Below are positions 1 through 64,000 of a stretch of 64,000 nucleotides of DNA, in pieces. Source of the stretch: Methanospirillum hungatei (GTDB taxonomy: Archaea; Halobacteriota; Methanomicrobia; Methanomicrobiales; Methanospirillaceae). Position 1 is the first letter of the stretch. Each line of letters opens with the position of its first letter. The stretch is from positions 1 to 64,000 of the forward strand of contig NZ_CP077107.1 of assembly GCF_019263745.1 (NCBI RefSeq), given 5' to 3'. The notes beneath the pieces were generated by a model that saw only the letters and a list, made by a program, of their open reading frames with translations, searched no databases and was not told the DNA's origin. The translations under genes and the position numbers were made by a program.

Positions 1-1480
1 AAAGCTCACTAATGATACTCCGGGTAAGTCCGTCTGGTTTTGAACAAAATTTAATCCCATTTGGTGCGGTGAGATCGCCATTCGGATCTTTTGTCTCTGG
101 TGAGGCATTGATGGTCATCATCGCCATCGGATACAAGGATTTCAGGTCAAGGACTACCACATTCTCTCTGATTCCTGAACTTGGTTCAAAAACAGTAGCG
201 CCTTCAAATTCATCACCCGGACTATAGCCTTTTGATGGTAGGATGAATTTTCCATGTGCCTTGCGGAGGATATAGATGTCAATGACATTTGAAGAGTTCA
301 AAGTTCGGTCCAGGGGACACCCGACATACTTAGCAATCTCCTGGTAAAACTCGATGATATTATTCTTCTGGTTTATTTTTACGCAGAGCTCGACATCTTT
401 GAAGTTATACTCAACCAGTTCATGGGGAGCCTCTTGCCACATCCGTGCTGTCATACCAGGCTGGTAATGAAATGCCTTCACGTCACCTACTTCGCGCTCT
501 CCTACCGCGTCCAGACGGTACGAGTCCAGTTTGGATGACTGCATCTTTTTATACGCGGCCAGAAGATCAAAATCAACTCTGCCCCTGACTCCAGAACGTT
601 CGCTCATCCCAGGCAACCGGGCAAGGCTGTCCGGAGGGAGGTTCAGAGTACGGATTCTCCCAAAAATGAATGGGAGATCGAAATCGGTGAAGTTCCACCC
701 TGAGAGTATGTCCGGGTTTTTCTCTCTGATGTATGCAGAAAAATCCCTGAGTAGTGACTTTTCATCATCGAAAACCCTGATGGTGTGAGTATCACTGCAA
801 AAACAGCCGTTTAGGAGAGTACTCCTGCAGAGATTCTCTAAATTTATTGATTTTTCCGCGTTCTGGAGAAGAAATGTTGTGTAGTGTTCGTCAAATGAGT
901 CCCAGGCAGTAATACATATAATGCGATCACGATCAGGGTTTGGAAGACCTCCTTTATCGTCCTCACATTCAATGTCAAGGAGACAATATCTGGATGGGGC
1001 ATGAACATCCGCTGGTTTTACTTCTGTAAACGGGACGATGGATGAACCAGATGGGACTGTTATTCCTCCGGTAATTCCTGCATCAATGAGATAACGGGTC
1101 GCAAAGGGAATGTCTGCTTCAAAATGTGTGTAATTTCCTCTGATATCCCTGACATCAGTAGGTCTTCGGGTGTAGAGTCTGCGAAGTTCTTCTCCGTGAA
1201 TGGATTTGAATGAGGTACTGTCAACTTTGATGACCTGGTCAGGGTGATTCCGGGCAACCTGTGATGCAAGGATGTATAAATACGGGAAAAATCCTGTAAC
1301 CTGGATCTCCTTTAGATCCCCCGTTTCAGTCCGGCCAAAAATATGGATTATCGGCCCGTCTGCAGCGGTTGAATATTCAACTTGATTGATGCTGAGTAGA
1401 ATTCTTTCGTCGCGTTGTGCCGTATCGGCTGAAAATGAACTATCAGTCTGATGTAAGGATAACTGGGCATCATCAGTCAT
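1..1480 (-). CDS. polB: Family B DNA polymerase, N-terminal part (runs off left edge)
   Basis: Replicative or repair DNA polymerase with 3'-5' proofreading; only the first 493 residues are in the window. The start is ATG at 1480, preceded by a strong GGAGGATATC ribosome site. Seen in order: the uracil-sensing/N-terminal domain; Exo I with D169-I-E171 (LLDIECEDD); Exo II around residues 263-268 (NFTDFD); Exo III around 358-362 (YNFKD); and polymerase motif A at 445-451 (DLKSLYP). All exonuclease acids needed for proofreading are present. Motifs B and C lie outside the window, so an intein in the missing part cannot be excluded. The start overlaps the stop of the upstream malate dehydrogenase gene by 8 nt, suggesting translational coupling. 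Confidence 0.95.
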   Translation of the reverse strand, partial: MTDDAQLSLHQTDSSFSADTAQRDERILLSINQVEYSTAADGPIIHIFGRTETGDLKEIQVTGFFPYLYILASQVARNHPDQVIKVDSTSFKSIHGEELRRLYTRRPTDVRDIRGNYTHFEADIPFATRYLIDAGITGGITVPSGSSIVPFTEVKPADVHAPSRYCLLDIECEDDKGGLPNPDRDRIICITAWDSFDEHYTTFLLQNAEKSINLENLCRSTLLNGCFCSDTHTIRVFDDEKSLLRDFSAYIREKNPDILSGWNFTDFDLPFIFGRIRTLNLPPDSLARLPGMSERSGVRGRVDFDLLAAYKKMQSSKLDSYRLDAVGEREVGDVKAFHYQPGMTARMWQEAPHELVEYNFKDVELCVKINQKNNIIEFYQEIAKYVGCPLDRTLNSSNVIDIYILRKAHGKFILPSKGYSPGDEFEGATVFEPSSGIRENVVVLDLKSLYPMAMMTINASPETKDPNGDLTAPNGIKFCSKPDGLTRSIISEL

Positions 1481-2342
1481 GTGATATCCTCCTGCAAAGG
1501 TCAGATACGAAGGTCGCTGCACTGTGGAAATGGTCATTCTCCCAGGTATCAAGATCCCATTCCTGAATCGAAATGATTCCTTCTCTTCCAATGACTACAG
1601 GGACGCCAAGAGAGCAACCAGTAAAACCATATTCTCCTTCAAGGATCGCAGAACATATGAGATCAGTCCTTGCGTCTTTGATTATAGATTCAATCAAATG
1701 CCATATGTGATATACAGGCGCATATTCAGTCGCGCCTTTCCCCTTGATGATTTCCATGCTAGCATTTCGGAGAGTTAATAAAATGTCATCTCTTATGGGG
1801 ATATCAACGTTTAATCCGGTTTTACTGAAAATAGGAACCTGATGTTCTCCATGTTCTCCAAGGATCATTCCATCACATCTTATGGATCGGTTTGCCAGTT
1901 CGTATTGAAATCGTGCACTATCAAGTTGTCCGCCAAATCCAATTATGCGGCTTTTTAGAATCCTTGTTGCTTTCCAGAGAAAATATGTCAGAATATCTGC
2001 AGGATTTGTAACTACTACAATAATCCCCTTGTAATTGGGAATAAGCGCAGCCAGTTCTGATGCAACCGGAACATTGCAGTCCAGTAATGCAGCTCTTGTT
2101 TTGATATTTTGGTTTCGTGGAAGGCCGGCTGTATAAAGTATAATGTCACATGTGGCAATGTCTATCGGATTTATTGAAACAGATACTGGACATCTCATAT
2201 GTTCGATGTCAAGTCGTTGCGCCTCGAGGAGTGCCTGGTTACAATCATACAAAACAAGATGATCTATTAGGCCACTTGATACGGCACGGGCTGCAACCCC
2301 GCCTCCTATGCGCCCAGTACCGAATACTGCAAGGCTGGTCAT
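1473..2342 (-). CDS. mdh: Malate dehydrogenase (LDH/MDH family)
   Basis: NAD(P)-dependent interconversion of malate and oxaloacetate, here feeding the partial TCA path of a methanogen. About 289 residues. The N-terminal Rossmann loop reads FGTGRIGGG, NPAD is the conserved cofactor-side motif, SARF carries the substrate-side Arg, and GEHGEH holds the catalytic His. The Arg in TAGLPR, where lactate dehydrogenases have Gln, favours malate specificity. The start at 2342 places the Rossmann strand at the N-terminus as usual; an upstream ATG at 2402 would add 20 atypical residues and collide with the divergent pyrD start. Lactate dehydrogenase activity is the alternative, less likely. The 3' end overlaps polB by 8 nt (ATGACTGA). 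Confidence 0.85.
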   Translation of the reverse strand: MTSLAVFGTGRIGGGVAARAVSSGLIDHLVLYDCNQALLEAQRLDIEHMRCPVSVSINPIDIATCDIILYTAGLPRNQNIKTRAALLDCNVPVASELAALIPNYKGIIVVVTNPADILTYFLWKATRILKSRIIGFGGQLDSARFQYELANRSIRCDGMILGEHGEHQVPIFSKTGLNVDIPIRDDILLTLRNASMEIIKGKGATEYAPVYHIWHLIESIIKDARTDLICSAILEGEYGFTGCSLGVPVVIGREGIISIQEWDLDTWENDHFHSAATFVSDLCRRISHD

Positions 2343-2400
2343 ATCCCATACCGATAGGAACGAAGAATAGATAATTACCATCATCCCCATTTCTCTCTTC

Positions 2401-3288
2401 ATGATCAGATTGAGTCGGGAATCCGTACATCTTGCGGGAGTGCCTGCCAGAAATCATCTGGTTCTCGCTGCAGGTGTGCTAGGAACCTGCGCTTCTTCTC
2501 TTTCACGGGTGCTTCATCAGGGAGCGGGAGCGGTAGTTACCAAGTCCATTGGTCCTGAACCGCGATATGGGCATGCCGGGCCATGTGTTGTTGTTTTGGA
2601 AGATGGTGTTATGAATGCGATGGGGCTTCCAAATCCATCCCGGGATTTTGTCGAGGAATTATCAACATTGGTGAATGAACCGGTGATTGTTAGTATTTTT
2701 GGCGGAAATCCTGAAGAGTTTCATGAAGTTGCAGGTTGGTTTGCAGAGAAAGCGCAGGCATTTGAACTCAATGTGAGTTGTCCACATGCAGCTGGCTTTG
2801 GTGCTCAGATTGGAACAAATCCTGATGTGGTAAAGGCCTGTACTGAAGCAGTAAAAGAGTGGAAAAAGCCAGTTTGGGTGAAATTAACGCCGAATGTCAC
2901 AGATATTACAGTAATTGGTAAAGCAGCTGAAGAAGGGGGTGCGGATGCAATTGTTGCCATCAATACCGTTCGCGCCATGCGTATTTCAACCGGACTGCGA
3001 CGGCCGGTTCTTGGGAATAAATTTGGGGGCCTTTCTGGAAAAGCGATTTTTCCCATCGCTGTCCGTTGTGTGTATGAACTCTATGAGGCCTGTTCAATTC
3101 CAATTATCGGATGTGGTGGCATTTCCTGCGCTGAGGATGTTATTGAGATGATGATGGCCGGGGCAGAGGGGGTTGAGATTGGAAGCGCCGTTGTCCAGGA
3201 TCCTGAAATTTTCAGGCATATCGGTGAGGAATTATATGCTCCTGACGGAATTTCCGCTCGTGAGATTGTGGGGTGTGCTCATGTCTGA
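2401..3288 (+). CDS. pyrD: Dihydroorotate dehydrogenase, catalytic subunit (class 1B)
   Basis: Oxidises dihydroorotate to orotate in pyrimidine synthesis, with FMN bound in a TIM barrel. 295 residues, a normal length. The catalytic base is the Cys of LNVSCPHA (about residue 130), characteristic of class 1 enzymes. KSIGPEP near residue 50 and the C-terminal [11 protein letters not shown] and EIGSAVV segments form the FMN phosphate-binding loops. The next gene encodes the PyrK electron-transfer subunit and starts inside the last codons, which identifies this as the NAD-linked 1B type. The gene is divergent from mdh, with about 58 bp between the two starts. Confidence 0.95.
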
Positions 3289-4042
3289 TGGTCTTCCTGT
3301 TCCAGTTACAATCACTCGCGTAGTACAGGAGAGTCCGGGTGTTAGAACTATTTTTTTCGATCAGAATTTCTCCTCCAATCCCGGCCAGTTTGTTATGGTT
3401 TGGGTTGTGGGCACCGATGAGATTCCAATGGCTTTGTCATATCCCAATGCGGTTACCGTTCAGCGCGTAGGGGAAGCAACATCAGCATTAGTTACAATGA
3501 AACCTGGTGAGAAAATCGGGATACGGGGGCCATTTGGTAATGGGTTTACCATCCGGGGAAAAATTCTTGCCATTGCAGGGGGAGTTGGAACAGCTCCCCT
3601 TCTCAGGATTGGGCTTGAGTATCCTGATGTTACATTCCTACTTGGTGCCAGGACTGCTAGTGAATTGATTTTCTATAGTGTTCTTTCATCTACGTGTGAT
3701 GTAAGGATTGCGACCGATGATGGATCTGCCGGTTATCATGGATATGTTGCAGGATTGCTCGATGAAATTGATCTTGATGAATATGAGAACATTGTAGTCT
3801 GTGGTCCTGATCCGATGATGCGTTCTGTCTTGTCTGTTCTTGAAAATAGGGATGTTCTTGAAAAATCACAGTTTAGCATGCACCGATATATGAAATGCGG
3901 GGTAGGGTTGTGCGGTTCATGCTGTATCGATCCTAATGGACTATGCGTCTGCAAGGATGGACCGGTATTTTCCGGGGAGATGCTGCTAAGAAGTGAACTA
4001 GGAAAATATCATAGAAATGCAGCAGGTTTAAAAGAAAAATAA
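3281..4042 (+). CDS. pyrK: Dihydroorotate dehydrogenase electron transfer subunit
   Basis: FAD and [2Fe-2S] protein that passes electrons from PyrD to NAD. About 253 residues. ALSYPN is the FAD-binding strand, GPFGNGF and the Gly-rich AGGVGTAPLL segment belong to the ferredoxin reductase-like NAD domain, and the C-terminus has four or more Cys in KCGVGLCGSCCIDPNGLCVC for the 2Fe-2S cluster. The start ATG at 3281 overlaps the pyrD stop by 8 nt (ATGTCTGA). Longer in-frame starts from 3173 would lie wholly inside pyrD and are rejected. The orotate produced can be used by pyrE at 59989-60507. Confidence 0.93.
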   Translation: MSDGLPVPVTITRVVQESPGVRTIFFDQNFSSNPGQFVMVWVVGTDEIPMALSYPNAVTVQRVGEATSALVTMKPGEKIGIRGPFGNGFTIRGKILAIAGGVGTAPLLRIGLEYPDVTFLLGARTASELIFYSVLSSTCDVRIATDDGSAGYHGYVAGLLDEIDLDEYENIVVCGPDPMMRSVLSVLENRDVLEKSQFSMHRYMKCGVGLCGSCCIDPNGLCVCKDGPVFSGEMLLRSELGKYHRNAAGLKEK

Positions 4043-4489
4043 TGAATAGTTAATATTTTTCCTTTTTTGGAAAATTAAAAACATAATTGGTTATTTTGAT
4101 CAAACCAAAAATGTATAAATATGACTCCGATGCTTTAGATCTCCAATATTTGAGATTTAATTCATAATTGCGAATAAGAAACCTTATACGTTCACTGATA
4201 CAAATGGAGTATGTAATACCACAAAGAGAGGTATGGTGTAATCTACACCAAGCTGATACGTTAGTATTCATGTTTGGTACTCCTCGCATCAACACTCCGC
4301 CATACCTTCTTTGTTGGTCTTTTTTGAAGATTTCATTTTTGAGTATATTTCCAGAAGATTTTAGATCTGCTGAGAATCATTTCGGCAACTACATATACTC
4401 ATGACTACAACTTTGTTATCCCACACGCTTCCTGAAACATCAGGAGCCGGCGGCCGGGGAATGTCTGCTTCGGAAGGTAAATACAAAAG

Positions 4490-4496
4490 TATATAA
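4490..4496 (+). promoter_or_regulatory. Probable main TATA box of the rRNA operon
   Basis: TATATAA preceded directly by a purine-rich BRE-like AAAAG. With usual archaeal spacing, transcription would start about 4516-4522, upstream of the 16S processing stem at 4575. Confidence 0.6.
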
Positions 4497-4574
4497 CCTT
4501 CAGGGAGCAACGTAAGAGGCCGTTTTAATGGAGAGCCGACGAATGCATTGAAGTGCAGTATCGGTTCTGACATA

Positions 4575-4610
4575 GGAATACTGGTAATGTGGATATCTGT
4601 CTACATCTGC
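4575..4610 (+). other. 5' strand of the pre-16S processing stem (partner 6133-6168)
   Basis: 4575-4584 (GGAATACTGG) pairs completely, with one G-U, with 6159-6168, and 4596-4610 pairs with 6133-6147 with one A-C mismatch. The intervening 11 and 11 nt on the two sides are mostly unpaired, which is where the archaeal bulge-helix-bulge cut by the tRNA splicing endonuclease is expected. I could not resolve the exact bulge-helix-bulge by hand. Confidence 0.75.
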
Positions 4611-4648
4611 CAATACTTTAAGTGATACAGTGTGCGAGAAATTTGGAA

Positions 4649-6114
<1,466 letters not shown>

Positions 6115-6182
6115 AACGAAATGAAAGTAGTAGCAGATGCAGACAGACCATAGAGTTGCCAGTGTTCCGGAATGGAATCAGA

Positions 6183-6255
6183 GGGCTCGTAGCTCAGTTG
6201 GAAGAGCGCGGCGTTTGCAACGCCGAGGCCTGGGGTTCAAATCCCCACGGGTCCA
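6183..6255 (+). tRNA. tRNA-Ala (anticodon TGC) in the 16S-23S spacer
   Basis: A 73-nt cloverleaf with no intron and no encoded CCA. The acceptor stem starts GGGCTCG and closes with CGGGTCC plus discriminator A. The anticodon loop TTTGCAA gives TGC, and the T arm is GGGGTTCAAATCCCC. tRNA-Ala in this spacer is the usual euryarchaeal arrangement. Confidence 0.97.
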
Positions 6256-6369
6256 CTGGTGTTAGATTTTAGATGCACCCGGTCTGGCGACAGATCCGGG
6301 GAAGGGCTTGAGACCCCGTGAAACCGGGGCAATGATACGCTGTGTAAAGGAGACGCAGAAAGAGATCAC

Positions 6370-6406
6370 TAGGCGTTTCTGGACGTTACATGGGTTTGAA
6401 GAAACT
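6370..6406 (+). other. 5' strand of the pre-23S processing stem (partner 9331-9365)
   Basis: Two paired blocks flank small opposed unpaired segments. TGGGTTTGAAGAAACT (about 6391-6406) pairs with 9331-9345, and TAGGCGTTTCTGG (6370-6382) pairs with about 9353-9365 with small irregularities. The interior segments near 6383-6390 and 9346-9352 are the likely endonuclease site of the archaeal bulge-helix-bulge. Confidence 0.75.
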
Positions 6407-6408
6407 AC

Positions 6409-9327
<2,919 letters not shown>

Positions 9328-9404
9328 TTCAGTTTCTCAAACCCAGACGAAATCCTGAAACGCTACTGATTCTTTTCATGCGTCTCCAACACTGTCCAAG
9401 CCAG

Positions 9405-9476
9405 GCCAAGATGGCGGAGCGGCCACGCGGTTGACTGCAGATCAACTACACTCCGGTTCAAATCCGGATCTTGGCT
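9405..9476 (+). tRNA. tRNA-Cys (anticodon GCA) between 23S and 5S
   Basis: A 72-nt cloverleaf. The acceptor stem GCCAAGA pairs perfectly with TCTTGGC, followed by discriminator T, which is the cysteine identity base. The anticodon loop CTGCAGA is closed by GTTGA/TCAAC, and the T arm is TCCGGTTCAAATCCGGA. It sits 3 nt before the first 5S gene, so it is part of the same transcript. Confidence 0.97.
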
Positions 9477-9479
9477 CTC

Positions 9480-9600
9480 AATAGCGGCCACAGCAGGTGT
9501 GTTACACCCGTTCCCTTTCCGAACACGGAAGTTAAGACCCCTCACGTGGATGACGGTACTGAGGTACGCGAGTCCTCGGGAAACCTTCCTCGCTGCTATT
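9480..9600 (+). rRNA. rrf: 5S ribosomal RNA, copy 1
   Basis: A 121-nt archaeal 5S rRNA. The first bases AATAGCGGCC pair with the terminal GCTGCTATT, and the loop carrying CCCGTTCCCTTTCCGAACACGG is intact. It follows tRNA-Cys by 3 nt. Confidence 0.95.
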
Positions 9601-9676
9601 GTTCAAGTAAGAAATTATCTATTGTTACTGATACAGAAGCAAATGGCTTTATCGGGTCAAACCGATGTTCAGTTTC

Positions 9677-9797
9677 AATAGCGGCCACAGCAGGTGTGTT
9701 ACACCCGTTCCCTTTCCGAACACGGAAGTTAAGACACCTCACGTGGATGACGGTACTGAGGTACGCGAGTCCTCGGGAAATCATTCACGCTGCTATT
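9677..9797 (+). rRNA. rrf: 5S ribosomal RNA, copy 2 (tandem duplicate)
   Basis: A second 121-nt 5S rRNA, 197 nt downstream of copy 1. By eye the two differ at five positions: one in the middle (CCC versus CAC) and four clustered about 10-20 nt before the 3' end. The terminal stem is intact, so it looks functional. Confidence 0.93.
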
Positions 9798-9895
9798 GTT
9801 CAAGTAAGAAATTCTATTTCGAGATAATATTTGTCAACAATTTCAGTATAGTTAGATAAATATTTAAAAAATATAATCAATTGTACCGTTATTAT

Positions 9896-10126
9896 ATGGT
9901 TGCCATCAGAAATGTTGAAGAATATGAGTGGCTCGTCTATCTATTTGATGGAGTAACCTTAGTTTTTGTCGGTCTATTTCTTATAGGAACATTAATTGGT
10001 TCTTCTAATAATGAAAGAACATTACCAACTATGGTAGCTTCTCTTGCCTGTATAGTTATGTCAATTTATTTTTTTGCTGAAGCTCTATTTGCACGAAATA
10101 AGAAAAAATTTGAATTAAAAATTTAA
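9896..10126 (+). CDS. Small two-helix membrane protein of unknown function
   Basis: About 76 residues, not recognised. Two hydrophobic stretches are seen, roughly residues 17-36 (LVYLFDG..VGLFLIGTLIG) and 44-66 (TMVASLACIVMSIYFFAEALF), followed by a Lys-rich tail, so the N-terminus and the basic tail probably face the same side. The ATG at 9896 is preferred because a TATA-like element at about 9860-9870 would start transcription almost on it, giving a leaderless message; a TTG at 9881 is the alternative. Strongly AT-rich, like the next gene. No function is proposed. Confidence 0.55.
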   Translation: MVAIRNVEEYEWLVYLFDGVTLVFVGLFLIGTLIGSSNNERTLPTMVASLACIVMSIYFFAEALFARNKKKFELKI

Positions 10127-10207
10127 ATATTTTAGATAATTCCTTATTTAATTAGATATTGAATATTTGTAACAAAATATTTCAGATATTATATATCATA
10201 TAATATA

Positions 10208-10648
10208 ATGCCTGAATTATCAGAAGAACGTGCGAATCAATTGGTCAATACATTTTCAACAATTTCAATCGCAGTTTATGTTGGTGTTGCGATTCTCCTT
10301 TCCATAATTGCGTTATTATCACTAATTGAATCTTTTCTTGAAGTTGTCGTAATTTTGTCTTCAATGCATTGGGAAGAAGGGATAGTCCAGGTGATATATT
10401 CAATTTTATTTACGATAATAATTATTGAGTTATTTGAAACCGTTACCGTTTATTTAAAAACAAAGCGGGTTCCAGTACGTGCTCTTCTTATTGTTGCATT
10501 AACTGCTCTGATCAGACATATAATTGTTATTAATATCAGTGAAACAGAAATATATCATTATTTAGGTATTTCTGTTATTATGGCGGTACTTATTGCAGGC
10601 GTCTATCTCTTAAAAGAAGATATTCATTCTGGTAATTTAATAAATTAG
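10208..10648 (+). CDS. PsiE-like (phosphate-starvation-inducible E family) membrane protein
   Basis: 146 residues with four predicted membrane helices, at about 17-44, 60-80, 93-110 and 120-136. The spacing of the helices and the central segment with ELFETVTVYLKTKRVPVRALLIVALTALIRHIIV match the PsiE family, whose biochemical role is unknown. It lies alone between a small membrane protein and the cheC-like gene, and AT-rich sequence with TATA-like motifs precedes the ATG. Assignment to the family is by recognition of the pattern only. Confidence 0.7.
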   Translation: MPELSEERANQLVNTFSTISIAVYVGVAILLSIIALLSLIESFLEVVVILSSMHWEEGIVQVIYSILFTIIIIELFETVTVYLKTKRVPVRALLIVALTALIRHIIVINISETEIYHYLGISVIMAVLIAGVYLLKEDIHSGNLIN

Positions 10649-10725
10649 AAAACTTATTGAAATCTTTTTTTCCATGGTCAATCAGATATACTAAGAGCAA
10701 TAATAGTTTCAGTATTGAGTAGGAT

Positions 10726-11376
10726 ATGAGTTCAAAAATAATAACCGACGGAACAGAAATTCTGACAGATGAACAAGCAGATGAATTATGGGAGCTAGGA
10801 AATAGTGGGGCACAAAATGCTGCAACTGCTCTTTCTTCTTTAATTGGAGTACCAATTTCGATCACTGTTCAAAAGATAATAATGGTAAGACTGGAAAATC
10901 TTCAAAACTATTTAGATGATTCGATTGCGTCAATGGTTGTATTCCAGGTACGTGGTCAGGTGTCAGGAAATGGATCAATAATTCTCCATGTACCAAAAAA
11001 ATCAATAATCAGATTATCTTCGATAATGTTGGCAGCACCTGATGAGGATCGTGAAATTAGTGAAATGGATATGAGTATGCTTCATGAAATTGGGAATATA
11101 ATGACATCTTCATATCTTGATGCATGTGCAAATCTGTTATCTCTTATGCTTATTCCATCTCCACCTTCAATGGTTATTGATATGCCTCATGCGGTCATTC
11201 AGTCAGTTATTGCTGGTCAGGAATTTGATGAAGAGTTAGATCAGATACTATTATTCAAAACAGATATGCATTGTGCTGAGTTTGATTTAGAAGCAGGTTT
11301 ACTTCTTTTACCTTCAAAATCGCTCCTTCATGAATTACTTGAGCGGTTTAGAAAAGTTAAGGCGGATAAAACCTGA
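10726..11376 (+). CDS. CheC-like chemotaxis phosphatase family protein
   Basis: 216 residues. CheC proteins dephosphorylate CheY-P and bind CheD in archaeal and Bacillus-type chemotaxis. Both repeats of the family's phosphatase signature (Glu, then Asn three residues on) are visible: ELGNSGAQNAATAL near residue 27 and LHEIGNIMTSSYLDA near residue 123. The start ATG follows GTAGGAT, with a TATA-like element near 10687. No cheY, cheA or cheD lies nearby, so it may be an orphan CheC acting on a receiver-domain protein elsewhere. Confidence 0.82.
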   Translation: MSSKIITDGTEILTDEQADELWELGNSGAQNAATALSSLIGVPISITVQKIIMVRLENLQNYLDDSIASMVVFQVRGQVSGNGSIILHVPKKSIIRLSSIMLAAPDEDREISEMDMSMLHEIGNIMTSSYLDACANLLSLMLIPSPPSMVIDMPHAVIQSVIAGQEFDEELDQILLFKTDMHCAEFDLEAGLLLLPSKSLLHELLERFRKVKADKT

Positions 11377-11477
11377 ATACATCATATTAAAAATTAACTT
11401 TTAGATTTCCATATAAGGAATTTAGATCAATAGGGCTTTTGGTAATATATCTATTGATTCGAGATCATTAGTACTTG

Positions 11478-12341
11478 ATGTACCTTCTTTTATGTCCCTG
11501 TATAAAAAATCCAGAATTACGTGCAAGGGGAATTACTCATCAAAATGATTTAGATGTCTTTTATCAGGTCTTATTACGATGTAAAACTTTTAAAATATCA
11601 ATAAAAATGCTTCCCTGTGCAGAGACTATTTTTCTTGGACCTAATCATGAACCTGGTCATTTTATTGGCAGACTGGATTCTCCAGATTTTTCTAATCTTA
11701 TATCTAAATTTGAAGATAAGATTCGTGATGAATGGAAAAATGAAGGTTTGCCATATGCGATTATTGGAGTTGATTCATCTCCGGTTTGTGGTGTCCGGTA
11801 CACCTGGTATGGTTCTGTAAATGGTTCTGATGCAAAGATCCCTGGGAGAGGGTTCTTTTTACAACGTTTTCCAGAAATACTTGCATATGATGTTTTTGAA
11901 GCAGCGTGTTGGAAAGTATATCTGGCTGCTCCGTTATTTTCTGAAGCTGAATGCGATTTTAATAGAAAATTAGCTGACATAATATCCGGCTATGCAATGC
12001 AGGTTCATCTTCCCCAGGATTGTGGAGATTCAGAGCATTCACGAACCATTTCTATTCAAAAAGAAATATTTGAAAAAAATCTACAAGCAATTGACAATGC
12101 AGATATTGTTGTTGCAGTAATAGATGGTGCGGATGCAGATTCAGGAACATCATGGGAGATGGGGTATGCATTTGCCCAAAGGAAAAAGATTATTTCACTC
12201 CGAACAGATTTCAGACATGTTGGTTATAATGAGCGGGTGAATCTGATGCTTGAGCAGTCATCAGTGGTTGTGAATGATATTTCATCACTTATTCAGGCCT
12301 TACCCTGTCCAATTCCGATACGGCCATTCAGAGATATGTAA
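11478..12341 (+). CDS. Fusion of a TudS/DUF523-like desulfidase domain and a nucleoside 2-deoxyribosyltransferase-like domain
   Basis: About 287 residues in two parts. The N-terminal part (about 1-140) has CPCIKNPELRARGI at the start and DSSPVCGVRYT near residue 100. These resemble the Cys signatures of DUF523/TudS proteins, which remove sulfur from thiouracil using an Fe-S cluster. The C-terminal part (about 147-287) has VYLAAPLF, DNADIVVAVIDG and SGTSWEMGYAFAQ, the motifs of nucleoside 2-deoxyribosyltransferases (Asp and Glu of the active site visible). A combined role in salvage or repair of thiolated or odd nucleosides is an inference. The start is ATG 11478; a TTG directly before it is also possible. 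Confidence 0.7.
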   Translation: MYLLLCPCIKNPELRARGITHQNDLDVFYQVLLRCKTFKISIKMLPCAETIFLGPNHEPGHFIGRLDSPDFSNLISKFEDKIRDEWKNEGLPYAIIGVDSSPVCGVRYTWYGSVNGSDAKIPGRGFFLQRFPEILAYDVFEAACWKVYLAAPLFSEAECDFNRKLADIISGYAMQVHLPQDCGDSEHSRTISIQKEIFEKNLQAIDNADIVVAVIDGADADSGTSWEMGYAFAQRKKIISLRTDFRHVGYNERVNLMLEQSSVVVNDISSLIQALPCPIPIRPFRDM

Positions 12342-12495
12342 TAAAATAATTTCTCATGTTCATTTCGATAAACCGGGCTTATTTACTGATATTTATACAA
12401 TAAGATCATGGTGATAAATACGGTTTTTCAGATGAAATTTGAGAAATACATCAGAATTCTATCAATAATTTTATCACGTATCTCCATTCTTCAGT

Positions 12496-12633
12496 TCATT
12501 TTTTTAAAAAATAGGTTTGAATCATTTTTATCGCACAGAATGATCCACACATTGTGCAGTTTGTATCGGTTGGAGTACCTCGTCCAGCCTCTTCCGGGTC
12601 CAGAGCATATATTGCCTGTTCCTGAAAATTCAT
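12496..12633 (-). CDS. Detached C-terminal Fe-S segment of the ThiC-like protein
   Basis: A 45-residue reading frame that starts with ATG overlapping the TGA stop of the ThiC-like gene (ATGA). It contains IYALDPEEAG and then CTMCGSFCAIKM, the cluster of three Cys with which ThiC holds its [4Fe-4S] cluster at the extreme C-terminus (here spaced CX2CX3C). The alignment to ThiC runs straight on from the upstream frame, so both halves derive from one gene. Either the shift is a recent mutation, or the segment is made as a separate peptide by coupled translation or by a -1 frameshift. The last residues after KMI look non-conserved. Confidence 0.65.
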   Translation of the reverse strand: MNFQEQAIYALDPEEAGRGTPTDTNCTMCGSFCAIKMIQTYFLKK

Positions 12634-13700
12634 TCGCGTTCTGTTCTCGGCGATATGTTTGTCCTGGTCGACACTCCGTACTTCATTGAATCTCCAATAT
12701 GGGCGGCAATACGAAAAGCCATGAGTCCTTCTTTCACTTCATCAGGAGTCGGGAGACTTTTATGTTCAGCCCTGGTGATGTAACATAGATAATCTGCCCC
12801 AGCTCCAGCGGAAAATGTTGCGCCAATTGCACCAGTAATATGATCATATCCCATGCCGACATCAGCTGGGAGTGGTCCTGCTACAAAGAGTGGAAAATCA
12901 GTCTTCTCTTTATAGTACCGGACACTTTCAGCTATTTTGTCTGCTCTGATATGTCCTCCGGCCCCTTCAATTATTACCTGAACTCCTTTCTTATGAGCCC
13001 GCTGTGCCAGCCTGATATTCTCTTCTATCTCCAGAATCTGTGCAGTATCCCGGCTATCATGGATACATCCTGATCTCATTGTATTTCCGAGAGAAAGGAC
13101 GATATTTTTAGATTTCAGTAAGGTAAGAATCTCATCAAAATGGGTAATATAGGGATTTTCCTGATTATTTTTTAGCATAAATGAAGTCATCATCGCTCCT
13201 CCTTTGGAAACAACTCCTAGTATTCGGGAACTGTGTTTCATTGCTTTTATTGTCTCAAATGAAGGGCAATGAAGAACCATTGATGAGATATCTTCTTTGA
13301 CTTGTTCTTTCAGATTTTCAATAATGATATCATCTGTGAGATGATCAAGGGTATTTTCTGCAACTGCCTGGTAGAGAGGGACTGTGGTCATGGGAAGTGT
13401 TGTGACACCAAGTATTGATCGTCTTATTTCTGGAATGTCTCCAGCAGTTGAGAGATCCGTAATAGTGTCTGCACCATAACATTCAGCAATTTTCGCTTTT
13501 TGTATCTCTTCTTCTTGAATACAATGACCGGATGAGGTACCAAGGTTTACATTTATTTTTGTCTTAAGTCCCCTTCCTATTGCAATCCCCTTATCCCCAC
13601 GGTACATAATTGCAATGGATCCTTTTTCCACTCCTTTCTGGACAAATTTATATGGCCTGTTTTCTAAATCGGATATTTTTCTTACTATTAAATTATTCAT
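12630..13700 (-). CDS. thiC: ThiC-like phosphomethylpyrimidine synthase, barrel part lacking its Fe-S tail
   Basis: 356 residues. ThiC converts aminoimidazole ribotide to the HMP-P moiety of thiamin by radical SAM chemistry. The sequence GTSSGHCIQEEEIQKAKIA, the GADTITDLSTAGD segment and TTLPMTTVPLYQA are classic ThiC barrel motifs, followed by EGAGGH and PLFVAGPLPADVG. The reading frame stops just before the Cys cluster, which continues in the -1 frame at 12633-12496. Without that cluster the protein could not do ThiC chemistry. A thiD kinase lies at 31046-31843. An inverted repeat at 13750-13777 is the likely operator of its promoter. It may be a pseudogene, a split gene or a frameshifted gene. 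Confidence 0.85.
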   Translation of the reverse strand: MNNLIVRKISDLENRPYKFVQKGVEKGSIAIMYRGDKGIAIGRGLKTKINVNLGTSSGHCIQEEEIQKAKIAECYGADTITDLSTAGDIPEIRRSILGVTTLPMTTVPLYQAVAENTLDHLTDDIIIENLKEQVKEDISSMVLHCPSFETIKAMKHSSRILGVVSKGGAMMTSFMLKNNQENPYITHFDEILTLLKSKNIVLSLGNTMRSGCIHDSRDTAQILEIEENIRLAQRAHKKGVQVIIEGAGGHIRADKIAESVRYYKEKTDFPLFVAGPLPADVGMGYDHITGAIGATFSAGAGADYLCYITRAEHKSLPTPDEVKEGLMAFRIAAHIGDSMKYGVSTRTNISPRTERE

Positions 13701-13749
13701 TTCTTTTTCTGGAGGTAGTTATTTTACAATATTTGGCAGTGCTGAAGTA

Positions 13750-13777
13750 TGCACCATATTATTTTGTTGTTGGTGCA
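13750..13777. promoter_or_regulatory. Inverted-repeat operator, copy 1 (TGCACCA-N14-TGGTGCA)
   Basis: Perfect 7-bp arms with a 14-bp AT-rich spacer that contains a TATA-like stretch, centred about 64 bp upstream of the ThiC-like start. Copy 2 has exactly the same arms and spacing, which makes chance unlikely. Confidence 0.75.
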
Positions 13778-13936
13778 TGTCATTTTCTTGGATCTCATTC
13801 TATCTACAACCCTATGAGGATAAAGAGCAATCCAGAAGACTTACAATATGGCTTCCATGATGATAATACTAAATTACTATGATTATATACTGGATAAAAT
13901 GGAAACACATTTACTCTAAAAGAGCCGAAACACTTA

Positions 13937-13967
13937 TGGTGCACCATATTACAATAGTATTGGTGCA
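13937..13967. promoter_or_regulatory. Inverted-repeat operator, copy 2, with an extra overlapping palindrome
   Basis: TGCACCA-N14-TGGTGCA at 13940-13967, the same geometry as copy 1. Its left arm is also the right half of a compact palindrome TGGTGCACCA at 13937-13946, giving three half-sites. It lies between the two divergent genes, about 190 bp from copy 1 and 200 bp before the mptG-fusion start. Confidence 0.75.
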
Positions 13968-14144
13968 CTATCCTCTAACAGCGAAACATGCACCTAGCAC
14001 AGTTTCTTCTGTACAGATCAATTCTGGTAACCCTGGAAAAATCGTACCGATTTTGTAAATTATTAGGTGAATCCATTTTTTATGAGGTCTTTATTTCTTA
14101 TTCTATAATTATGAAACATTTTTCAATACACATCACTCTGATAT

Positions 14145-14151
14145 TGGTGCA
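14145..14151 (+). promoter_or_regulatory. Third TGGTGCA half-site beside the start codon
   Basis: A single TGGTGCA ends 3 nt before the ATG of the chorismate lyase-MptG fusion and is embedded in ATATTGGTGCAATA. It could place a bound repressor over the transcription start. The remainder of 13701-14154 holds no supported gene; the short frames seen there lack any family signature. Confidence 0.5.
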
Positions 14152-14154
14152 ATA

Positions 14155-15690
14155 ATGATGCAGACATCGGTTCTGGAACTTATTAATAAGATAGAACAAG
14201 AATCTGGACAATTAACAAATCCTGAGCGTGCTCTTCTTATAACAGATGGTTCAGTTACCCGGCTTTTGGAGGCATTTGGTAATGCACCAGTCGGTGTCAG
14301 AACAATACAGCAGAATATTATTCAGGCATCAGAAAAAATCGCAGAAATTCTTGAAGTTAAACCCGGTGAAGATGTGAATTTTCGGGAAGTGGATCTGTAC
14401 AATAAAAATAATAATCGTGTTCTGATTCATGCTATCTCATATGCACCATTGAAACATCTTCCGGCGGGTGCAATAACCCGGCTTATGAAAGAAGATGAAC
14501 CGATTGGTATGATAATGCGTGATGAAAAGATGGAATCAAGGAGAGAAATCTTATCAATACAAAAAATTTCTCTCCCATCAGATGACCTGAAAAGGAATCA
14601 AATGGCGAAATTTAATTTGAGCAGATCATACCGGATAATTCATAATTCACGACCGATATTTTTTATTGAAGAACAAATCCCTTTCCCTCTTTTTACTGAG
14701 GATACTGTGGTTAGAGTGATTACTCCTTCTCGACTTCACATCGGGCTTCTTGATATGAATGGTTCAGGAGGCAGAGTCGATGGTGGTTCTGGTATAACTC
14801 TGGAAGATCCTGGTTTTATTTTTGAAATATCAGAAGCAGATACCTTTTCCCTGACCTCACAGGAACCAGAGGTTGCATACCAGGTGCAGCCAATCCTTGA
14901 AAAATTAAACATGAATGGATTGTCGATACCTCCGGTACATATTCACATTCAACAATCTATTCCCTTTCATTTTGGGCTTGGAAGTGGAACCCAGGCAGCT
15001 CTTGGAATTGCGGCCGGGATTGGGACAATGATTGGAGCGAATTTTTCTACAGATGCTCTTATTGCCTTATCCGGAAGGGGAGGAACTTCAGGGATAGGAA
15101 CAAGAGCCTTTTTTATGGGAGGATTACTCGTTGATGCTGGTCACCGGTTTGGCCCTGGCAGAAAGAAGGATTCTTTCGCACCATCAGCCTCATCATCAGG
15201 TGCAGGAGCAGCTCCTCTGGTTGGCCGGTATAATATCCCGAAAGATTGGAATTTCGTACTTGCAATACCTGATGGATTGGCAGAAATTCACGGTCAGTTG
15301 GAATATGATATGTTTCAGAGATACTGTCCTGTTCCACAACATGAAGTTCAGGCTCTTTCTCATATTCTTCTTATGAAACTGATCCCTTCTGTAATCGAAG
15401 AAGATCTGGAACAATTCGGAGAGGCAATTAATGATTTCCAGAATTATGGGTTTAAAAAATGTGAAATCAGTCTTCAGTCACCGGTTATTACGGATATCAT
15501 TGATGCCATGAGGGATGCCGGTGCAGCTGGGGTAGGTATGAGTTCATTTGGACCGGTAGTGTATGGGGTATGTGATTCGAATACGTCTGCTATCATTTCT
15601 TCAGCTCAAAGGATTATGAATCAATGGAAAGGCGGAAAAACGATCTGCACGAAGGGGAGAAATAGGGGTGCTGATATTATGAAAACCTAA
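14155..15690 (+). CDS. mptG: Chorismate lyase-like domain fused to beta-ribofuranosylaminobenzene 5'-phosphate synthase
   Basis: 511 residues with two enzymes of one pathway. Residues about 1-175 match the archaeal chorismate pyruvate-lyase family (DUF98): ALLITDGSVTRLLE, a REV.LY strand, and PIGMIMRDEKMESRREI. Residues about 185-500 are a GHMP-kinase-fold beta-RFAP synthase, with TPSRLHIGLLDMNG, the Gly-rich GLGSGTQAALG near 280, and the C-terminal GVGMSSFGPVVYG. Known chemistry: the lyase makes 4-hydroxybenzoate from chorismate, and the synthase couples it to PRPP with loss of CO2 in methanopterin synthesis. Fusion would hand the intermediate on directly. It is divergent from the ThiC-like gene, with shared operators. 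Confidence 0.88.
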   Translation: MMQTSVLELINKIEQESGQLTNPERALLITDGSVTRLLEAFGNAPVGVRTIQQNIIQASEKIAEILEVKPGEDVNFREVDLYNKNNNRVLIHAISYAPLKHLPAGAITRLMKEDEPIGMIMRDEKMESRREILSIQKISLPSDDLKRNQMAKFNLSRSYRIIHNSRPIFFIEEQIPFPLFTEDTVVRVITPSRLHIGLLDMNGSGGRVDGGSGITLEDPGFIFEISEADTFSLTSQEPEVAYQVQPILEKLNMNGLSIPPVHIHIQQSIPFHFGLGSGTQAALGIAAGIGTMIGANFSTDALIALSGRGGTSGIGTRAFFMGGLLVDAGHRFGPGRKKDSFAPSASSSGAGAAPLVGRYNIPKDWNFVLAIPDGLAEIHGQLEYDMFQRYCPVPQHEVQALSHILLMKLIPSVIEEDLEQFGEAINDFQNYGFKKCEISLQSPVITDIIDAMRDAGAAGVGMSSFGPVVYGVCDSNTSAIISSAQRIMNQWKGGKTICTKGRNRGADIMKT

Positions 15691-15723
15691 TTCCATTTAC
15701 TATCGAAAATTAAGCGCTTTTGA

Positions 15724-16746
15724 TCAGATATCTGCCTGAAAGTAACGGATGAGATATTTTCGGACCTTTTCTGATTCAACAAATCCCTTATCAAGTTCAT
15801 CAACAAGTGAATCGATAATTTCTACCTGTTCTGAAATTTTTACATTTTCAGGGGTATCAGAAAATGAAGCAAGAGTCAGGATGACACTTAATGGATTTCT
15901 AATTCTATCATTTAAAATTGCAAATTGTTCAATATTCTTATTTATCTGTTCAAAGGCATTTTTCTGAAGTTGCCTGATACCTACCCTGTCAGAGATATCC
16001 CGGGATATCTGAATGATGAAATCTTCATTTTGAATTTTTACTATTAAAGCGGTGATTTCAACTGGAATTTTCATCCTATCCTTTGAGACTTCTGAAAATT
16101 CTCCTGTCTGAACTGGTTTAATTCGAAAATTTTTAATAAAAGACAAGAACTTTCCAAATTCTTCTGGGGGAAGAATATCTGCAGGTGAAAGTGTCAATAG
16201 TTCCTTCTGAGTGTATTTTAGTCTTTTAATCGCAGATGAATTAGTCTCTATAAAACGTCCAGGGTAATATGTTTCATCTACCCGATACATTGTAACTGAG
16301 TCAAACAAATTTTCAAAAATTATTTTGAATCTTTTTTCAGTGCGGATTAGGAGTTCTTCAGTCTTTTTCCATCTTGTGATTTTTCTAAAATATCCTAACT
16401 TCCAGGAACAATCAGAATTTTTTGTTTTCTGAATTGTAAATTCCACAGAATGACCTTTACCTGGCCCGGAAAAAATATCAAGATCTTTATCTTCCAGGTT
16501 ATGTGAGGATAGATGATATCCCTCCAGTGAGATAATGTCTGAACTTTTAATCACTGGAATAACAACTTCCTCAATGAAACGATCAAATTTTTTTCCGATA
16601 TAATCCACATCATTGACCGGAAATAGTTGAAAAATCCCTTTGTTCAGGTGACAAATGATATCTGAATCGTTTAAGATTATAATGCCATCTTCAATTTCTG
16701 AAGTAAGCTCATACCAGATCTGATATAAACTCTCTATGGGTATCAT
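15724..16746 (-). CDS. PAS-domain sensor protein with a degenerate H-box and no ATPase domain
   Basis: 340 residues. Two PAS-like domains are seen, at about 5-130 and 140-255, the second ending in the typical DISDRV linker. After it comes FAILNDRIRNPLSVILTLASF, which resembles the dimerisation helix of histidine kinases, but the phospho-accepting His is replaced (NDRIRNP). There is no HATPase domain after it. It therefore probably senses a signal and acts through protein contacts rather than by autophosphorylation. No transmembrane helix is seen. It converges with the mptG fusion; the STAS gene starts 130 bp beyond its start on the other strand. Confidence 0.72.
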   Translation of the reverse strand: MIPIESLYQIWYELTSEIEDGIIILNDSDIICHLNKGIFQLFPVNDVDYIGKKFDRFIEEVVIPVIKSSDIISLEGYHLSSHNLEDKDLDIFSGPGKGHSVEFTIQKTKNSDCSWKLGYFRKITRWKKTEELLIRTEKRFKIIFENLFDSVTMYRVDETYYPGRFIETNSSAIKRLKYTQKELLTLSPADILPPEEFGKFLSFIKNFRIKPVQTGEFSEVSKDRMKIPVEITALIVKIQNEDFIIQISRDISDRVGIRQLQKNAFEQINKNIEQFAILNDRIRNPLSVILTLASFSDTPENVKISEQVEIIDSLVDELDKGFVESEKVRKYLIRYFQADI

Positions 16747-16877
16747 GAATTAATTTATGTATGTAATTAAATCTATATATGGAAAAAGCATTCTACCAAT
16801 TATTATAAAATGTGTTGTATAAATTCGAATACCTGCACCTTTATATTACTATTCTTTTATAATGATACAGATAAAAT

Positions 16878-17285
16878 ATGGCATCCCCAGATTTCGAGAC
16901 GAACATTCTCTATACATTAAAAAAAGAAGCAGGTTCTGTTCTTCCCATAGACATTTGGTATGAGGGGGAGATCTGGGTTTTTCATCCGGTGGGTTCAATT
17001 GACACTACAACATCATCTGATCTAGAAGGAACATTGATGGAAGGCATTGCCCAGGGGATGCGATGGATTATCCTTGATCTGACTGATGTTCGGTATGTAT
17101 CAAGTGCAGGAATACGTGTTTTTATTACCACAGTAAAGTCCTTAAAAAAAGAAAATGGCGAAATTCGATTTTCTACTCCTAATAAAAATGTATTAGACGT
17201 TCTTCAATTATCTGGATTGTTAAAAATATTAAAAGTATATCCTGATAATTCAACAGCTATCAAGTCATTTGCCTGTAAAACATAA
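16878..17285 (+). CDS. STAS-domain protein (anti-sigma factor antagonist family)
   Basis: 135 residues, RsbV/SpoIIAA type. After about 28 leader residues the fold begins with IWVFHPVGSIDTTTSSDLEG, and the signature DVRYVSSAGIRVFI near residues 72-86 carries the Ser that is phosphorylated by RsbW-like kinases in bacteria. The window also encodes an RsbW-like ATPase (24399-25913) and an RsbU-like phosphatase (29566-30945), the two enzymes expected to set its phosphorylation state. Its target in an archaeon is unknown. A TATA-like TTCTTTTATAATG precedes the start. Confidence 0.85.
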   Translation: MASPDFETNILYTLKKEAGSVLPIDIWYEGEIWVFHPVGSIDTTTSSDLEGTLMEGIAQGMRWIILDLTDVRYVSSAGIRVFITTVKSLKKENGEIRFSTPNKNVLDVLQLSGLLKILKVYPDNSTAIKSFACKT

Positions 17286-17314
17286 TGTATATAAAAAATT
17301 TTCTTATTTTATTA

Positions 17315-18793
17315 TTACCTTTTTCCTACGTCATGAAGGTATTCAAAATCAATATGTCCGTTATAGGGGTCTGTTTTCAATAGTCTTACAATTACTTTTT
17401 GCCCAACTTTTAGACCTGATTCTTTTCGCATTACTCTTCCTTCTGCAGGAGGGCTGATAAGTCTGACATATATTCCTTTTTCTGATGCACCTGTCACAAA
17501 TCCCTCAAAGTTTTCTCCAATTCTTGGTTTTAGGAGGACTGCTGCTGCTGATTTTCTCATAAACCGCTCAACCTTGTTTGCTGCTTTTTCCCGACCGGAA
17601 AGCCATTCCGCTTTCTCATCCAGTTCCCTGACATGATAAGGAGATTTTGTTCCAAGAAGAACTGATTTAATGAGACGCTGGATAATAAGGTCAACATATC
17701 TCCGGTTAGGGGCAGTACCATGTGTGTAATCGGTTACTGCAAGTGCAAAGTGGCCGATAGGGGTTTTACCTGGGATGAATGGAACATACTCTCCAGAACC
17801 CATAAGTTTCACTATAGTGAGTGAGAGATCGGGGAATCGTTCAGGATCAGTTTCCCGTTGTTTTGTCAGAAAAGAAGAGAGGGATTTTGCATCCGGATTG
17901 AATGGGAGTTTTTCACCGTATTTTGCTGCTACAAGTCGAATCTCTTCCCAGTATTTAGGAACTCTGACAACTCGTTGTATCATGGGTAAACCGGCGTTTT
18001 CAAGAAAAACTACCATTGTCCCGTTAGCTGCAACCATGAACTCTTCAATAAGGCATCGTGCAGCATTTTGCTCTTGGATTACCAGGTCAGTCACCGTTTC
18101 TCCATCCGACACCACCTGTGCTTCAAGGGTTTCAAGATCCAGGGCACCCTGTCTTCTTCGATGTGCACGAAGACGTATTGCAGCTTCATTTTGCAATTCC
18201 AGTTGTTTTTTCAGACCTTCAGTCTCTGCTACATGTGTTGGAACCGGAATCTTATCTTCAAGCCAGTCTCCGATTTCTTCATAGATAAGCTTTGCCTTAT
18301 TCCGGACCACTCCCTGGTAAATATCACCTGGTCTGACTCCCCCATCAGAAAGAACTGTGAATTCGATGATTATTGCATAACAGTCCTGACCTGGAAGGAG
18401 TGAGGTAATTCCTTTACAGAGTCGGTCAGGGAGCATATGAAAGGTAATAATTCCTGGATAGACCGATGTTCCATTATGTCCGGCATGTTTATCGATATAG
18501 GAATTCTTTGTCACATAATGATCAACATCTGATATGGCTACTTTTACATGAATTTCACCATTTTCACCTTCTTTTACGAACTCAATCTGGTCAAGATCTT
18601 CTGAATCCACATTATCGATAGAGCTCCAGAGGAGTCCACGGAGATCTTTTATTCCTTTTTTAATTTTTATATGATGTTCAGGGTTTAGGTGGTTTGTTTC
18701 ATGAATAACCTCACGTGAAAACCTGGGATTAAAACCATATCTCTCCATGGTGTCCCATGAAATCGTTTTTAGATCAACATGCTGATGTTTCAT
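17315..18793 (-). CDS. RNase II/RNase R family exoribonuclease
   Basis: 492 residues, an RNB-domain 3'-5' exoribonuclease of the VacB/RNase II family. The catalytic block is SSIDNVDSEDLDQIEF near residue 58. The three Asp corresponding to D201, D207 and D209 of E. coli RNase II are kept, but the D210 position is Gln, as I recall for one bacterial-archaeal subfamily. PLLPGQD-like and GTAPNRRYVDLIIQR segments further on are typical of the RNB core. The C-terminal 70 residues look like an S1/OB fold (GENFEGFVTGASEKGIYVRL). It converges with the STAS gene, with about 30 bp between stops. Confidence 0.88.
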   Translation of the reverse strand: MKHQHVDLKTISWDTMERYGFNPRFSREVIHETNHLNPEHHIKIKKGIKDLRGLLWSSIDNVDSEDLDQIEFVKEGENGEIHVKVAISDVDHYVTKNSYIDKHAGHNGTSVYPGIITFHMLPDRLCKGITSLLPGQDCYAIIIEFTVLSDGGVRPGDIYQGVVRNKAKLIYEEIGDWLEDKIPVPTHVAETEGLKKQLELQNEAAIRLRAHRRRQGALDLETLEAQVVSDGETVTDLVIQEQNAARCLIEEFMVAANGTMVVFLENAGLPMIQRVVRVPKYWEEIRLVAAKYGEKLPFNPDAKSLSSFLTKQRETDPERFPDLSLTIVKLMGSGEYVPFIPGKTPIGHFALAVTDYTHGTAPNRRYVDLIIQRLIKSVLLGTKSPYHVRELDEKAEWLSGREKAANKVERFMRKSAAAVLLKPRIGENFEGFVTGASEKGIYVRLISPPAEGRVMRKESGLKVGQKVIVRLLKTDPYNGHIDFEYLHDVGKR

Positions 18794-18890
18794 AATGCAT
18801 CCCTGATAGAGGAATCATACCGGGCTATAGATATCTGTTCGCATTTTTCTTAGGGTATCAGTTTTCTGTTATCACATCCCATAATCTGGT

Positions 18891-19460
18891 ATGAAACAAT
18901 CAATCGGAAAGAAACCTGCAATTATTCCAACACCAGTTCTTATTATCGGAACCTATGATAAAAACGGAAAAGCAAATAGCATGACCGCTGCATGGGGTGG
19001 AGTCTGCAGCTCTGATCCTCTCAGTATCTCCTTTTCTGTTCAGCGAACCAGGCATACACATGAGGCTTTGCTGGAAAAGAAAGAATGTACAATAAGTATT
19101 CCTTTAGCAGCCCATGTGAAAGAGGCAGATTATTTTGGGGTGTCATCTGGAAGAGATCGAGATAAATTTTCAGATACTGGTCTCACCCCGGTTCGTGCAC
19201 CTTCGGTTCATGCTCCCTATGTTGATGAGTTTCCTATTGTCATCGAATGTAAAATCTCCAATGTAGTGGATGTTGGAGTGCATGACCTTTTTATCGCAGA
19301 GGTTGTTGATGTTCTGATCGAAGATACCTGGATGAGTGCAGATGGGAAACCTGATCTTCAAAAGGCACCCTTCTTCTTTTATAATCCCCTGGATCGGTCA
19401 TACTATAAAACTGGAGAATTTCTGATGCAGGGATTTTCAACCAGTAATCTCTTTAAATAA
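18891..19460 (+). CDS. Flavin reductase-like (FMN-binding split barrel) protein
   Basis: 189 residues. The fold and motifs (IPTPVLIIGTYDKNGKANSMTAAWGG, then SISFSVQRTRHTHEALL and FGVSSGRDRDKF) match the flavin reductase/flavoredoxin family that binds FMN. Such proteins in anaerobes transfer electrons to unknown partners. It is divergently transcribed from the exoribonuclease and convergent with adenine deaminase, so no operon partner identifies its role. Confidence 0.85.
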   Translation: MKQSIGKKPAIIPTPVLIIGTYDKNGKANSMTAAWGGVCSSDPLSISFSVQRTRHTHEALLEKKECTISIPLAAHVKEADYFGVSSGRDRDKFSDTGLTPVRAPSVHAPYVDEFPIVIECKISNVVDVGVHDLFIAEVVDVLIEDTWMSADGKPDLQKAPFFFYNPLDRSYYKTGEFLMQGFSTSNLFK

Positions 19461-19512
19461 TTTTTTCAGAAAAGAAAATGATGTCTTGAAAAGATTAGCC
19501 ATACATGGAAGG

Positions 19513-21183
19513 TCATGTATCTGCTGGTTTTTCTTCATCCATAAAAAGGGGGACATTTGAAAATATGTTTACATCAAAAACTCCCTTGGTTGTTACCCGT
19601 AACTCAGGAATTACTGATAATGCCAGAAAGGAAAGATACATGAAGGGATCTTTGATTGCGCCACACGCTTTTGTGAGGTGATGAATACTCTCTAAACCTT
19701 TATGCACGTTTTCATACGGTAATTCTGACATTAATCCGGCAAGAGACAGAGGTAAACAGACCTCCTCCTTCCCATTCAGGGCAACCATCGCCCCCTTATT
19801 TTTTACTACCATCGCAATCGCAGAGATGATTTCATTATCACTTGTCCCGACTGCGATGATATTATGGGAGTCATGTGAAACACTCGATGCCATAGCACCG
19901 CTTGTAAGACCAAGACCCCTGACCAGCCCTACTCCAATATTTTCCGGATAATATCGTGAAACAACCACAATTTTTAATATATCCCTTTTTAAATCTGGAA
20001 TTTCATCACTTGAAAGTTGGATATATTCTGCCTTTGTTCCTATCTGTCCTTCTTGTATCTTGACAACCCGTGCAGTTCCTGTTCCGGTTATCCTGATCTC
20101 TTCCGGGGATGGAATTTTAGCATGGAATGGCCAGTTTTTTAGGGTATGAGTTTTTTCTTTCCTAAAATGTTCAGGGAGTACTAATCTCCCGTTTTTATAT
20201 GTAGCATGAACGTTACACTTTTTTATGTCATCTATGACACAGAAATCAGCAATACGCCCGGCACTTATTGCACCTCTGTCATACAACCGAAAACGTTCTG
20301 CAGGTGAGAGCGTTGCCATTCTGTATGCAAGTTCCGGTTCACATCCTTCTCCAATCGCTTTTCTGATACAATCATCAATATGGCCGGATGTAACTAGCAT
20401 ATCTGCATGCCGGTCATCAGTACAGAAACTACAGCGGGATGATGAACATGCGTTAACCAGAGGAATGAGGGTATGCAGATTTCGTTCAGTCGAGCCTTCC
20501 CTGATGAATAGAAACATTCCCTTCTGAAGTTTTTCTTTCCCTTCGCTTTTTACAGTAGTTTCATGATCGCTTTGAAGTCCGGTGGCAATATATTGATCAA
20601 GCAAAGTTCCGGTCAGAAAAGGAGCATGTCCGTCACGAATGGAGGTCAGGATTAATTTTTCCATAACTAAGGGTTCCTCTGATAACACTCCGGGCACGTT
20701 CATCATTTCACCCAGACCCAGAACACCATCTCTGTTCATGAAGGGAAGAAGTAAATCAGCCGTAAGCGTTATTGCACATTCGTCGATAGGGGTTGCAGCA
20801 ACACAGGAAGGCAACATAACCATGATATCCAGCGGCTGATTTTCATGTGCCTGAAGTATATATTCTATTCCTGCAGTTCCACATACATTCGCAATTTCAT
20901 GAGGATCTGCAACAACCGTGGTAGTTCCATGCTGCATAACGAGCCGTGCATATTCATATGGGGTGAGTAATGAACTTTCAATATGAACATGAGCATCAAT
21001 GAAACCGGGGCAGACATAAGAGGATTTGAGATCTACCTCTTCTTTTCCTGAATACCCTGGTCCGGTACCTATAAATATCCCATTCCTGACAGCAAAATCT
21101 TCATTTAGCCATTCACAGGTATATGGGTTGAAAATAATCCCGTTTTTAAATATTATATCTGCTGATTCTTCCCATCTGGTCAT
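19513..21183 (-). CDS. ade: Adenine deaminase
   Basis: 556 residues. Converts adenine to hypoxanthine and ammonia in purine salvage. Amidohydrolase fold: DAHVHIESSLLTP (metal-binding His pair near residue 64), HGTTTVVADPHEIANV, ELGEMMNVPGV-like segment, and CTDDRHADML with the metal Asp. The C-terminal domain has GLGLTSGAMASSVSHDSHNIIAVG, which is typical of this deaminase. The neighbouring divergent gene is a purine permease, so uptake and deamination are probably controlled together. Confidence 0.95.
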   Translation of the reverse strand: MTRWEESADIIFKNGIIFNPYTCEWLNEDFAVRNGIFIGTGPGYSGKEEVDLKSSYVCPGFIDAHVHIESSLLTPYEYARLVMQHGTTTVVADPHEIANVCGTAGIEYILQAHENQPLDIMVMLPSCVAATPIDECAITLTADLLLPFMNRDGVLGLGEMMNVPGVLSEEPLVMEKLILTSIRDGHAPFLTGTLLDQYIATGLQSDHETTVKSEGKEKLQKGMFLFIREGSTERNLHTLIPLVNACSSSRCSFCTDDRHADMLVTSGHIDDCIRKAIGEGCEPELAYRMATLSPAERFRLYDRGAISAGRIADFCVIDDIKKCNVHATYKNGRLVLPEHFRKEKTHTLKNWPFHAKIPSPEEIRITGTGTARVVKIQEGQIGTKAEYIQLSSDEIPDLKRDILKIVVVSRYYPENIGVGLVRGLGLTSGAMASSVSHDSHNIIAVGTSDNEIISAIAMVVKNKGAMVALNGKEEVCLPLSLAGLMSELPYENVHKGLESIHHLTKACGAIKDPFMYLSFLALSVIPELRVTTKGVFDVNIFSNVPLFMDEEKPADT

Positions 21184-21266
21184 AAAATATTTGTTTCCCC
21201 CTGGATTGACACACGGGTCATATAGTGGAATTTATAGATATTAAGACGTTATTATCATTAAGAACT

Positions 21267-22565
21267 ATGTTTGATCTCGACAATTATGCAGCAGATTTTC
21301 GTAGTGAGATCATCGCAGGTGTTTCTATTTTTTTAGCTTCTTTATATATTGTAATGGCTCAACCGGCTATTCTTTCGGAAACGGGTATGCCGTTTACAGC
21401 AGTGATAACGGCAACTGTACTGGCAACAGCAGTATCGAGTATTCTGATGGGCATATATGCCAATAATCCCGTAATTGTTGCCCCAGCAATGTCTGTCAAT
21501 TCCATGTTTGTCTACGTCAGTGTCACTTTTACCGGAATAACCTGGGAGATTGCACTGGGTGTGCTCTTCTGGAGTGGCATTATTTTTTTATTACTCTCTA
21601 TTCTGGACAAAAACCAATATTTCATCAAAACGATACCACGGCCACTCCGGACCGGTGTTGCAGGAGGTCTTGGTCTTTTTATTGCCTTTATTGGATTAAA
21701 TCATGGCGGGTTTATTTTTAATATCTCACACCTTAGTGCATCCAATGTTTTTTCTGAGCATAATGTGTTCCTGTTTTTAATAGGTATAACTATTATCAGT
21801 ATACTCATGGTCCGTCAGATTCCGGGGGCATATATAATCGGAATATTCACAGTAACCATTCTTTCATTTATTGTCGGACAGAACCCTCCGGATTTTTATT
21901 TTGAGCAGAGTGGCTTTAATAATTTTTTTGAATATCCGGACTTCAGTCTGATTGGGCGTGCCGATATCCTTGGAGCCCTGGTGTTTCCATGTATGCCATT
22001 TATCGTGCTTTTTCTAGTGACTGCGTATGTTGATAATATTTCTACTTTGATTGGTCTTTCAGAAGCGAGTAATATGCTGAATGAAGAAGGACAACCTCGT
22101 CAGGCAGATAAAAGTCTGAAAACAATAGGAGTGGGCATGATACTCTCTCCTCTTGTGGGTACATCACCAGTTACAGCCTATGTTGAATCAGCGGTTGGGA
22201 TTATTCAGAATGGACGGACTGGGCTTGTTGCAGTTGTGGCCGGATTATGTTTCCTGCCCCTGCTCTTTTTAGCCCCACTATTCTCTCTCATCCCACTCGA
22301 GGCGACTGCACCGGTACTCGTCATATCTGGTGTAGTGATGCTCTGGCCCCTTGCCTACCTTCGATGGGAGCGACTCGATGATATCATCCCGTTCTTTGTA
22401 TCATTTCTCATGATTCCCTTTACCGGATCGATTGCATTCGGTATCATGGCGGGATCACTTGTCTGGACTGCAATCAGAATCGGAAAAGGCCGATGGCGCA
22501 GGGTCCCTGTAATTCTCTGGATTATCAACATTCTCGCGGTTATTTATCTGGTGTTTCTCTCATAA
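21267..22565 (+). CDS. NCS2-family purine permease (AzgA-like)
   Basis: About 432 residues with 12 or more hydrophobic segments. RSEIIAGVSIFLASLYIVMAQPAIL at the N-terminus, NPVIVAPAMSVNSMFVY (TM3) and GTSPVTAYVESAVGI near residue 310 are the signature stretches of adenine/guanine/hypoxanthine permeases. ATG 21267 is preferred over GTG 21225 because a TATA-like TTTATAG at 21231-21237 lies between them and the family N-terminus begins here. It shares its promoter region with ade. The next gene starts about 15 nt after its stop, so the downstream genes may be cotranscribed. Confidence 0.88.
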   Translation: MFDLDNYAADFRSEIIAGVSIFLASLYIVMAQPAILSETGMPFTAVITATVLATAVSSILMGIYANNPVIVAPAMSVNSMFVYVSVTFTGITWEIALGVLFWSGIIFLLLSILDKNQYFIKTIPRPLRTGVAGGLGLFIAFIGLNHGGFIFNISHLSASNVFSEHNVFLFLIGITIISILMVRQIPGAYIIGIFTVTILSFIVGQNPPDFYFEQSGFNNFFEYPDFSLIGRADILGALVFPCMPFIVLFLVTAYVDNISTLIGLSEASNMLNEEGQPRQADKSLKTIGVGMILSPLVGTSPVTAYVESAVGIIQNGRTGLVAVVAGLCFLPLLFLAPLFSLIPLEATAPVLVISGVVMLWPLAYLRWERLDDIIPFFVSFLMIPFTGSIAFGIMAGSLVWTAIRIGKGRWRRVPVILWIINILAVIYLVFLS

Positions 22566-22580
22566 TGAGTGGGGTGTGGT

Positions 22581-23099
22581 GTGACAAATCCGGTTGATGA
22601 GCATATACAGCATTTTCACACATTGCTGGAGAGAGATGGTCATATCCGGATAAAGGATATTGAACCTGGTCACGCGGCGATGGATTCCTCCTTGCATTAT
22701 CATGCCGGTTCATCATCCATTAACGTATCTGCTTTTTATTATGCTGCGATGCGGCTTCCGAGGTGCATTGATTGTGTTCGGACCATTATTATCAGCTCAG
22801 ATCTGCAGAGTATGGTTGATTCCGGATTTCCGATATATGACTGGGAGGAGGTCAGGACAGAGGGGAGAAGAAGGAAGTGTTATTATGACAAAAATTTTCT
22901 ACTCGCCGCCCATATGTCAAGTGTTTCTGATATTGATGATATTATCACAATTATTACCACTTTTCAGATAGAATGGAATAAGATCCATGATTGCTTGAGC
23001 CGGCCTGATGAATATTCAAAAATCAAGATTTTTCATCAGATGAATTTGTATCTAACCGGATTAGAACTGTTTCAAAAAAAAATTGAACATCTCTCATAA
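22581..23099 (+). CDS. N-terminal part of a split, uncharacterised protein
   Basis: About 172 residues, not assigned to a known enzyme. The conserved-looking segment is GRRRKCYYDKNFLLAAHMSSVSDIDDIITIITTFQIEWNKIHDCLSRPDEY, so it is not random sequence. GTG 22581 is preceded by GGGGTG; an in-frame GTG at 22569 is also possible. The frame ends at TAA 23097-23099, while the following gene opens in the +1 frame at 23065, and the two overlap across an A9 run (23074-23082). The sense of the two halves runs on smoothly (EHLS then HNDWKLFLK), so they probably form one protein of about 560 residues. Confidence 0.6.
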   Translation: MTNPVDEHIQHFHTLLERDGHIRIKDIEPGHAAMDSSLHYHAGSSSINVSAFYYAAMRLPRCIDCVRTIIISSDLQSMVDSGFPIYDWEEVRTEGRRRKCYYDKNFLLAAHMSSVSDIDDIITIITTFQIEWNKIHDCLSRPDEYSKIKIFHQMNLYLTGLELFQKKIEHLS

Positions 23100-24255
23100 T
23101 GACTGGAAATTATTTTTAAAATTATGTAGCGGAGATCCTGAAAGTTTTCTCTTAACCATTGGATCAAAAAGATTAGATTTTCATATTCAGAGAGTATTCA
23201 GGTCTGACGAAAATACCCGATCACATCTTGATGCATGGTGGGAAGGACTTGTGGCTTCATGTCCGTATTCGTTATCTTCCTGTCCTGTCTACTTTGTATC
23301 GGCAAATATCTACAGCATTCCTTCTTTGGTGACTGGATTCCTGGACAATGATGAAGCCCTAATTTCCAGTTTTCTAGATAATTCACCGGATGAAGTTCGT
23401 GATCGGCTTCATATGTTACTGAGTGATGATGATGACAGCAGGATCAAAAATCTACTTCATTATTGTAATGTTTATTATTCTGAAACAGGAAGTCTGTCTC
23501 ATTCTACCTTTGAAAAAGATTCAGGTATTATTCGATTCCAGAACTCTTCTCATTTTGACCTGAATGCATGTATCATTCCAATACAGAAACTATCCGAAGA
23601 TCGGATAGATTCACGAATACGGATTCGACAATCAGATGTATTACAACATAGTGATGCACTGATAATTATAATCGATTATCCTCTTGGAAGTGCTGCTCAT
23701 GATATTCTCTCTTTAATCTTGGAAAAATGCACAGTAATTGGAATCTATATATTTGGAAAAGCTGGCACACTTCGTAATCGAATTGGAGACATTATCATTC
23801 CTTCCACTATATGGGACACCTTTTCAGGTAATGAATTCCGCTTTCATAACTGTTATTCAGCTTCAAACATTCGTAAACACACCAGTTGGACAGCGGTGCT
23901 GGAAGATCAAAAGTCTGTTACTGTGAAAGGGACTCTTCTTCAGAACAGAAAACAGATGAGGAAATACTTCTCCCAGGGATTTAATACTGTTGAAATGGAG
24001 TCTGGTCCATATCTTACTGCTTTGGCTGAATACTGGGGTATTGTTCCTGAAGATAGTATTGTATGGTTAAATCATGATAATGTTCTAGATTTTGGTCTGA
24101 TACATTACGTGTCTGATGCTCCTTTTAACCGGCGGGAAACTCTATTATCCTATGAAGGCTGGTATAACACGCTCGAATCTGTGTATGCCTGTTCAATTGC
24201 AACTCTCAATCTGATTTTCAAGAAAGAGATCGATCGTATAGGGAAAAGCCCTTGA
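23083..24255 (+). CDS. C-terminal part of the split protein, nucleoside phosphorylase-like fold
   Basis: About 390 residues if TTG 23083 is used, but no good ribosome site precedes it. The C-terminal half has IGIYIFGKAGTLRNRIGDIIIP, followed later by GFNTVEMESGPYL. This resembles the Gly-rich loop and the VEME substrate motif of purine nucleoside phosphorylases and nucleosidases, though I cannot assign a substrate. The location after a purine permease and adenine deaminase fits a purine-related role, as an inference. The upstream frame supplies the missing N-terminus through the A9 run. A hairpin 35 nt after the stop may end transcription. Confidence 0.6.
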   Translation: MNISHNDWKLFLKLCSGDPESFLLTIGSKRLDFHIQRVFRSDENTRSHLDAWWEGLVASCPYSLSSCPVYFVSANIYSIPSLVTGFLDNDEALISSFLDNSPDEVRDRLHMLLSDDDDSRIKNLLHYCNVYYSETGSLSHSTFEKDSGIIRFQNSSHFDLNACIIPIQKLSEDRIDSRIRIRQSDVLQHSDALIIIIDYPLGSAAHDILSLILEKCTVIGIYIFGKAGTLRNRIGDIIIPSTIWDTFSGNEFRFHNCYSASNIRKHTSWTAVLEDQKSVTVKGTLLQNRKQMRKYFSQGFNTVEMESGPYLTALAEYWGIVPEDSIVWLNHDNVLDFGLIHYVSDAPFNRRETLLSYEGWYNTLESVYACSIATLNLIFKKEIDRIGKSP

Positions 24256-24289
24256 TACTTGAAAGGTTCTTGACTTTGATTTGTGCACT

Positions 24290-24318
24290 AGCCGGATAGT
24301 CTTCCGAATGGTCCGGCT
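24290..24318 (+). terminator. Hairpin after the split gene
   Basis: AGCCGGA (24290-24296) pairs with TCCGGCT (24312-24318) across a 15-nt loop and is followed by CTTATTTC. GC-rich relative to its surroundings. A transcription terminator or 3'-end stabiliser is likely. Confidence 0.5.
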
Positions 24319-24398
24319 CTTATTTCACAATCTTTTTGTAGGTACAGATGTGAAAGAGATTACTTACGCATTCAGGCAAGAAATGAGAGAATTAGAAT

Positions 24399-25913
24399 AT
24401 GGAATCAGGAAGGAACTCGTTAAGCATTCCCTGTGCACCACACTGTCAGAATCATGAATCTCCTCCAACAACTGGTCTTTTCATCCCCGCCGATAAAAGA
24501 TATCTCCACCTCTTACTCGGGTATGTCACTGAGATCTGTCATATTGTCAATTTATCCGACACCGATCTCTTTCACCTTGAAGTTGCATCTGAAGAAGCAT
24601 TCATCAATATCGTAGAACATGCATATCCTGACTGCAAACCTGGGAATATCTACATAGAAGCGAGGATGAAACCGACTGAACTGGTTCTCTCATTCCGTGA
24701 TGAAGGAATCCCCTTTCATGATTCTCCAAAAGAGTATCCTCTTGTAATATCGTCAGATGGTGATATTCAATCTCCTCATGGTTTGGGATTTCAAATCATG
24801 AGGAACACAGTTGATGAAGTACGGATGGAAAATTTGGGAAAAATGGGAAAAGTTCTTCATCTTATCAAAAGGTACCCTGCTCCTGTTGAGATTGAGATGG
24901 CCCAGAATGTCCATGAAATTCCAGAAGCTCCTCTTCAACAATATTCAATCCGGCCTATGCAGACTCAGGATGCTTCGCAGGTCTGCCGGCTTTTTTGGTT
25001 AGTATATGGGTATACCTATAAAAATGAGAACTTTTACCGGCCAGAAGGACTTATTGACCTGAATGATAACGGTCGCATTGTCAGTTATGTTGCTGTGGGT
25101 GAAGATAATGATGTAGTGGGACATGTCGGTCTGATAAGGCCTGAACCTGTCCTTATGGCAGAATTTGGACTTCTTGCAGTCTCTCCTGCTCACCGTGGCC
25201 GAGGACTTATGGGACAATTAGAGGATGCAATTTTCGCTAAGGCTGAAGAAATGAATCTCGTCGGCTTGTCAATTAATGCGGTTACGAGTCATCCTAAAAG
25301 TCAGAAATCAGCTGTAAAGAAAGATTTTGTCCCATGTAGTATTGACCTGGCTGCATGCCCCCCTCGAATGTTTAAAGCTCTTGTAAGCGATAGTGTACCT
25401 GCCCAGCGAGAGTCATACCTCCACGGGTTCAAATATTTTAACACGCCACCACCACGAACCGTGTATGTTCCCAAAAGGCACCATAATTTTGTTCACACCA
25501 TTTATTCCAAAATGCAGCAGTCTTGCACATTTAGCGATCCGACCCCGGCACGAACTCCTGGTGACTATAAAATACATTATGATCGAACCCTGCAAAAAGG
25601 GATCATTACCGTTATATCTGCAGATGAAAGGCAATGGCCTGAGATCCAACGAGTGGTAGATGATATGGTACACCTGGCCGGGGCTGAAGTTGTTGATCTT
25701 GACTTACCGGTTTCACAACCAGCAACAACACTTCTTTTTGATCTTGCTGAATCTGCGGGTTTTATCTTTACTGGTATTCGGCCTTGTCAAGCTCCGGACG
25801 GGGATTGTTTCAGACTTCAATTTCTTTCAATTCCCTTTGACCTAACCCATATACAGTTGTATCCTAATTATGGTGAGTTTTTACTCGAATATATAACAAC
25901 TCTGATGAAATAA
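24399..25913 (+). CDS. RsbW-like ATPase domain fused to a GNAT acetyltransferase domain
   Basis: 504 residues. The N-terminal 160 residues form an anti-sigma-type HATPase: HLEVASEEAFINIVEHAYPD is the N-box (Glu and Asn of ATP/Mg binding), LSFRDEGIPF the G1 box, and GLGFQIMRNTVDEV the G2 box. From about residue 185 comes a GNAT domain (IRPMQTQDASQVCRLFW, then LAVSPAHRGRGLMGQLED, the acetyl-CoA loop). The last 170 residues are a further region with little signature. In bacteria RsbW-like kinases phosphorylate STAS proteins; a candidate substrate is at 16878. The acetylation target is unknown. Confidence 0.82.
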   Translation: MESGRNSLSIPCAPHCQNHESPPTTGLFIPADKRYLHLLLGYVTEICHIVNLSDTDLFHLEVASEEAFINIVEHAYPDCKPGNIYIEARMKPTELVLSFRDEGIPFHDSPKEYPLVISSDGDIQSPHGLGFQIMRNTVDEVRMENLGKMGKVLHLIKRYPAPVEIEMAQNVHEIPEAPLQQYSIRPMQTQDASQVCRLFWLVYGYTYKNENFYRPEGLIDLNDNGRIVSYVAVGEDNDVVGHVGLIRPEPVLMAEFGLLAVSPAHRGRGLMGQLEDAIFAKAEEMNLVGLSINAVTSHPKSQKSAVKKDFVPCSIDLAACPPRMFKALVSDSVPAQRESYLHGFKYFNTPPPRTVYVPKRHHNFVHTIYSKMQQSCTFSDPTPARTPGDYKIHYDRTLQKGIITVISADERQWPEIQRVVDDMVHLAGAEVVDLDLPVSQPATTLLFDLAESAGFIFTGIRPCQAPDGDCFRLQFLSIPFDLTHIQLYPNYGEFLLEYITTLMK

Positions 25914-26019
25914 TGACTGATAAAGATATTTCTCCCGGTTTTTTTCTTTTCTCTATTGTGATGATCCATCCTTTCAAATATGAGTAGTATTTATAAAGAA
26001 AAAAACAGAACACCATATC

Positions 26020-26469
26020 ATGTATAATTTCCGGAATTCGCTACCGATTCTAATAGTTGTCATCTGTTTATTCTATACGGCAGGATGCACAGGTGCTACT
26101 CATGATGAAGATTACAAAACCCTCGTTATCGATGCCATTGAGAGAATGGATCCTCAGAATGAAAAGATTGTAAATCCCTATAAGGGGATGACTGTTGATG
26201 ACCTCTCGGCAATGAAGACCTTTGCAGAGCAGGCAAAAAGTTCAGCAGAAGAGATGACCCTTTCTGATACTTATAAGAAATCGCGGGAATTTTTCATTCG
26301 GTCAATGGATGCAACCATAGCAGGTGTTGATAGTCTGCAGGGAGATATTGATACAACAACTGGAAAAGTTGATAGCACGGCTCCGGCAACGAATTATTTC
26401 ATCCAAGCTCAGTCAGACCTTGGCAGTGCTGCAGACATTATCAAAGTTCCCAAGAAAAAAACATATTAA
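26020..26469 (+). CDS. Secreted lipoprotein-like protein of unknown function
   Basis: 149 residues. A hydrophobic N-terminal segment (LPILIVVICLFYTAGC, residues 8-23) ends in a lipobox-like TAGC, so the mature protein is probably lipid-anchored outside the membrane. The rest is hydrophilic and helical (KTFAEQAKSSAEEM, LGSAADIIK). It resembles the small lipoproteins that are frequent in Methanomicrobia, without known function. A good TATA box (TATTTATAAAG, 25988-25998) lies about 25 nt upstream of the ATG, so the message has almost no leader. Confidence 0.7.
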   Translation: MYNFRNSLPILIVVICLFYTAGCTGATHDEDYKTLVIDAIERMDPQNEKIVNPYKGMTVDDLSAMKTFAEQAKSSAEEMTLSDTYKKSREFFIRSMDATIAGVDSLQGDIDTTTGKVDSTAPATNYFIQAQSDLGSAADIIKVPKKKTY

Positions 26470-26527
26470 TATAGGTTTTTAATAAAATCTGTGTGGAAAT
26501 CATCACTCATTTTTGCCTGATAATTTC

Positions 26528-29278
26528 CTACCTGGCATGTATCGCTGCATGAGCAGCTGCCAACCTTGCAATCGGAACACGCGGTCCGGAACACGAAACA
26601 TACGTGAGTCCTATTTGATGACAAAACTCAATTGATGACGGATGACCACCATGTTCTCCACAGATACCAACTTTCATACCTGGACGTGTTGCTCTTCCCC
26701 ATAGGACAGCAAGTTCCATCAGTTTTCCAACTCCTTTTACATCGAGGACCTCAAATGGATTATCCTGAAGGATGTGATTCATATTATACATTGGAAGGAA
26801 TTTATTCTCCGCATCTTCGCGTGAAAATGAGAATGTTGCCTGGGTGAGATCATTTGTTCCAAATGAGAAAAACTCCGCTTCTTCTGCAAGGTTTTCTGCT
26901 CGCATACATGCTCGAACAACCTCCAGCATAGATCCAAATGAACAATTAATTGTTAGTCTATATGCTGATTCAACATCTTTGTGAATATCTGTTACCCATT
27001 CCTTTACTCGTTTTAATTCCTGAGCAGTACAAACCTGTGGTATCATGATTTCAGGATGAACATCCACTCCATTTTTCAGACATTCTGCTGCTGCTTCAAG
27101 TATTGCACGAATTTGCATTGAATAAATCTCTGGAAATGTTAGGCCTAGTCTGACTCCCCGATGACCTAGCATGGGATTTACTTCATGGAGAGATCTGACT
27201 TTGTTGAGCATTGTTTCTTTTTTTAGAATGACAGCATCAAGTAATTCAGGATCAGCTGGTGTCTGCACAATCGGATGGACATCATCATGCTGGAACATGA
27301 ATGCCACATTCTCTGATAAAACTTTCATTCCTCGAAGGTTTTTTCGTAAATTTCGAAGTATATCTATTTCATCAACAAGATGCTGTTCTTGTGGTAAAAA
27401 TTCATGAATAGGGGGATCGAGCAGTCGGATGGTAACCGGACAGGGTGCCATTATTGTAAACAAATTTTTAAAATCTTCTCGTTGAATGGGGAGCAGTCTG
27501 TCCAATGCCTTCTGGCGATCTTCTTTCGTATCGGCGATGATCATGTCAATGACTATTGGAAGACGGCTGAGATCATTGAACATTCGTTCAGTTCTGCAGA
27601 GGCCAATTCCCATCGCTCCAAATTTTAAGGCTCGTTTTGCATCAGATGGAATATCTGCGTTTGCCATGACTTTAAGACGAGCAACTGCATCAGCCCAGGA
27701 GAGAAGAGTTGCAAGATCTGAAGAAAATTCAGCATCGATGAGTGGTACTTCTCCCAGGTATACTGCTCCGGTTGAGCCATCAATGGTGATAACATCACCT
27801 TCAGTGATTTGATATTTCCCGATAAGTGCATGTCTGAGTCTTACATCAACATGTATTCCTTCAGCACCGGCAACACAGGGTTTTCCCATTCCCCTTGCTA
27901 CAACAGCTGCGTGAGAAGTCTTTCCTCCCCTGCTTGTCAAAATTCCCTGAGATGCAAAAAAGCCATGAATATCTTCGGGTTTTGTTTCTTCACGGACAAG
28001 AATTACTTTCAAGCCCTCTCTTCCCATTTTTTCTGCACGGTCTGCATCAAATACAGCAATTCCTGATGCACCTCCAGGAGATGCAGGAAGACCGGATGCA
28101 ATCGGGGCAACATCATCGGATATATTCAGCCTGGGAAAAAGGAGTTGCTCAAGTGTTTCAGGTTTAATTCTAAGAAGTGCCTGTTCTTTTGTAATTAATC
28201 CTTCTTCTGCCATTTCTACTGAAGTTCTGACCATTGCAGTTGCGTTCATTTTTCCATTTCTGGTCTGAAGACAATAGAGAATCCCCTCTTCTATGGTAAA
28301 TTCAAAGTCCTGAACTTCTTTAAAATGTGATTCCAACTTATTTCGAAGTTCCATCAGTTCCCTGAACAGGTCTGGCATTTCATGAGCCATGGCAGCGATA
28401 GGTTTTGGTGTTCTGATTCCTGCAACAACATCTTCTCCCTGGGCGTTTACAAGATATTCCCCAAAAATAACATTTTCACCAGTTCCTGGATCACGGGTAA
28501 AACCCACCCCGGTTGCAGATTTATTGCTCATATTTCCAAATACCATCGCAACAATATTTACTGCAGTCCCGTTAGCCATATCCGGGGTAATTTTAAACTC
28601 ACGTCGGTAATCAATGGCTCTTTTTCCCATCCATGAATTAAAAACAGCTTTTATAGCTATTTCAAGTTGTTCATAAGGATCATGTGGAAAGGGCTTACCG
28701 GTAAATTGCTTTACTACCTGCAAAAAAGAAGTGCATACGTCTGAAAGATCCCAGGCAGAAAGTTCAACATCCTGTTTTACTCCGGCCCTTTCTTTTACTT
28801 TCTCAAATTCTTCATCAAATAGTGCATCTGGTACCCCTAATGCAACCTTTCCAAACAACTGAATGAACCTGCGATATACATCGTAACAGAACCGTTCATT
28901 ATCAGTAGCAACAAGAAGACCTTTCAGAGTATCAGGATTTAATCCCAGGTTTAATATGGTATCCATCATCCCTGGCATAGAGAGGGCAGATCCTGATCGG
29001 ACGGAGAGCAATAGAGGTTTTAGAGCATCACCAAATTTTTTTCCGGTATTTAATTCGAGAAGTCTCAAATGATCTGTTACCTGACTCATCAGGCTCGGTG
29101 GAAGTCTATGCTTTTCGTCTTCTAGATATGCCAGACAGGCTTCAGTAGTAATTACAAATCCCGGAGGTACCCTGATTCCGGTTTGCGTCAATTCGCATAA
29201 ATTTGCACCTTTTCCACCGAGGAGTTTCTTATCTTTTCCATTACCATCAGAGAATGAATAAACCCAGGTTTTACTCAT
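26528..29278 (-). CDS. ppdK: Pyruvate, phosphate dikinase
   Basis: About 916 residues. Makes phosphoenolpyruvate from pyruvate, ATP and phosphate for gluconeogenesis. The ATP-grasp part begins LLGGKGANLCELTQTG and has SGSALSMPGMMDTILNLGLN near residue 105. The phosphohistidine domain has GGKTSHAAVVARGMGKPCV near 460, with the catalytic His. The C-terminal PEP barrel has RLLDPPIHEFLP, MLGHRGVRLG, FSFGTNDLTQ and a GICGEHGG end with active-site residues. ATG 29278 is chosen because family members begin just before the WVYSF strand; ATG 29305 would add nine residues. A TATA-like element precedes it at about 29328-29335. Confidence 0.96.
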   Translation of the reverse strand: MSKTWVYSFSDGNGKDKKLLGGKGANLCELTQTGIRVPPGFVITTEACLAYLEDEKHRLPPSLMSQVTDHLRLLELNTGKKFGDALKPLLLSVRSGSALSMPGMMDTILNLGLNPDTLKGLLVATDNERFCYDVYRRFIQLFGKVALGVPDALFDEEFEKVKERAGVKQDVELSAWDLSDVCTSFLQVVKQFTGKPFPHDPYEQLEIAIKAVFNSWMGKRAIDYRREFKITPDMANGTAVNIVAMVFGNMSNKSATGVGFTRDPGTGENVIFGEYLVNAQGEDVVAGIRTPKPIAAMAHEMPDLFRELMELRNKLESHFKEVQDFEFTIEEGILYCLQTRNGKMNATAMVRTSVEMAEEGLITKEQALLRIKPETLEQLLFPRLNISDDVAPIASGLPASPGGASGIAVFDADRAEKMGREGLKVILVREETKPEDIHGFFASQGILTSRGGKTSHAAVVARGMGKPCVAGAEGIHVDVRLRHALIGKYQITEGDVITIDGSTGAVYLGEVPLIDAEFSSDLATLLSWADAVARLKVMANADIPSDAKRALKFGAMGIGLCRTERMFNDLSRLPIVIDMIIADTKEDRQKALDRLLPIQREDFKNLFTIMAPCPVTIRLLDPPIHEFLPQEQHLVDEIDILRNLRKNLRGMKVLSENVAFMFQHDDVHPIVQTPADPELLDAVILKKETMLNKVRSLHEVNPMLGHRGVRLGLTFPEIYSMQIRAILEAAAECLKNGVDVHPEIMIPQVCTAQELKRVKEWVTDIHKDVESAYRLTINCSFGSMLEVVRACMRAENLAEEAEFFSFGTNDLTQATFSFSREDAENKFLPMYNMNHILQDNPFEVLDVKGVGKLMELAVLWGRATRPGMKVGICGEHGGHPSSIEFCHQIGLTYVSCSGPRVPIARLAAAHAAIHAR

Positions 29279-29382
29279 CGTCACCACCCTAATTGTCTCT
29301 CTCAAAAAATCTGTTCATCACAACAATTATAGTATATAACAAAATCCTCTGAAATTTTGCAGAATATTTACTTATATCTATG

Positions 29383-29493
29383 AAGTGTGATTAGCGTACA
29401 TGCTTTGGAATGCCCTTCGTCACACGTAGTTTATTCCAAGTTGTTTGTCAATACACGGTAAGGAACTTTTACCTACTGATATGTCGTGTATTG
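29383..29493. other. Structured intergenic segment with nested inverted repeats
   Basis: Between ppdK and the RsbU-like gene lie about 290 bases without a gene. They hold TTGGAAT (29405-29411) with ATTCCAA (29433-29439), GTGTGA with TCACAC just inside (near 29385 and 29420), and a perfect 9-bp pair CAATACACG (29449-29457) with CGTGTATTG (29485-29493). These could be hairpins of a small RNA or an untranslated leader, or operator sites. The direction of transcription is not clear; a TATA-like TTTATAAC lies just after the last arm. Confidence 0.4.
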
Positions 29494-29565
29494 GTAGACC
29501 ATGTATTTATAACCTTATAAAGAAAGAAGAAAATGATATTTTTTCGCTAAAATATGAAATTGTCG

Positions 29566-30945
29566 TTATTCTACTTTTATTATCATGAGAGTAATATCAT
29601 CGAACTGAGGTTCATTCCCTGCAAAGACATTCACATCGTTTATGATTTTATCAACCATTTTTTGAGGTTCTAAATATTCATTTTTCTGAATTAATTCTTT
29701 GAGTCGATTTTCCCCATACATTTCATTCGTTTCATTCACTGCTTCTGTAACCCCGTCTGTATACATACAAATGATATCACCGGATTGTAGGATTGTTACA
29801 TTTTGATCATATTGAGCATCCGGTAGAACACCAATAGCAATCCCAGTTAATGGAAGTTCAAAAAATTCTCTGGTTGTCTGACGATAGATAATTGGTGGAT
29901 TATGACCTGCATTGACATACCGTAGAGATTTCTTTTCCTGGTTAATTATTCCATAAAATAAGGTAACAAAGATACCTGTCTTAGAATTATCTTCGATGAT
30001 AGTATTTGCATAGGTGATAGTCTTGGCTGGTTCATCAAACCATCCTGCGACAACTCTGACGACAATTCTGGAAAGAGCCATAAATAATGCTGCAGGTACC
30101 CCTTTTCCGGAAACATCCGCGATCATAATTCCGAGTGACTCTTTTGAAAGTTTTATGACCTGGAATGGAATGATATCAAAAAAGTCTCCCCCAACTTCTT
30201 TAGCCGGACATGATTTCGCTGCTATGGAAAACCCTGGAAAAACAGGGAGAGTATCTGGAAGAAAACTCTGCTGAATTTTTGCCGCTATATGTAGTTCTGC
30301 ATCTTTTTTTGCAATTTCTGTTTCAAGTGCTAATTTCTCATCCATTGTTTTCCATTCTGCAATCAGGTTATGGTACATTGTTGAAAATATGCCCATTCCT
30401 ATTGCATTAATGATAATCATGGGAATGATTACTACGGTAATTATGGATACAACCTGAGATGGAGGAGTTGTTGTAATGAGTGCAATCAATGAATGGAGAG
30501 TCTCTACCAAAATTGTAAAAATTATTGCAATAGGTGTTGAAACAAATTGTTTTTTATTTGCGTAATACATCACAGCCCCAAGTATTCCGGCCATCACCGA
30601 AGCAAAAAAGCAACTGTACATGTATGGGCCACCCTGGGTATAGCGAAAAAAACCTCCGATGAGACCTGCACCAATCCCAACATATGGTCCACAGGTTAAC
30701 CCTCCGACAAGAGGGCCCAAATCTCTAACATTAATTAAAGCACCGTGTATCTGGATATTTCCTAATGTGCCATATATACTTACAATTCCAAAAAAAAGTG
30801 TTAAAATGATCTGAGTTTTTATAGATATTTTTCCAGTAATCACTTCTTTAAAATATCTGCTTCTGGTAAACAGATAAGAAGCAACAAAGATTACTGCGAT
30901 AATCTGAAAAAGAAGTTTTAGACTTTCAAAAAAATTAATGTCCAT
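29566..30945 (-). CDS. Membrane-bound PP2C (SpoIIE/RsbU-type) phosphatase with a 5TM-LYT sensor domain
   Basis: 459 residues. The N-terminal 195 residues hold six or so hydrophobic helices with NVRDLGPLVGGLTCGPYVGIGAGLIGGFFRY, the signature of the LytS/YhcK-type membrane sensor. A short coiled segment (residues about 205-225) leads to AAKIQQSFLP, and then a PP2C domain: GGDFFDII, IADVSGKGVPAALFMA, NAGHNPP and CMYTDGVTEAVN carry the metal-binding Asp residues. It probably dephosphorylates an STAS-type protein such as that at 16878-17285 in response to a membrane signal; this link is an inference. Confidence 0.9.
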   Translation of the reverse strand: MDINFFESLKLLFQIIAVIFVASYLFTRSRYFKEVITGKISIKTQIILTLFFGIVSIYGTLGNIQIHGALINVRDLGPLVGGLTCGPYVGIGAGLIGGFFRYTQGGPYMYSCFFASVMAGILGAVMYYANKKQFVSTPIAIIFTILVETLHSLIALITTTPPSQVVSIITVVIIPMIIINAIGMGIFSTMYHNLIAEWKTMDEKLALETEIAKKDAELHIAAKIQQSFLPDTLPVFPGFSIAAKSCPAKEVGGDFFDIIPFQVIKLSKESLGIMIADVSGKGVPAALFMALSRIVVRVVAGWFDEPAKTITYANTIIEDNSKTGIFVTLFYGIINQEKKSLRYVNAGHNPPIIYRQTTREFFELPLTGIAIGVLPDAQYDQNVTILQSGDIICMYTDGVTEAVNETNEMYGENRLKELIQKNEYLEPQKMVDKIINDVNVFAGNEPQFDDITLMIIKVE

Positions 30946-31045
30946 CTGACAGCCTTTACCTTATTATTTCATCTGTTGATATACTAGTGACTTGTGAATC
31001 ATTCTTGCTAACTAAAGTGAGAATGTCATTAAAAAATATAGGTAA

Positions 31046-31843
31046 TTATCTATAAAGTGGTTGAATCATTTTAAATCCGGATGTTCCAGAAATTGCATGT
31101 TTTATCCCGTTACTGATGAGTTCTTTTGCTTTTTCACATGCATGAGCATCATCAAAACCCTGAGCGATATACCCGGTTATTGCTGCTGAAAATGCACATC
31201 CGGATCCATGAACTTCATATGGTAAGCGTGCATGCGTGAACCGACTCACATCATTTTTTCTTATTAAGAGATCAATGGCTTCATTTCCGGTTCCGTGTCC
31301 CCCTTTTATGATTACCTGCTGAGCTCCAAGATCGATGATATTTTTACCCGCAATAAGCATCTCCTCCTCACAGGAGATGGTCATTTTAGCGAGAATTTCT
31401 GCTTCAGGGATATTTGGGGTGATCAAATGAGCTCTGGGGGTGAGTGTTTCACGTATATCACGGACTGCATCTTCATCAAGAAGTCGATACCCGGATGTGG
31501 AGACCATGACTGGATCAACTACCAAAGGGATTGTTGTAGGTAATGCCTTATCAACGGCCTTGATAATTCTTGAATTAGCGAGCATTCCGGTTTTTACTGC
31601 TCCGGGAGTCATGTCTTCAAAAACAGTTTGGATTTGTGTTTTTACAATTTTCGGCTCTATTGGCCAAGATCCGGTTACCTTTGCAGCATTTTGAGCTGTT
31701 AATGCGGTAATAACAGCCATCCCCCAAACACCCGTCATGGAAAACGTCTTCAGGTCCATCTGGACACCAGCACCTCCGGATGGATCTGATCCTGCAATAG
31801 AGAGAGCTGAGAAATATTCTTTATTCTGAAACTGTGGTGTCAT
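31046..31843 (-). CDS. thiD: Hydroxymethylpyrimidine/phosphomethylpyrimidine kinase
   Basis: 265 residues. Phosphorylates HMP and HMP-P for thiamin synthesis; a ribokinase-fold enzyme. ALSIAGSDPSGGAGVQMDLKTF at the N-terminus is the substrate-binding signature, DPVMVSTSG follows near 110, and the anion-hole loop HGSGCAFSAAITGYIAQG near 220 has the catalytic Cys typical of ThiD. There is no C-terminal ThiN/ThiE domain. It lies downstream of proS on the same strand. Its substrate could come from the ThiC-like gene at 12630-13700 if that gene is active. Confidence 0.95.
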   Translation of the reverse strand: MTPQFQNKEYFSALSIAGSDPSGGAGVQMDLKTFSMTGVWGMAVITALTAQNAAKVTGSWPIEPKIVKTQIQTVFEDMTPGAVKTGMLANSRIIKAVDKALPTTIPLVVDPVMVSTSGYRLLDEDAVRDIRETLTPRAHLITPNIPEAEILAKMTISCEEEMLIAGKNIIDLGAQQVIIKGGHGTGNEAIDLLIRKNDVSRFTHARLPYEVHGSGCAFSAAITGYIAQGFDDAHACEKAKELISNGIKHAISGTSGFKMIQPLYR

Positions 31844-31935
31844 TCTATTCGTTTTTTTATCTTGAATATATTTTCATGAACATATACTTTAGGGCTGTCA
31901 TTCTTTTATTTAATTTTCTGGTTTCGAAAAAAAGA

Positions 31936-33372
31936 TTAGTATGATCTGCCGATTAGGGTGACGACCGATCCTGGTTTTCCACAGATGATACAATTACCTG
32001 CAGACTGGTCGATAAGATCGGTTCTGACTTCAGTTCCCAGAACACTTGCATCAGCGATCTCTTCAAGCCGGTCGGCACATTCACGGTTCCCGCACCAGTG
32101 AACGGCGGCAACACCCTTTGACACTATCTCATTCACCAGAGATTCTTCCTTTGCTATGAACAAGTGGTCTTTGATATGCGTTTCTGCACGAATCTGCAGG
32201 GCAGCTGTGTATTCAGTCATCTTCCTGCAAACCTCAGAGATGATATTTGCACGTGGAAGTGACTCTTTACCGCCTGAACGAAGAACCCCCATAACTACAC
32301 CATTGTCCAGGTCACGTGGTCCAACCTCAAGTCTAAGGGGAACTCCTCTCATCTCCCAGTAGTAATATTTTGCACCAGGTCTGAGATCCCGGTTGTCAAT
32401 TTTTACACGGTATCCTGCATTTTGTAGTTCCTTTTCCAGTAGTTCTGCAGCTTGCATGACCTCTTCCTCACGCTTTTTCATAATTACTGGAACAATGACG
32501 ATCTGCACCGGGGCAACTTCTGGAGGAAGCATAAGACCTCGATCATCACCGTGCATACTGATGAGAGCAGCAATTGACCGTTCTGAAATCCCATAACAGG
32601 TCTGATGACAGTACTGCTGCTGACCTTTCGTATCTTCGTATTGTATACTGAACGTTTTTGAGAAGTGATCTCCAAGATGGTGGACTGTACCGATCTGTAA
32701 GGTTCTGCCATCCGGCATAATGGTGTCCACGGCGATGGTATAGTCAGCACCAGGAAATTTATCCCAATCTGGGCGTTTTGATATCAGAACAGGAATATTC
32801 AGCCGATCATAAAATTCCTGGTACCGAGCAATGGCATCTTCAACCTGATTTTCTGCTTCATTCCAGGTAGCATGAACGGTATGAGCTTCCTTAAAGGATG
32901 TAATCTCACGAAGACGGATTAGTGGACGAGTATGTTTGGTTTCATACCTGAATGTATTGACTATCTGATATACTTTGATTGGGAGATCTGCATGAGATCT
33001 CACCCAGAGAGCATACATGGGATATATTGCTGTTTCACTGGTCGGACGAAGGGCGAGTTTGATATCCAGCGGGCTTGTTCCGCCATGGGTGACCCAGTAC
33101 ACTTCTTCTTCAAAACCTTTGATGTGTTCAGCTTCTTTCATAAATTCCGGTTCAGGAATCAGAAGTGGAAACAGTGTCTCCTCGTGATCACGGTCAAGTA
33201 ATTCCCTAAGAATACCATAAACCCGCTTTCGGATACCAAATCCGAATGGAAACCATACATAGAGTCCTTTTACCGGGTAACGGACATCCATTATTTCTGC
33301 ACGCCAGAGAATATCATTATACCAGCCTGAGAAATCTGCCTTTTGAGGGAGCGTTCCTTCCTGTTCCTCCAT
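31936..33372 (-). CDS. proS: Prolyl-tRNA synthetase (archaeal/eukaryotic type)
   Basis: 478 residues, class II synthetase. The start has the [16 protein letters not shown] segment typical of the archaeal type, motif 2 appears as [17 protein letters not shown], motif 3 as [10 protein letters not shown], and an anticodon-binding domain follows (VQIVIVPVI). The C-terminal zinc-binding-like region has [10 protein letters not shown] and CIICGKPG, and the protein ends in Arg-Ser-Tyr, as usual for this group. It is the second gene of a group with spoIIM-like and DUF63 genes upstream and thiD downstream. Confidence 0.97.
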
Positions 33373-33382
33373 TCATGAGCTC

Positions 33383-33952
33383 CTATGTCACCATCTGTAA
33401 GACGGCTGGCGTGATAAATGCCTCGATAATTGCTGCAATAGCAACAAACGGGATAATATATTTTAGAAAATATCCCCCAAGGCTCCAAGCTTCAAAAGAT
33501 GCTTCAGATCCTCCTGCTAATTCATTTTTTACAGCTCGTCCCAACATTAATCCAAGGGCTCCTGATGCAATCACCGCAGGGAGCTCAAAAATACCATGTG
33601 GTACAATTGCCGCAATAAGAGCAATATATCCCGCTTCTTTTCGCACAATCTCTAATACCGCACCGATTATTACCCCGTTCATCATCAAAATGAAAACAGA
33701 GAGAAATCCAAAAAATGCACCACCTATGAAAATAACAACACAAGCCTCTAGGTTATTTAAAAATAATTGAAGGGCAAGCATTGGAGGATCATCTCCCATA
33801 ATCTGGCCTGCAATCATTTCCTGAAATAAGGTAAGCAATGTCTCACCAAATGCGGGTTCAGTTATGGACAATCCAAATCCAACTGCAAATCCGGCAATCA
33901 GGATTATTCCTGAAATCGCCAGGTAATGAGAAATTTTTAACGTTTCAGACAT
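33383..33952 (-). CDS. SpoIIM/DUF95-type integral membrane protein
   Basis: 189 residues with about five membrane helices. The stretch FLNNLEACVVIFIGGAFFGFLSVFILMMNGVIIGAV followed by AAIVPHGIFELPAVIASGALGLMLG is the conserved core of the SpoIIM family (the PHGxxE motif). Function in archaea is unknown. The start overlaps the DUF63 gene by 8 nt (ATGTCTGA), and proS follows after 10 nt, so the three genes are one transcription unit. Confidence 0.85.
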   Translation of the reverse strand: MSETLKISHYLAISGIILIAGFAVGFGLSITEPAFGETLLTLFQEMIAGQIMGDDPPMLALQLFLNNLEACVVIFIGGAFFGFLSVFILMMNGVIIGAVLEIVRKEAGYIALIAAIVPHGIFELPAVIASGALGLMLGRAVKNELAGGSEASFEAWSLGGYFLKYIIPFVAIAAIIEAFITPAVLQMVT

Positions 33953-34790
33953 AAAGCACCATTCGCATCATATCCCTGATGCCTGGGGCAAGACCAACCA
34001 TGATCATGGCAACTAGAATCAGGTACCAGATACCTGTAGCGCCTTCACGCCGGTAGAGCTCGAGAATATAAATTCCTGGAATGAGCACAAGAAGTTTGAG
34101 CGGGAACATGACAAATGCAGTTCCGGTCAGGTCAATAAGTGCTGAACCTACCACATGCTTTTCTGTATATGGAATTGCATGAAGGTCAATACCAAATGAG
34201 GTTGCACTAGCGTCCAGCATATGTCCGAATATCAGTATCTGATATAATCTATCCTGTACATACTGCCATCTGAATCCGTACCTGATGATGGCATACAAAA
34301 GACCTGTTGTCGCAGTTGCCATTGCCAGGATCGTACCAGCGACCAGGAGATCAAAGTGGGCGCTGGTCAGACCGAACCAGATAATAAAGAGAAGTGTTAC
34401 AGCGGAAAGAAGAATCCCTGCCCAGAAATAGATCCTTTTCCAAGATGGTATCACCCCTCTCTTCTCTAATACATATGCACCATAGAGAGCTGGCATGGCT
34501 ATTGCAAAAATCAGAAAATAGATTAATGGTGTTATTAAAACAACATGGATATCTGATTTAATAAATCCGGTATCCTCGACAACTCGCAGACATCCCCCGA
34601 ATACAATCCACGGTATCAGAGAATATACAAACTCCCGATCAATTGAGATATGGTTTGAATCAAGCCATCGGTAAATCAGCCAGGTACATACCAGCAGGAT
34701 GAACGCATAGGTGAGAGTATTTACGATATTGTATGAGTTATCATAATGGATGGGATCTATGTAATATTTGTAGATGAATTCACTAATCAT
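33945..34790 (-). CDS. DUF63-family archaeal membrane protein
   Basis: 281 residues with about eight membrane helices. The conserved N-terminal YIDPIHYDNSYNIVNTLTYA, the segment IPWIVFGGCLRVVEDTGFI near residue 75 and the central GHMLDASATSFGIDL mark the archaea-specific DUF63 family. Its function is unknown to me; the combination of conserved Asp, His and Arg in membrane helices suggests a membrane enzyme rather than a transporter, as an inference. It is first in a group with spoIIM-like and proS, and divergent from egsA with only 14 bp between the starts. Confidence 0.85.
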   Translation of the reverse strand: MISEFIYKYYIDPIHYDNSYNIVNTLTYAFILLVCTWLIYRWLDSNHISIDREFVYSLIPWIVFGGCLRVVEDTGFIKSDIHVVLITPLIYFLIFAIAMPALYGAYVLEKRGVIPSWKRIYFWAGILLSAVTLLFIIWFGLTSAHFDLLVAGTILAMATATTGLLYAIIRYGFRWQYVQDRLYQILIFGHMLDASATSFGIDLHAIPYTEKHVVGSALIDLTGTAFVMFPLKLLVLIPGIYILELYRREGATGIWYLILVAMIMVGLAPGIRDMMRMVLYV

Positions 34791-34804
34791 GAGTTGAGAA
34801 CTCC

Positions 34805-35884
34805 ATGAGCACAGATACGGTACAGGTTTTGCAGTCGGATGGTTTCAATAAATCGCGATGGACCCAGCTTCCACGGGACGTTCTGATTGGTCATCAGGCA
34901 ATATTGCAACTTCCTGACATCATCGCGGACATCAGACCAGGCCGTTCAGTCCTCATTATATCTGGTGGAACTACCCGTGAAGTTGCGGGTAATGCAGTTG
35001 AAGATATTCTGAAAGACTCATATGATGTCAAGCGGTTTGTCGCTGGAAAACTGGATACAACTACGCTGGAGGCATGTAGTCAGGCCTCAATGTCAACGGA
35101 TTTCCTTATTGGTGTTGGCGGGGGGAGAGTTATTGATTGCGCCAAAATTGTCTCGTACAAGCAGGGCAAGCCCTTCATCAGCGTTCCAACCGCAGCATCG
35201 CATGATGGAATTATTTCAGGGAGGGCAACGCTTCCCACTGAGGCCGGTAGTGTTTCAGTCGGTGCCCATCCCCCGATAGCAGTGGTTGCTGACACGGGAA
35301 TTATCTCACAGGCGCCCCACAGGCTCATGGCATCAGGGTGTGCTGATGTCATCTCCAATTATACTGCCATCCTTGATTGGGAACTGGCCCACCGGCTCAG
35401 GGGAGAACAGATCAGCGAATATGCCATTGCTCTTTCAAAGATGACTGCCGAGATTCTGGTTAAAGATGCAAATCTGATAAAGCCAGGTCAGGAAGAAGCA
35501 GCCTGGATTGTGGTAAAAGCATTGGTATCATCTGGTGTGTCAATGGCGATTGCTGGTTCATCACGCCCGGCTTCCGGTGGTGAACATAAATTTGGTCACG
35601 CTCTTGAACGTTTAATCCCTGGTGCAGCTCTTCATGGTGAAGCATGCGGCATTGGATCTATTATGACGATGTATCTGCATGGAGGAGACTGGCGGGAGAT
35701 TCGATCATCGCTCGCCCGCATTGGTGCACCAACCACTCCAAAAGAATTGAATATTCCTGATGAAATCGTTATAGAAGCACTCCTGAAAGCTAGGGATATC
35801 CGGCCTGAACGATATACTATCCTTGATATGGGCCTGACACGAGAATCCGCTGAACATCTTGTGCAAATGTTATATGAAGCGTGA
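34805..35884 (+). CDS. egsA: sn-Glycerol-1-phosphate dehydrogenase
   Basis: 359 residues. Makes sn-glycerol-1-phosphate from dihydroxyacetone phosphate, the step that sets archaeal lipid stereochemistry. GVGGGRVIDCAKI near residue 105 is the NAD(P) loop, PTAASHDGIISGRA follows, and the Zn ligands are in the ASGCADVISN, SGGEHKFGHALE and ALHGEACGIGS segments. The length is normal for the family. Three other ether-lipid genes are in the window (geranylgeranyl reductase, carS and a Tes-like gene). The 14-bp gap to the divergent DUF63 gene implies that the promoter elements lie within coding sequence or that leaders are minimal. Confidence 0.96.
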   Translation: MSTDTVQVLQSDGFNKSRWTQLPRDVLIGHQAILQLPDIIADIRPGRSVLIISGGTTREVAGNAVEDILKDSYDVKRFVAGKLDTTTLEACSQASMSTDFLIGVGGGRVIDCAKIVSYKQGKPFISVPTAASHDGIISGRATLPTEAGSVSVGAHPPIAVVADTGIISQAPHRLMASGCADVISNYTAILDWELAHRLRGEQISEYAIALSKMTAEILVKDANLIKPGQEEAAWIVVKALVSSGVSMAIAGSSRPASGGEHKFGHALERLIPGAALHGEACGIGSIMTMYLHGGDWREIRSSLARIGAPTTPKELNIPDEIVIEALLKARDIRPERYTILDMGLTRESAEHLVQMLYEA

Positions 35885-35888
35885 AAAT

Positions 35889-36362
35889 ATGGAACCAAAA
35901 AAAACTCGAGTGACTATCGTCGGCTCTGTGTATGCGAAACCCGGAACTCAGTTTGTTTATAGAGGAAGGGCAGATCAATGTGAGTCTTGCACAATTGCCA
36001 GGGTATGTCATAATCTGGAATCCGGCCGCCGATATGAGGTTGTTGCTATTAGGGCAGCATCTCATTCCTGTCCGGTTCATCACCATGGAGCGGTAACTGT
36101 AGATGTAATTGAAGCTCCCATTGAAATGCGTTTGTCTCCTGATATTGCTCGAAAAAATACAACCATAACAGTAAATTTCCCTCTATGTGACGAAGCATGC
36201 AACTTCTTTGCGGCATGTCATCCGTTAGGAGTTGTGGAAGGACAAAAGTACATCATTACAGACATTTTAGAAGATGAGTCGTTAGCATGTCGGAACGGTC
36301 CTTCACCTGTTTTGGTGCGGGTAGTTCCACTTCCGGAAGGTTTGCCGCGGTATACACCATGA
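35889..36362 (+). CDS. UPF0179-family protein
   Basis: 157 residues from ATG 35889, or 162 from ATG 35874 (overlapping egsA). It contains many Cys: CESCTIARVC near residue 33, SCPVH, and later CDEACNFFAACHPLG and SLACRNGP, which suggests metal or Fe-S binding. This matches the archaeal UPF0179 family, whose function is unknown. It follows egsA directly, so cotranscription is likely. Confidence 0.88.
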   Translation: MEPKKTRVTIVGSVYAKPGTQFVYRGRADQCESCTIARVCHNLESGRRYEVVAIRAASHSCPVHHHGAVTVDVIEAPIEMRLSPDIARKNTTITVNFPLCDEACNFFAACHPLGVVEGQKYIITDILEDESLACRNGPSPVLVRVVPLPEGLPRYTP

Positions 36363-36526
36363 CGAATACCTCTGTTGAAATTCATGAACTGGTGCGCAGA
36401 AAAAAATGGTCAGTATGATGATATTAGGGTTTATGCGCCCTTCTCCATCTTCCCTTTAATAAAATATTGCCATAACCTATATGTTTCACCGGGTGAAGAT
36501 ACCACTTGACTGTTCTAGGAGATAGA

Positions 36527-36742
36527 GTGCAGAAAGAGGAGCTGCTACATTTACATATGCTTTTTATTCATGTCAGGAAGTACTACGAAACCATCACCAA
36601 CGAGGAGATCCCAACGGAGCGGTATAATACCCTGCATATCTCTCCGGTTCACATACATAAAAACAAAAAGGCCCATAAGGAAGCCATTCTTGTTCTTGGT
36701 GAGGAGATTGTTGATCACATCGGTCGGAGCCGGCGATGCTAA
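36527..36742 (+). CDS. UPF0058-family small metal-binding-like protein, copy 1
   Basis: 71 residues. The pattern QKEELLHLHMLFIHVRKYYE..NEEIP then SPVHIHKNKKAHKEAILVLGEEI matches UPF0058, small helical archaeal proteins with conserved His. The start is taken as GTG 36527 after TAGGAGA, where family members begin; a TTG at 36506 would lengthen it without a ribosome site. A paralogue lies at 63429-63713 beside dnaG. Confidence 0.85.
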   Translation: MQKEELLHLHMLFIHVRKYYETITNEEIPTERYNTLHISPVHIHKNKKAHKEAILVLGEEIVDHIGRSRRC

Positions 36743-36796
36743 GTTTTTCCCATGATATGTCAACACCTTCTGAGATAGCTGTTGAGAACTAATGTC

Positions 36797-38365
36797 ATGG
36801 ACATCACGCCCGCCTGCCGGGAGATAATCTCTCTCCTTCTCTCCACACCTCCCGGTGAGCGAGAACTTCGAAAGATAGTTAAGACTATCTGTAAAAAATA
36901 CCGTCTCCCTATTGTTCCCCGTAACTCTGATATTCTGTCTTGTGCAACGCCTGAAGAGTTCACTTTGCTTCGACCGATTCTTCTGGTAAAACCCTCACGA
37001 ACTTTGTCTGGTGTAGCTCCTGTAGCAGTTATGACATCGCCGGCACCGTGTCCGCACGGAATCTGTTTACCCTGTCCGGGGGGTCCGGATTCGCTCTTTC
37101 AGTCCCCTCAAAGTTATACTGGCGGTGAACCTGCAGCAAAACGTGCTTTTGCTCACAATTTCATGCCTTATGATCAGGTGAGTGCACGATTATCTCAGTT
37201 TGAAGAACTTGGGCATCATGTGGACAAAGCTGAACTCATCGTTATGGGAGGGACCATGACTGCCCGTGAACCAACCTACCAGGAATGGTTTGTAACTGAA
37301 TGTATCAGGGCGATGAATGAGTACCCGGCAAACTCCTTGCGAGATGAAACACGAGACGAGATATTTACAAGAAATGAAACATCCCGAGTTCGATGTGTAG
37401 CAATAACCTTTGAAACAAGACCTGACTGGTGTCAGAAAGAACATATTGACAGGATGCTTGATCTGGGAGTAACTAAGGTTGAACTTGGGGTACAACATCT
37501 TGACGACGAGATACTAGCCCTGAACCTGCGGGGGTGCACTGTTGTAGACACTGTGGAAGCAAATACTCTGCTTCGTGATGCAGGCCTCAAAGTAGGATTT
37601 CACATGATGCCTAATCTGCCTGGCAGTACTGTTACGTCAGACCGGCAGATGTTCCATGACCTGTTTGCCGATCCACGATTCAGACCTGATTTTTTGAAAA
37701 TATATCCATGCCTGGTGACACCGGGATCAAAAATAGAAGAACTCTATGAAGTGGGGGAGTATGCACCGTATGATGAAGACACTCTTATCGATCTGGTGGC
37801 CGATGCAAAGATGGAAATCGCTCCGTACTGCAGGCTTCAGCGTATCCAGCGTGATATTCCTGCCGATAAAATCGTGGCAGGCTCTCCACACTCAAACTTT
37901 CGGGAACTAGCCAAAGACCGTCTGCACAGGAGAGGGGGCAGGTGTTCATGTATCAGGTGTAGGGAAATAGGCAGAAGAAGATCTCAATCTGAGCCCGTTC
38001 TGAAAGTTCTGACATATGAATGCTGCGGGGGTCAGGAAGAGTTTATTTCATTTGAATCAGATGATTCCCTCGTGGGTTTTTCCCGTCTTCGTTTTCCAAA
38101 AGATCCCTGGCGGCCAGAAACAGAAAATGCAGCTTTTGTTCGTGAACTTCATGTTTATGGGATGGTTGTTCCTATCGGGCAGGAAGGATCAGGTGAGGAT
38201 CTGCAACATCGTCGATATGGGACAAAACTCCTTTCCGAAGCCGAAGAGCGTGCTGCATCTGCCGGATATAGGCATCTTGCAATAATGGCTGGTATTGGAG
38301 TCAGACCCTATTACAAAAAACTTGGATATTTCCGCAAGGGCCCTTATATGGTTAAGGATTTGTAA
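36797..38365 (+). CDS. elp3: Elp3-family tRNA uridine-34 modification enzyme (radical SAM plus GNAT)
   Basis: About 522 residues. Adds a carboxymethyl-type group to wobble U34 using acetyl-CoA and radical chemistry. The radical SAM Cys are in CPHGICLPCPGG near residue 83, VKVELGVQHLDDEI follows in the barrel, and the C-terminal GNAT domain has ELHVYGMVVPIG and HRRYGTKLLSEAEE, the acetyl-CoA loop. A single polypeptide without other Elongator subunits is normal in archaea. ATG 36797 is chosen; TTG 36782 would add five residues. priS starts three bases after its stop. Confidence 0.95.
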   Translation: MDITPACREIISLLLSTPPGERELRKIVKTICKKYRLPIVPRNSDILSCATPEEFTLLRPILLVKPSRTLSGVAPVAVMTSPAPCPHGICLPCPGGPDSLFQSPQSYTGGEPAAKRAFAHNFMPYDQVSARLSQFEELGHHVDKAELIVMGGTMTAREPTYQEWFVTECIRAMNEYPANSLRDETRDEIFTRNETSRVRCVAITFETRPDWCQKEHIDRMLDLGVTKVELGVQHLDDEILALNLRGCTVVDTVEANTLLRDAGLKVGFHMMPNLPGSTVTSDRQMFHDLFADPRFRPDFLKIYPCLVTPGSKIEELYEVGEYAPYDEDTLIDLVADAKMEIAPYCRLQRIQRDIPADKIVAGSPHSNFRELAKDRLHRRGGRCSCIRCREIGRRRSQSEPVLKVLTYECCGGQEEFISFESDDSLVGFSRLRFPKDPWRPETENAAFVRELHVYGMVVPIGQEGSGEDLQHRRYGTKLLSEAEERAASAGYRHLAIMAGIGVRPYYKKLGYFRKGPYMVKDL

Positions 38366-38368
38366 TGC

Positions 38369-39535
38369 ATGAGACCTGCAACCCGAATATTTATAAAACA
38401 GCGTTTTACTGATTATTATAATAAAACCCGTATCTCTCCCCCTTCTTCAGTAAAAGAACGGGAATTTGGTTTCATCTTTTTTGATGACAAATATCCTGAT
38501 GATATTAGGATGAGGAGACATATTGGATTTTCATCCGGTGATGAGATGCAGGAGTATATAAAAAGTCTGGTACCAGCCCATGTATATTACTCGACTGCAT
38601 ATTATCAGACTCCGCAGGCTCCAACCATGGGTGATAAGGAATGGCTAGGTGCCGATCTCATTTTTGATCTTGATGCTGACCATATTATGCGGGGTTCATA
38701 TGAGGAGATGCTCCAGCGAATTAAGGATGAAACAGAAAAGTTACTTGGGATTTTAGATGATGAGTTGGGTATTGATATGAAAACGGTTAAACTGGTTTTC
38801 TCTGGTGGCCGTGGGTATCATATTCATGTTCAGGAACTGGGATTTCGGGATTTTGGTGCTCCTGAACGGAGAGAAATCGTGGACTATATTTGCGGGATAG
38901 GTATGAGTCCTCCAATTCTGCTTCAAGAGTGGGGGCCTTTCCGGACTGGATGGCATGACAGGTTTCGTAGTCTTCTTATCAGGTATCTTACTGAACTGGA
39001 TGCAAAACCAAAAAAAGAAGGGAAGGCTGAATTATCTTCACTTAGGGGCGTTGGTCAGGTTATGGCCGAACGATTTATTGGGATGATTCCAGAATTAATC
39101 ACCTTACTCACTACAAATCCATCATCAATTCTTCTCCGTGACCAGACTGTGAAGACTGTTTTTGCAGCTCTTGCTACGGAGCGTGAAAGTGCTCTGCTTC
39201 CGTATATCAGGGAAGCAGCAGTTCAGGCAGATGAACCAGTCACTACAGATATTAGAAGGTTAATCCGGCTCCCTGGCTCGCTTCATGCTAAATCCGGATT
39301 TAAAGTCGTTGCTCTGGATGTTAAAGAACTAGCGGATTTTGAACCTCTCATTGATGCAGTTGCTTTTGGTGAACGTGAGGTCCTTATAGAATCAGAGCGG
39401 GAATATTCATTTTCACTTCTTGGATCACAGTTCACTATCCCAAAAGGCCGATTAAAAGTCCCGGAAGCAGTTGGTGTTTTTCTTTGTTGCAGAGGCATGG
39501 CGGAGATAGGAGGTGAGTCAGGGGGTGCTTCTTGA
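38369..39535 (+). CDS. priS: DNA primase small (catalytic) subunit
   Basis: 388 residues. Polymerising subunit of the archaeal-eukaryotic primase. The active-site acids are in LIFDLDADHI near residue 98 (DLD), with FSGGRGYHIHV near 150 and the third acidic/His region (RLPGSLHAKSGF) near 300. The Zn stem seen in other PriS proteins is not obvious. It lies between elp3 and gins51, and the gins51 start is inside its last 11 nt. The large subunit gene is not in the window. Confidence 0.95.
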   Translation: MRPATRIFIKQRFTDYYNKTRISPPSSVKEREFGFIFFDDKYPDDIRMRRHIGFSSGDEMQEYIKSLVPAHVYYSTAYYQTPQAPTMGDKEWLGADLIFDLDADHIMRGSYEEMLQRIKDETEKLLGILDDELGIDMKTVKLVFSGGRGYHIHVQELGFRDFGAPERREIVDYICGIGMSPPILLQEWGPFRTGWHDRFRSLLIRYLTELDAKPKKEGKAELSSLRGVGQVMAERFIGMIPELITLLTTNPSSILLRDQTVKTVFAALATERESALLPYIREAAVQADEPVTTDIRRLIRLPGSLHAKSGFKVVALDVKELADFEPLIDAVAFGEREVLIESEREYSFSLLGSQFTIPKGRLKVPEAVGVFLCCRGMAEIGGESGGAS

Positions 39536-40205
39536 TGAACTCCGGACCATCCTGCTTGAAGAACGTGATAGTGGAGAATTGACAACAATCACTCCGGATT
39601 TGTTTCAAAAGACAAGTGAAAACGTAAAAATTTTGCAACAGGAAGTGTATGTCCTTGAAGATCCATTTTCTGATGATGCACGTCTGCTTATTGAAAAAGT
39701 ATCTAGTATCCGGGCAACTGTTGAGGAGTTATTCAAGATACGGACTGATAAGATCGTAGGACTTGCGCTTAGCCAGGCTGAAGGCTCTTATATTGAACGT
39801 GAAGAACTTCGTGTCCTCATTCCGGCTGAACTTGAGATGTTTAACCGGATTGTTGAGGCTATCAGACAAAGTCGAACTAAATTAATAGAGTGGAGAGCGG
39901 TTCAGGGTTCAGTGGGGCATGCCTTATCCTCTGATGAGGGTGAATGCGTTCCAGCATCAGATACAATCAGTGGAGATGTACCTATCCGCGCAGATACTGG
40001 CGTTGATTCAGAACCAGATATAATAATCCCTGCTGATGCTCCTTTTGCAAATGATATCGTATTAGCGCTTTCCAGTATGGAACCTTTTATGGGTATTGAC
40101 GGACGGACATATGAGATGGAAGCAGGAGATATTCTCACGCTCCCCTCAAGAAATGCACAAGTCCTGGTTGAACGCGACATAGTCTTAAATATCCATCCGG
40201 GCTAA
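39525..40205 (+). CDS. GINS complex subunit Gins51-like
   Basis: About 226 residues. Part of the CMG-type replicative helicase with MCM and Cdc45/RecJ. The N-terminal helical A domain ([26 protein letters not shown]) and the small C-terminal B domain ([23 protein letters not shown]) have the A-B order of archaeal Gins51/Sld5, joined by an acidic linker at about 135-175. Gins51 next to priS is a common archaeal arrangement. GTG 39525 is chosen because AGGAGGTGA ends 7 nt before it; GTG 39513 falls inside that ribosome site. Confidence 0.85.
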
Positions 40206-40242
40206 TGATGTAGGTATTCTATACACGAGGAGTGGCCAAATC

Positions 40243-40521
40243 ATGAAGATGCCAACAAAATTCCGCACATATTGTCCCTTTTGCCACAAACATGAGGAGC
40301 ATGAGGTAGAGAAGGTAAAAAAAGGTAAAACCACCGGGCTTCACTGGATTGATCGCCAGAAAGCACGCCGAGGTCAGGTAGGGAACATGGGTAAGTTCTC
40401 TAAGGTTCCTGGTGGTGATAAGCCAACCAAGAAGGTAAACATCCGGTATCGCTGTACTGCCTGCAAGAAAGCACATTTAAGAGCAGGTTTCAGGGTTGGT
40501 AAATTCGAACTTACGGAGTAA
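40243..40521 (+). CDS. rpl44e: Ribosomal protein L44e
   Basis: 92 residues, basic, large-subunit protein. Two CxxC pairs, CPFC near residue 11 and CTAC near 74, bind zinc, and [16 protein letters not shown] is a family stretch. GAGGAG lies 10 nt before the ATG. It begins the L44e-S27e-aIF2-alpha-Nop10 string that is conserved in euryarchaea. Confidence 0.97.
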
Positions 40522-40526
40522 TTAAA

Positions 40527-40715
40527 ATGGTAAAATTAACACGCGAGAACCGGAGCAAGTTTGTCAAGGTAAAATGTCCGGATTGTGAAAATGAACAGAT
40601 AATCTTTGACCGTGCATGTACAACGGTTGATTGTGTTGTCTGCGGCTCGAACCTTGCCACCCCGACTGGTGGAAAAGCACAAATTAAAGCAGAGATTATA
40701 ACTGCATTTGAGTGA
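40527..40715 (+). CDS. rps27e: Ribosomal protein S27e
   Basis: 62 residues. Zinc-ribbon protein of the small subunit, with CPDC near residue 16 and CVVCG near 36. It starts 5 nt after the L44e stop. Length and motifs are normal. Confidence 0.97.
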   Translation: MVKLTRENRSKFVKVKCPDCENEQIIFDRACTTVDCVVCGSNLATPTGGKAQIKAEIITAFE

Positions 40716-40722
40716 GAGCCTG

Positions 40723-41517
40723 ATGCAGGAGAGAGAGTGGCCTGAGCAGGGAGAACTTGTCGTCTGTTCAGTTCAGAACGTAAAAGATTTCGTGGCTTTT
40801 GTCACACTTGATGAGTATAACAACCGAGAGGGTCTGATCCCTATTGCTGAAGTGGCACGCGGGTGGATAAAGTACATCCGTGATCACATCAGAGAGGGGC
40901 AGAAGGTTGTATGTAAAGTACTGAACGTCGACCCGCAGAAAGGTCACATTGATCTCTCTTTGAAGGATGTGAATGAGCATCAACGCCGGGAAAAGATTCG
41001 TGTCTGGAAGAACGAATCCAAAGCGCGAAAATGGATCGGTTTTGCGGCAGAGGCAGCAGGACAGGCTGAAGGTGCTCATGATATTGCCAGTGCACTCTAT
41101 CGTGAATATGGTGAGCTGTACGCTGCCTTTGAGGACTTTGTAACCGAAGGTCGTAATGCACTGAATAAACTGAAAATTGATCCAAAACTGGCTGATGCAT
41201 TATACACCATTGCTACTGAAAATGTCAAACTCCCATCAGTCACCATCTCCGGAGACCTTTTCCTGCGATCTACCAAGTCAGATGGAGTAAATATCATCAG
41301 ACGTGCTCTTCGAAGTGCTGAACCTAAGGTTGATGGTGCAGAGATAGAGATCACCTATCTTGGAGCACCAAATTACCGGATTAAGGTTATTGCGACCAAT
41401 TACAAGGATGCCGAGAAAGCACTAGAAAAAGCTTCAAGTGCAGCGATAGGTGTCTTAAAGAGGGCTGGTGGCGAAGGTAAATTCAGCCGGAAATCTAAAT
41501 CCGGGAAGCATGTATGA
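40723..41517 (+). CDS. Translation initiation factor aIF2, alpha subunit
   Basis: 264 residues. One of three subunits that bring initiator Met-tRNA to the ribosome. An N-terminal S1 domain is visible (GELVVCSVQNVKDFVAFVTLDEYNNREGLIPI), followed by a helical domain and the C-terminal alpha-beta domain (GAPNYRIKVIATNYKDAEKAL). ATG 40723 gives the family N-terminus; TTG 40708 would overlap S27e. The stop overlaps the nop10 start by 4 nt (ATGA). Confidence 0.96.
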   Translation: MQEREWPEQGELVVCSVQNVKDFVAFVTLDEYNNREGLIPIAEVARGWIKYIRDHIREGQKVVCKVLNVDPQKGHIDLSLKDVNEHQRREKIRVWKNESKARKWIGFAAEAAGQAEGAHDIASALYREYGELYAAFEDFVTEGRNALNKLKIDPKLADALYTIATENVKLPSVTISGDLFLRSTKSDGVNIIRRALRSAEPKVDGAEIEITYLGAPNYRIKVIATNYKDAEKALEKASSAAIGVLKRAGGEGKFSRKSKSGKHV

Positions 41518-41663
41518 AAGGGCATATCAGATACTGCCCGTCAGACAATCTTTATACTCTTTCTGAAACGTGTTCCCTTTGTGGGAAATCCACTATTACC
41601 CCTCATCCTGCCAGGTATTCTCCGGAGGATAAATATGGTCATTACCGGAGAATGATTCGTTGA
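41514..41663 (+). CDS. nop10: Nop10, H/ACA RNP protein
   Basis: 49 residues. A component of the H/ACA guide RNP that makes pseudouridine. It begins MKGHIRYCPSDNLYTLSETC, with CSLCG completing the zinc ribbon, then PHPARYSPEDKYGHYRR, the family signature. It overlaps the aIF2-alpha stop in ATGA. It is clearly intact despite its small size. Confidence 0.95.
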   Translation: MKGHIRYCPSDNLYTLSETCSLCGKSTITPHPARYSPEDKYGHYRRMIR

Positions 41664-41721
41664 TAATGCTTCAGCATATTTAAATTTTTATGTATTTATC
41701 GGATAATCAGGAATTACTGCA

Positions 41722-42477
41722 ATGATGGAAGATATTACCATACGTTTTGAGGATTCAGTAGCTCCGGAAGACCGGACTGCTCCGATTATGATAGAAGGGC
41801 TTCCTGGAATCGGGCATGTTGGAAAACTTGTCGCTGAGCACATGATCCATGAACTTGGGGCTGTCCGAATTGCAGAAATCAATTCTATTTATTTCCCTCC
41901 CCAGGTCATAATTAAGGAAGGAGGAACAGTCCGACTCTGTAATAACGAAATTTACCGCTATTCTGGGGAAAAGGGTACATATCTCTTTCTGGTTGGTGAT
42001 TTTCAAAGTACATCGGGAGAAGGACATTATCTCTTATCCCAGGTATATGTTGATATCTGTCATCAACTTAGTGTCAAGCGGATATACACAATCGGTGGGT
42101 ACGGAGTGGGTCATTTCAATGAAGTAACAAGAGTTATTGCGGCAGTTAACCGTGATGATCTCCGCCAGCAGGTTGAAGATGCGGGTGGAATTTTTAGCGA
42201 GGGAGAACCTGGTGGTGGTATCATCGGGGCAGCAGGACTCATGCTTGGTCTTTCCATTCCTTTAGGCATGGAAGGGATCTGCCTGATGGGTGAGACCTCA
42301 GGATACCTTGTGGATCCCCGGAGTGCCACGACTGTTCTGTCTGTTCTGACCAAACTCCTGAATATTGATATAGATGATGCAAAGCTGACTGAACGGGCAG
42401 GTGAGATGGAAGTAGCCCTCCAAAGACTTCTGGAGCAGGAGAGAAAGTCTGAGGAAGAACTTTCATACATCGGCTGA
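41722..42477 (+). CDS. PAC2-family proteasome assembly chaperone-like protein
   Basis: 251 residues. PAC2 domain: IMIEGLPGIGHVGKLVAEHMIHELGA near residue 22, and GLSIPLGMEGICLMGETSGYLVDPRSA near 175. Archaeal PAC2 proteins are related to eukaryotic proteasome assembly chaperones; a direct role here is an inference from the family. It has its own TATA-like TTTATGTATTTATC at about 41686-41699 and a short leader. The two leading ATGs (41722 and 41725) are equally possible. Confidence 0.85.
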   Translation: MMEDITIRFEDSVAPEDRTAPIMIEGLPGIGHVGKLVAEHMIHELGAVRIAEINSIYFPPQVIIKEGGTVRLCNNEIYRYSGEKGTYLFLVGDFQSTSGEGHYLLSQVYVDICHQLSVKRIYTIGGYGVGHFNEVTRVIAAVNRDDLRQQVEDAGGIFSEGEPGGGIIGAAGLMLGLSIPLGMEGICLMGETSGYLVDPRSATTVLSVLTKLLNIDIDDAKLTERAGEMEVALQRLLEQERKSEEELSYIG

Positions 42478-42479
42478 AT

Positions 42480-43622
42480 ATGCAGGCAGCAGCAGATCTT
42501 CATATTCATTCCTGTTTTTCAATGGCATCATCTCCCCGGATGGTGCCTGAAGAGATTATCAAAGGCTGTAGGGTCAAAGGCATCTCTGTTATCGGGACTG
42601 GTGATATCCTCCATCCTGAATGGAGGCAGATGTGGCAGGATACCCCAGTTGATGATGATATCATTGTTGTTCCCACGACTGAGGTGGAAGGAGCAGGCCG
42701 GGTTCATCATGTGATTCTGCTCCCTGATTTTAACGCAGCAGCTGACCTTGCACAGAGGCTCGGGTCACATAGCAAGGACATGGATACAAATGGCCGTCCC
42801 CGTGTTTCCCTCTCCGGAGAAGAGATCTTATCTCATGTTCATGCAGTCGGAGGTATCGGTGGCCCGGCTCATGCCTTTACTCCCTATACCTCAGTGTATG
42901 CTGTCCATCCGTCACTCTCATCCTGTTATGGAGATGAACCGGTCGATCTCCTGGAACTTGGTCTTTCGGCTGACAGCAGGTATGGGGCAGGTATTGCTGA
43001 ACTTTCATCGGTTCCTTTCCTGACCAACTCTGATGCTCATAGTCCTGAGCCATCAAAACTGGGGAGAGAGTATACCGTCCTAGAACTAAACCGGTCAGAT
43101 GCCAGCGGGGTGCTCGATGCCGTTCAGCAGGGAAAGATCGTGATGAATGTCGGGTTTTTCCCGGAGGAAGGGAAGTATAACCGGACCGCATGCAGCCGGT
43201 GTTTTCGTCAGTTCTCCTTTGAAGAAGCGGCAGCGACCTCCTGGAAATGTCCTGATGATGGTGGGAGAATAAAAAAGGGTGTCCAGGAGCGAGCACAATC
43301 GCTCTCATCCGGTCCGGTATCAGAGCGGCCGCCCTATCTTCATGTTATCCCCCTTTCCGAAATTATTCAGCGTGTCTTTGACACAAAGAGCCCTACAACC
43401 CGGCGCTGTAGGGATCTATACTGTAAGTGTATTGACCGGTTAGGCGATGAAATCACTATTCTTATGAAAACTCCTCCTGATGAAATTGCAGCTATTGATT
43501 TCCGTCTTTCATGCGCAATCAGGTCCTTTCGGGAAGGTCATATCATTCTTCATCCCGGTGGGGGGGGGAAGTATGGGTCGTTTGAGATCCCCGGTCTTAG
43601 AGATCCAAACCCGAATCATTAA
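42480..43622 (+). CDS. Endonuclease Q-like PHP-domain nuclease
   Basis: 380 residues. EndoQ cuts DNA 5' to deaminated bases (uracil, hypoxanthine) in euryarchaea. The PHP metal sites are visible: ADLHIHSCFSMASS at the N-terminus, GTGDILHPEW, TTEVEG, PAHAFTPYTSVY, and FLTNSDAHSP. A zinc-finger-like CSRCFRQFSFEEA..CPDDG near residue 240 precedes the C-terminal domain, as in EndoQ. It starts 3 nt after the PAC2 stop. Confidence 0.87.
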   Translation: MQAAADLHIHSCFSMASSPRMVPEEIIKGCRVKGISVIGTGDILHPEWRQMWQDTPVDDDIIVVPTTEVEGAGRVHHVILLPDFNAAADLAQRLGSHSKDMDTNGRPRVSLSGEEILSHVHAVGGIGGPAHAFTPYTSVYAVHPSLSSCYGDEPVDLLELGLSADSRYGAGIAELSSVPFLTNSDAHSPEPSKLGREYTVLELNRSDASGVLDAVQQGKIVMNVGFFPEEGKYNRTACSRCFRQFSFEEAAATSWKCPDDGGRIKKGVQERAQSLSSGPVSERPPYLHVIPLSEIIQRVFDTKSPTTRRCRDLYCKCIDRLGDEITILMKTPPDEIAAIDFRLSCAIRSFREGHIILHPGGGGKYGSFEIPGLRDPNPNH

Positions 43623-43648
43623 AGGATTTCGCGTCAACCATGTAAGGA

Positions 43649-43822
43649 ATGATCGAGGTTCATCGGGAAATCTGTGCCTATTGCGGCTGTTGTGTCTCGG
43701 TTTGTCCGGAAGGGGCACTGGAACTTGTCGATGCCTATCTGGATATCGATACGAATACTTGTAAGAATTGTGGCATCTGTGTCCGTGTCTGTCCGCTTGG
43801 GGCTTTGGAGGCAAAGAAATGA
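43649..43822 (+). CDS. Small 2[4Fe-4S] ferredoxin
   Basis: 57 residues with two CX2CX2CX3C-P motifs, [12 protein letters not shown] (residues 9-20) and [12 protein letters not shown] (about 39-50). The start is ATG 43649 after TAAGGA. Its stop overlaps the geranylgeranyl reductase start by 4 nt (ATGA). It is the likely electron donor for that reductase; a neighbouring ferredoxin has been reported to support full lipid saturation by the Methanosarcina enzyme. Confidence 0.95.
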
Positions 43823-45027
43823 AGCGCGAGTATGATGTCCTCGTAGTGGGAGGAGGCCCTGGCGGAGCATTTGCTGCGAAGACCTTTGCCGAGAAGGGTT
43901 ATTCTGTCCTGCTCACGGAGAAACGCCCTGCTATTGGTGCTCCGGTCAGATGTGCTGAAGGCGTCGGAAAAGCACTGATGCATGAATTTTTCAAGCCTGA
44001 AGACCGGTGGGTTGCAGCAGAGATTGATAAGGCCAATATCATTGCACCTGACGGGTTTAAGATGGAACTTGAACCTGAAAAAGCAGGGGCAGAGGTCGGA
44101 TATGTTCTTCACCGTAAGGTATTTGATCGGGATCTTGTCTGGATGGCAGCCGGAGCAGGAGCAGACATCCAGGTAAAGACCCGTGCAGTAACTCCAATCA
44201 TGGAGGATGGAGCGGTGAAAGGCGCTATTCTCAATCAGGGAGGAGTAACTCATGAAGTCAGGGCCGGACTTACCATTGCAGCAGACGGTGTTGAGTCAAA
44301 GTTTGCACGCTGGTGCGGGGTTGACACAACCGTCCCGCTTCGTGAGATGGAGACTTGTGCCCAGTACCTGATGACCGGTATAGACATTGATGCACATGCA
44401 ACCGAGTTCTATGTGGGCAATAATATCGCACCAGGTGGCTATGTATGGATATTCCCAAAAGGTGACAAGACCGCGAATGTGGGTATTGGTCTGGGTGGAG
44501 ATCGGTCCAAACCTGGAAATCGGCCAATTGATTACTTAAACCGGTTTGTGTCTAAAAACTTCCCGAATGGGAAGACCATCGAACTTATCGCTGGTGGTGT
44601 CTCCATATGTCAACCACTCCCCTGCACGGTTGCAAACAATCTCATGATCGTCGGTGATGCAGCCCGTGTGTCTGATCCGCTGACTGGTGGTGGTATCTAT
44701 GCCGCCCTTTACACCGGAAAACTTGCCGGAGATATCGGTTCCAAAGCTATTGAAAATGGGGATACATCTACTCAGGCACTCATGCCGTATGATGAGACCT
44801 GGAGAGCATCATACCTTGGAAAGGCGCTTGAGAGAAATTACCAGATTAAAGAGGTATTTGTGAAATTGAATGATGATGACCTGAATGCTATTGTACACTC
44901 AGTCTCAAAAATGAACCTTTCAGATTTCAATACCTTGAATCTTATAAAAAATATTATCGCAGCAAATCCCAAGCTGGCAATAAAACTAGGAAAAGCAGGT
45001 CTGAAGTCTCTTCTTGACTCATTCTGA
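43819..45027 (+). CDS. Geranylgeranyl reductase family protein (archaeal lipid saturation)
   Basis: 402 residues. FAD enzyme that reduces the double bonds of geranylgeranyl ether lipids. [17 protein letters not shown] near residue 9 is the FAD Rossmann loop, [11 protein letters not shown] near 45 is the family's motif with a conserved Cys, and [19 protein letters not shown] near 290 closes the FAD site. The family's YxWxFPK-type substrate motif appears as [10 protein letters not shown]. The preceding ferredoxin gene overlaps by 4 nt. A run of T's followed by a hairpin lies after the stop. Confidence 0.93.
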
Positions 45028-45041
45028 TCTTCCTTTTTTAT

Positions 45042-45064
45042 CCTGACAGATAAATACTGTCAGG
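45042..45064. promoter_or_regulatory. 8-bp inverted repeat around the TATA-like element of the AMMECR1 gene
   Basis: CCTGACAG (45042-45049) and CTGTCAGG (45057-45064) enclose ATAAATA, 15 nt before the AMMECR1 ATG. It could be an operator covering the TATA box, or a terminator hairpin of the upstream operon (TCCTTTTTTA lies just before it rather than after it). Confidence 0.5.
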
Positions 45065-45079
45065 TGCTATCAATCATAC

Positions 45080-45655
45080 ATGGAACTCCTCACACCGGCA
45101 GAAGGAGAGATGGCCCTTTCTCATGCCCACCATGTACTGCACGAACATGTAGCACGTGAACCCTACACCGAACCTGATTTTTCGCCGATTTTCTCAAAAA
45201 AACGAGGGGTTTTTGTAACGCTGACCAAAAAGGGTGATCTGCGGGGATGTATCGGTTTTCCCCATGCGGTCATGCCTCTCCGGGAAGCTATCCGTGAAGC
45301 GGCTTGTTCAGCAGCGACTGGAGATCCACGATTTCCGCCGGTTACACCAAGGGAACTTTCAGATATTTCGGTTGAAGTGACGGTTCTGACAGAACCAGAG
45401 CTATTAGAGGTTTTTCCTGCTGATCGGCCTGGTGCGATTACGGTTGGCAAACATGGGCTGATTGTCAGAGGGTATGGCCGGTCCGGGCTTCTGCTCCCCC
45501 AGGTTCCGGTGGAGTGGGGATGGAATGTGACTGAATTTCTCGATCACACCTGCATGAAAGCAGGACTGCCCAGGGGATGCTGGCTGGAGTCGGGGGTTCA
45601 AATATTCACGTTTGAAGGGCAGATATTTTCGGAAAAGGAGGGTTCTCATGGCTGA
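45080..45655 (+). CDS. AMMECR1-domain protein
   Basis: 191 residues. The family's invariant LRGCIGFP appears near residue 55, followed by [11 protein letters not shown] and [29 protein letters not shown]. The domain is widespread in archaea and eukaryotes; its chemistry is not established. Start is the ATG just after the 45042-45064 repeat, probably with a nearly leaderless message. Confidence 0.92.
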
Positions 45656-45862
45656 GTGAATGAGCTGGAGTTATCTTTGTGAGAGCAAATCATTAGGAGA
45701 TCAGCCCTTTCAAGTCCGGATTCTGCATTCGATCTGATATCATAGATTGATCAGTAATTTTTAAGAAGTCTGAAAAAATTGGCATGAAACAGTTACCGAA
45801 AGCAAAAACAATATTTTTATGAATATCAGATGGTTTTTAAATTTAGATGAGGATATGATAAA

Positions 45863-46105
45863 GTGAATAAGAAGGATCAATTTCATTCATTGAAAGAAAA
45901 TCCTTAAAACATTCGATTCGAAGAATTTTGTAATATTCTTACCTCCTTTGGTTTTATTCATAAGGGAGGGAAAAGAAGTCATCGTGTATTTACCAAAGAG
46001 GGTATTCCGGAGATAATGACAATTCAGAACTGTGAGGGTAAGGCAAAACCGTATCAAATAAGACAATTTTGTAAACTAGTTGAGCAATATCATTTGTTGG
46101 AGTAA
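45863..46105 (+). pseudogene. hicA: HicA-type toxin with one in-frame TAA
   Basis: From GTG 45863 the frame reads NKKDQFHSLKENP, then TAA at 45905-45907, then NIRFEEFCNILTSFGF. The remainder to the TAA at 46103 has GGKRSHRVF, with the catalytic-type His of HicA, and GKAKPYQIRQFCKLVEQY, a typical HicA C-terminus. A single A-to-T change (AAA to TAA, where HicA relatives usually have Lys) explains it. There are no other stops or frameshifts, so the loss looks recent. The region upstream (45656-45862) holds no gene. Confidence 0.85.
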
Positions 46106-46106
46106 T

Positions 46107-46352
46107 ATGCAAAATAAATATCCTATTGAGATTTTTTATAGTCATGACGATGAGGGATATATCTCAATAGCACCCGACTTATCTGGCTGTAGTGCCTTTG
46201 GAGAAACTGAAGAAAAAGCACTTTCAGAAGTAAAAATAGCGATTGCACTCTGGATAGAAGCAGCACTTGGTGAAGGAAGAACAGTTCCAGAACCCTCAAA
46301 TTATACAATACTTGATAAAATTATTGCTTATCAAAAAGCAAGTGTAATTTAA
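46107..46352 (+). CDS. hicB: HicB-type antitoxin
   Basis: 81 residues. The N-terminal partial RNase H-like fold is clear: SHDDEGYISIAPDLSGCSAFGETEEKALSEVKIAIALWIEAALGEG. It starts one base after the hicA stop. A C-terminal DNA-binding domain is short or absent. With its toxin dead it may now be neutral or may act on other HicA proteins; another HicB-like gene is at 53694-53861. Confidence 0.9.
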   Translation: MQNKYPIEIFYSHDDEGYISIAPDLSGCSAFGETEEKALSEVKIAIALWIEAALGEGRTVPEPSNYTILDKIIAYQKASVI

Positions 46353-46580
46353 AAAATTTATTCAAGGCCACATCATTTTCATTTTTTTGACTTATCCTAT
46401 CTTGTAACTGCCCTTATATCCGTCATCAACAAATCCCCTCATCCCTCCACCCTCCGAAAAACCAATCCGTGAACCCTTACAAATAATACGTATCTGATCG
46501 TTTAGATAACCAAAACCACTCACTCGAGTAATCGAGAGCATAATCTGGAGACCAACATTAATGCGTAACAATTTTCATAT
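46353..46580. other. Intergenic region before tgtA
   Basis: No gene was found. A TATA-like AAATAATACG (about 46480-46489) and a short palindrome CTCGAGTAATCGAG near 46523 lie upstream of the tgtA start and may form its promoter. Confidence 0.35.
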
Positions 46581-48050
46581 ATGACCCTCTCCTTTGAAAT
46601 TCTGGAAAAAGACATCGCCGGACGAATCGGAAAACTCTCCGGACAAGGTAAGATCGTCAAAACCCCTACCCTGCTTCCGGTTATTAACCCGCACCTGAAC
46701 CTGATAACCCCAAAAGAGATGGAGGAGATGGGCGTTGAAGCGGTCATCACCAATGCATACATCTTCTCCCGGTCTGAAGAGTATCGTGAGCGTGCCCTGA
46801 GTGATGGTCTTGCAAAGACCCTGGATTTTGACGGCGTTATCATGACCGACTCGGGGTCTTTTCAGCTCTCGGTCTATGGTGAAGTTGAGATAACCAATGC
46901 CCAGACCATCGCATTCCAGCAGGCAATAAAATCAGACATCATCGTCCCACTCGACATTCCGACACATCCGGACTCTCCCCGGGACCAGGTGGAACAGGAA
47001 CTCTCGGTTACCATGGACCGGATCATGGAGGCGAAAGATATCGCAGATCATGAGCACCACACCCTTGCCGGACCGGTTCAGGGCGGTCTGTTTCCTGACC
47101 TTCGTGAAGAGACCGGGCGAAAACTATCAGAGGCAGGGTTTCGGTTCTGTCCCATCGGCGCTGTCGTCCCCCTCATGGAAGCCTACCGGTATGCAGAACT
47201 CGTAAAAGTCGTGATGGCGGCAAAACGTGGCCTGTCTCCAGCCGTCTGCGTCCATCTCTTTGGAGCCGGTCATCCGTCCATGTTTGCCCTGGCGGTTGCG
47301 ATGGGGTGTGATCTCTTTGATTCGGCTGCCTATGCCCTCTATGCCAAGGACGGACGGTACATGACCACCCATGGGAGTTATCACCTGAACGAACTCTCCT
47401 ACCTCCCTTGTCCTTGTCCGGTCTGTGTCGGCCATACCGCAAAGGAACTGAACGAATCACCTGACCGGGAACGACTCCTTGCCATGCATAACCTGCGGGT
47501 CTCCCTTGCCGAGATCAACCGGGTCAGGCAGGCAATCCGTGATGGAGTGCTCTGGGAACTGGTGGATGAGCGGTGCCGATCTCATCCCGCCCTGCTCCGG
47601 GGATATCGTGCCCTGCTTGGATATAATGAAGAACTCACCGCTCTTGACCGAGAGACAAAACGCCGGTTCTTTTACCGGGGCGATGAGAGCTGCAAACGGA
47701 CAGAGGTACTGCGGTATCATCAGATGGTCGGGCGGCTTAGTGCCGGAGAGCGGACCCTCATCAGCTTTAGCCGGCATATCAAGAAGAAACAGACCGAAGG
47801 GTATGATTCCGTATTTTTCTTCAAGCCTCCGTTCGGTCCCTTCCCTGCAGAACTCACCGAAACATTCCCCATCGGGCAGAGTGAGATCCCTGATTTTGAC
47901 GAAGAGATGATTCGAACCGGGTGTATTGGTATTGCCCGACTCATGGAAACAAACCCGGATTCTCATTTCACCATCCGGTGTCGTCCGGTCTGGAAAGAAC
48001 TGATAAGCCAGATTCTCCCCACCGTGGAGGTGCAGGATGAAGGGAGTTGA
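46581..48050 (+). CDS. tgtA: Archaeosine tRNA-guanine transglycosylase
   Basis: 489 residues. Swaps guanine 15 of tRNA for preQ0. TIM-barrel catalytic part: [10 protein letters not shown] near residue 90 has the catalytic Asp, [12 protein letters not shown] follows, [11 protein letters not shown] near 230, and the zinc site is in [17 protein letters not shown] near 275. The C-terminal 180 residues match the archaeal C1 extension, although the PUA domain seems to be missing or reduced. It overlaps the arcS start by 14 nt. Together the two make archaeosine. Confidence 0.95.
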
Positions 48051-49677
48051 GATCCTCAGCCGTGACGGGACCGCCCGGTATGGCCGCCTGACCGTGGACG
48101 ATACTGTTATGAGCTTCCCGTCTGCTACTGATACCACCCGGCTCTTTCCTGCCCTGAATACCCGGACCGGAACAAACATCCCGCCAATCGAGGATCCGGA
48201 GTTTGTGTCCAGATTCCTTGTCCGCGACGGAGAACAACCAATCCCTCTCCATATTCATGCACCAGCCGATATCCAGTCAGGAGATACGGTCATCACCCCG
48301 AACTGGCATACCCTGCTCTCCCGTCCCCGTGACTTCTGCCAGTTCCTGGATCAGCTAAAGGCCTCTACTCCACCGGACACCTGCTGGTACCTCCCCAGTG
48401 CAGCATTGCCGGAAAATGCAGCCATTCTTGTTCATGCCGGTTTTGATCTCTTTGATTACATCGCAACCGACTTAGCGACAATACAGGGAAAATTTTGTCT
48501 CCCTGACGGCCAGTATCCGGAAAAAGTGATGGAGGAAGGCCTCTGCTCCTGCCAGGGATGCATGAGCGGCGATCTCCTTCTGCATAACCGGATTGCACTG
48601 GATCAGGAACTGGCCAGAATCGGACGCCGGATCCGTGACGGAACATTCCGTGAGTTTCTTGATGGCAGATGCAGGACAAGACCCGAACTTGTCTCAATCA
48701 TGCGGCATATCGAGAAGTCAGACCGGATGGAGCAGAATAGTCCGGTTTCACGCTCCACTCCGTTCCTTGCGACATCCGGAGACAGCATCCACCGAATGGA
48801 AGTCAGGCGGTTTGCCGACCGGCTGGTTGAGCGATACATCCCACCGGTTGCAGATGTTGCGGTTCTGATCCCCTGCTCTGCGAAAAAACCCTACAGCCTC
48901 TCCCAGTCCCACCGTAAGTTCAGCCAGGCCATCGCACGACGGGCTCATGAGTTGATCATGACCTCTCCCCTGGGACTTGTTCCCCGTGATCTTGAGCTCT
49001 GTTATCCTGCAGCGGCTTATGATGTGCCGGTCACCGGATACTGGGATCATGAGGAGCGGTACCAGATCACTCAGACCCTGGTCAGGTACTTTACCAGACA
49101 TCCCTACCGCCGGGTCATTGCCCATCTGGATGGCGATGCACGAATCATTGCACAGGATGCAGCCGACCAGGCAGGATTTGAAATAGAATTCACCTGTGAG
49201 AATGACCGCCTGACAGACCATGTATCTCTTCAAACGTTGAGCAAAGCCCTTGCCGGAGAGCGGAAGGTTAAATCGCATCTGGTCAGGGGGATGATCTCAT
49301 TCCAGTTCGGGTATGACCTCAAGGCACCGAACCTTGAAGTAAAAGGGTCATATCCGGAGCAGGTGGTAAAGCGGGGCAGAAACCTCTATTTCTCAACCGA
49401 CCCTGCTCATGGCATGATGAGACCCACCTTTGACGGCTGGTCGCTTATTGAAACCGGATACCGGGTATATATCGATGATTTCGTCCCCCAGGGTGATATC
49501 CTGGCACCGGGTGTTATTGATGCCGACCCGGTCATCCGTCCCGGCGATGAAGTGCTGGTCATCGGAGATAAGGCCATGACAACCGGACGGGCAGCGATGA
49601 GTGCGGATGAGATGATCCGATCCTCCCGTGGGGTAGCGGTCCGGGTGCGTAAAGTAAAGAAGCTGGACGGGCAATAA
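48037..49677 (+). CDS. arcS: Archaeosine synthase subunit alpha (TgtA2-type)
   Basis: 546 residues. Converts preQ0 in tRNA to archaeosine or its lysine adduct. It resembles a TGT without the catalytic Asp residues. It keeps [15 protein letters not shown], a vestige of the zinc site (about residue 172), and has the ArcS-specific motif [17 protein letters not shown] near 285. A C-terminal PUA domain follows ([25 protein letters not shown]). The ATG 48037 overlaps the tgtA 3' end, so the two are a coupled pair. Confidence 0.93.
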
Positions 49678-49715
49678 ATAAGGGCCCGAATAATCTTTTC
49701 CGGATGTGACATCTG

Positions 49716-50555
49716 GTGTATATAATCGAAAAATCTCTCAAATTATCCGAAAATGTCTATGAGATATGGGTGAACGCTCCCCATGTGACCCGGAATGCCA
49801 AGGCCGGTCAGTTCGTTATCATACGGACTGATGAGAATGGTGAGCGGATTCCCCTGACAATCTCAAAGATTTCCGGAGATCTGGTCAGAATCATCTTCAT
49901 GGCGGTTGGAAAAACCACGCATGCCCTTGCTGCAGTTCCTGCCGGAGGTGCCATCAGCGATATTGCCGGACCACTAGGATGCCCAAGTGAGGTAAAGAAA
50001 TTCGGAACCTGTGTGCTGGTTGGCGGCGGTGTTGGTATTGCATCAACTCCTGTAATCGCACAGGCCTTAAAAGAGGCAGGCAACCGGGTTATTGGTATTC
50101 TTGGAGCCCGGAATGCTGATTTTCTTATCCTTGAAGACGAGATGGCAGAGATCTGTGACAAACTTCTGATTGCAACTGATGACGGGTCAAAAGGTCATCA
50201 CGGATTTGCAGCCGACCTTTTGAAACAGGTTATTGCTGAAGAGAAGGTTGATGCGGTCTGGATCATCGGTCCGACCATCATGATGAAAGTCACGTCCAAT
50301 GTGACCCGTGAACCGAAGATAAAGACCTTTGTCTCGCTCAATCCCATTATGGTCGATGGAACCGGTATGTGTGGTTCCTGTCGGTGCGTCGTTGACGGAA
50401 AGACAAAGTTTGCTTGCGTGGACGGTCCTGAATTTGATGCTCACCAGGTTGACTTTGACAACCTGATGCAACGGCAGCGGTATTACATGGAACATGAGAA
50501 GGAAGCCCTTGCACAATGGAAAGAACACCAGTGTTCCTGCGGAGGGCAGCATTAA
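49716..50555 (+). CDS. NfnA/SudB-type FAD and [2Fe-2S] subunit
   Basis: 279 residues. Small subunit of a ferredoxin:NADP oxidoreductase or transhydrogenase (NfnAB, also called sulfide dehydrogenase). FAD strand IPLTISKI, NAD loop CVLVGGGVGIASTPV and ATDDGSKGHHGFAADLL are present, and the C-terminus has MCGSCRCVVDGKTKFACVDGPEF for the 2Fe-2S cluster. It is a homologue of PyrK (3281-4042). It starts with GTG. The next gene begins directly after its stop. Confidence 0.88.
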   Translation: MYIIEKSLKLSENVYEIWVNAPHVTRNAKAGQFVIIRTDENGERIPLTISKISGDLVRIIFMAVGKTTHALAAVPAGGAISDIAGPLGCPSEVKKFGTCVLVGGGVGIASTPVIAQALKEAGNRVIGILGARNADFLILEDEMAEICDKLLIATDDGSKGHHGFAADLLKQVIAEEKVDAVWIIGPTIMMKVTSNVTREPKIKTFVSLNPIMVDGTGMCGSCRCVVDGKTKFACVDGPEFDAHQVDFDNLMQRQRYYMEHEKEALAQWKEHQCSCGGQH

Positions 50556-51899
50556 ATGGGAGATAGAAGCGTTGCTGATCGCCTGAAGGACTTTGGTGAA
50601 GTTGACAACGGTCTCTCCCCCGAGGAGGCCATAGAAGAAGCAAGCCGATGTCTCCAGTGTAAAAAACCTGCATGTGTAGATGGATGCCCGGTAAATATTG
50701 ACATACCCGCTTTTGTGGCTTTTATCGCAAAAGGAGAGTTCTTGAAGGCGGCAGAAAGTATCAGACAGCAGAACCTTCTTCCGGCTATCTGTGGGCGTGT
50801 CTGTCCACAGGAAACACAGTGCGAGGCTCTGTGTATCCTTGGAAAGAAAGATACCCCGATCCGGATTGGTCAGCTTGAACGATTTGCAGCCGACCAGGAA
50901 CGGGCAAAGGGCCTTACTGTCCCGGCTCGAAAGACTGCAACAGGAAAGCGGGTCGCTGTCATCGGTTCAGGACCGGCAGGTATTGTTGCAGCCGGAGAAC
51001 TTGCAAAAGATGGTCATGATGTCATCCTGTACGAGTCACTTCATGCACCAGGCGGTGTCCTTACCTATGGAATCCCCTCATTCCGTCTGCCCAAAGACGT
51101 GGTCAAAGCAGAGATTGATCTCATCCTTGCGATGGGTGTTGATCTCCGCCTGAACCATCTGGTCGGAAGAACCGTCTCACATCAGGAACTAGAAGGGTAT
51201 GATGCCATTCTTCTTGGAACCGGTGCAGGTCTTCCATACTTTATGGGAATTCCGGGTGAAAATTTGAGCGGTGTCTATTCTGCAAACGAATTCCTGACCC
51301 GGATCAATCTCATGCATGCCGAGCGGTTCCCTGAGTTTGATACCCCGGTTGCAAGAATGAGCCGGGTAGTTGTTGTCGGTGGCGGAAATGTAGCCATGGA
51401 TGCAGCCCGTACCGCACGACGGATGGGTGCAAAAGTAACCCTTGTCTACCGGAGACGTGAAGAAGACCTTCCTGCCCGTGCAGCTGAAGTCCATCATGCA
51501 CAAGAAGAGGGCATTGAGTTTATCACCTGTGCAAATCCTGTTCGAATCCTGGGTGACCAGGCTGTTACCGGTATTGAATGTATCCGGATGCATATGTGTA
51601 ATCTTGATGAAAGTGGTCGACCTGTTCCAGAACCAATAGATAACGACACCTTTACCCTTGACTGTGATGTTGTCATTCAGGCTATCGGCCAGGGCCCGAA
51701 CCCGGTCCTTGTCAGCCAGATCCCGGATCTTGATAAGGGTAAGGCAGGCAACGTTGTCACCGGAGAAGATGGCAGAACCTCTCATCCGAAGATCTTTGCA
51801 GCCGGTGATGTCACAACTGGAGCGGCAACGGTCATCATGGCGATGGGTGGTGCAAAACAGGCAGCCCGTTCTATCAGCGAGATGCTTGGATCCCGGTAA
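50556..51899 (+). CDS. NfnB/SudA-type (GltD-like) flavin and [4Fe-4S] subunit
   Basis: 447 residues. It has an N-terminal Fe-S domain (CLQCKKPACVDGCPVNIDIPAF near residue 33, and CGRVCPQETQCEALC near 78), an FAD loop GSGPAGIVAAGELAKDGHDV near 133 and an NADPH loop GGGNVAMDAARTARRMGAKV near 275, ending in AAGDVTTGAATVIMAMGGAKQAA. It is often annotated as glutamate synthase small chain, but pairing with the 279-residue subunit points to NfnAB, which couples NADPH, NADH and ferredoxin. Electron bifurcation is known for this family but not shown here. Confidence 0.88.
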   Translation: MGDRSVADRLKDFGEVDNGLSPEEAIEEASRCLQCKKPACVDGCPVNIDIPAFVAFIAKGEFLKAAESIRQQNLLPAICGRVCPQETQCEALCILGKKDTPIRIGQLERFAADQERAKGLTVPARKTATGKRVAVIGSGPAGIVAAGELAKDGHDVILYESLHAPGGVLTYGIPSFRLPKDVVKAEIDLILAMGVDLRLNHLVGRTVSHQELEGYDAILLGTGAGLPYFMGIPGENLSGVYSANEFLTRINLMHAERFPEFDTPVARMSRVVVVGGGNVAMDAARTARRMGAKVTLVYRRREEDLPARAAEVHHAQEEGIEFITCANPVRILGDQAVTGIECIRMHMCNLDESGRPVPEPIDNDTFTLDCDVVIQAIGQGPNPVLVSQIPDLDKGKAGNVVTGEDGRTSHPKIFAAGDVTTGAATVIMAMGGAKQAARSISEMLGSR

Positions 51900-51902
51900 C
51901 TG

Positions 51903-52358
51903 ATGACTACTGTATTATTTCCTGAGCAACTGGAGCGGATCACGGGATATTCTTTCAGGGATAAATCCCTCCTGCTCCGGGCACTCACGAGGCTTGCCTA
52001 CAGTAAGGAGCAGGGTCTTTCGGAAGATTCCCATCTTGATGCCCTGGCAACACTTGGAGATGCTGTTATTGAACTCATTATCCTGGCCCGGCTGGTTAAG
52101 GGTGGTGAGCATGACAAGGGGGCGGTATCCCTCAAGAAGATGGATCTTGTCAATATGTCGGTGCTTCGGGATGCTGCCCGTTCCATTCATCTTGAGCAAT
52201 ATGTAAGATGGGGTAAGGGTGAAGCTCGGATGCATGTCTGGACATCAGGCCGTGTTCTTGCGGAGTGTATGGAAGCGTTTGCCGGTGCTCTGTTCCTGGA
52301 TGGCGGTATTGATGCTGCCGAAGAGGTGCTGGAGCGGCTTTCCCTCCTCCCCGAATAG
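51903..52358 (+). CDS. RNase III-like protein with an altered active site
   Basis: 151 residues, a single RNase III domain with no double-stranded RNA-binding domain. The signature reads LDALATLGDAVIELI (about residue 45), where active enzymes have a Glu at the second Ala position (the E41 equivalent of E. coli). The second metal site reads ECMEAFAGALFLDGG near 122, with Glu for the usual Asp at the first position. The LGD Asp and the final Glu are kept. Reduced or changed catalysis is possible. It follows the Nfn pair after 3 nt. Confidence 0.8.
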   Translation: MTTVLFPEQLERITGYSFRDKSLLLRALTRLAYSKEQGLSEDSHLDALATLGDAVIELIILARLVKGGEHDKGAVSLKKMDLVNMSVLRDAARSIHLEQYVRWGKGEARMHVWTSGRVLAECMEAFAGALFLDGGIDAAEEVLERLSLLPE

Positions 52359-52424
52359 ATAACGCGAAAGAAGATATAGTACTAAAAGTAATATCTGCAG
52401 GAATTTTCGCCACGGAGAGAGAAG

Positions 52425-53438
52425 ATGGATAAAAAACAGAAGAAATGGATTTATCTCTCTCTGGCATTCTCCATGGCAATCCTCGTCTTTATCCTTGCAT
52501 CCACTTTTAACGAGGATACCCTTCAATATCTCACCCATATCAATATCTGGTTTTTACTCATCGCAATCGGGCTTCGGTTTGTCTCATTCTCTCTCTGGGC
52601 AGCCCGAATAAAGGTCATGGCAGCATCCCTCGGTTACCAGGTAAGATACGGTCATTGTTACAATATGGTGGTTGCGAACTTGCTTATTGGTGCGATCACC
52701 CCTGGTCAGGCCGGAGGAGAACCGGTTCGGATTCATGAGCTCTATAAAGCCGATATGCCGCTTGGTGACGCGACCGCGGTTGTCATCATGGAACGAGTGC
52801 TCGATGCCGTGATCCTCGTAGCACTCACGGTTTTCAGCCTCCTGGTGATGGGCAAGGTCATCTGGGACATGGGAGAGGGTATTGTCTTTGTGATATTCTT
52901 CTCTCTGGCACTTCTCATCCTGTTTGTTGCCGCTTTGTTCTTTGCAGCACGAAAACCGGAATCCGCTAAAGATAAGGTTATGCGTCTCCTGCACTGGATT
53001 GAGGCAAAGATGAAGACACCGGGGATTCACCGGATCATTGCCAGCACTGATGTTGAGTTTGATAATTTCTGTTCCGGTATTACCGCATTTACCAGCCATG
53101 GAAAGAAAGGTATCATCCAGGGATCAGTATTTTCCGTTCTCTTCTGGTTTTCCGAGTTTATTGTTGCATCGGTTATACTTATGGGGCTTGGCCTTCCCCC
53201 GTCAATATCTGAATCCATATTAAGTCAGATAATTATCGCTCTAATCAGTATGATTCCTTTAACTCCCGGTGCATCAGGTATAGCAGAGCTCTCAGCAACT
53301 TCGCTCTATGCATTATTTGTTCCGACTGCTGTCCTTGGAGTGTTTATAATCCTCTGGAGGCTGATTATGTTTTATCTGAATATCGTGTTTGGCGTTATCG
53401 CAACCGTTTTAATATTTAAAAGGGAAATCTCGGCTTGA
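52425..53438 (+). CDS. UPF0104/AglD-like flippase-type membrane protein
   Basis: 337 residues with about eight membrane helices. Family features are WFLLIAIGLRFVSFSLWAARIKVMAASLG near the N-terminus, NLLIGAITPGQAGGEPVRIHELYKADMPLGDATAVVIMERVLD near 90, and a late MIPLTPGASGIAELSATSLYALF. The family (lysylphosphatidylglycerol synthase membrane region) includes proteins for lipid or glycolipid transfer in archaeal glycosylation. The exact substrate is unknown. The 250 bp that follow hold no gene. Confidence 0.85.
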   Translation: MDKKQKKWIYLSLAFSMAILVFILASTFNEDTLQYLTHINIWFLLIAIGLRFVSFSLWAARIKVMAASLGYQVRYGHCYNMVVANLLIGAITPGQAGGEPVRIHELYKADMPLGDATAVVIMERVLDAVILVALTVFSLLVMGKVIWDMGEGIVFVIFFSLALLILFVAALFFAARKPESAKDKVMRLLHWIEAKMKTPGIHRIIASTDVEFDNFCSGITAFTSHGKKGIIQGSVFSVLFWFSEFIVASVILMGLGLPPSISESILSQIIIALISMIPLTPGASGIAELSATSLYALFVPTAVLGVFIILWRLIMFYLNIVFGVIATVLIFKREISA

Positions 53439-53693
53439 GAATTCGTCAGTGAGTCTTTAACGGGTTGCTTCTATCATTAATTCACTACCCTTTTCAGTAA
53501 CCGTTAGATTTTCCTTGGGGGCCTTAAACTACCTAACATTCTCACCTCCAAAAAAAGTCACATCTCAATTCTTATTCTATGTTTCTTAATTTTCGTATTG
53601 CATCATATCATAGGTAAATTCTATCTTCCGGGTGGGGGGTTCAGCAGGATTCAATGTTAACAATTCTAAGCTTTTACAAAGGACAGCTGTTCA

Positions 53694-53861
53694 TCACCGG
53701 GCTGTTGTGCCCTTTACATCAAGATACAACGTAATTGCCTCACGTATTCTCATAAGGAGATTGTCAAGACTTTGTGCCTGAGTATGACACCCGGGGAGAG
53801 ATGGAACGGTTGCAACAAACCAATCATCTTCATCTTTTTCAATAATGACATTGAATTGCAT
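53694..53861 (-). CDS. Short HicB-like protein
   Basis: 55 residues. The sequence MQFNVIIEKDEDDWFVATVP, then SLPGCHTQAQSLDNLLMRIREAITLYL, is the HicB N-terminal fold. GGAGAGAT precedes the ATG. No HicA-like frame is next to it, so it is an orphan, one of two HicB-like genes in the window. It lies in a small TA-rich patch with HepT/MntA. The region from 53439 to 53693 shows no recognisable gene. Confidence 0.8.
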   Translation of the reverse strand: MQFNVIIEKDEDDWFVATVPSLPGCHTQAQSLDNLLMRIREAITLYLDVKGTTAR

Positions 53862-53998
53862 TATCTCTCCTATATGTTTATTCTGCTACTCTATCCATTA
53901 TTTACTGGTTTTTGGTTTTACTGGTGAGTGAAAAATTTTAGGATCCACCCCTTTCCTTGGGCAGTCATACTGGGATTAAATCATCTGAAGTGGATTGT

Positions 53999-54343
53999 TT
54001 ACTTTCTGTTCAATTCATCCAGCATGGACTGAACAATGGGCTTTAACTCTGTGATATCATGGGTTGCAGTTTTGTAGATCAACCTGACATCAGCTCTGAA
54101 GTAGGCATGAATAAGAACGTTCCGCATCCCTGCTATCTCATCCCAGGGGATTTCCTGATGTCTTTCCTTCATCGCATAAGGAATCTGCTTTGCAGCTTCA
54201 CCAATAATCATAATCTGATCACGAACAGCACTCAGGGTTTTGTCATCATCAGCAAAATCTTCCAGTGATAAAGACCCAATGAACCGGTCTATCCTAATGC
54301 AGGCATCGAGGATTTCCTGAAGGTAAAGATGAGGATCTCTCAT
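53999..54343 (-). CDS. hepT: HepT-like HEPN-domain toxin (DUF86)
   Basis: 114 residues, all helical. It carries the RX4HXY motif as RNVLIHAYF near residue 82, the RNase site of HEPN toxins and also the place where MntA adenylylates the Tyr. It overlaps the upstream nucleotidyltransferase gene by 4 nt (ATGA), the classic HepT/MntA order of antitoxin first. Both are intact. Confidence 0.88.
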
Positions 54344-54633
54344 ATATACACAACTTCTGATAGAATAGGCGTCCTGAGTTCTGCCCGGATTGCACGTTCC
54401 GGAACAACATCGACAGACTGTCCGAATATTTTCTCAAGATAAATTTTCAGACCTGAGTGATCAAGAAGGCTGGCATCATCGTTGAAATCAACCAGAATGT
54501 CGATATCACTTCCCGGCCCGGCATCGTCCCGAATGACCGAGCCAAAGATGCCAATCCGGGTGATATGATATTTCTGGATGATATAAGATCGTTTCTCTTT
54601 CAAAACCGAGATGACCTCTTCCTTCTTTTTCAT
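54340..54633 (-). CDS. mntA: MntA-like nucleotidyltransferase antitoxin
   Basis: 97 residues. The minimal nucleotidyltransferase motif is [23 protein letters not shown] (GS followed by DID) near residue 30. It adenylylates and so silences HepT in studied systems. ATG 54633 is preferred; an in-frame ATG at 54678 adds 15 basic residues that are not typical. Confidence 0.87.
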
Positions 54634-54812
54634 GGTAATCCCCCTATATTCCCGGTTACTAGGGAATTTTTTTCTCATCCTAAAATGTTTTGTAATCTCT
54701 CTTGGGTTTTTTCACATAAAAACACATGGATGATTCAGGCAGTAGAATAGATTTTGTCTGAATAAATGAATATTTTGGGCGGGTATTGATCCAAGAAGGG
54801 CTGATTATTACC

Positions 54813-54856
54813 TTAAACCAGCAATAATTTTTTTGACTGGTTTAATCCATTAAACC
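54813..54856. repeat. Competing hairpins between argF and mntA
   Basis: TTAAACCAG (54813-54821) pairs with CTGGTTTAA (54837-54845), and the latter also forms GGTTTAAT-CC-ATTAAACC (54839-54856), so the two hairpins exclude each other. The segment follows the argF stop on the minus strand and may act as its terminator. The rest of 54679-54918 holds no gene. Confidence 0.5.
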
Positions 54857-54918
54857 TCTGTTTCTCCATTTGAGGTTCATAAAGTATGATGAGATATTAT
54901 CTCGAAAAAATAAAGTAT

Positions 54919-55827
54919 TTAAGCCAATAGCCTGACCAGAAGAGCTTTCTGCACATGGAGCCTGTTTTCAGCCTGGTCCCAGACTGCACTTACCTTACTG
55001 TCGATTACATCATCGGTAATCTCCCAGTTCCGGTGTGCCGGGAGACAATGCATCACTATTGCCCCTGGTTTTGCACAGGCCATGAGTTCGGCATTTACCT
55101 GGTACGGCATAAATATCTGTCTTCTCCGGTCGATCTCCTCTTCCTGCCCCATGGAGATCCAGGTATCGGTCATGATTACATCAGCACCAGTGGCTGCTTC
55201 CCGTGGGTCGTTCACAATCCTGACCTTTGCTCCCATCCGGATAGCATCTCTAACAACGTCATCTTTTGGAGCAAATTCTGGTGGTGAAGCGACAACGACC
55301 TCCATACCAGTAAGGATGGTGCTCAGGATAAGTGATGTGCAGACATTATTCCCATCACCAATCCAGGCAACCCTAACCCCCTCGGTCCGAAAGAGCCATT
55401 CCTCTATGGTCATGATGTCGGCCAGGATTTGACAAGGATGTTCCCGATCTGAAAGGCCATTAATAACCGGAATATCAGCATGAGCAGCTAGCTCAAGTAC
55501 TTCATCATGCCGGTTTGCCCGGATCATGATGGCAGACACAAACCTGGACATCACACGGGCTGTATCACGAATTGCTTCTCCTCGCCCAAGTTGCATATCT
55601 TTTGGATTGAGGAAAAGAGCATGACCCCCTAGTTCAAACATGCCTGCTTCAAAGGATATTCTGGTTCTTGTTGAGGATTTTTCAAATATCATCCCCAGAG
55701 TTTTATGGGCTAAAACGGGTGTATGTACACCCATCCTTCGTTCTTCTTTGAGTTTTCGGGCATGAGCGATTAGATTAGAAAGTTCTTCACGGGAGATATC
55801 CAGAATTGATATGAAATCTTTCTTCAT
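54919..55827 (-). CDS. argF: Ornithine carbamoyltransferase
   Basis: 302 residues. Makes citrulline from ornithine and carbamoyl phosphate. The phosphate-binding signature STRTRISFE lies near residue 52, HPCQILAD near 130, and the ornithine-binding Cys is in MHCLPAHR near 263. The start overlaps purD by 4 nt (ATGA). Normal length. Confidence 0.97.
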
Positions 55828-57122
55828 CGTATCTCCTTCATATGTGAAATTCTCTTGTCAAGGACTTCTCTGGTTCCGATATCACTACGGTGCCTTACCG
55901 GGCCCTGAACAGCAGATGCAGCCTCTTCTGCGATTTTTTCTGCCTCTTCCAGGGTATCACCGATGCCAACAAAGGCCATGGTTCGTGAACTCTGGGTTAC
56001 CAGGTATTCACCGTCTCGGACGACACTTGCATAGTAGCAAAGTGCTTTGTTTTCCGGTCCTGGAGTCAGTTTCCCTCCTGAAACTGGATTATCTGGATAT
56101 CCTTCAGGGACAAGATACTTACAGACCGTTGCCTTCTTCGCAAACTGAACCTCTGCTTTGTCAAGGGTTCCTGCTGTAATTGCCTGAACAAGGGTAGAAA
56201 AATCACTGGTGAGTAACGAAAGAACGTTCATTGCCTCCGGATCCCCAAATCTGGCATTAAATTCGATGACCATCGGCCCTTGTGCTGTGTTCATGAACTG
56301 ACCATACAAGATTCCCACATATGGGGTCCCTTCAGCGGCAAGTGAAACAACAGTCTGTTTCATGATGGCAAATGCCTTGTAGTAATCCTCTTCGGTGACA
56401 AAAGGGAACCGGTGATCAGGAAGCGTATATGATCCCATTCCACCAGTGTTCGGACCGACATCTCCTTCAAAGGCTCGTTTATGATCCTGAACAAGGGGCA
56501 TCGGGACAAGATGATTACCATCGACAAATGCCTGCAGGGTGAACTCTTCTCCGATAAGTCGTTCTTCTATGACGACATCGCCTTTGAGTTCATGAACATA
56601 TCTGCAGGCATCCTCATGGGTCAGGTGTTCACCCATTATCCTGACTCCCTTGCCCCCGGTCAGACCGGATGGTTTTATTGCATATTCTTTTATAGTGGTT
56701 TTTAGGAATTTTTCAGCATCTGTGCCAGAATGGAATATATGGTATTCAGGTAGACCGGGAATATTATATTTTTTCATCAGGTTTCTGCAGAATGATTTGT
56801 CAGTCTCTATTCTTGCTGCTAATTTTGTGGGACCAACACATCTGACTCCTGCTTCCGTAAGTACATCAACAACTCCTGTTTCGAGTGGAGCTTCAGGTCC
56901 GATACATGCAAACAGGATCTGATGCTCGAGACAGAACATTTTCACGCGTTCCGGATCTGTTTCTGAAGCAATCAGCACCTTATATGCCAATTCAGTTATA
57001 CCTGGATTCATCCTGTTCATTACGGAAAATATTCTCGTCTGCGGATTTTTGGATAGGGCCTTTGCAATGGCATGTTCTCTACCTCCGCTTCCGACAACAA
57101 GGATGTTTGTATGTGTATTCAT
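55824..57122 (-). CDS. purD: Phosphoribosylamine-glycine ligase (GAR synthetase)
   Basis: 432 residues. Second step of purine synthesis; ATP-grasp enzyme. [13 protein letters not shown] at the N-terminus, [17 protein letters not shown] near 155, [21 protein letters not shown] near 215, and [15 protein letters not shown] near 285 are all present. It is the first gene of a purD-argF pair. Confidence 0.97.
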
Positions 57123-57534
57123 TCCTTAACTCCGATGAAATTGTATCATTCTATCAATTTTTAAAAGAATTTTTAGAAAATGCTCAAAAATGGCACTCTC
57201 TCATATGAATGGGTAAAGATCCTGGTCGCTCTGCAAATGAATAACTCTATACTCTTGCAGAGGTGATGAGAAATAATCAGGTGAAGGAGTAAAAAATTGC
57301 CTCCTCTGGTACTAATTGCCATAGATATCGGATCTTAGATTTATATTCTCGTACCAATATGCGGTATACCCCATTAAACCTATCATTTTATTACGATACT
57401 ATGGCCTTGAATGACGAGGAGAGACCCCCTCCATAGTCCCTAAAAATCATCAGTTGAACTATTCATATTCACAGGGTCCGCTTTTAATACGTGGATCATT
57501 GACGGCGGAGAAGTTCAATGATACTTTGTAATGG
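57123..57534. other. Gene-free region with a perfect hairpin
   Basis: 412 bases between divergent genes. The only clear structure is CTCTGCAA (57229-57236) with TTGCAGAG (57255-57262), 8 bp with an 18-nt loop. TATA-like sequence at 57332-57338 and again near 57485 could serve the methyltransferase. No frame in it shows a recognisable family. Confidence 0.4.
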
Positions 57535-58365
57535 TTGTATGACTCACCTTTCTCTCAGATTATGACCTTTCTTGCAACCGGATTTCAGCAGGTGGACCAT
57601 TCAAAGGACCAGAAAAAACTGGTCAGATGTCTGTCAAACATCAGAAATCATCCCTTCTTTCGATCTGTGAAAGAGGAATCATTTCAACTCCTGCAGATAT
57701 CCCCCGGAGATATTATCCTTGAGATAGGGTGCGGACCGCTTGATGATGTGCATATCCTGGCCGAACAGTGTTGCCCGGGAGGGCTGGTTATCGGGTCAGA
57801 TATTAGTTCTTCACTTGTAACTCTTGCAAAAAAGGCGACCCATACACCCAATCTCTCGTTCATCCGGATGGACGGACAATATTCTGCAGTCAGGGAGGGT
57901 GTATGTGATGCTGTCAGGGAAGACCGGGTCCTTCAACATGTCAAAAATCCGGAGCAGGTGATTGATGAGATGTATCGGATCCTGAAACCGGGGGGACGAT
58001 GTGTCCTCTTTGAACCAGACTGGGAGAATTTTATCATCGACGGGATAGATGAAACGGTCACGAGGAGTATACATAACTTCTGGTCAGATCAGTTTGCCTG
58101 TGGTCATGTCGGGAGAAAAATCAGACGATTTTGCCTGAATGCGGGATTTATTGATGTACAGGTCTATCCCCGGACCATGATCATGCATGCATTCAAAGAA
58201 GCAGAGGCAATCTTCACCGTTTCAGAAAATGCAATACGGGCAGCATCTGCCGGACAAGTATCACAAAAGGCAGCGGAAGAGTTTATTGCCTATCTTAGAA
58301 CTATGGATCAAAAAGGTTTATTCTTCGGTTCCTTCACCGGCTACCTGGTTTCCGGAAATAAATGA
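57535..58365 (+). CDS. Class I SAM-dependent methyltransferase, substrate unknown
   Basis: About 276 residues. The Rossmann SAM loop is IILEIGCGPLDDVHIL near residue 62, with VIGSDIS as the acidic end of strand 2 and RMDGQYSAVREGVCDAV as motif II; EQVIDEMYRILKPGGRCVLFEPDW is the typical post-II stretch. It is related to UbiE/Methyltransf_11 types, but the substrate cannot be told. TTG 57535 is the upstream start; ATG 57562 is a plausible alternative and keeps all motifs. Confidence 0.82.
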   Translation: MYDSPFSQIMTFLATGFQQVDHSKDQKKLVRCLSNIRNHPFFRSVKEESFQLLQISPGDIILEIGCGPLDDVHILAEQCCPGGLVIGSDISSSLVTLAKKATHTPNLSFIRMDGQYSAVREGVCDAVREDRVLQHVKNPEQVIDEMYRILKPGGRCVLFEPDWENFIIDGIDETVTRSIHNFWSDQFACGHVGRKIRRFCLNAGFIDVQVYPRTMIMHAFKEAEAIFTVSENAIRAASAGQVSQKAAEEFIAYLRTMDQKGLFFGSFTGYLVSGNK

Positions 58366-58401
58366 GTGCCGGAATGGGCAGAAATCGCCTGGGACTGGGT
58401 G

Positions 58402-59937
58402 TTACACGATAATATCATTCACCTTTGAATTTTTTATTCTCATATAGGCAATCTCGGTATTCCAGGGATTTTTTTCGATAAAGTCAAGAACACTCTTGAT
58501 CTTCTGGTAATTCTCCCGTATCTTTCGTGCATCATTACTCTTTACATCCTTCTCCTTATTTATCAGAAACTGATACTTTTCAGATAGTGAAAAGATACTC
58601 TCCACGACATATGTTGAATAAAGGTGATCTGCTGATATGGACTGTCCATCCTTGCCAATATCCTCCAGGTGAATGACAAATGGATCAGTCCTCCGGTATT
58701 TCTGGGCAATTCCTCCGATAAATGAGGGTCCGTCAGGGTTGATATACATGTAAATACTGTCATTGCTATCCCGGTAAGTTGCTATGGCAGAACTCTGCAG
58801 GGGATCGGTGAGACGGATACCAACTGCTGCATGAGAGAGGCCGGGATATGCAAGGTAGACCACATCATATCCTGCTTCACTGAGCAGACCATATAAAAAC
58901 AGAGCTTTATCATAACTATTCCCGGTTTTATCATGTAATATCTCAACCGGGTACCGGTTTTCAGGACTTTCAGTCAGAGGGATCTGCTGAACAAAATGGA
59001 CAATACATTCCAGTTTTGCCCGCTCATTAATCCGTTTGATATTTGCCTGCCGTCTGACTTCGTCCAAGGTTTCCTTCACAGTCTCCTGTGTAGTTGGATC
59101 AGTAAGAATAGCAGAAAGAACCGGGATCCACTCTTCAGGATTTTTTGTTGAGACATCCGTTGATTGGAAGGAAATCTTTTGTGCACCCAGGTGAACCGAC
59201 CGGTTGATATCAAAGGTAAGCGGCAGCGTATCTCCAGAAGACTGAATGGTGAATGTCCGTTCCACAAATGCGGGGTTAGCTCCTTTTTGTGGGATAACTA
59301 TGAATTTCTCCAAATCGGTTGTGTTCGATAATTCCTGGGATTTTAAAATCCTGATCTTTTTTGTTTCATCAGTAGGAATCTGTAGACTATGCAGGTATTT
59401 CCCCTGTGGAGTAAAGACCTGGACTCGTGCATTGCCGGAATCACAGACATATATGATCTCTTCACCTGACACATTCACTACGCTGATCCCAGCAGGGATG
59501 TCAAACTTCCCGTCCCCATCTCCAAAACCACCCCAGCTGGTCAGGAGAGATCCTTTGTCACTGAGTTTTAATATCCGGTGGGTTGCTGCATCGGAAATGT
59601 AGATATTTCCCTGCTTGTCATGAGTTATTCCGGCGATATCCCAGTACCCAAACGGTTTTGCAACATCCCGGGTAATGATCCTCTGCATTGTCCCATCTGC
59701 CTGAACCAGAAACAGGGCTTTGTCATGGAGATCACTGACTAAAAATGATTCATTAGGTAGGGGTAGTATATGTGACGGCCTGATAAGGTTAGACTGGGTC
59801 ACTGATACCTGCTTTGCCGGTGATGTGTTATTCTGTGTTTGTTCTGGTGCATCTCCGTGAAAAAAAAGTCCAAGGATAATGCCACTCAAGATACCGGCGA
59901 TTAGAAGTATGATAATACCAACCACATGCCGGTTCAT
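58402..59937 (-). CDS. Membrane-anchored NHL-repeat protein with a transglutaminase-like domain
   Basis: 511 residues. One N-terminal membrane helix (VGIIILLIAGILSGIILGLFF) anchors a probably extracellular protein. Residues about 50-190 contain NHL propeller repeats (WDIAGITHDKQGNIYISDAATHRILKLSDKGSLL and IPAGISVVNVSGEEIIYVCDSGNARVQVFTPQGKYLHSL). The C-terminal region (about 310-430) resembles a transglutaminase/protease fold (GNSYDKALFLYGLLSEAGYDVVYLAYPGLSHAAVGI), but the usual Cys is replaced by Ser-Tyr-Asp sequence, so catalysis is doubtful. Confidence 0.75.
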   Translation of the reverse strand: MNRHVVGIIILLIAGILSGIILGLFFHGDAPEQTQNNTSPAKQVSVTQSNLIRPSHILPLPNESFLVSDLHDKALFLVQADGTMQRIITRDVAKPFGYWDIAGITHDKQGNIYISDAATHRILKLSDKGSLLTSWGGFGDGDGKFDIPAGISVVNVSGEEIIYVCDSGNARVQVFTPQGKYLHSLQIPTDETKKIRILKSQELSNTTDLEKFIVIPQKGANPAFVERTFTIQSSGDTLPLTFDINRSVHLGAQKISFQSTDVSTKNPEEWIPVLSAILTDPTTQETVKETLDEVRRQANIKRINERAKLECIVHFVQQIPLTESPENRYPVEILHDKTGNSYDKALFLYGLLSEAGYDVVYLAYPGLSHAAVGIRLTDPLQSSAIATYRDSNDSIYMYINPDGPSFIGGIAQKYRRTDPFVIHLEDIGKDGQSISADHLYSTYVVESIFSLSEKYQFLINKEKDVKSNDARKIRENYQKIKSVLDFIEKNPWNTEIAYMRIKNSKVNDIIV

Positions 59938-59988
59938 AAACTAAGATTAGCCATATGAGTATAATGGCATGTATGATACAAGGGTTAA

Positions 59989-60507
59989 TTACTCGTTCAT
60001 AAGTTCCTGTATACTAACTAGAGATTTCAGCGTGATATCGAGATTTTGAAGTTTTTTCTCAGCTCCTTCATTTCGATCTACTACGGTGATCACATTTTTT
60101 ACTATTGCACCGGCAGAGCGAAGCTGCTCAATTCCAAATACCGCAGATCCACCGGATGTGGTTACATCTTCAACAAGAAGGATGTGTTTTCCGGTAACTT
60201 CTCCAATGATGAGACTGGTAAGACCATGTCCTTTCTGTTCTTTCCTGATGATCACGTAGGGTTTTCCAGAGGTAAGGGAGACAGATACCGCAAGGGGAAC
60301 ACCACCGACGGCCACTCCTGCGACGGCATCGAAATCAGTATTTTTTATCAGGATCTCTGATGCAATCTTTTTCAGGATAGCAGGATCAGTGATTGCCTTT
60401 TTAATATCAATATATACCTTGCTTTTTCTTCCGGACGCAAGGGTAAAATCTCCAAATCGGATTGCTTCTGCTGAGATTAACATCTCACGCAATGTTGCAG
60501 TTACCAT
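59989..60507 (-). CDS. pyrE: Orotate phosphoribosyltransferase
   Basis: 172 residues. Joins orotate with PRPP. The PRPP loop is VLLVEDVTTSGGSAVFG near residue 110, and FTLASGRKSKVYIDIKKA near the N-terminus is the orotate loop. The start overlaps the carS stop by 7 nt (ATGGTAA). It completes, with pyrD/pyrK at 2401-4042, two steps of the pyrimidine pathway. Confidence 0.96.
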   Translation of the reverse strand: MVTATLREMLISAEAIRFGDFTLASGRKSKVYIDIKKAITDPAILKKIASEILIKNTDFDAVAGVAVGGVPLAVSVSLTSGKPYVIIRKEQKGHGLTSLIIGEVTGKHILLVEDVTTSGGSAVFGIEQLRSAGAIVKNVITVVDRNEGAEKKLQNLDITLKSLVSIQELMNE

Positions 60508-61088
60508 GGTACCTTCTTCAATCCTAGTTTATACCCGATAATATTCACGGTTCGGTGCAGCAGGGGTGTCAGCACAAGGATGACTATAAGTAATGGTAAA
60601 GTCATGGTGCCCATTATCCAGACCGGATCAAACAAAAGTGTCAGAAGCAAAGCCCCGACAACAAAGTCCAGTTGATCCACCAAAAACCATTCCCCTCCCC
60701 GGTCTATTCCCCGGCGTCTTTTAAAAAAACTCTTGACCATATCTCCAAGGAGTGATCCAATTGCAAACAAAATCACTGCAGATACCGTGTGGTGAGGGAA
60801 CCAGGGTATAATGCCGGATATTTCCAGATATATCTGAAGAAAACCAGCCAAAATTCCTGCGCTAACTCCTCCAATAAATCCCCGGATAGTTTTTCCATCT
60901 CCAAGTATCCGTTTTCCGTCAGACCATTTTTTCTTCAGATCTATGGGCATACCCCCACCCGTGAGAGCCGCGAAATTATTTGGAAGGTAGGCGGGGAGCA
61001 TCAACCAGATGGCAGAACCGATGAGAATGAGTATATTCATGACTATAGTAGCAAAATTCGGCATACCTATAAGGTTAGGTTTTCGCAT
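60501..61088 (-). CDS. carS: CDP-archaeol synthase
   Basis: 195 residues. Adds CMP to unsaturated archaetidic acid in lipid synthesis. It has about five membrane helices, and the family motif GKTIRGFIGGVSAG (near residue 65) and GSLLGDMVKSFFKRRRGIDRG (near 110), with WFLVDQLDFV. ATG 61088 fits the family. The Tes-like gene is divergent, so both lipid genes share the 61089-61141 region. Confidence 0.95.
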   Translation of the reverse strand: MRKPNLIGMPNFATIVMNILILIGSAIWLMLPAYLPNNFAALTGGGMPIDLKKKWSDGKRILGDGKTIRGFIGGVSAGILAGFLQIYLEISGIIPWFPHHTVSAVILFAIGSLLGDMVKSFFKRRRGIDRGGEWFLVDQLDFVVGALLLTLLFDPVWIMGTMTLPLLIVILVLTPLLHRTVNIIGYKLGLKKVPW

Positions 61089-61141
61089 ACATATGAGCAG
61101 AAGTAATACCTTGGTATGGAATACCCGCTGGTGGTGATAGT

Positions 61142-62602
61142 ATACTCCTAAAAAATACGAAAAGTCTCTGTCCGATATGTAAAAAGGTACTCGATGCAGA
61201 GATTACAGAAAAAGATGGAAAGGTGTATATAAACAGGACCTGTCCTGATCATGGCTTTTTTTCATACCTATACTGGGATGATGTCGAAGCATGGCGCAGA
61301 TATGAGGCATTCGGTGTAAAAGGTTCAGGTCTTGAAAATCCTCAGGTCATCAGGGAGATAAGCAACTGTCCATATGATTGTGGGATTTGTAATAATCATA
61401 AATCAACAACTCTCCTTGCAAATGTTGATCTGACAAACCGGTGTAACCTGAATTGTTCCTTTTGTTTTGCCAATGCCCGTGCTTGCGGATACATTTACGA
61501 GCCCACCTTTGACCAGATCAAAGATATGCTGACGATCCTGCGCTCTGAAAAACCGACTCCTGCACCAGCAGTTCAGTTTGCCGGAGGCGAACCAACACTC
61601 CGGGATGATCTGGTTGAGATCATTAGACTGGCAAAAAGTTTGGGATTCATGCAGGTGCAGCTGGCAACGAACGGACTTATCATTGCTCAGGATCCTGATT
61701 ACGCACTCAAGCTCAAAGAAGCTGGACTTTCCACGGTTTACCTGCATTTTGACGGAGTCTCAAAGGAGACAAATTTCAAACTTACACATGATCTGAAAGC
61801 AATAGAAAACCTGAAGAAGGCTAAACAGGGTGTGGTTCTGGTACCAACCATTATCAAAGGCCAAAATGATCATGAAATTGGTGATATCGTCAGGTTTGCA
61901 GCAGAACATATTGAGGTTATCCGTGGTGTAAACTTCCAGCCGGTATCATTTACCGGGGCAGCATCGCCGGAGGATATCGAACGGCAGCGGATAACTATCC
62001 CAGAGTTACTAGATTGTATTGAGAAGCAAACCAGTGGTTCAGTGGAAAAAGAGGATTTTTATCCGGTTCCCTGTGTTGTGCCGATCAGCGACTTTGTTGA
62101 GGCATATACTGGTAAACCACAACTAAAGTTCACTGCTCATCAGCATTGTGGTGCAGCAACCTATGTCTTTGTCAGGGATAAGAAGATCGTCCCGATCAAC
62201 CGCATGATAGATGTTGATGCATTCTTTGATTCCATCGAGCGGCTGACGACCCAACTAACATCTGCAGGACCTATCAGCCGGAAGATGGTCGCTATAAACG
62301 GGATTAAGGAGCTCTATGGTTCGGTGAAGAAGAGCGAGGAGGGGGGACGAGAACTCTGGACCAGTCTTGGAAAGGCTCTCATTACTCATAACTTTGACTC
62401 CCTTCGTGAGTTCCATTGGAATGCCCTCTTTATCGGAATGATGCATTTCATGGATAACTATAATTATGATGTTGAGCGGGTGAGCCAGTGCTGTATTCAT
62501 TACGCAACACCGGATGGAACTCTGATTCCATTCTGTTCTTATAACAGTGGTCCGGTGTTCCGTGAAGAGGTATGGAAGAAATATAGTCAACCATTTGAAT
62601 AA
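61142..62602 (+). CDS. Radical SAM protein of the tetraether lipid synthase (Tes) type
   Basis: 486 residues if the ATA at 61142 is the start, 459 if GTG 61223 is used. The N-terminal zinc ribbon is KSLCPICKKVLDAEI..CPDHGFF, then CPYDCGICNNHK. The radical SAM motif CNLNCSFCFANA (CX3CX2C) follows, with QFAGGEPTLRDDL and the rest of the barrel. This resembles MJ0619, the Tes family that joins lipid tails head to tail. No ATG, GTG or TTG exists in frame from 61097 to 61222, although the Cys-pair coding sequence there is clearly conserved; GGTGAT (61133-61138) lies just before ATA 61142. The gene order with an MptN-like gene matches M. jannaschii. Confidence 0.8.
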   Translation: MLLKNTKSLCPICKKVLDAEITEKDGKVYINRTCPDHGFFSYLYWDDVEAWRRYEAFGVKGSGLENPQVIREISNCPYDCGICNNHKSTTLLANVDLTNRCNLNCSFCFANARACGYIYEPTFDQIKDMLTILRSEKPTPAPAVQFAGGEPTLRDDLVEIIRLAKSLGFMQVQLATNGLIIAQDPDYALKLKEAGLSTVYLHFDGVSKETNFKLTHDLKAIENLKKAKQGVVLVPTIIKGQNDHEIGDIVRFAAEHIEVIRGVNFQPVSFTGAASPEDIERQRITIPELLDCIEKQTSGSVEKEDFYPVPCVVPISDFVEAYTGKPQLKFTAHQHCGAATYVFVRDKKIVPINRMIDVDAFFDSIERLTTQLTSAGPISRKMVAINGIKELYGSVKKSEEGGRELWTSLGKALITHNFDSLREFHWNALFIGMMHFMDNYNYDVERVSQCCIHYATPDGTLIPFCSYNSGPVFREEVWKKYSQPFE

Positions 62603-62621
62603 ATTTCCTTTTTCGTGTCTT

Positions 62622-63413
62622 ATGATAACCATTATTCCAAAACCAACCGATATTCCATCTGACAATTCCACCCGGATGGTCATGGATGAGTTTGATCGGA
62701 TGGGATATCCGTACCAGGTCAGGTTTTTAGAAGCCATTGATCCATTTTCAGATGACCTGTCAGGAGCTACTATCTGGGCCTGTGGAATCAGACAGAATGG
62801 TCATAATTTTGAGTCTCTTCAGGCTCTTTCGCTAAAAAACCGGATTATTAACTCCCCGGAGAGTATTGTCACCTGTGCAAGTAAAGTGATGACATCAGCC
62901 CTTCTGGTGCAGCACGGGGTACCGACTCCGACAACCTTTTTTACCGAATCACGGACTCTGGCAGGTCAGTTCATAAAAAAACATACGAAAGCCGTATCAA
63001 AGCCGGTATATGGATTTGACGGAGTGGGTATTCACCTGGTTGAAAGTGAGGGCGATCTTGGGGATCCTCCTTTCTACCTGCAGGAGTATGTGCCAAATGA
63101 CCGTGACTTCCGGGTGTTTGTCATCGGCGATCAGGCTGTCGGGGCAATAATGCGTGTATCTGATCACCTGACTCACAATATTCATCAAGGGGGCTGTGGT
63201 AGTGCTATTGACATCCCAAAAGAAATGGCGAAAATAGCAGTTCAGGCTGCACATTGTGTTGGTGTTGATTATGGTGGTGTCGATCTGCTCGCCTACAATG
63301 GTTCTTATGTTGTTTTGGAAGTAAATGGAACGCCTAACTGGCATTGTATGCAGGCACCAATCCCACAACTTCTTGCGGAATATCTTATTTTACAGGATAA
63401 ACAGAATCAATAA
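62622..63413 (+). CDS. mptN: ATP-grasp ligase, probable tetrahydromethanopterin:glutamate ligase (MptN-like)
   Basis: 263 residues. RimK-type ATP-grasp enzyme. SPESIVTCASKVMTSALLVQHGVPTPTTF marks the pre-ATP helix, KPVYGFDGVGIHLVE the ATP strand with Lys, YLQEYVPNDRDFRVFVIGDQAVGAIMR the central sheet, and VVLEVNGTPNW the metal-binding Glu and Asn. MJ0620 (MptN) lies beside MJ0619 (Tes), the same pair as here, which favours MptN, the enzyme that makes tetrahydrosarcinapterin. Other RimK-like ligases cannot be excluded. ATG 62622 is chosen over an upstream frame overlapping the Tes-like gene. Confidence 0.75.
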   Translation: MITIIPKPTDIPSDNSTRMVMDEFDRMGYPYQVRFLEAIDPFSDDLSGATIWACGIRQNGHNFESLQALSLKNRIINSPESIVTCASKVMTSALLVQHGVPTPTTFFTESRTLAGQFIKKHTKAVSKPVYGFDGVGIHLVESEGDLGDPPFYLQEYVPNDRDFRVFVIGDQAVGAIMRVSDHLTHNIHQGGCGSAIDIPKEMAKIAVQAAHCVGVDYGGVDLLAYNGSYVVLEVNGTPNWHCMQAPIPQLLAEYLILQDKQNQ

Positions 63414-63428
63414 TAGGAGAGGATGTCT

Positions 63429-63713
63429 TTAGACACCCATTTCTATCTCTTTTAACGTGCGCTCAGCAAGTTCATGCATCCGATCAGCCATTCGTGCTGC
63501 TGATGGGTTATCTACCTCACGCATGGCCTTTGCGATGGCATTTCCCAGGACAAAAATTGCATATTTATGCTCTACCTTACTCCGGTGTGTCTGGGAGGGC
63601 GTAATCTCGAGGGCATCATATTCAGAAAAATCAGCCTCAGGGTTCTGCTCCTGGAGATATTCGCGGACATTTGTGAGCATGGTATGCAAGGAAATTAGTT
63701 CTTCTTTATGCAC
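63429..63713 (-). CDS. UPF0058-family protein, copy 2
   Basis: 94 residues. It has the same pattern as the gene at 36527: HKEELISLHTMLTNVREYLQEQNP then SQTHRSKVEHKYAIFVLGNAIAKAM, with an extra C-terminal helix. It is the next gene after dnaG on the same strand, and TTTATATTT (minus strand, about 63748) can serve as its own TATA box. Confidence 0.87.
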   Translation of the reverse strand: MHKEELISLHTMLTNVREYLQEQNPEADFSEYDALEITPSQTHRSKVEHKYAIFVLGNAIAKAMREVDNPSAARMADRMHELAERTLKEIEMGV

Positions 63714-63772
63714 ACTTCTGTCTCCACAATAATGTTGGTGGGAAAAATATAAAAAAAATAGCCTGAAACCAA

Positions 63773-64000
63773 CTATCTAAAAGGAATGAGCCGAATGGTT
63801 GCCGGAAGACGTACAATTCCCGTAAAGGATGGTGCTGCAAGATATCTGATTCCATGTGTGAAACATTGATCTAAGAGATGTTGGTTTACTTCCTGGTCGA
63901 TAATAACTCCTTCTAAGTCATGTTCTATTGTTCCAAGTTTTTCTTCAATATCTCCGGCAGGAAGTTCAGTTTTAATTTCACCTCCAAGCCCAATGAGTCT
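63773..64000 (-). CDS. dnaG: C-terminal 75 residues of DnaG-type primase (partial, off right edge)
   Basis: Only the tail is in the window: [53 protein letters not shown] and TAG at 63773-63775. This matches the C-terminus of archaeal DnaG (an RNA-exosome-associated Toprim protein), where the ending LP-A-IRL is typical. The Toprim core is beyond the window, so the call rests on this part only. Confidence 0.7.

Follow-up and report, generated by a model that had tools for sequence, protein, structure and literature searches.

The break in the third thiC gene (thiC3) of the methanogenic archaeon Methanospirillum hungatei GP1 most likely represents ordinary recent gene loss and no new way of making ThiC, the vitamin-B1 enzyme phosphomethylpyrimidine synthase, which turns AIR into HMP-P (PF01964; NF009895; TIGR00190; PDB codes 3EPM, 4N7Q, 4S25). 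The gene is probably a null allele of recent origin, created by a one-base deletion in a third ThiC paralogue that is dispensable. Three explanations had been put forward in the initial annotation: a null mutation, programmed −1 frameshifting and a two-peptide enzyme. The null mutation has the best support, as the orthologues are in one frame and the related loci that were inspected, from Methanospirillum strain JF-1, isolate M59, M. stamsii and more distant relatives, are all unbroken at the GP1 site. The window analysed here is a stretch of 64,000 nucleotides, bases 1–64000 of the GP1 genome, which consists of one contig of 3,393,136 bp; according to a later report (PMC11346949), the strain has since been reclassified as M. 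purgamenti. Feature coordinates are collected in Table 1.

Table 1. Coordinates of thiC3 and its neighbours in the window, and of two further broken ThiC3 genes (locus named before the colon).
Feature	Position	Strand	Basis and remarks
thiC3, in-frame part	12671..13700	−	ORF, PF01964/NF009895 matches and one-frame orthologues; (β/α)8 barrel to ...AAHIGDSMKYGV, then lesion
Missing-base site, within Ser codon	12669..12670	−	DNA of four Methanospirillum orthologues, aligned with MAFFT
Out-of-frame read-through of the 356-aa ORF (...TRTNISPRTERE), TGA 12632–12630	12630..12669	−	
Displaced 3' end of thiC3, −1 frame, stop TGA 12498–12496	12496..12669	−	PF01964 match and alignment
ATG overlapping the TGA; internal in-frame Met codon in relatives, no conserved start	12631..12633	−	Alignment
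Divergent neighbour	14155..15690	+	PF01947, PF00288, PF08544; chorismate-lyase-like (Rv2949c) domain fused to GHMP-kinase domain
Convergent downstream neighbour, nucleoside 2-deoxyribosyltransferase family	11475..12341	+	PF05014; also in JF-1, M59 and M. stamsii
Broken ThiC3, genome G033	L092:6751-7999	−	
Broken ThiC3, genome G019	L093:6199-7232	−	

A 356-aa ThiC-family ORF extends on the minus strand from the ATG at 13700 to the TGA at 12632–12630, and its match to ThiC reaches profile position ~360 of 430 (NF009895, E = 1.2e-118; PF01964, E = 7e-118). The −1 frame is open from 12738 to the TGA at 12498–12496, overlapping the first by 109 nt, and gave a separate ThiC match in a whole-genome profile search (12517–12675, PF01964 positions 362–419, E = 2e-7). 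Because the ORF and the tail match ThiC in succession, they constitute a single gene in two frames and no chance pairing. The displaced tail, which reads MNFQEQAIYALDPEEAGRGTPTDTNCTMCGSFCAIKMIQTYFLKK (45 aa) when translated from the ATG at 12633–12631, encodes the remaining helix bundle, the tether, the CTMCGSFC cluster loop and the C-terminal helix; the CX2CX4C motif is present, but in the −1 frame beyond the stop and not in the frame of the barrel. Both the end of the barrel at this TGA and the CTMCGSFC tail in the −1 frame, starting from an ATG that overlaps the stop, had been described in the initial annotation and are borne out by the open frames and profile matches. The frame itself is broken further upstream, however, at ~12670/12669 (between GGAGTGTC and GACCAGG), about 36 nt before the ATGA, so that the final 12 residues of the 356-aa product are read out of frame.

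The position of the break was obtained from a MAFFT alignment of the DNA against its JF-1 (L075), M59 (L078) and M. stamsii (L079) orthologues, a comparison with related Methanospirillum that the initial annotation had suggested. All three are in one frame, open over 417, 414 and 409 codons, respectively, and carry one base more than GP1. The GP1 gene is collinear with them throughout, and the missing base at 12670/12669 is the sole indel. The codons at the lesion are GTG TC- GAC CAG in GP1, TTG TCT GAA AAG in JF-1, TTG TCT GAA CAG in M59, and TTG TCA GAT AAA in M. stamsii, preceded by GGA in both GP1 and M59; the letters of the GP1 assembly across the lesion are GTGTCGACCAGG. In each of the three relatives, the ATG of the ATGA is the first codon of a Met-Asn pair (ATG AAT) that is read in frame, and the overlap is thus a by-product of this codon pair. 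When the M59 gene is read out of frame it meets an identical TGA.

In the proposed mechanism, one base would have been lost from the Ser codon between 12670 and 12669, whereupon translation would depart from the frame after ...MKYGVS and terminate about 37 nt further on, at TGA 12632–12630. The predicted product is a barrel devoid of the helix bundle, the tether and the CX2CX4C loop carrying the [4Fe-4S] cluster, and would for this reason be incapable of radical-SAM chemistry, while the remainder of the gene would so far have escaped decay. In known ThiC structures, the cluster is bound by a C-terminal loop (Fenwick et al. 2015, PMC4389238). This loop comes after a bundle of three helices and a tether of 12 residues, and reaches into the partner protomer (PMC4389238). 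Since the GP1 product loses all three of these elements, it should be inactive. The change resembles that expected of a pseudogene: it is a single disabling difference from intact orthologues, in a gene that is dispensable or redundant.

Across Methanomicrobiales, ThiC3 is dispensable. Among 41 genomes the gene is intact in 18, broken in three, each at a different site, and absent from 20, which include complete genomes as well as some incomplete ones. Besides GP1, the independently broken copies are those of G033, frameshifted near codon 288, and of G019, where a frameshift is combined with a loss of ~50 residues; both genomes are drafts. In the genomes of the other ThiC3 loci tested, at least one further full-length ThiC was found in 11 of 11, and two in 9 of 11. 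GP1 itself has ThiC1 (C1:2910308-2911555) and ThiC2 (C1:2104263-2105465), each open over 427 codons, with the cluster motifs CTMCGDYC and CSMCGDLC in these two intact copies. They are paralogues of the window copy, to which they are 42% and 37% identical, respectively; whereas ThiC1 is nearly the same in GP1 and JF-1, ThiC3 differs much between the two. A ThiD gene (PF08543), the only one found in GP1, is located at 31076–31786 (−) in the window, 17 kb from the broken thiC3, and ThiE is encoded at 2480640. The statement in the initial annotation that ThiC cannot act without its cluster therefore applies to the window copy only and not to the strain, which has two other intact ThiC genes. Given these two genes together with ThiD and ThiE, thiamin synthesis in GP1 is expected to be unaffected, and the thiamin requirement that had been suggested for the strain is not anticipated.

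The sequence downstream of the break shows little sign of decay. Between GP1 and JF-1, dN/dS is 0.13 for the body of the gene and 0.28 for the 56-codon tail, and CTMCGSFC is intact. Changes in the tail are distributed 16:4 between GP1 and JF-1, compared with 41:34 in the body (p = 0.04, uncorrected). About half of the amino-acid differences in the GP1 tail are common to M. stamsii, and are consequently not derived in GP1. We also considered that selection might be relaxed on the tail alone while a truncated barrel stayed functional, and rejected this, as the excess is weak (p = 0.04–0.06, uncorrected) and about half of the amino-acid differences in the tail are common to M. stamsii. A very recent true deletion fits the low decay, the tail excess and the ordinary local frameshift rate described below.

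The main rival explanation is an assembly error, in which the chromosome does contain the base and ThiC3 is an ordinary one-frame protein. A nearly undecayed tail is also what would be expected of an intact gene with a sequence error, and apart from one base the gene looks intact, keeping the cluster motif and every strongly conserved residue of the tail. The site of the missing base adjoins a CCAGG motif, and methylation in a CCAGG-type context can upset Nanopore basecalls. The long reads used for GP1 were Nanopore R9 (PMC8359780). On the other hand, the genome (CP077107.1) is a hybrid Unicycler assembly in which these were combined with Illumina reads (PMC8359780); polishing drew on 0.54 Gb of the Illumina data (about 160x). 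The initial annotation had noted that the site contains no homopolymer, and this is confirmed for the 109-nt overlap, where the lone run of at least four is a TTTT at 12717. Frameshifts are no more frequent in GP1 than in JF-1: one of 77 conserved genes (thiC3) is affected in ~204 kb of GP1, comprising the window and about 140 kb beyond, and one of 76 in ~260 kb of JF-1. With the hybrid polishing (PMC8359780) and this local rate, the caution expressed earlier against a simple sequencing slip appears reasonable. ThiC3 is, moreover, broken in two other genomes. We infer that the GP1 chromosome really lacks the base, and regard an assembly error as unlikely.

The frameshift comparison also allowed us to reject the idea of a generally error-riddled assembly, since eight GP1 and four JF-1 stop-interrupted matches turned out on inspection to be over-extended starts or shadow ORFs. 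The A9 run mentioned in the initial annotation is present at 23074–23082 of the window, where the comparison with JF-1 flagged no frameshift in a conserved gene. The frameshifted JF-1 gene (L121, about C1:1286220-1287870; lesion near codon 220) is the counterpart of a 556-aa GP1 gene at 19516–21183 (−), which by eye we take to be adenine-deaminase-like, and the GP1 copy is intact.

The two readings in which the broken gene would still give a working enzyme are, even taken together, very improbable, and we reject them on conservation, site and signal. In a two-peptide ThiC, the barrel and the cluster peptide would be made separately by coupled translation at the ATGA and would then reassemble, which the domain-swapped dimer might permit. 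The ATGA overlap with the 45-aa tail ORF is compatible with such an arrangement, as is the known insertion of the ThiC cluster domain into the active site of the neighbouring protomer (PMC4389238). However, the ATG is an internal codon in the three congeners and the ATGA a passive result of their Met-Asn pair. With the break about 36 nt upstream, DQDKHIAENRTR would also be missing from the tail peptide, and the barrel would carry 12 foreign residues at its end; no relative is split at this point. An SD-like motif is absent from the 18 nt upstream of the ATG at 12633, although this is a weak point, since the gene's own ATG likewise has none. We therefore consider the two-peptide reading highly improbable. 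A programmed −1 frameshift giving full-length ThiC3 is more improbable still: a −1 slip anywhere inside the overlap would join the frames, but neither an X_XXY_YYZ heptamer nor a suitable run was found in the 109 nt, the break lies upstream of the ATGA, and the intact orthologues are all shift-free, which leaves nothing conserved to program.

A maximum-likelihood tree built from 91 ThiC proteins (55 ThiC3 and 36 ThiC1/2) separates ThiC3 from ThiC1 and ThiC2 by a branch of length 1.11 with 100/100 support, and within the 55-sequence ThiC3 set the window gene groups with JF-1, and then with M59 and M. stamsii. The EGPGH motif found in 36/36 ThiC1/2 is replaced by [EN]GxGGH in 55/55 ThiC3, where the loop is one residue longer; the window gene has EGAGGH at this position. 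The longer loop may signify a changed active site in ThiC3.

The usual operon-like row of genes in Methanosarcinaceae and Methanoperedens consists of a gene that we take by eye, from its sequence, to be GlyA-like, followed by FolD (PF00763/PF02882), a pterin-binding protein (PF00809), the MetV C-terminal domain (PF12225), MetF (PF02219), ThiC3 and a CofE-like ligase (PF01996). A MetF-family neighbour is present in 27 ThiC3 loci and a CofE-like one in 28; ThiC3 is situated directly after MetF and before the CofE-like glutamate ligase in L007, L008, L009, L011, L014, L024, L029, L031, L039 and similar loci (ThiC3 at about 5950–7190). In Methanospirillum, the chorismate-lyase-like/GHMP fusion is divergent from thiC3 in GP1, JF-1 and M59, and resembles the β-RFA-P synthase step of methanopterin synthesis. 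The operon neighbours and this divergent gene suggest that ThiC3 may serve pterin or C1 metabolism. We tentatively propose that ThiC3 is a distinct, apparently uncharacterised clade other than the thiamin ThiC. Its members might convert AIR or a similar nucleotide into a different product that is used in folate, methanopterin or C1 metabolism, and GP1 would in that case be a natural thiC3-null strain.

Several TGGTGCA/TGCACCA words occur in the spacer that separates thiC3 from its divergent neighbour (13730–14150), together with a perfect palindrome, GGTGCACC, at 13938–13945; similar words are found upstream in JF-1 and M59. These elements are possibly an operator, at a count that is not significant. 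A thiamin operator was rejected for GGTGCACC, which occurs twice in the window against 0.6 expected, a number reached by 13 of 100 shuffles.

On its own the break matters little, being one further frameshifted paralogue that is worth an annotation note, and a warning that GP1 should not be called a thiamin auxotroph, nor its ThiC a split enzyme. A more interesting lead is the ThiC3 clade. It occurs alongside other ThiC genes in all the genomes checked, its EGPGH loop is changed, and in Methanosarcinales it is located in folate/C1 operons. If ThiC3 does make a product other than HMP-P, it would be an additional unassigned radical enzyme in archaeal pterin metabolism, for which GP1 would provide a natural null to compare with JF-1.

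Compared with characterised ThiC, the window gene belongs to the same family along its full length when both frames are read, and its tail has a ThiC-type CX2CX4C motif, but its reading frame is interrupted ahead of the cluster domain. The ThiC3 of JF-1, which is intact, scores above the NF009895 cut-off (457.6 versus 410) and below that of TIGR00190 (378.7 versus 460). BzaF and BzaB are ThiC-family enzymes of anaerobic benzimidazole synthesis (TIGR04386). The TIGR04386 model scores ThiC3 at 296–369 bits (window ORF 296, JF-1 325), far under its 700-bit cut-off, and an assignment of the window gene as BzaB was therefore rejected. BzaF is a relative of ThiC that uses the same substrate, AIR, to give a different product (PMC11117688), and shows that ThiC paralogues can change function. 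An H4F anabolic cluster of MetF, MetV, FolP, FolD, GlyA and PurN has been described for Methanosarcinaceae and ANME in a report whose main text does not mention a ThiC in it (PMC9012536). Whereas thiC3 of Methanospirillum lies outside any such cluster, the ThiC3 orthologues of Methanolobus, Methanococcoides, Methanohalophilus and Methanoperedens are located in it, directly after MetF.

Follow-up and report, generated by a model that had tools for sequence, protein, structure and literature searches.

A paired-site array between divergent thiC-like and mptG genes of Methanospirillum hungatei is a probable promoter-operator for an RHH-acyl-CoA synthetase fusion

Which regulator acts on the shared upstream region of two divergent genes in Methanospirillum hungatei, where two inverted repeats of the same geometry are found? 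The window, i.e., the whole stretch of 64,000 nucleotides that was analysed, carries a thiC-like gene on the minus strand (12496..13700; PF01964) and, head to head with it, an mptG fusion gene on the plus strand (14155..15690). As placed in the initial annotation, the sites lie between this divergent ThiC-family gene and the methanopterin gene. The genome has three ThiC paralogues, of which the thiC-like gene is the third; to judge from its intact orthologue, it is the one that ThiC models score lowest. Its reading frame shifts by one base near 12640; as an uninterrupted ORF it spans 12630-13700 and ends at 12630, and the CTMCGSFC cluster motif runs on in another frame. Orthologues in relatives are intact, without the frameshift, which is either a sequencing error or the mark of a young pseudogene. 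In the mptG product, a Rv2949c-like chorismate pyruvate-lyase domain is joined to beta-RFA-P synthase (MptG), which suggests that methanopterin synthesis is fed by 4-hydroxybenzoate from chorismate. Elsewhere in the window, the ORF at 11475-12341 combines a TudS-like N-terminal part with a nucleoside 2-deoxyribosyltransferase domain. By eye, the sequence before one mptG-fusion copy of another Methanospirillum genome (G006, L030) seems to end in a protein related to this ORF.

Both TGCACCA-N14-TGGTGCA repeats described previously were recovered, at 13750-13777 and 13940-13967, with perfect arms and a spacer of 14 bp each. Operator 1 (13750..13777, no strand assigned) is situated on the thiC-like side, 50 bp before the thiC-like start. 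Operator 2 (13937..13967, likewise unstranded) is situated on the mptG side and includes TGGTGCACCA (13937-13946), which overlaps the repeat at 13940-13967 as had been noticed. It is abutted by a BRE/TATA-like element, CGAAACACTTATG (13927..13939, plus strand), a putative promoter element that points to mptG. The third half-site is also where the initial annotation had seen it: a lone TGGTGCA on the plus strand (14145..14151) ends 3 nt before the ATG of mptG at 14155. In total, the intergenic region of 454 bp (13701-14154) contains six exact half-sites, compared to a mean of 0.07 and a maximum of 2 in 2000 dinucleotide shuffles, and two inverted repeats, compared to none in all 2000 dinucleotide shuffles. 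For the window as a whole, 26 half-sites were counted against 7.7 expected, many of them in coding DNA, and for this reason a lone half-site within a gene means little. A repeat in the mptG coding DNA (at 15177 with two mismatches, perfect in the relatives G001 and G003) was taken as coding sequence.

In the genome of 3,393,136 bp, a scan for the perfect repeat returned exactly two copies, both in the array, with a chance expectation of about 0.01 per genome (3.39 Mb / 4^14). Two further copies have one mismatch; one lies within a gene and the other just upstream of a response-regulator gene. If spacers of 12 to 16 bp are allowed, the paired-site pattern is found at four places only, namely both array sites, the response-regulator promoter and the promoter of a gene encoding an RHH domain fused to an acyl-CoA synthetase (RHH-synthetase). 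The site is thus far from randomly placed, against the random scatter that had been considered. TGGTGCACCA occurs nine times in the genome: once in the array, once at 35722 and seven times at places whose context was read, of which one is the RHH-synthetase promoter, four are within ORFs and two (1093055 and 2805906) are beside ORF starts.

Among 12 genomes of the genus, the head-to-head thiC-like/mptG pair was found in three (this one, G001 and G003), and the array is present in all three. By inference, this sustains the earlier proposal of a dedicated operator array for both divergent genes. Across the three genomes, 27/28 columns of the arms of both sites are invariant, compared to 13/28 columns of the spacers and 48/149 columns of the DNA between the sites. 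For operator 1 the values are 13/14 (arms) and 8/14 (spacer), for operator 2 14/14 and 5/14, and the single changed arm base belongs to site 1 of G001. The two close relatives have retained the arms, and their spacers and flanks have diverged. The CGAAACACTTATG element is invariant in 12 of 13 columns, and the lone half-site before mptG has one base changed in G001 and in G003. Where the genes stand apart, the array is missing, both upstream of the mptG fusion (G002, G004, two copies in G006, G010 and G011) and upstream of the thiC-like gene (G004, G010 and G011); therefore, it goes with the divergent pair. One perfect half-site precedes a partial mptG copy in G007. Random scatter and absence from orthologues had both been named as findings that would speak against the array. 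Its placement in the genome is non-random, but the site is indeed absent upstream of the orthologues in more distant Methanospirillum species. Species of the genus that lack the array at their thiC-like/mptG genes do have the RHH-synthetase.

Operator 2 is followed by a conserved block (13968..14053, plus strand), possibly the leader of mptG, which occurs at this locus only, in three of the 12 genus genomes. With 72/86 columns invariant in these three, the block is better conserved than the other intergenic DNA. Its hairpin z is about -2.9 in G001 and G003 and -1.2 in this genome, and its comparison with Rfam gave no match at the gathering score, only low scores far below the cut-offs. A short frame can be read through the block in the three genomes; however, a short protein is not favoured because the frame contains an indel and the differences fall on every codon position.

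To place the site in the order, YGCACCA-N14-TGGTGCR was searched in 232 Methanomicrobiales genomes and matched in 43. Thirty N14 loci were examined: 18 are on RHH-synthetase gene starts, three upstream of an acyl-CoA (acetate/propionate) ligase and two upstream of an acetate uptake transporter, so that 23/30 are acyl-related. The remaining seven (L072, L089, L090, L092, L093, L094 and L099) have no acyl-related gene and look like chance. Matches beyond these 30 were considered only where they fell at genes under study for other reasons, and a search of the order with one mismatch allowed gave too much noise to be useful. The family was then collected with a profile of the RHH domain, i.e., by protein and not by motif, which avoids circularity. 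This profile matched in 125 of the 232 genomes, and the 115 matches at E 1.2e-15 or better, from 19 genera, were defined as the family. An open frame of at least 358 aa is present in 113 of the 115; the other two lie at contig ends.

An exact half-site (TGGTGCR/YGCACCA) was found within 100 bp upstream of 113/115 RHH-synthetase genes (110 distinct upstreams, two duplicates and one added later), although the 115 genes are related and the genomes are not independent trials. As controls, shuffled upstreams had a half-site in 5.2/110 and the stretch 150-250 bp upstream in 15/110, and of nine paralogues without the RHH domain none had a half-site at -100..-1. In the usual promoter layout, TGGTGCR (near -53) and YGCACCA (near -21) flank an A-rich, promoter-like stretch, and a third arm, TGGTGCG, falls in the first codons, where Met-Val-Arg partly dictates its sequence. 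CGAAACAC stretches, which are similar to CGAAACACTTATG, precede the site in several of these promoters. The spacers range from 12 to 16 bp across the family; consequently, a spacer of exactly 14 bp is not obligatory. Two genes, both from genus g9 (L298 and L300), lack an exact half-site and have TGGTTC and GAACCA at similar places. In the same genus, the RHH strand reads MGR instead of MVR alongside the change of the half-site from TGGTGC to TGGTTC, a possible co-variation of protein and site in these sequences. RHH_1 (PF01402) scored above the cut-off in two of four scanned fusion proteins from other genera, and the best solved relative of the enzyme part, searched with an RHH-synthetase of the order, is 3etc of Methanosarcina (E 5e-121). 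Among the papers listed in searches on ThiR, RHH regulators, trigger enzymes, acyl-CoA synthetase, methanopterin and acetate regulation in Methanomicrobiales, no report of the fusion or of the operator was found.

M. hungatei possesses a single RHH-synthetase gene (G000:C1:2171257-2172765, minus strand), which adjoins genes for pyruvate/2-oxoacid:ferredoxin oxidoreductase. Its promoter carries TGGTTCA at -52, TGGTGCACCA at -21 to -12 and TGGTTCG at the start, and the spacer of the paired site is 12 bp, not 14. In the 623-aa protein, PF00501 and PF13193 place a catalytic domain on the same chain, and the synthetase part is nearest to the MbcS and acetate-ligase models, below their cut-offs. The RHH domain of this protein was not recognised by Pfam at E 0.001. 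A model of the RHH stretch (53 residues, mean pLDDT 77) aligns with the PutA, NikR and CopG domains with a Z of about 6, and the Foldseek E-values are weak.

Beyond the fusion gene itself, the site was observed at two other kinds of genes. In genus g12, 14 acyl-CoA ligase genes were found by protein in 13 genomes, and in each of the 14, TGGTGC overlaps the start codon and a half-site lies further upstream. The exact N14 repeat is present in 8/14; in several others, the spacer differs by one base or the upstream DNA is incomplete. The mptG gene of the window is laid out likewise, with a repeat upstream and a half-site at its start. One of the 13 genomes, G198, has a perfect operator at its acyl-CoA ligase gene (L333) and no RHH-synthetase in the profile list. 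The second kind is the response-regulator gene near G000:C1 3191598, with its one-mismatch site upstream (L004:1501-1528); upstream of this gene, G005 and G009 carry a perfect site and G001 and G003 carry TGGTGCACCA. Its convergent neighbour is a gene that, as read by eye, resembles an ADP-forming acyl-CoA synthetase.

Since the array sites match the control sites before its own gene, the RHH-synthetase is the likely switch for the thiC-like and mptG genes. The sequences show the presence and conservation of the sites, their occurrence together with the fusion gene and the domains of its product; from this sequence evidence, we infer binding, sign and effector as follows. The array is probably the promoter-operator of both divergent genes and would be bound by the fusion protein encoded elsewhere in the genome. 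TGGTGCA half-sites would be bound by dimers of the N-terminal RHH domain, and one operator would consist of two half-sites about two helical turns apart. Most simply, the bound protein would block the start of transcription, i.e., act as a repressor, because operator 2 abuts the BRE/TATA-like element. As in PutA, the DNA-binding part would be released or repositioned when the synthetase domain sensed its acyl substrate, the acyl-adenylate or the product. The RHH-synthetase would also control its own gene and the response-regulator gene. The same site marks RHH-synthetase promoters across the order, and for this reason both the regulator and its signal are probably part of acyl-CoA metabolism. 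Acetate, or else a different short acyl acid, is the probable signal, because the sites in another genus precede acyl-CoA ligase and acetate-transporter genes. As to a link with the thiC-like gene, thiamin diphosphate might be required by the 2-oxoacid oxidoreductase encoded next to the fusion gene, an enzyme that uses acetyl-CoA.

The half-site might instead be used by some other DNA-binding protein, such as a stand-alone RHH protein; the RHH-synthetase gene would then be only one of its targets and the RHH domain would have another role. Other RHH-like matches, in short frames, do occur in some genomes of the order, the operator of G198 stands in a genome without a listed RHH-synthetase, and the DNA-binding proteins of M. 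hungatei were examined in part. However, the site is fixed upstream of one family, as expected of self-regulation, and in genus g9 the strand residues and the half-sites changed together. Thus, we consider a separate binding protein unlikely. ThiR, the archaeal regulator of thiamin genes, consists of an HTH and a ThiN domain, and a thiamin- or pterin-responsive regulator of this type had been suggested in the initial annotation to control both genes. The suggestion agrees with the neighbours of the sites, as one is a ThiC-family gene and the product of the other synthesises a precursor of methanopterin. Yet a paired site is missing from the 350 bp upstream of both other thiC genes, and the remaining places of the site are not at thiamin genes, with no further paired site genome-wide. 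In addition, no protein with HTH and ThiN was found in the genome, where the sole ThiN-domain match (PF10120) is an ORF of 190 aa that has no room for an extra DNA-binding domain. Control by a ThiR-type protein is therefore very improbable, and the suggestion was abandoned.

The repeats might also act in RNA, as hairpins of a leader element or a terminator, and not as DNA sites. This would fit the conserved block after operator 2, which in G001 and G003 folds better than shuffles; in M. hungatei the leader folds weakly and, as stated above, Rfam gave no match at the gathering score. Moreover, the same arms are found in many promoters with unrelated spacers, before genes on either strand, and some overlap start codons, which makes a role as RNA even less credible than a ThiR-type regulator. 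Least probable of all is that the half-sites cluster by chance or that the array is a functionless relic. Half-sites are frequent in the window, and a similar repeat occurs inside the mptG coding DNA of two relatives, but six half-sites in the intergenic region greatly exceed the shuffled expectation, and the conservation of the arms relative to the DNA between the sites contradicts a relic.

The RHH-synthetase thus remains our preferred regulator of the array. With somewhat less confidence, we lean towards a regulon that extends over the order and is run by a self-regulating RHH-synthetase reading its own substrate pool. In the M. hungatei group, its operator may have been newly recruited to the thiC-like/mptG pair, which would tie cofactor synthesis to the supply of acyl compounds (acetate). 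If true, a regulator, an operator and a testable signal can be named for carbon assimilation in Methanomicrobiales, and an existing operator has been recruited to new genes within one genus. Like PutA, the fusion would be a natural example of a metabolic enzyme that bears an RHH domain and regulates its own gene.

Several known systems share features with the proposed one. The enzyme part of the RHH-synthetase resembles 3etc, an archaeal acyl-CoA synthetase of the medium-chain / 2-methylbutyrate type from Methanosarcina, but the match starts at query residue 68, after the RHH part. In the NikR operator, the arms are about two helical turns apart. The array likewise has inverted arms with a long spacer, and the RHH folds are alike (Z 6.0 to 2hza); however, no nickel-binding domain was matched in the fusion, and the partner domain is AMP-binding. 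The closest parallel is trifunctional PutA, described in PMC5293562 as a proline-catabolic enzyme with an RHH domain that is the autogenous repressor of the put regulon. Both proteins carry an N-terminal RHH domain on a metabolic enzyme and have sites of one kind upstream of their own gene, and the RHH fold matches the PutA chains 2gpe and 2rbf. They differ in the enzyme, here an acyl-CoA synthetase (the Pfam scan of the protein from this genome found AMP-binding domains only and neither proline dehydrogenase nor P5C dehydrogenase domains), in the half-site, here TGGTGCA, and in the host, here an archaeon. By analogy, the best reading is a PutA-like, self-regulating trigger enzyme of short-chain acyl metabolism of the acetate type, whose control would be extended here to the thiC-like and mptG genes.
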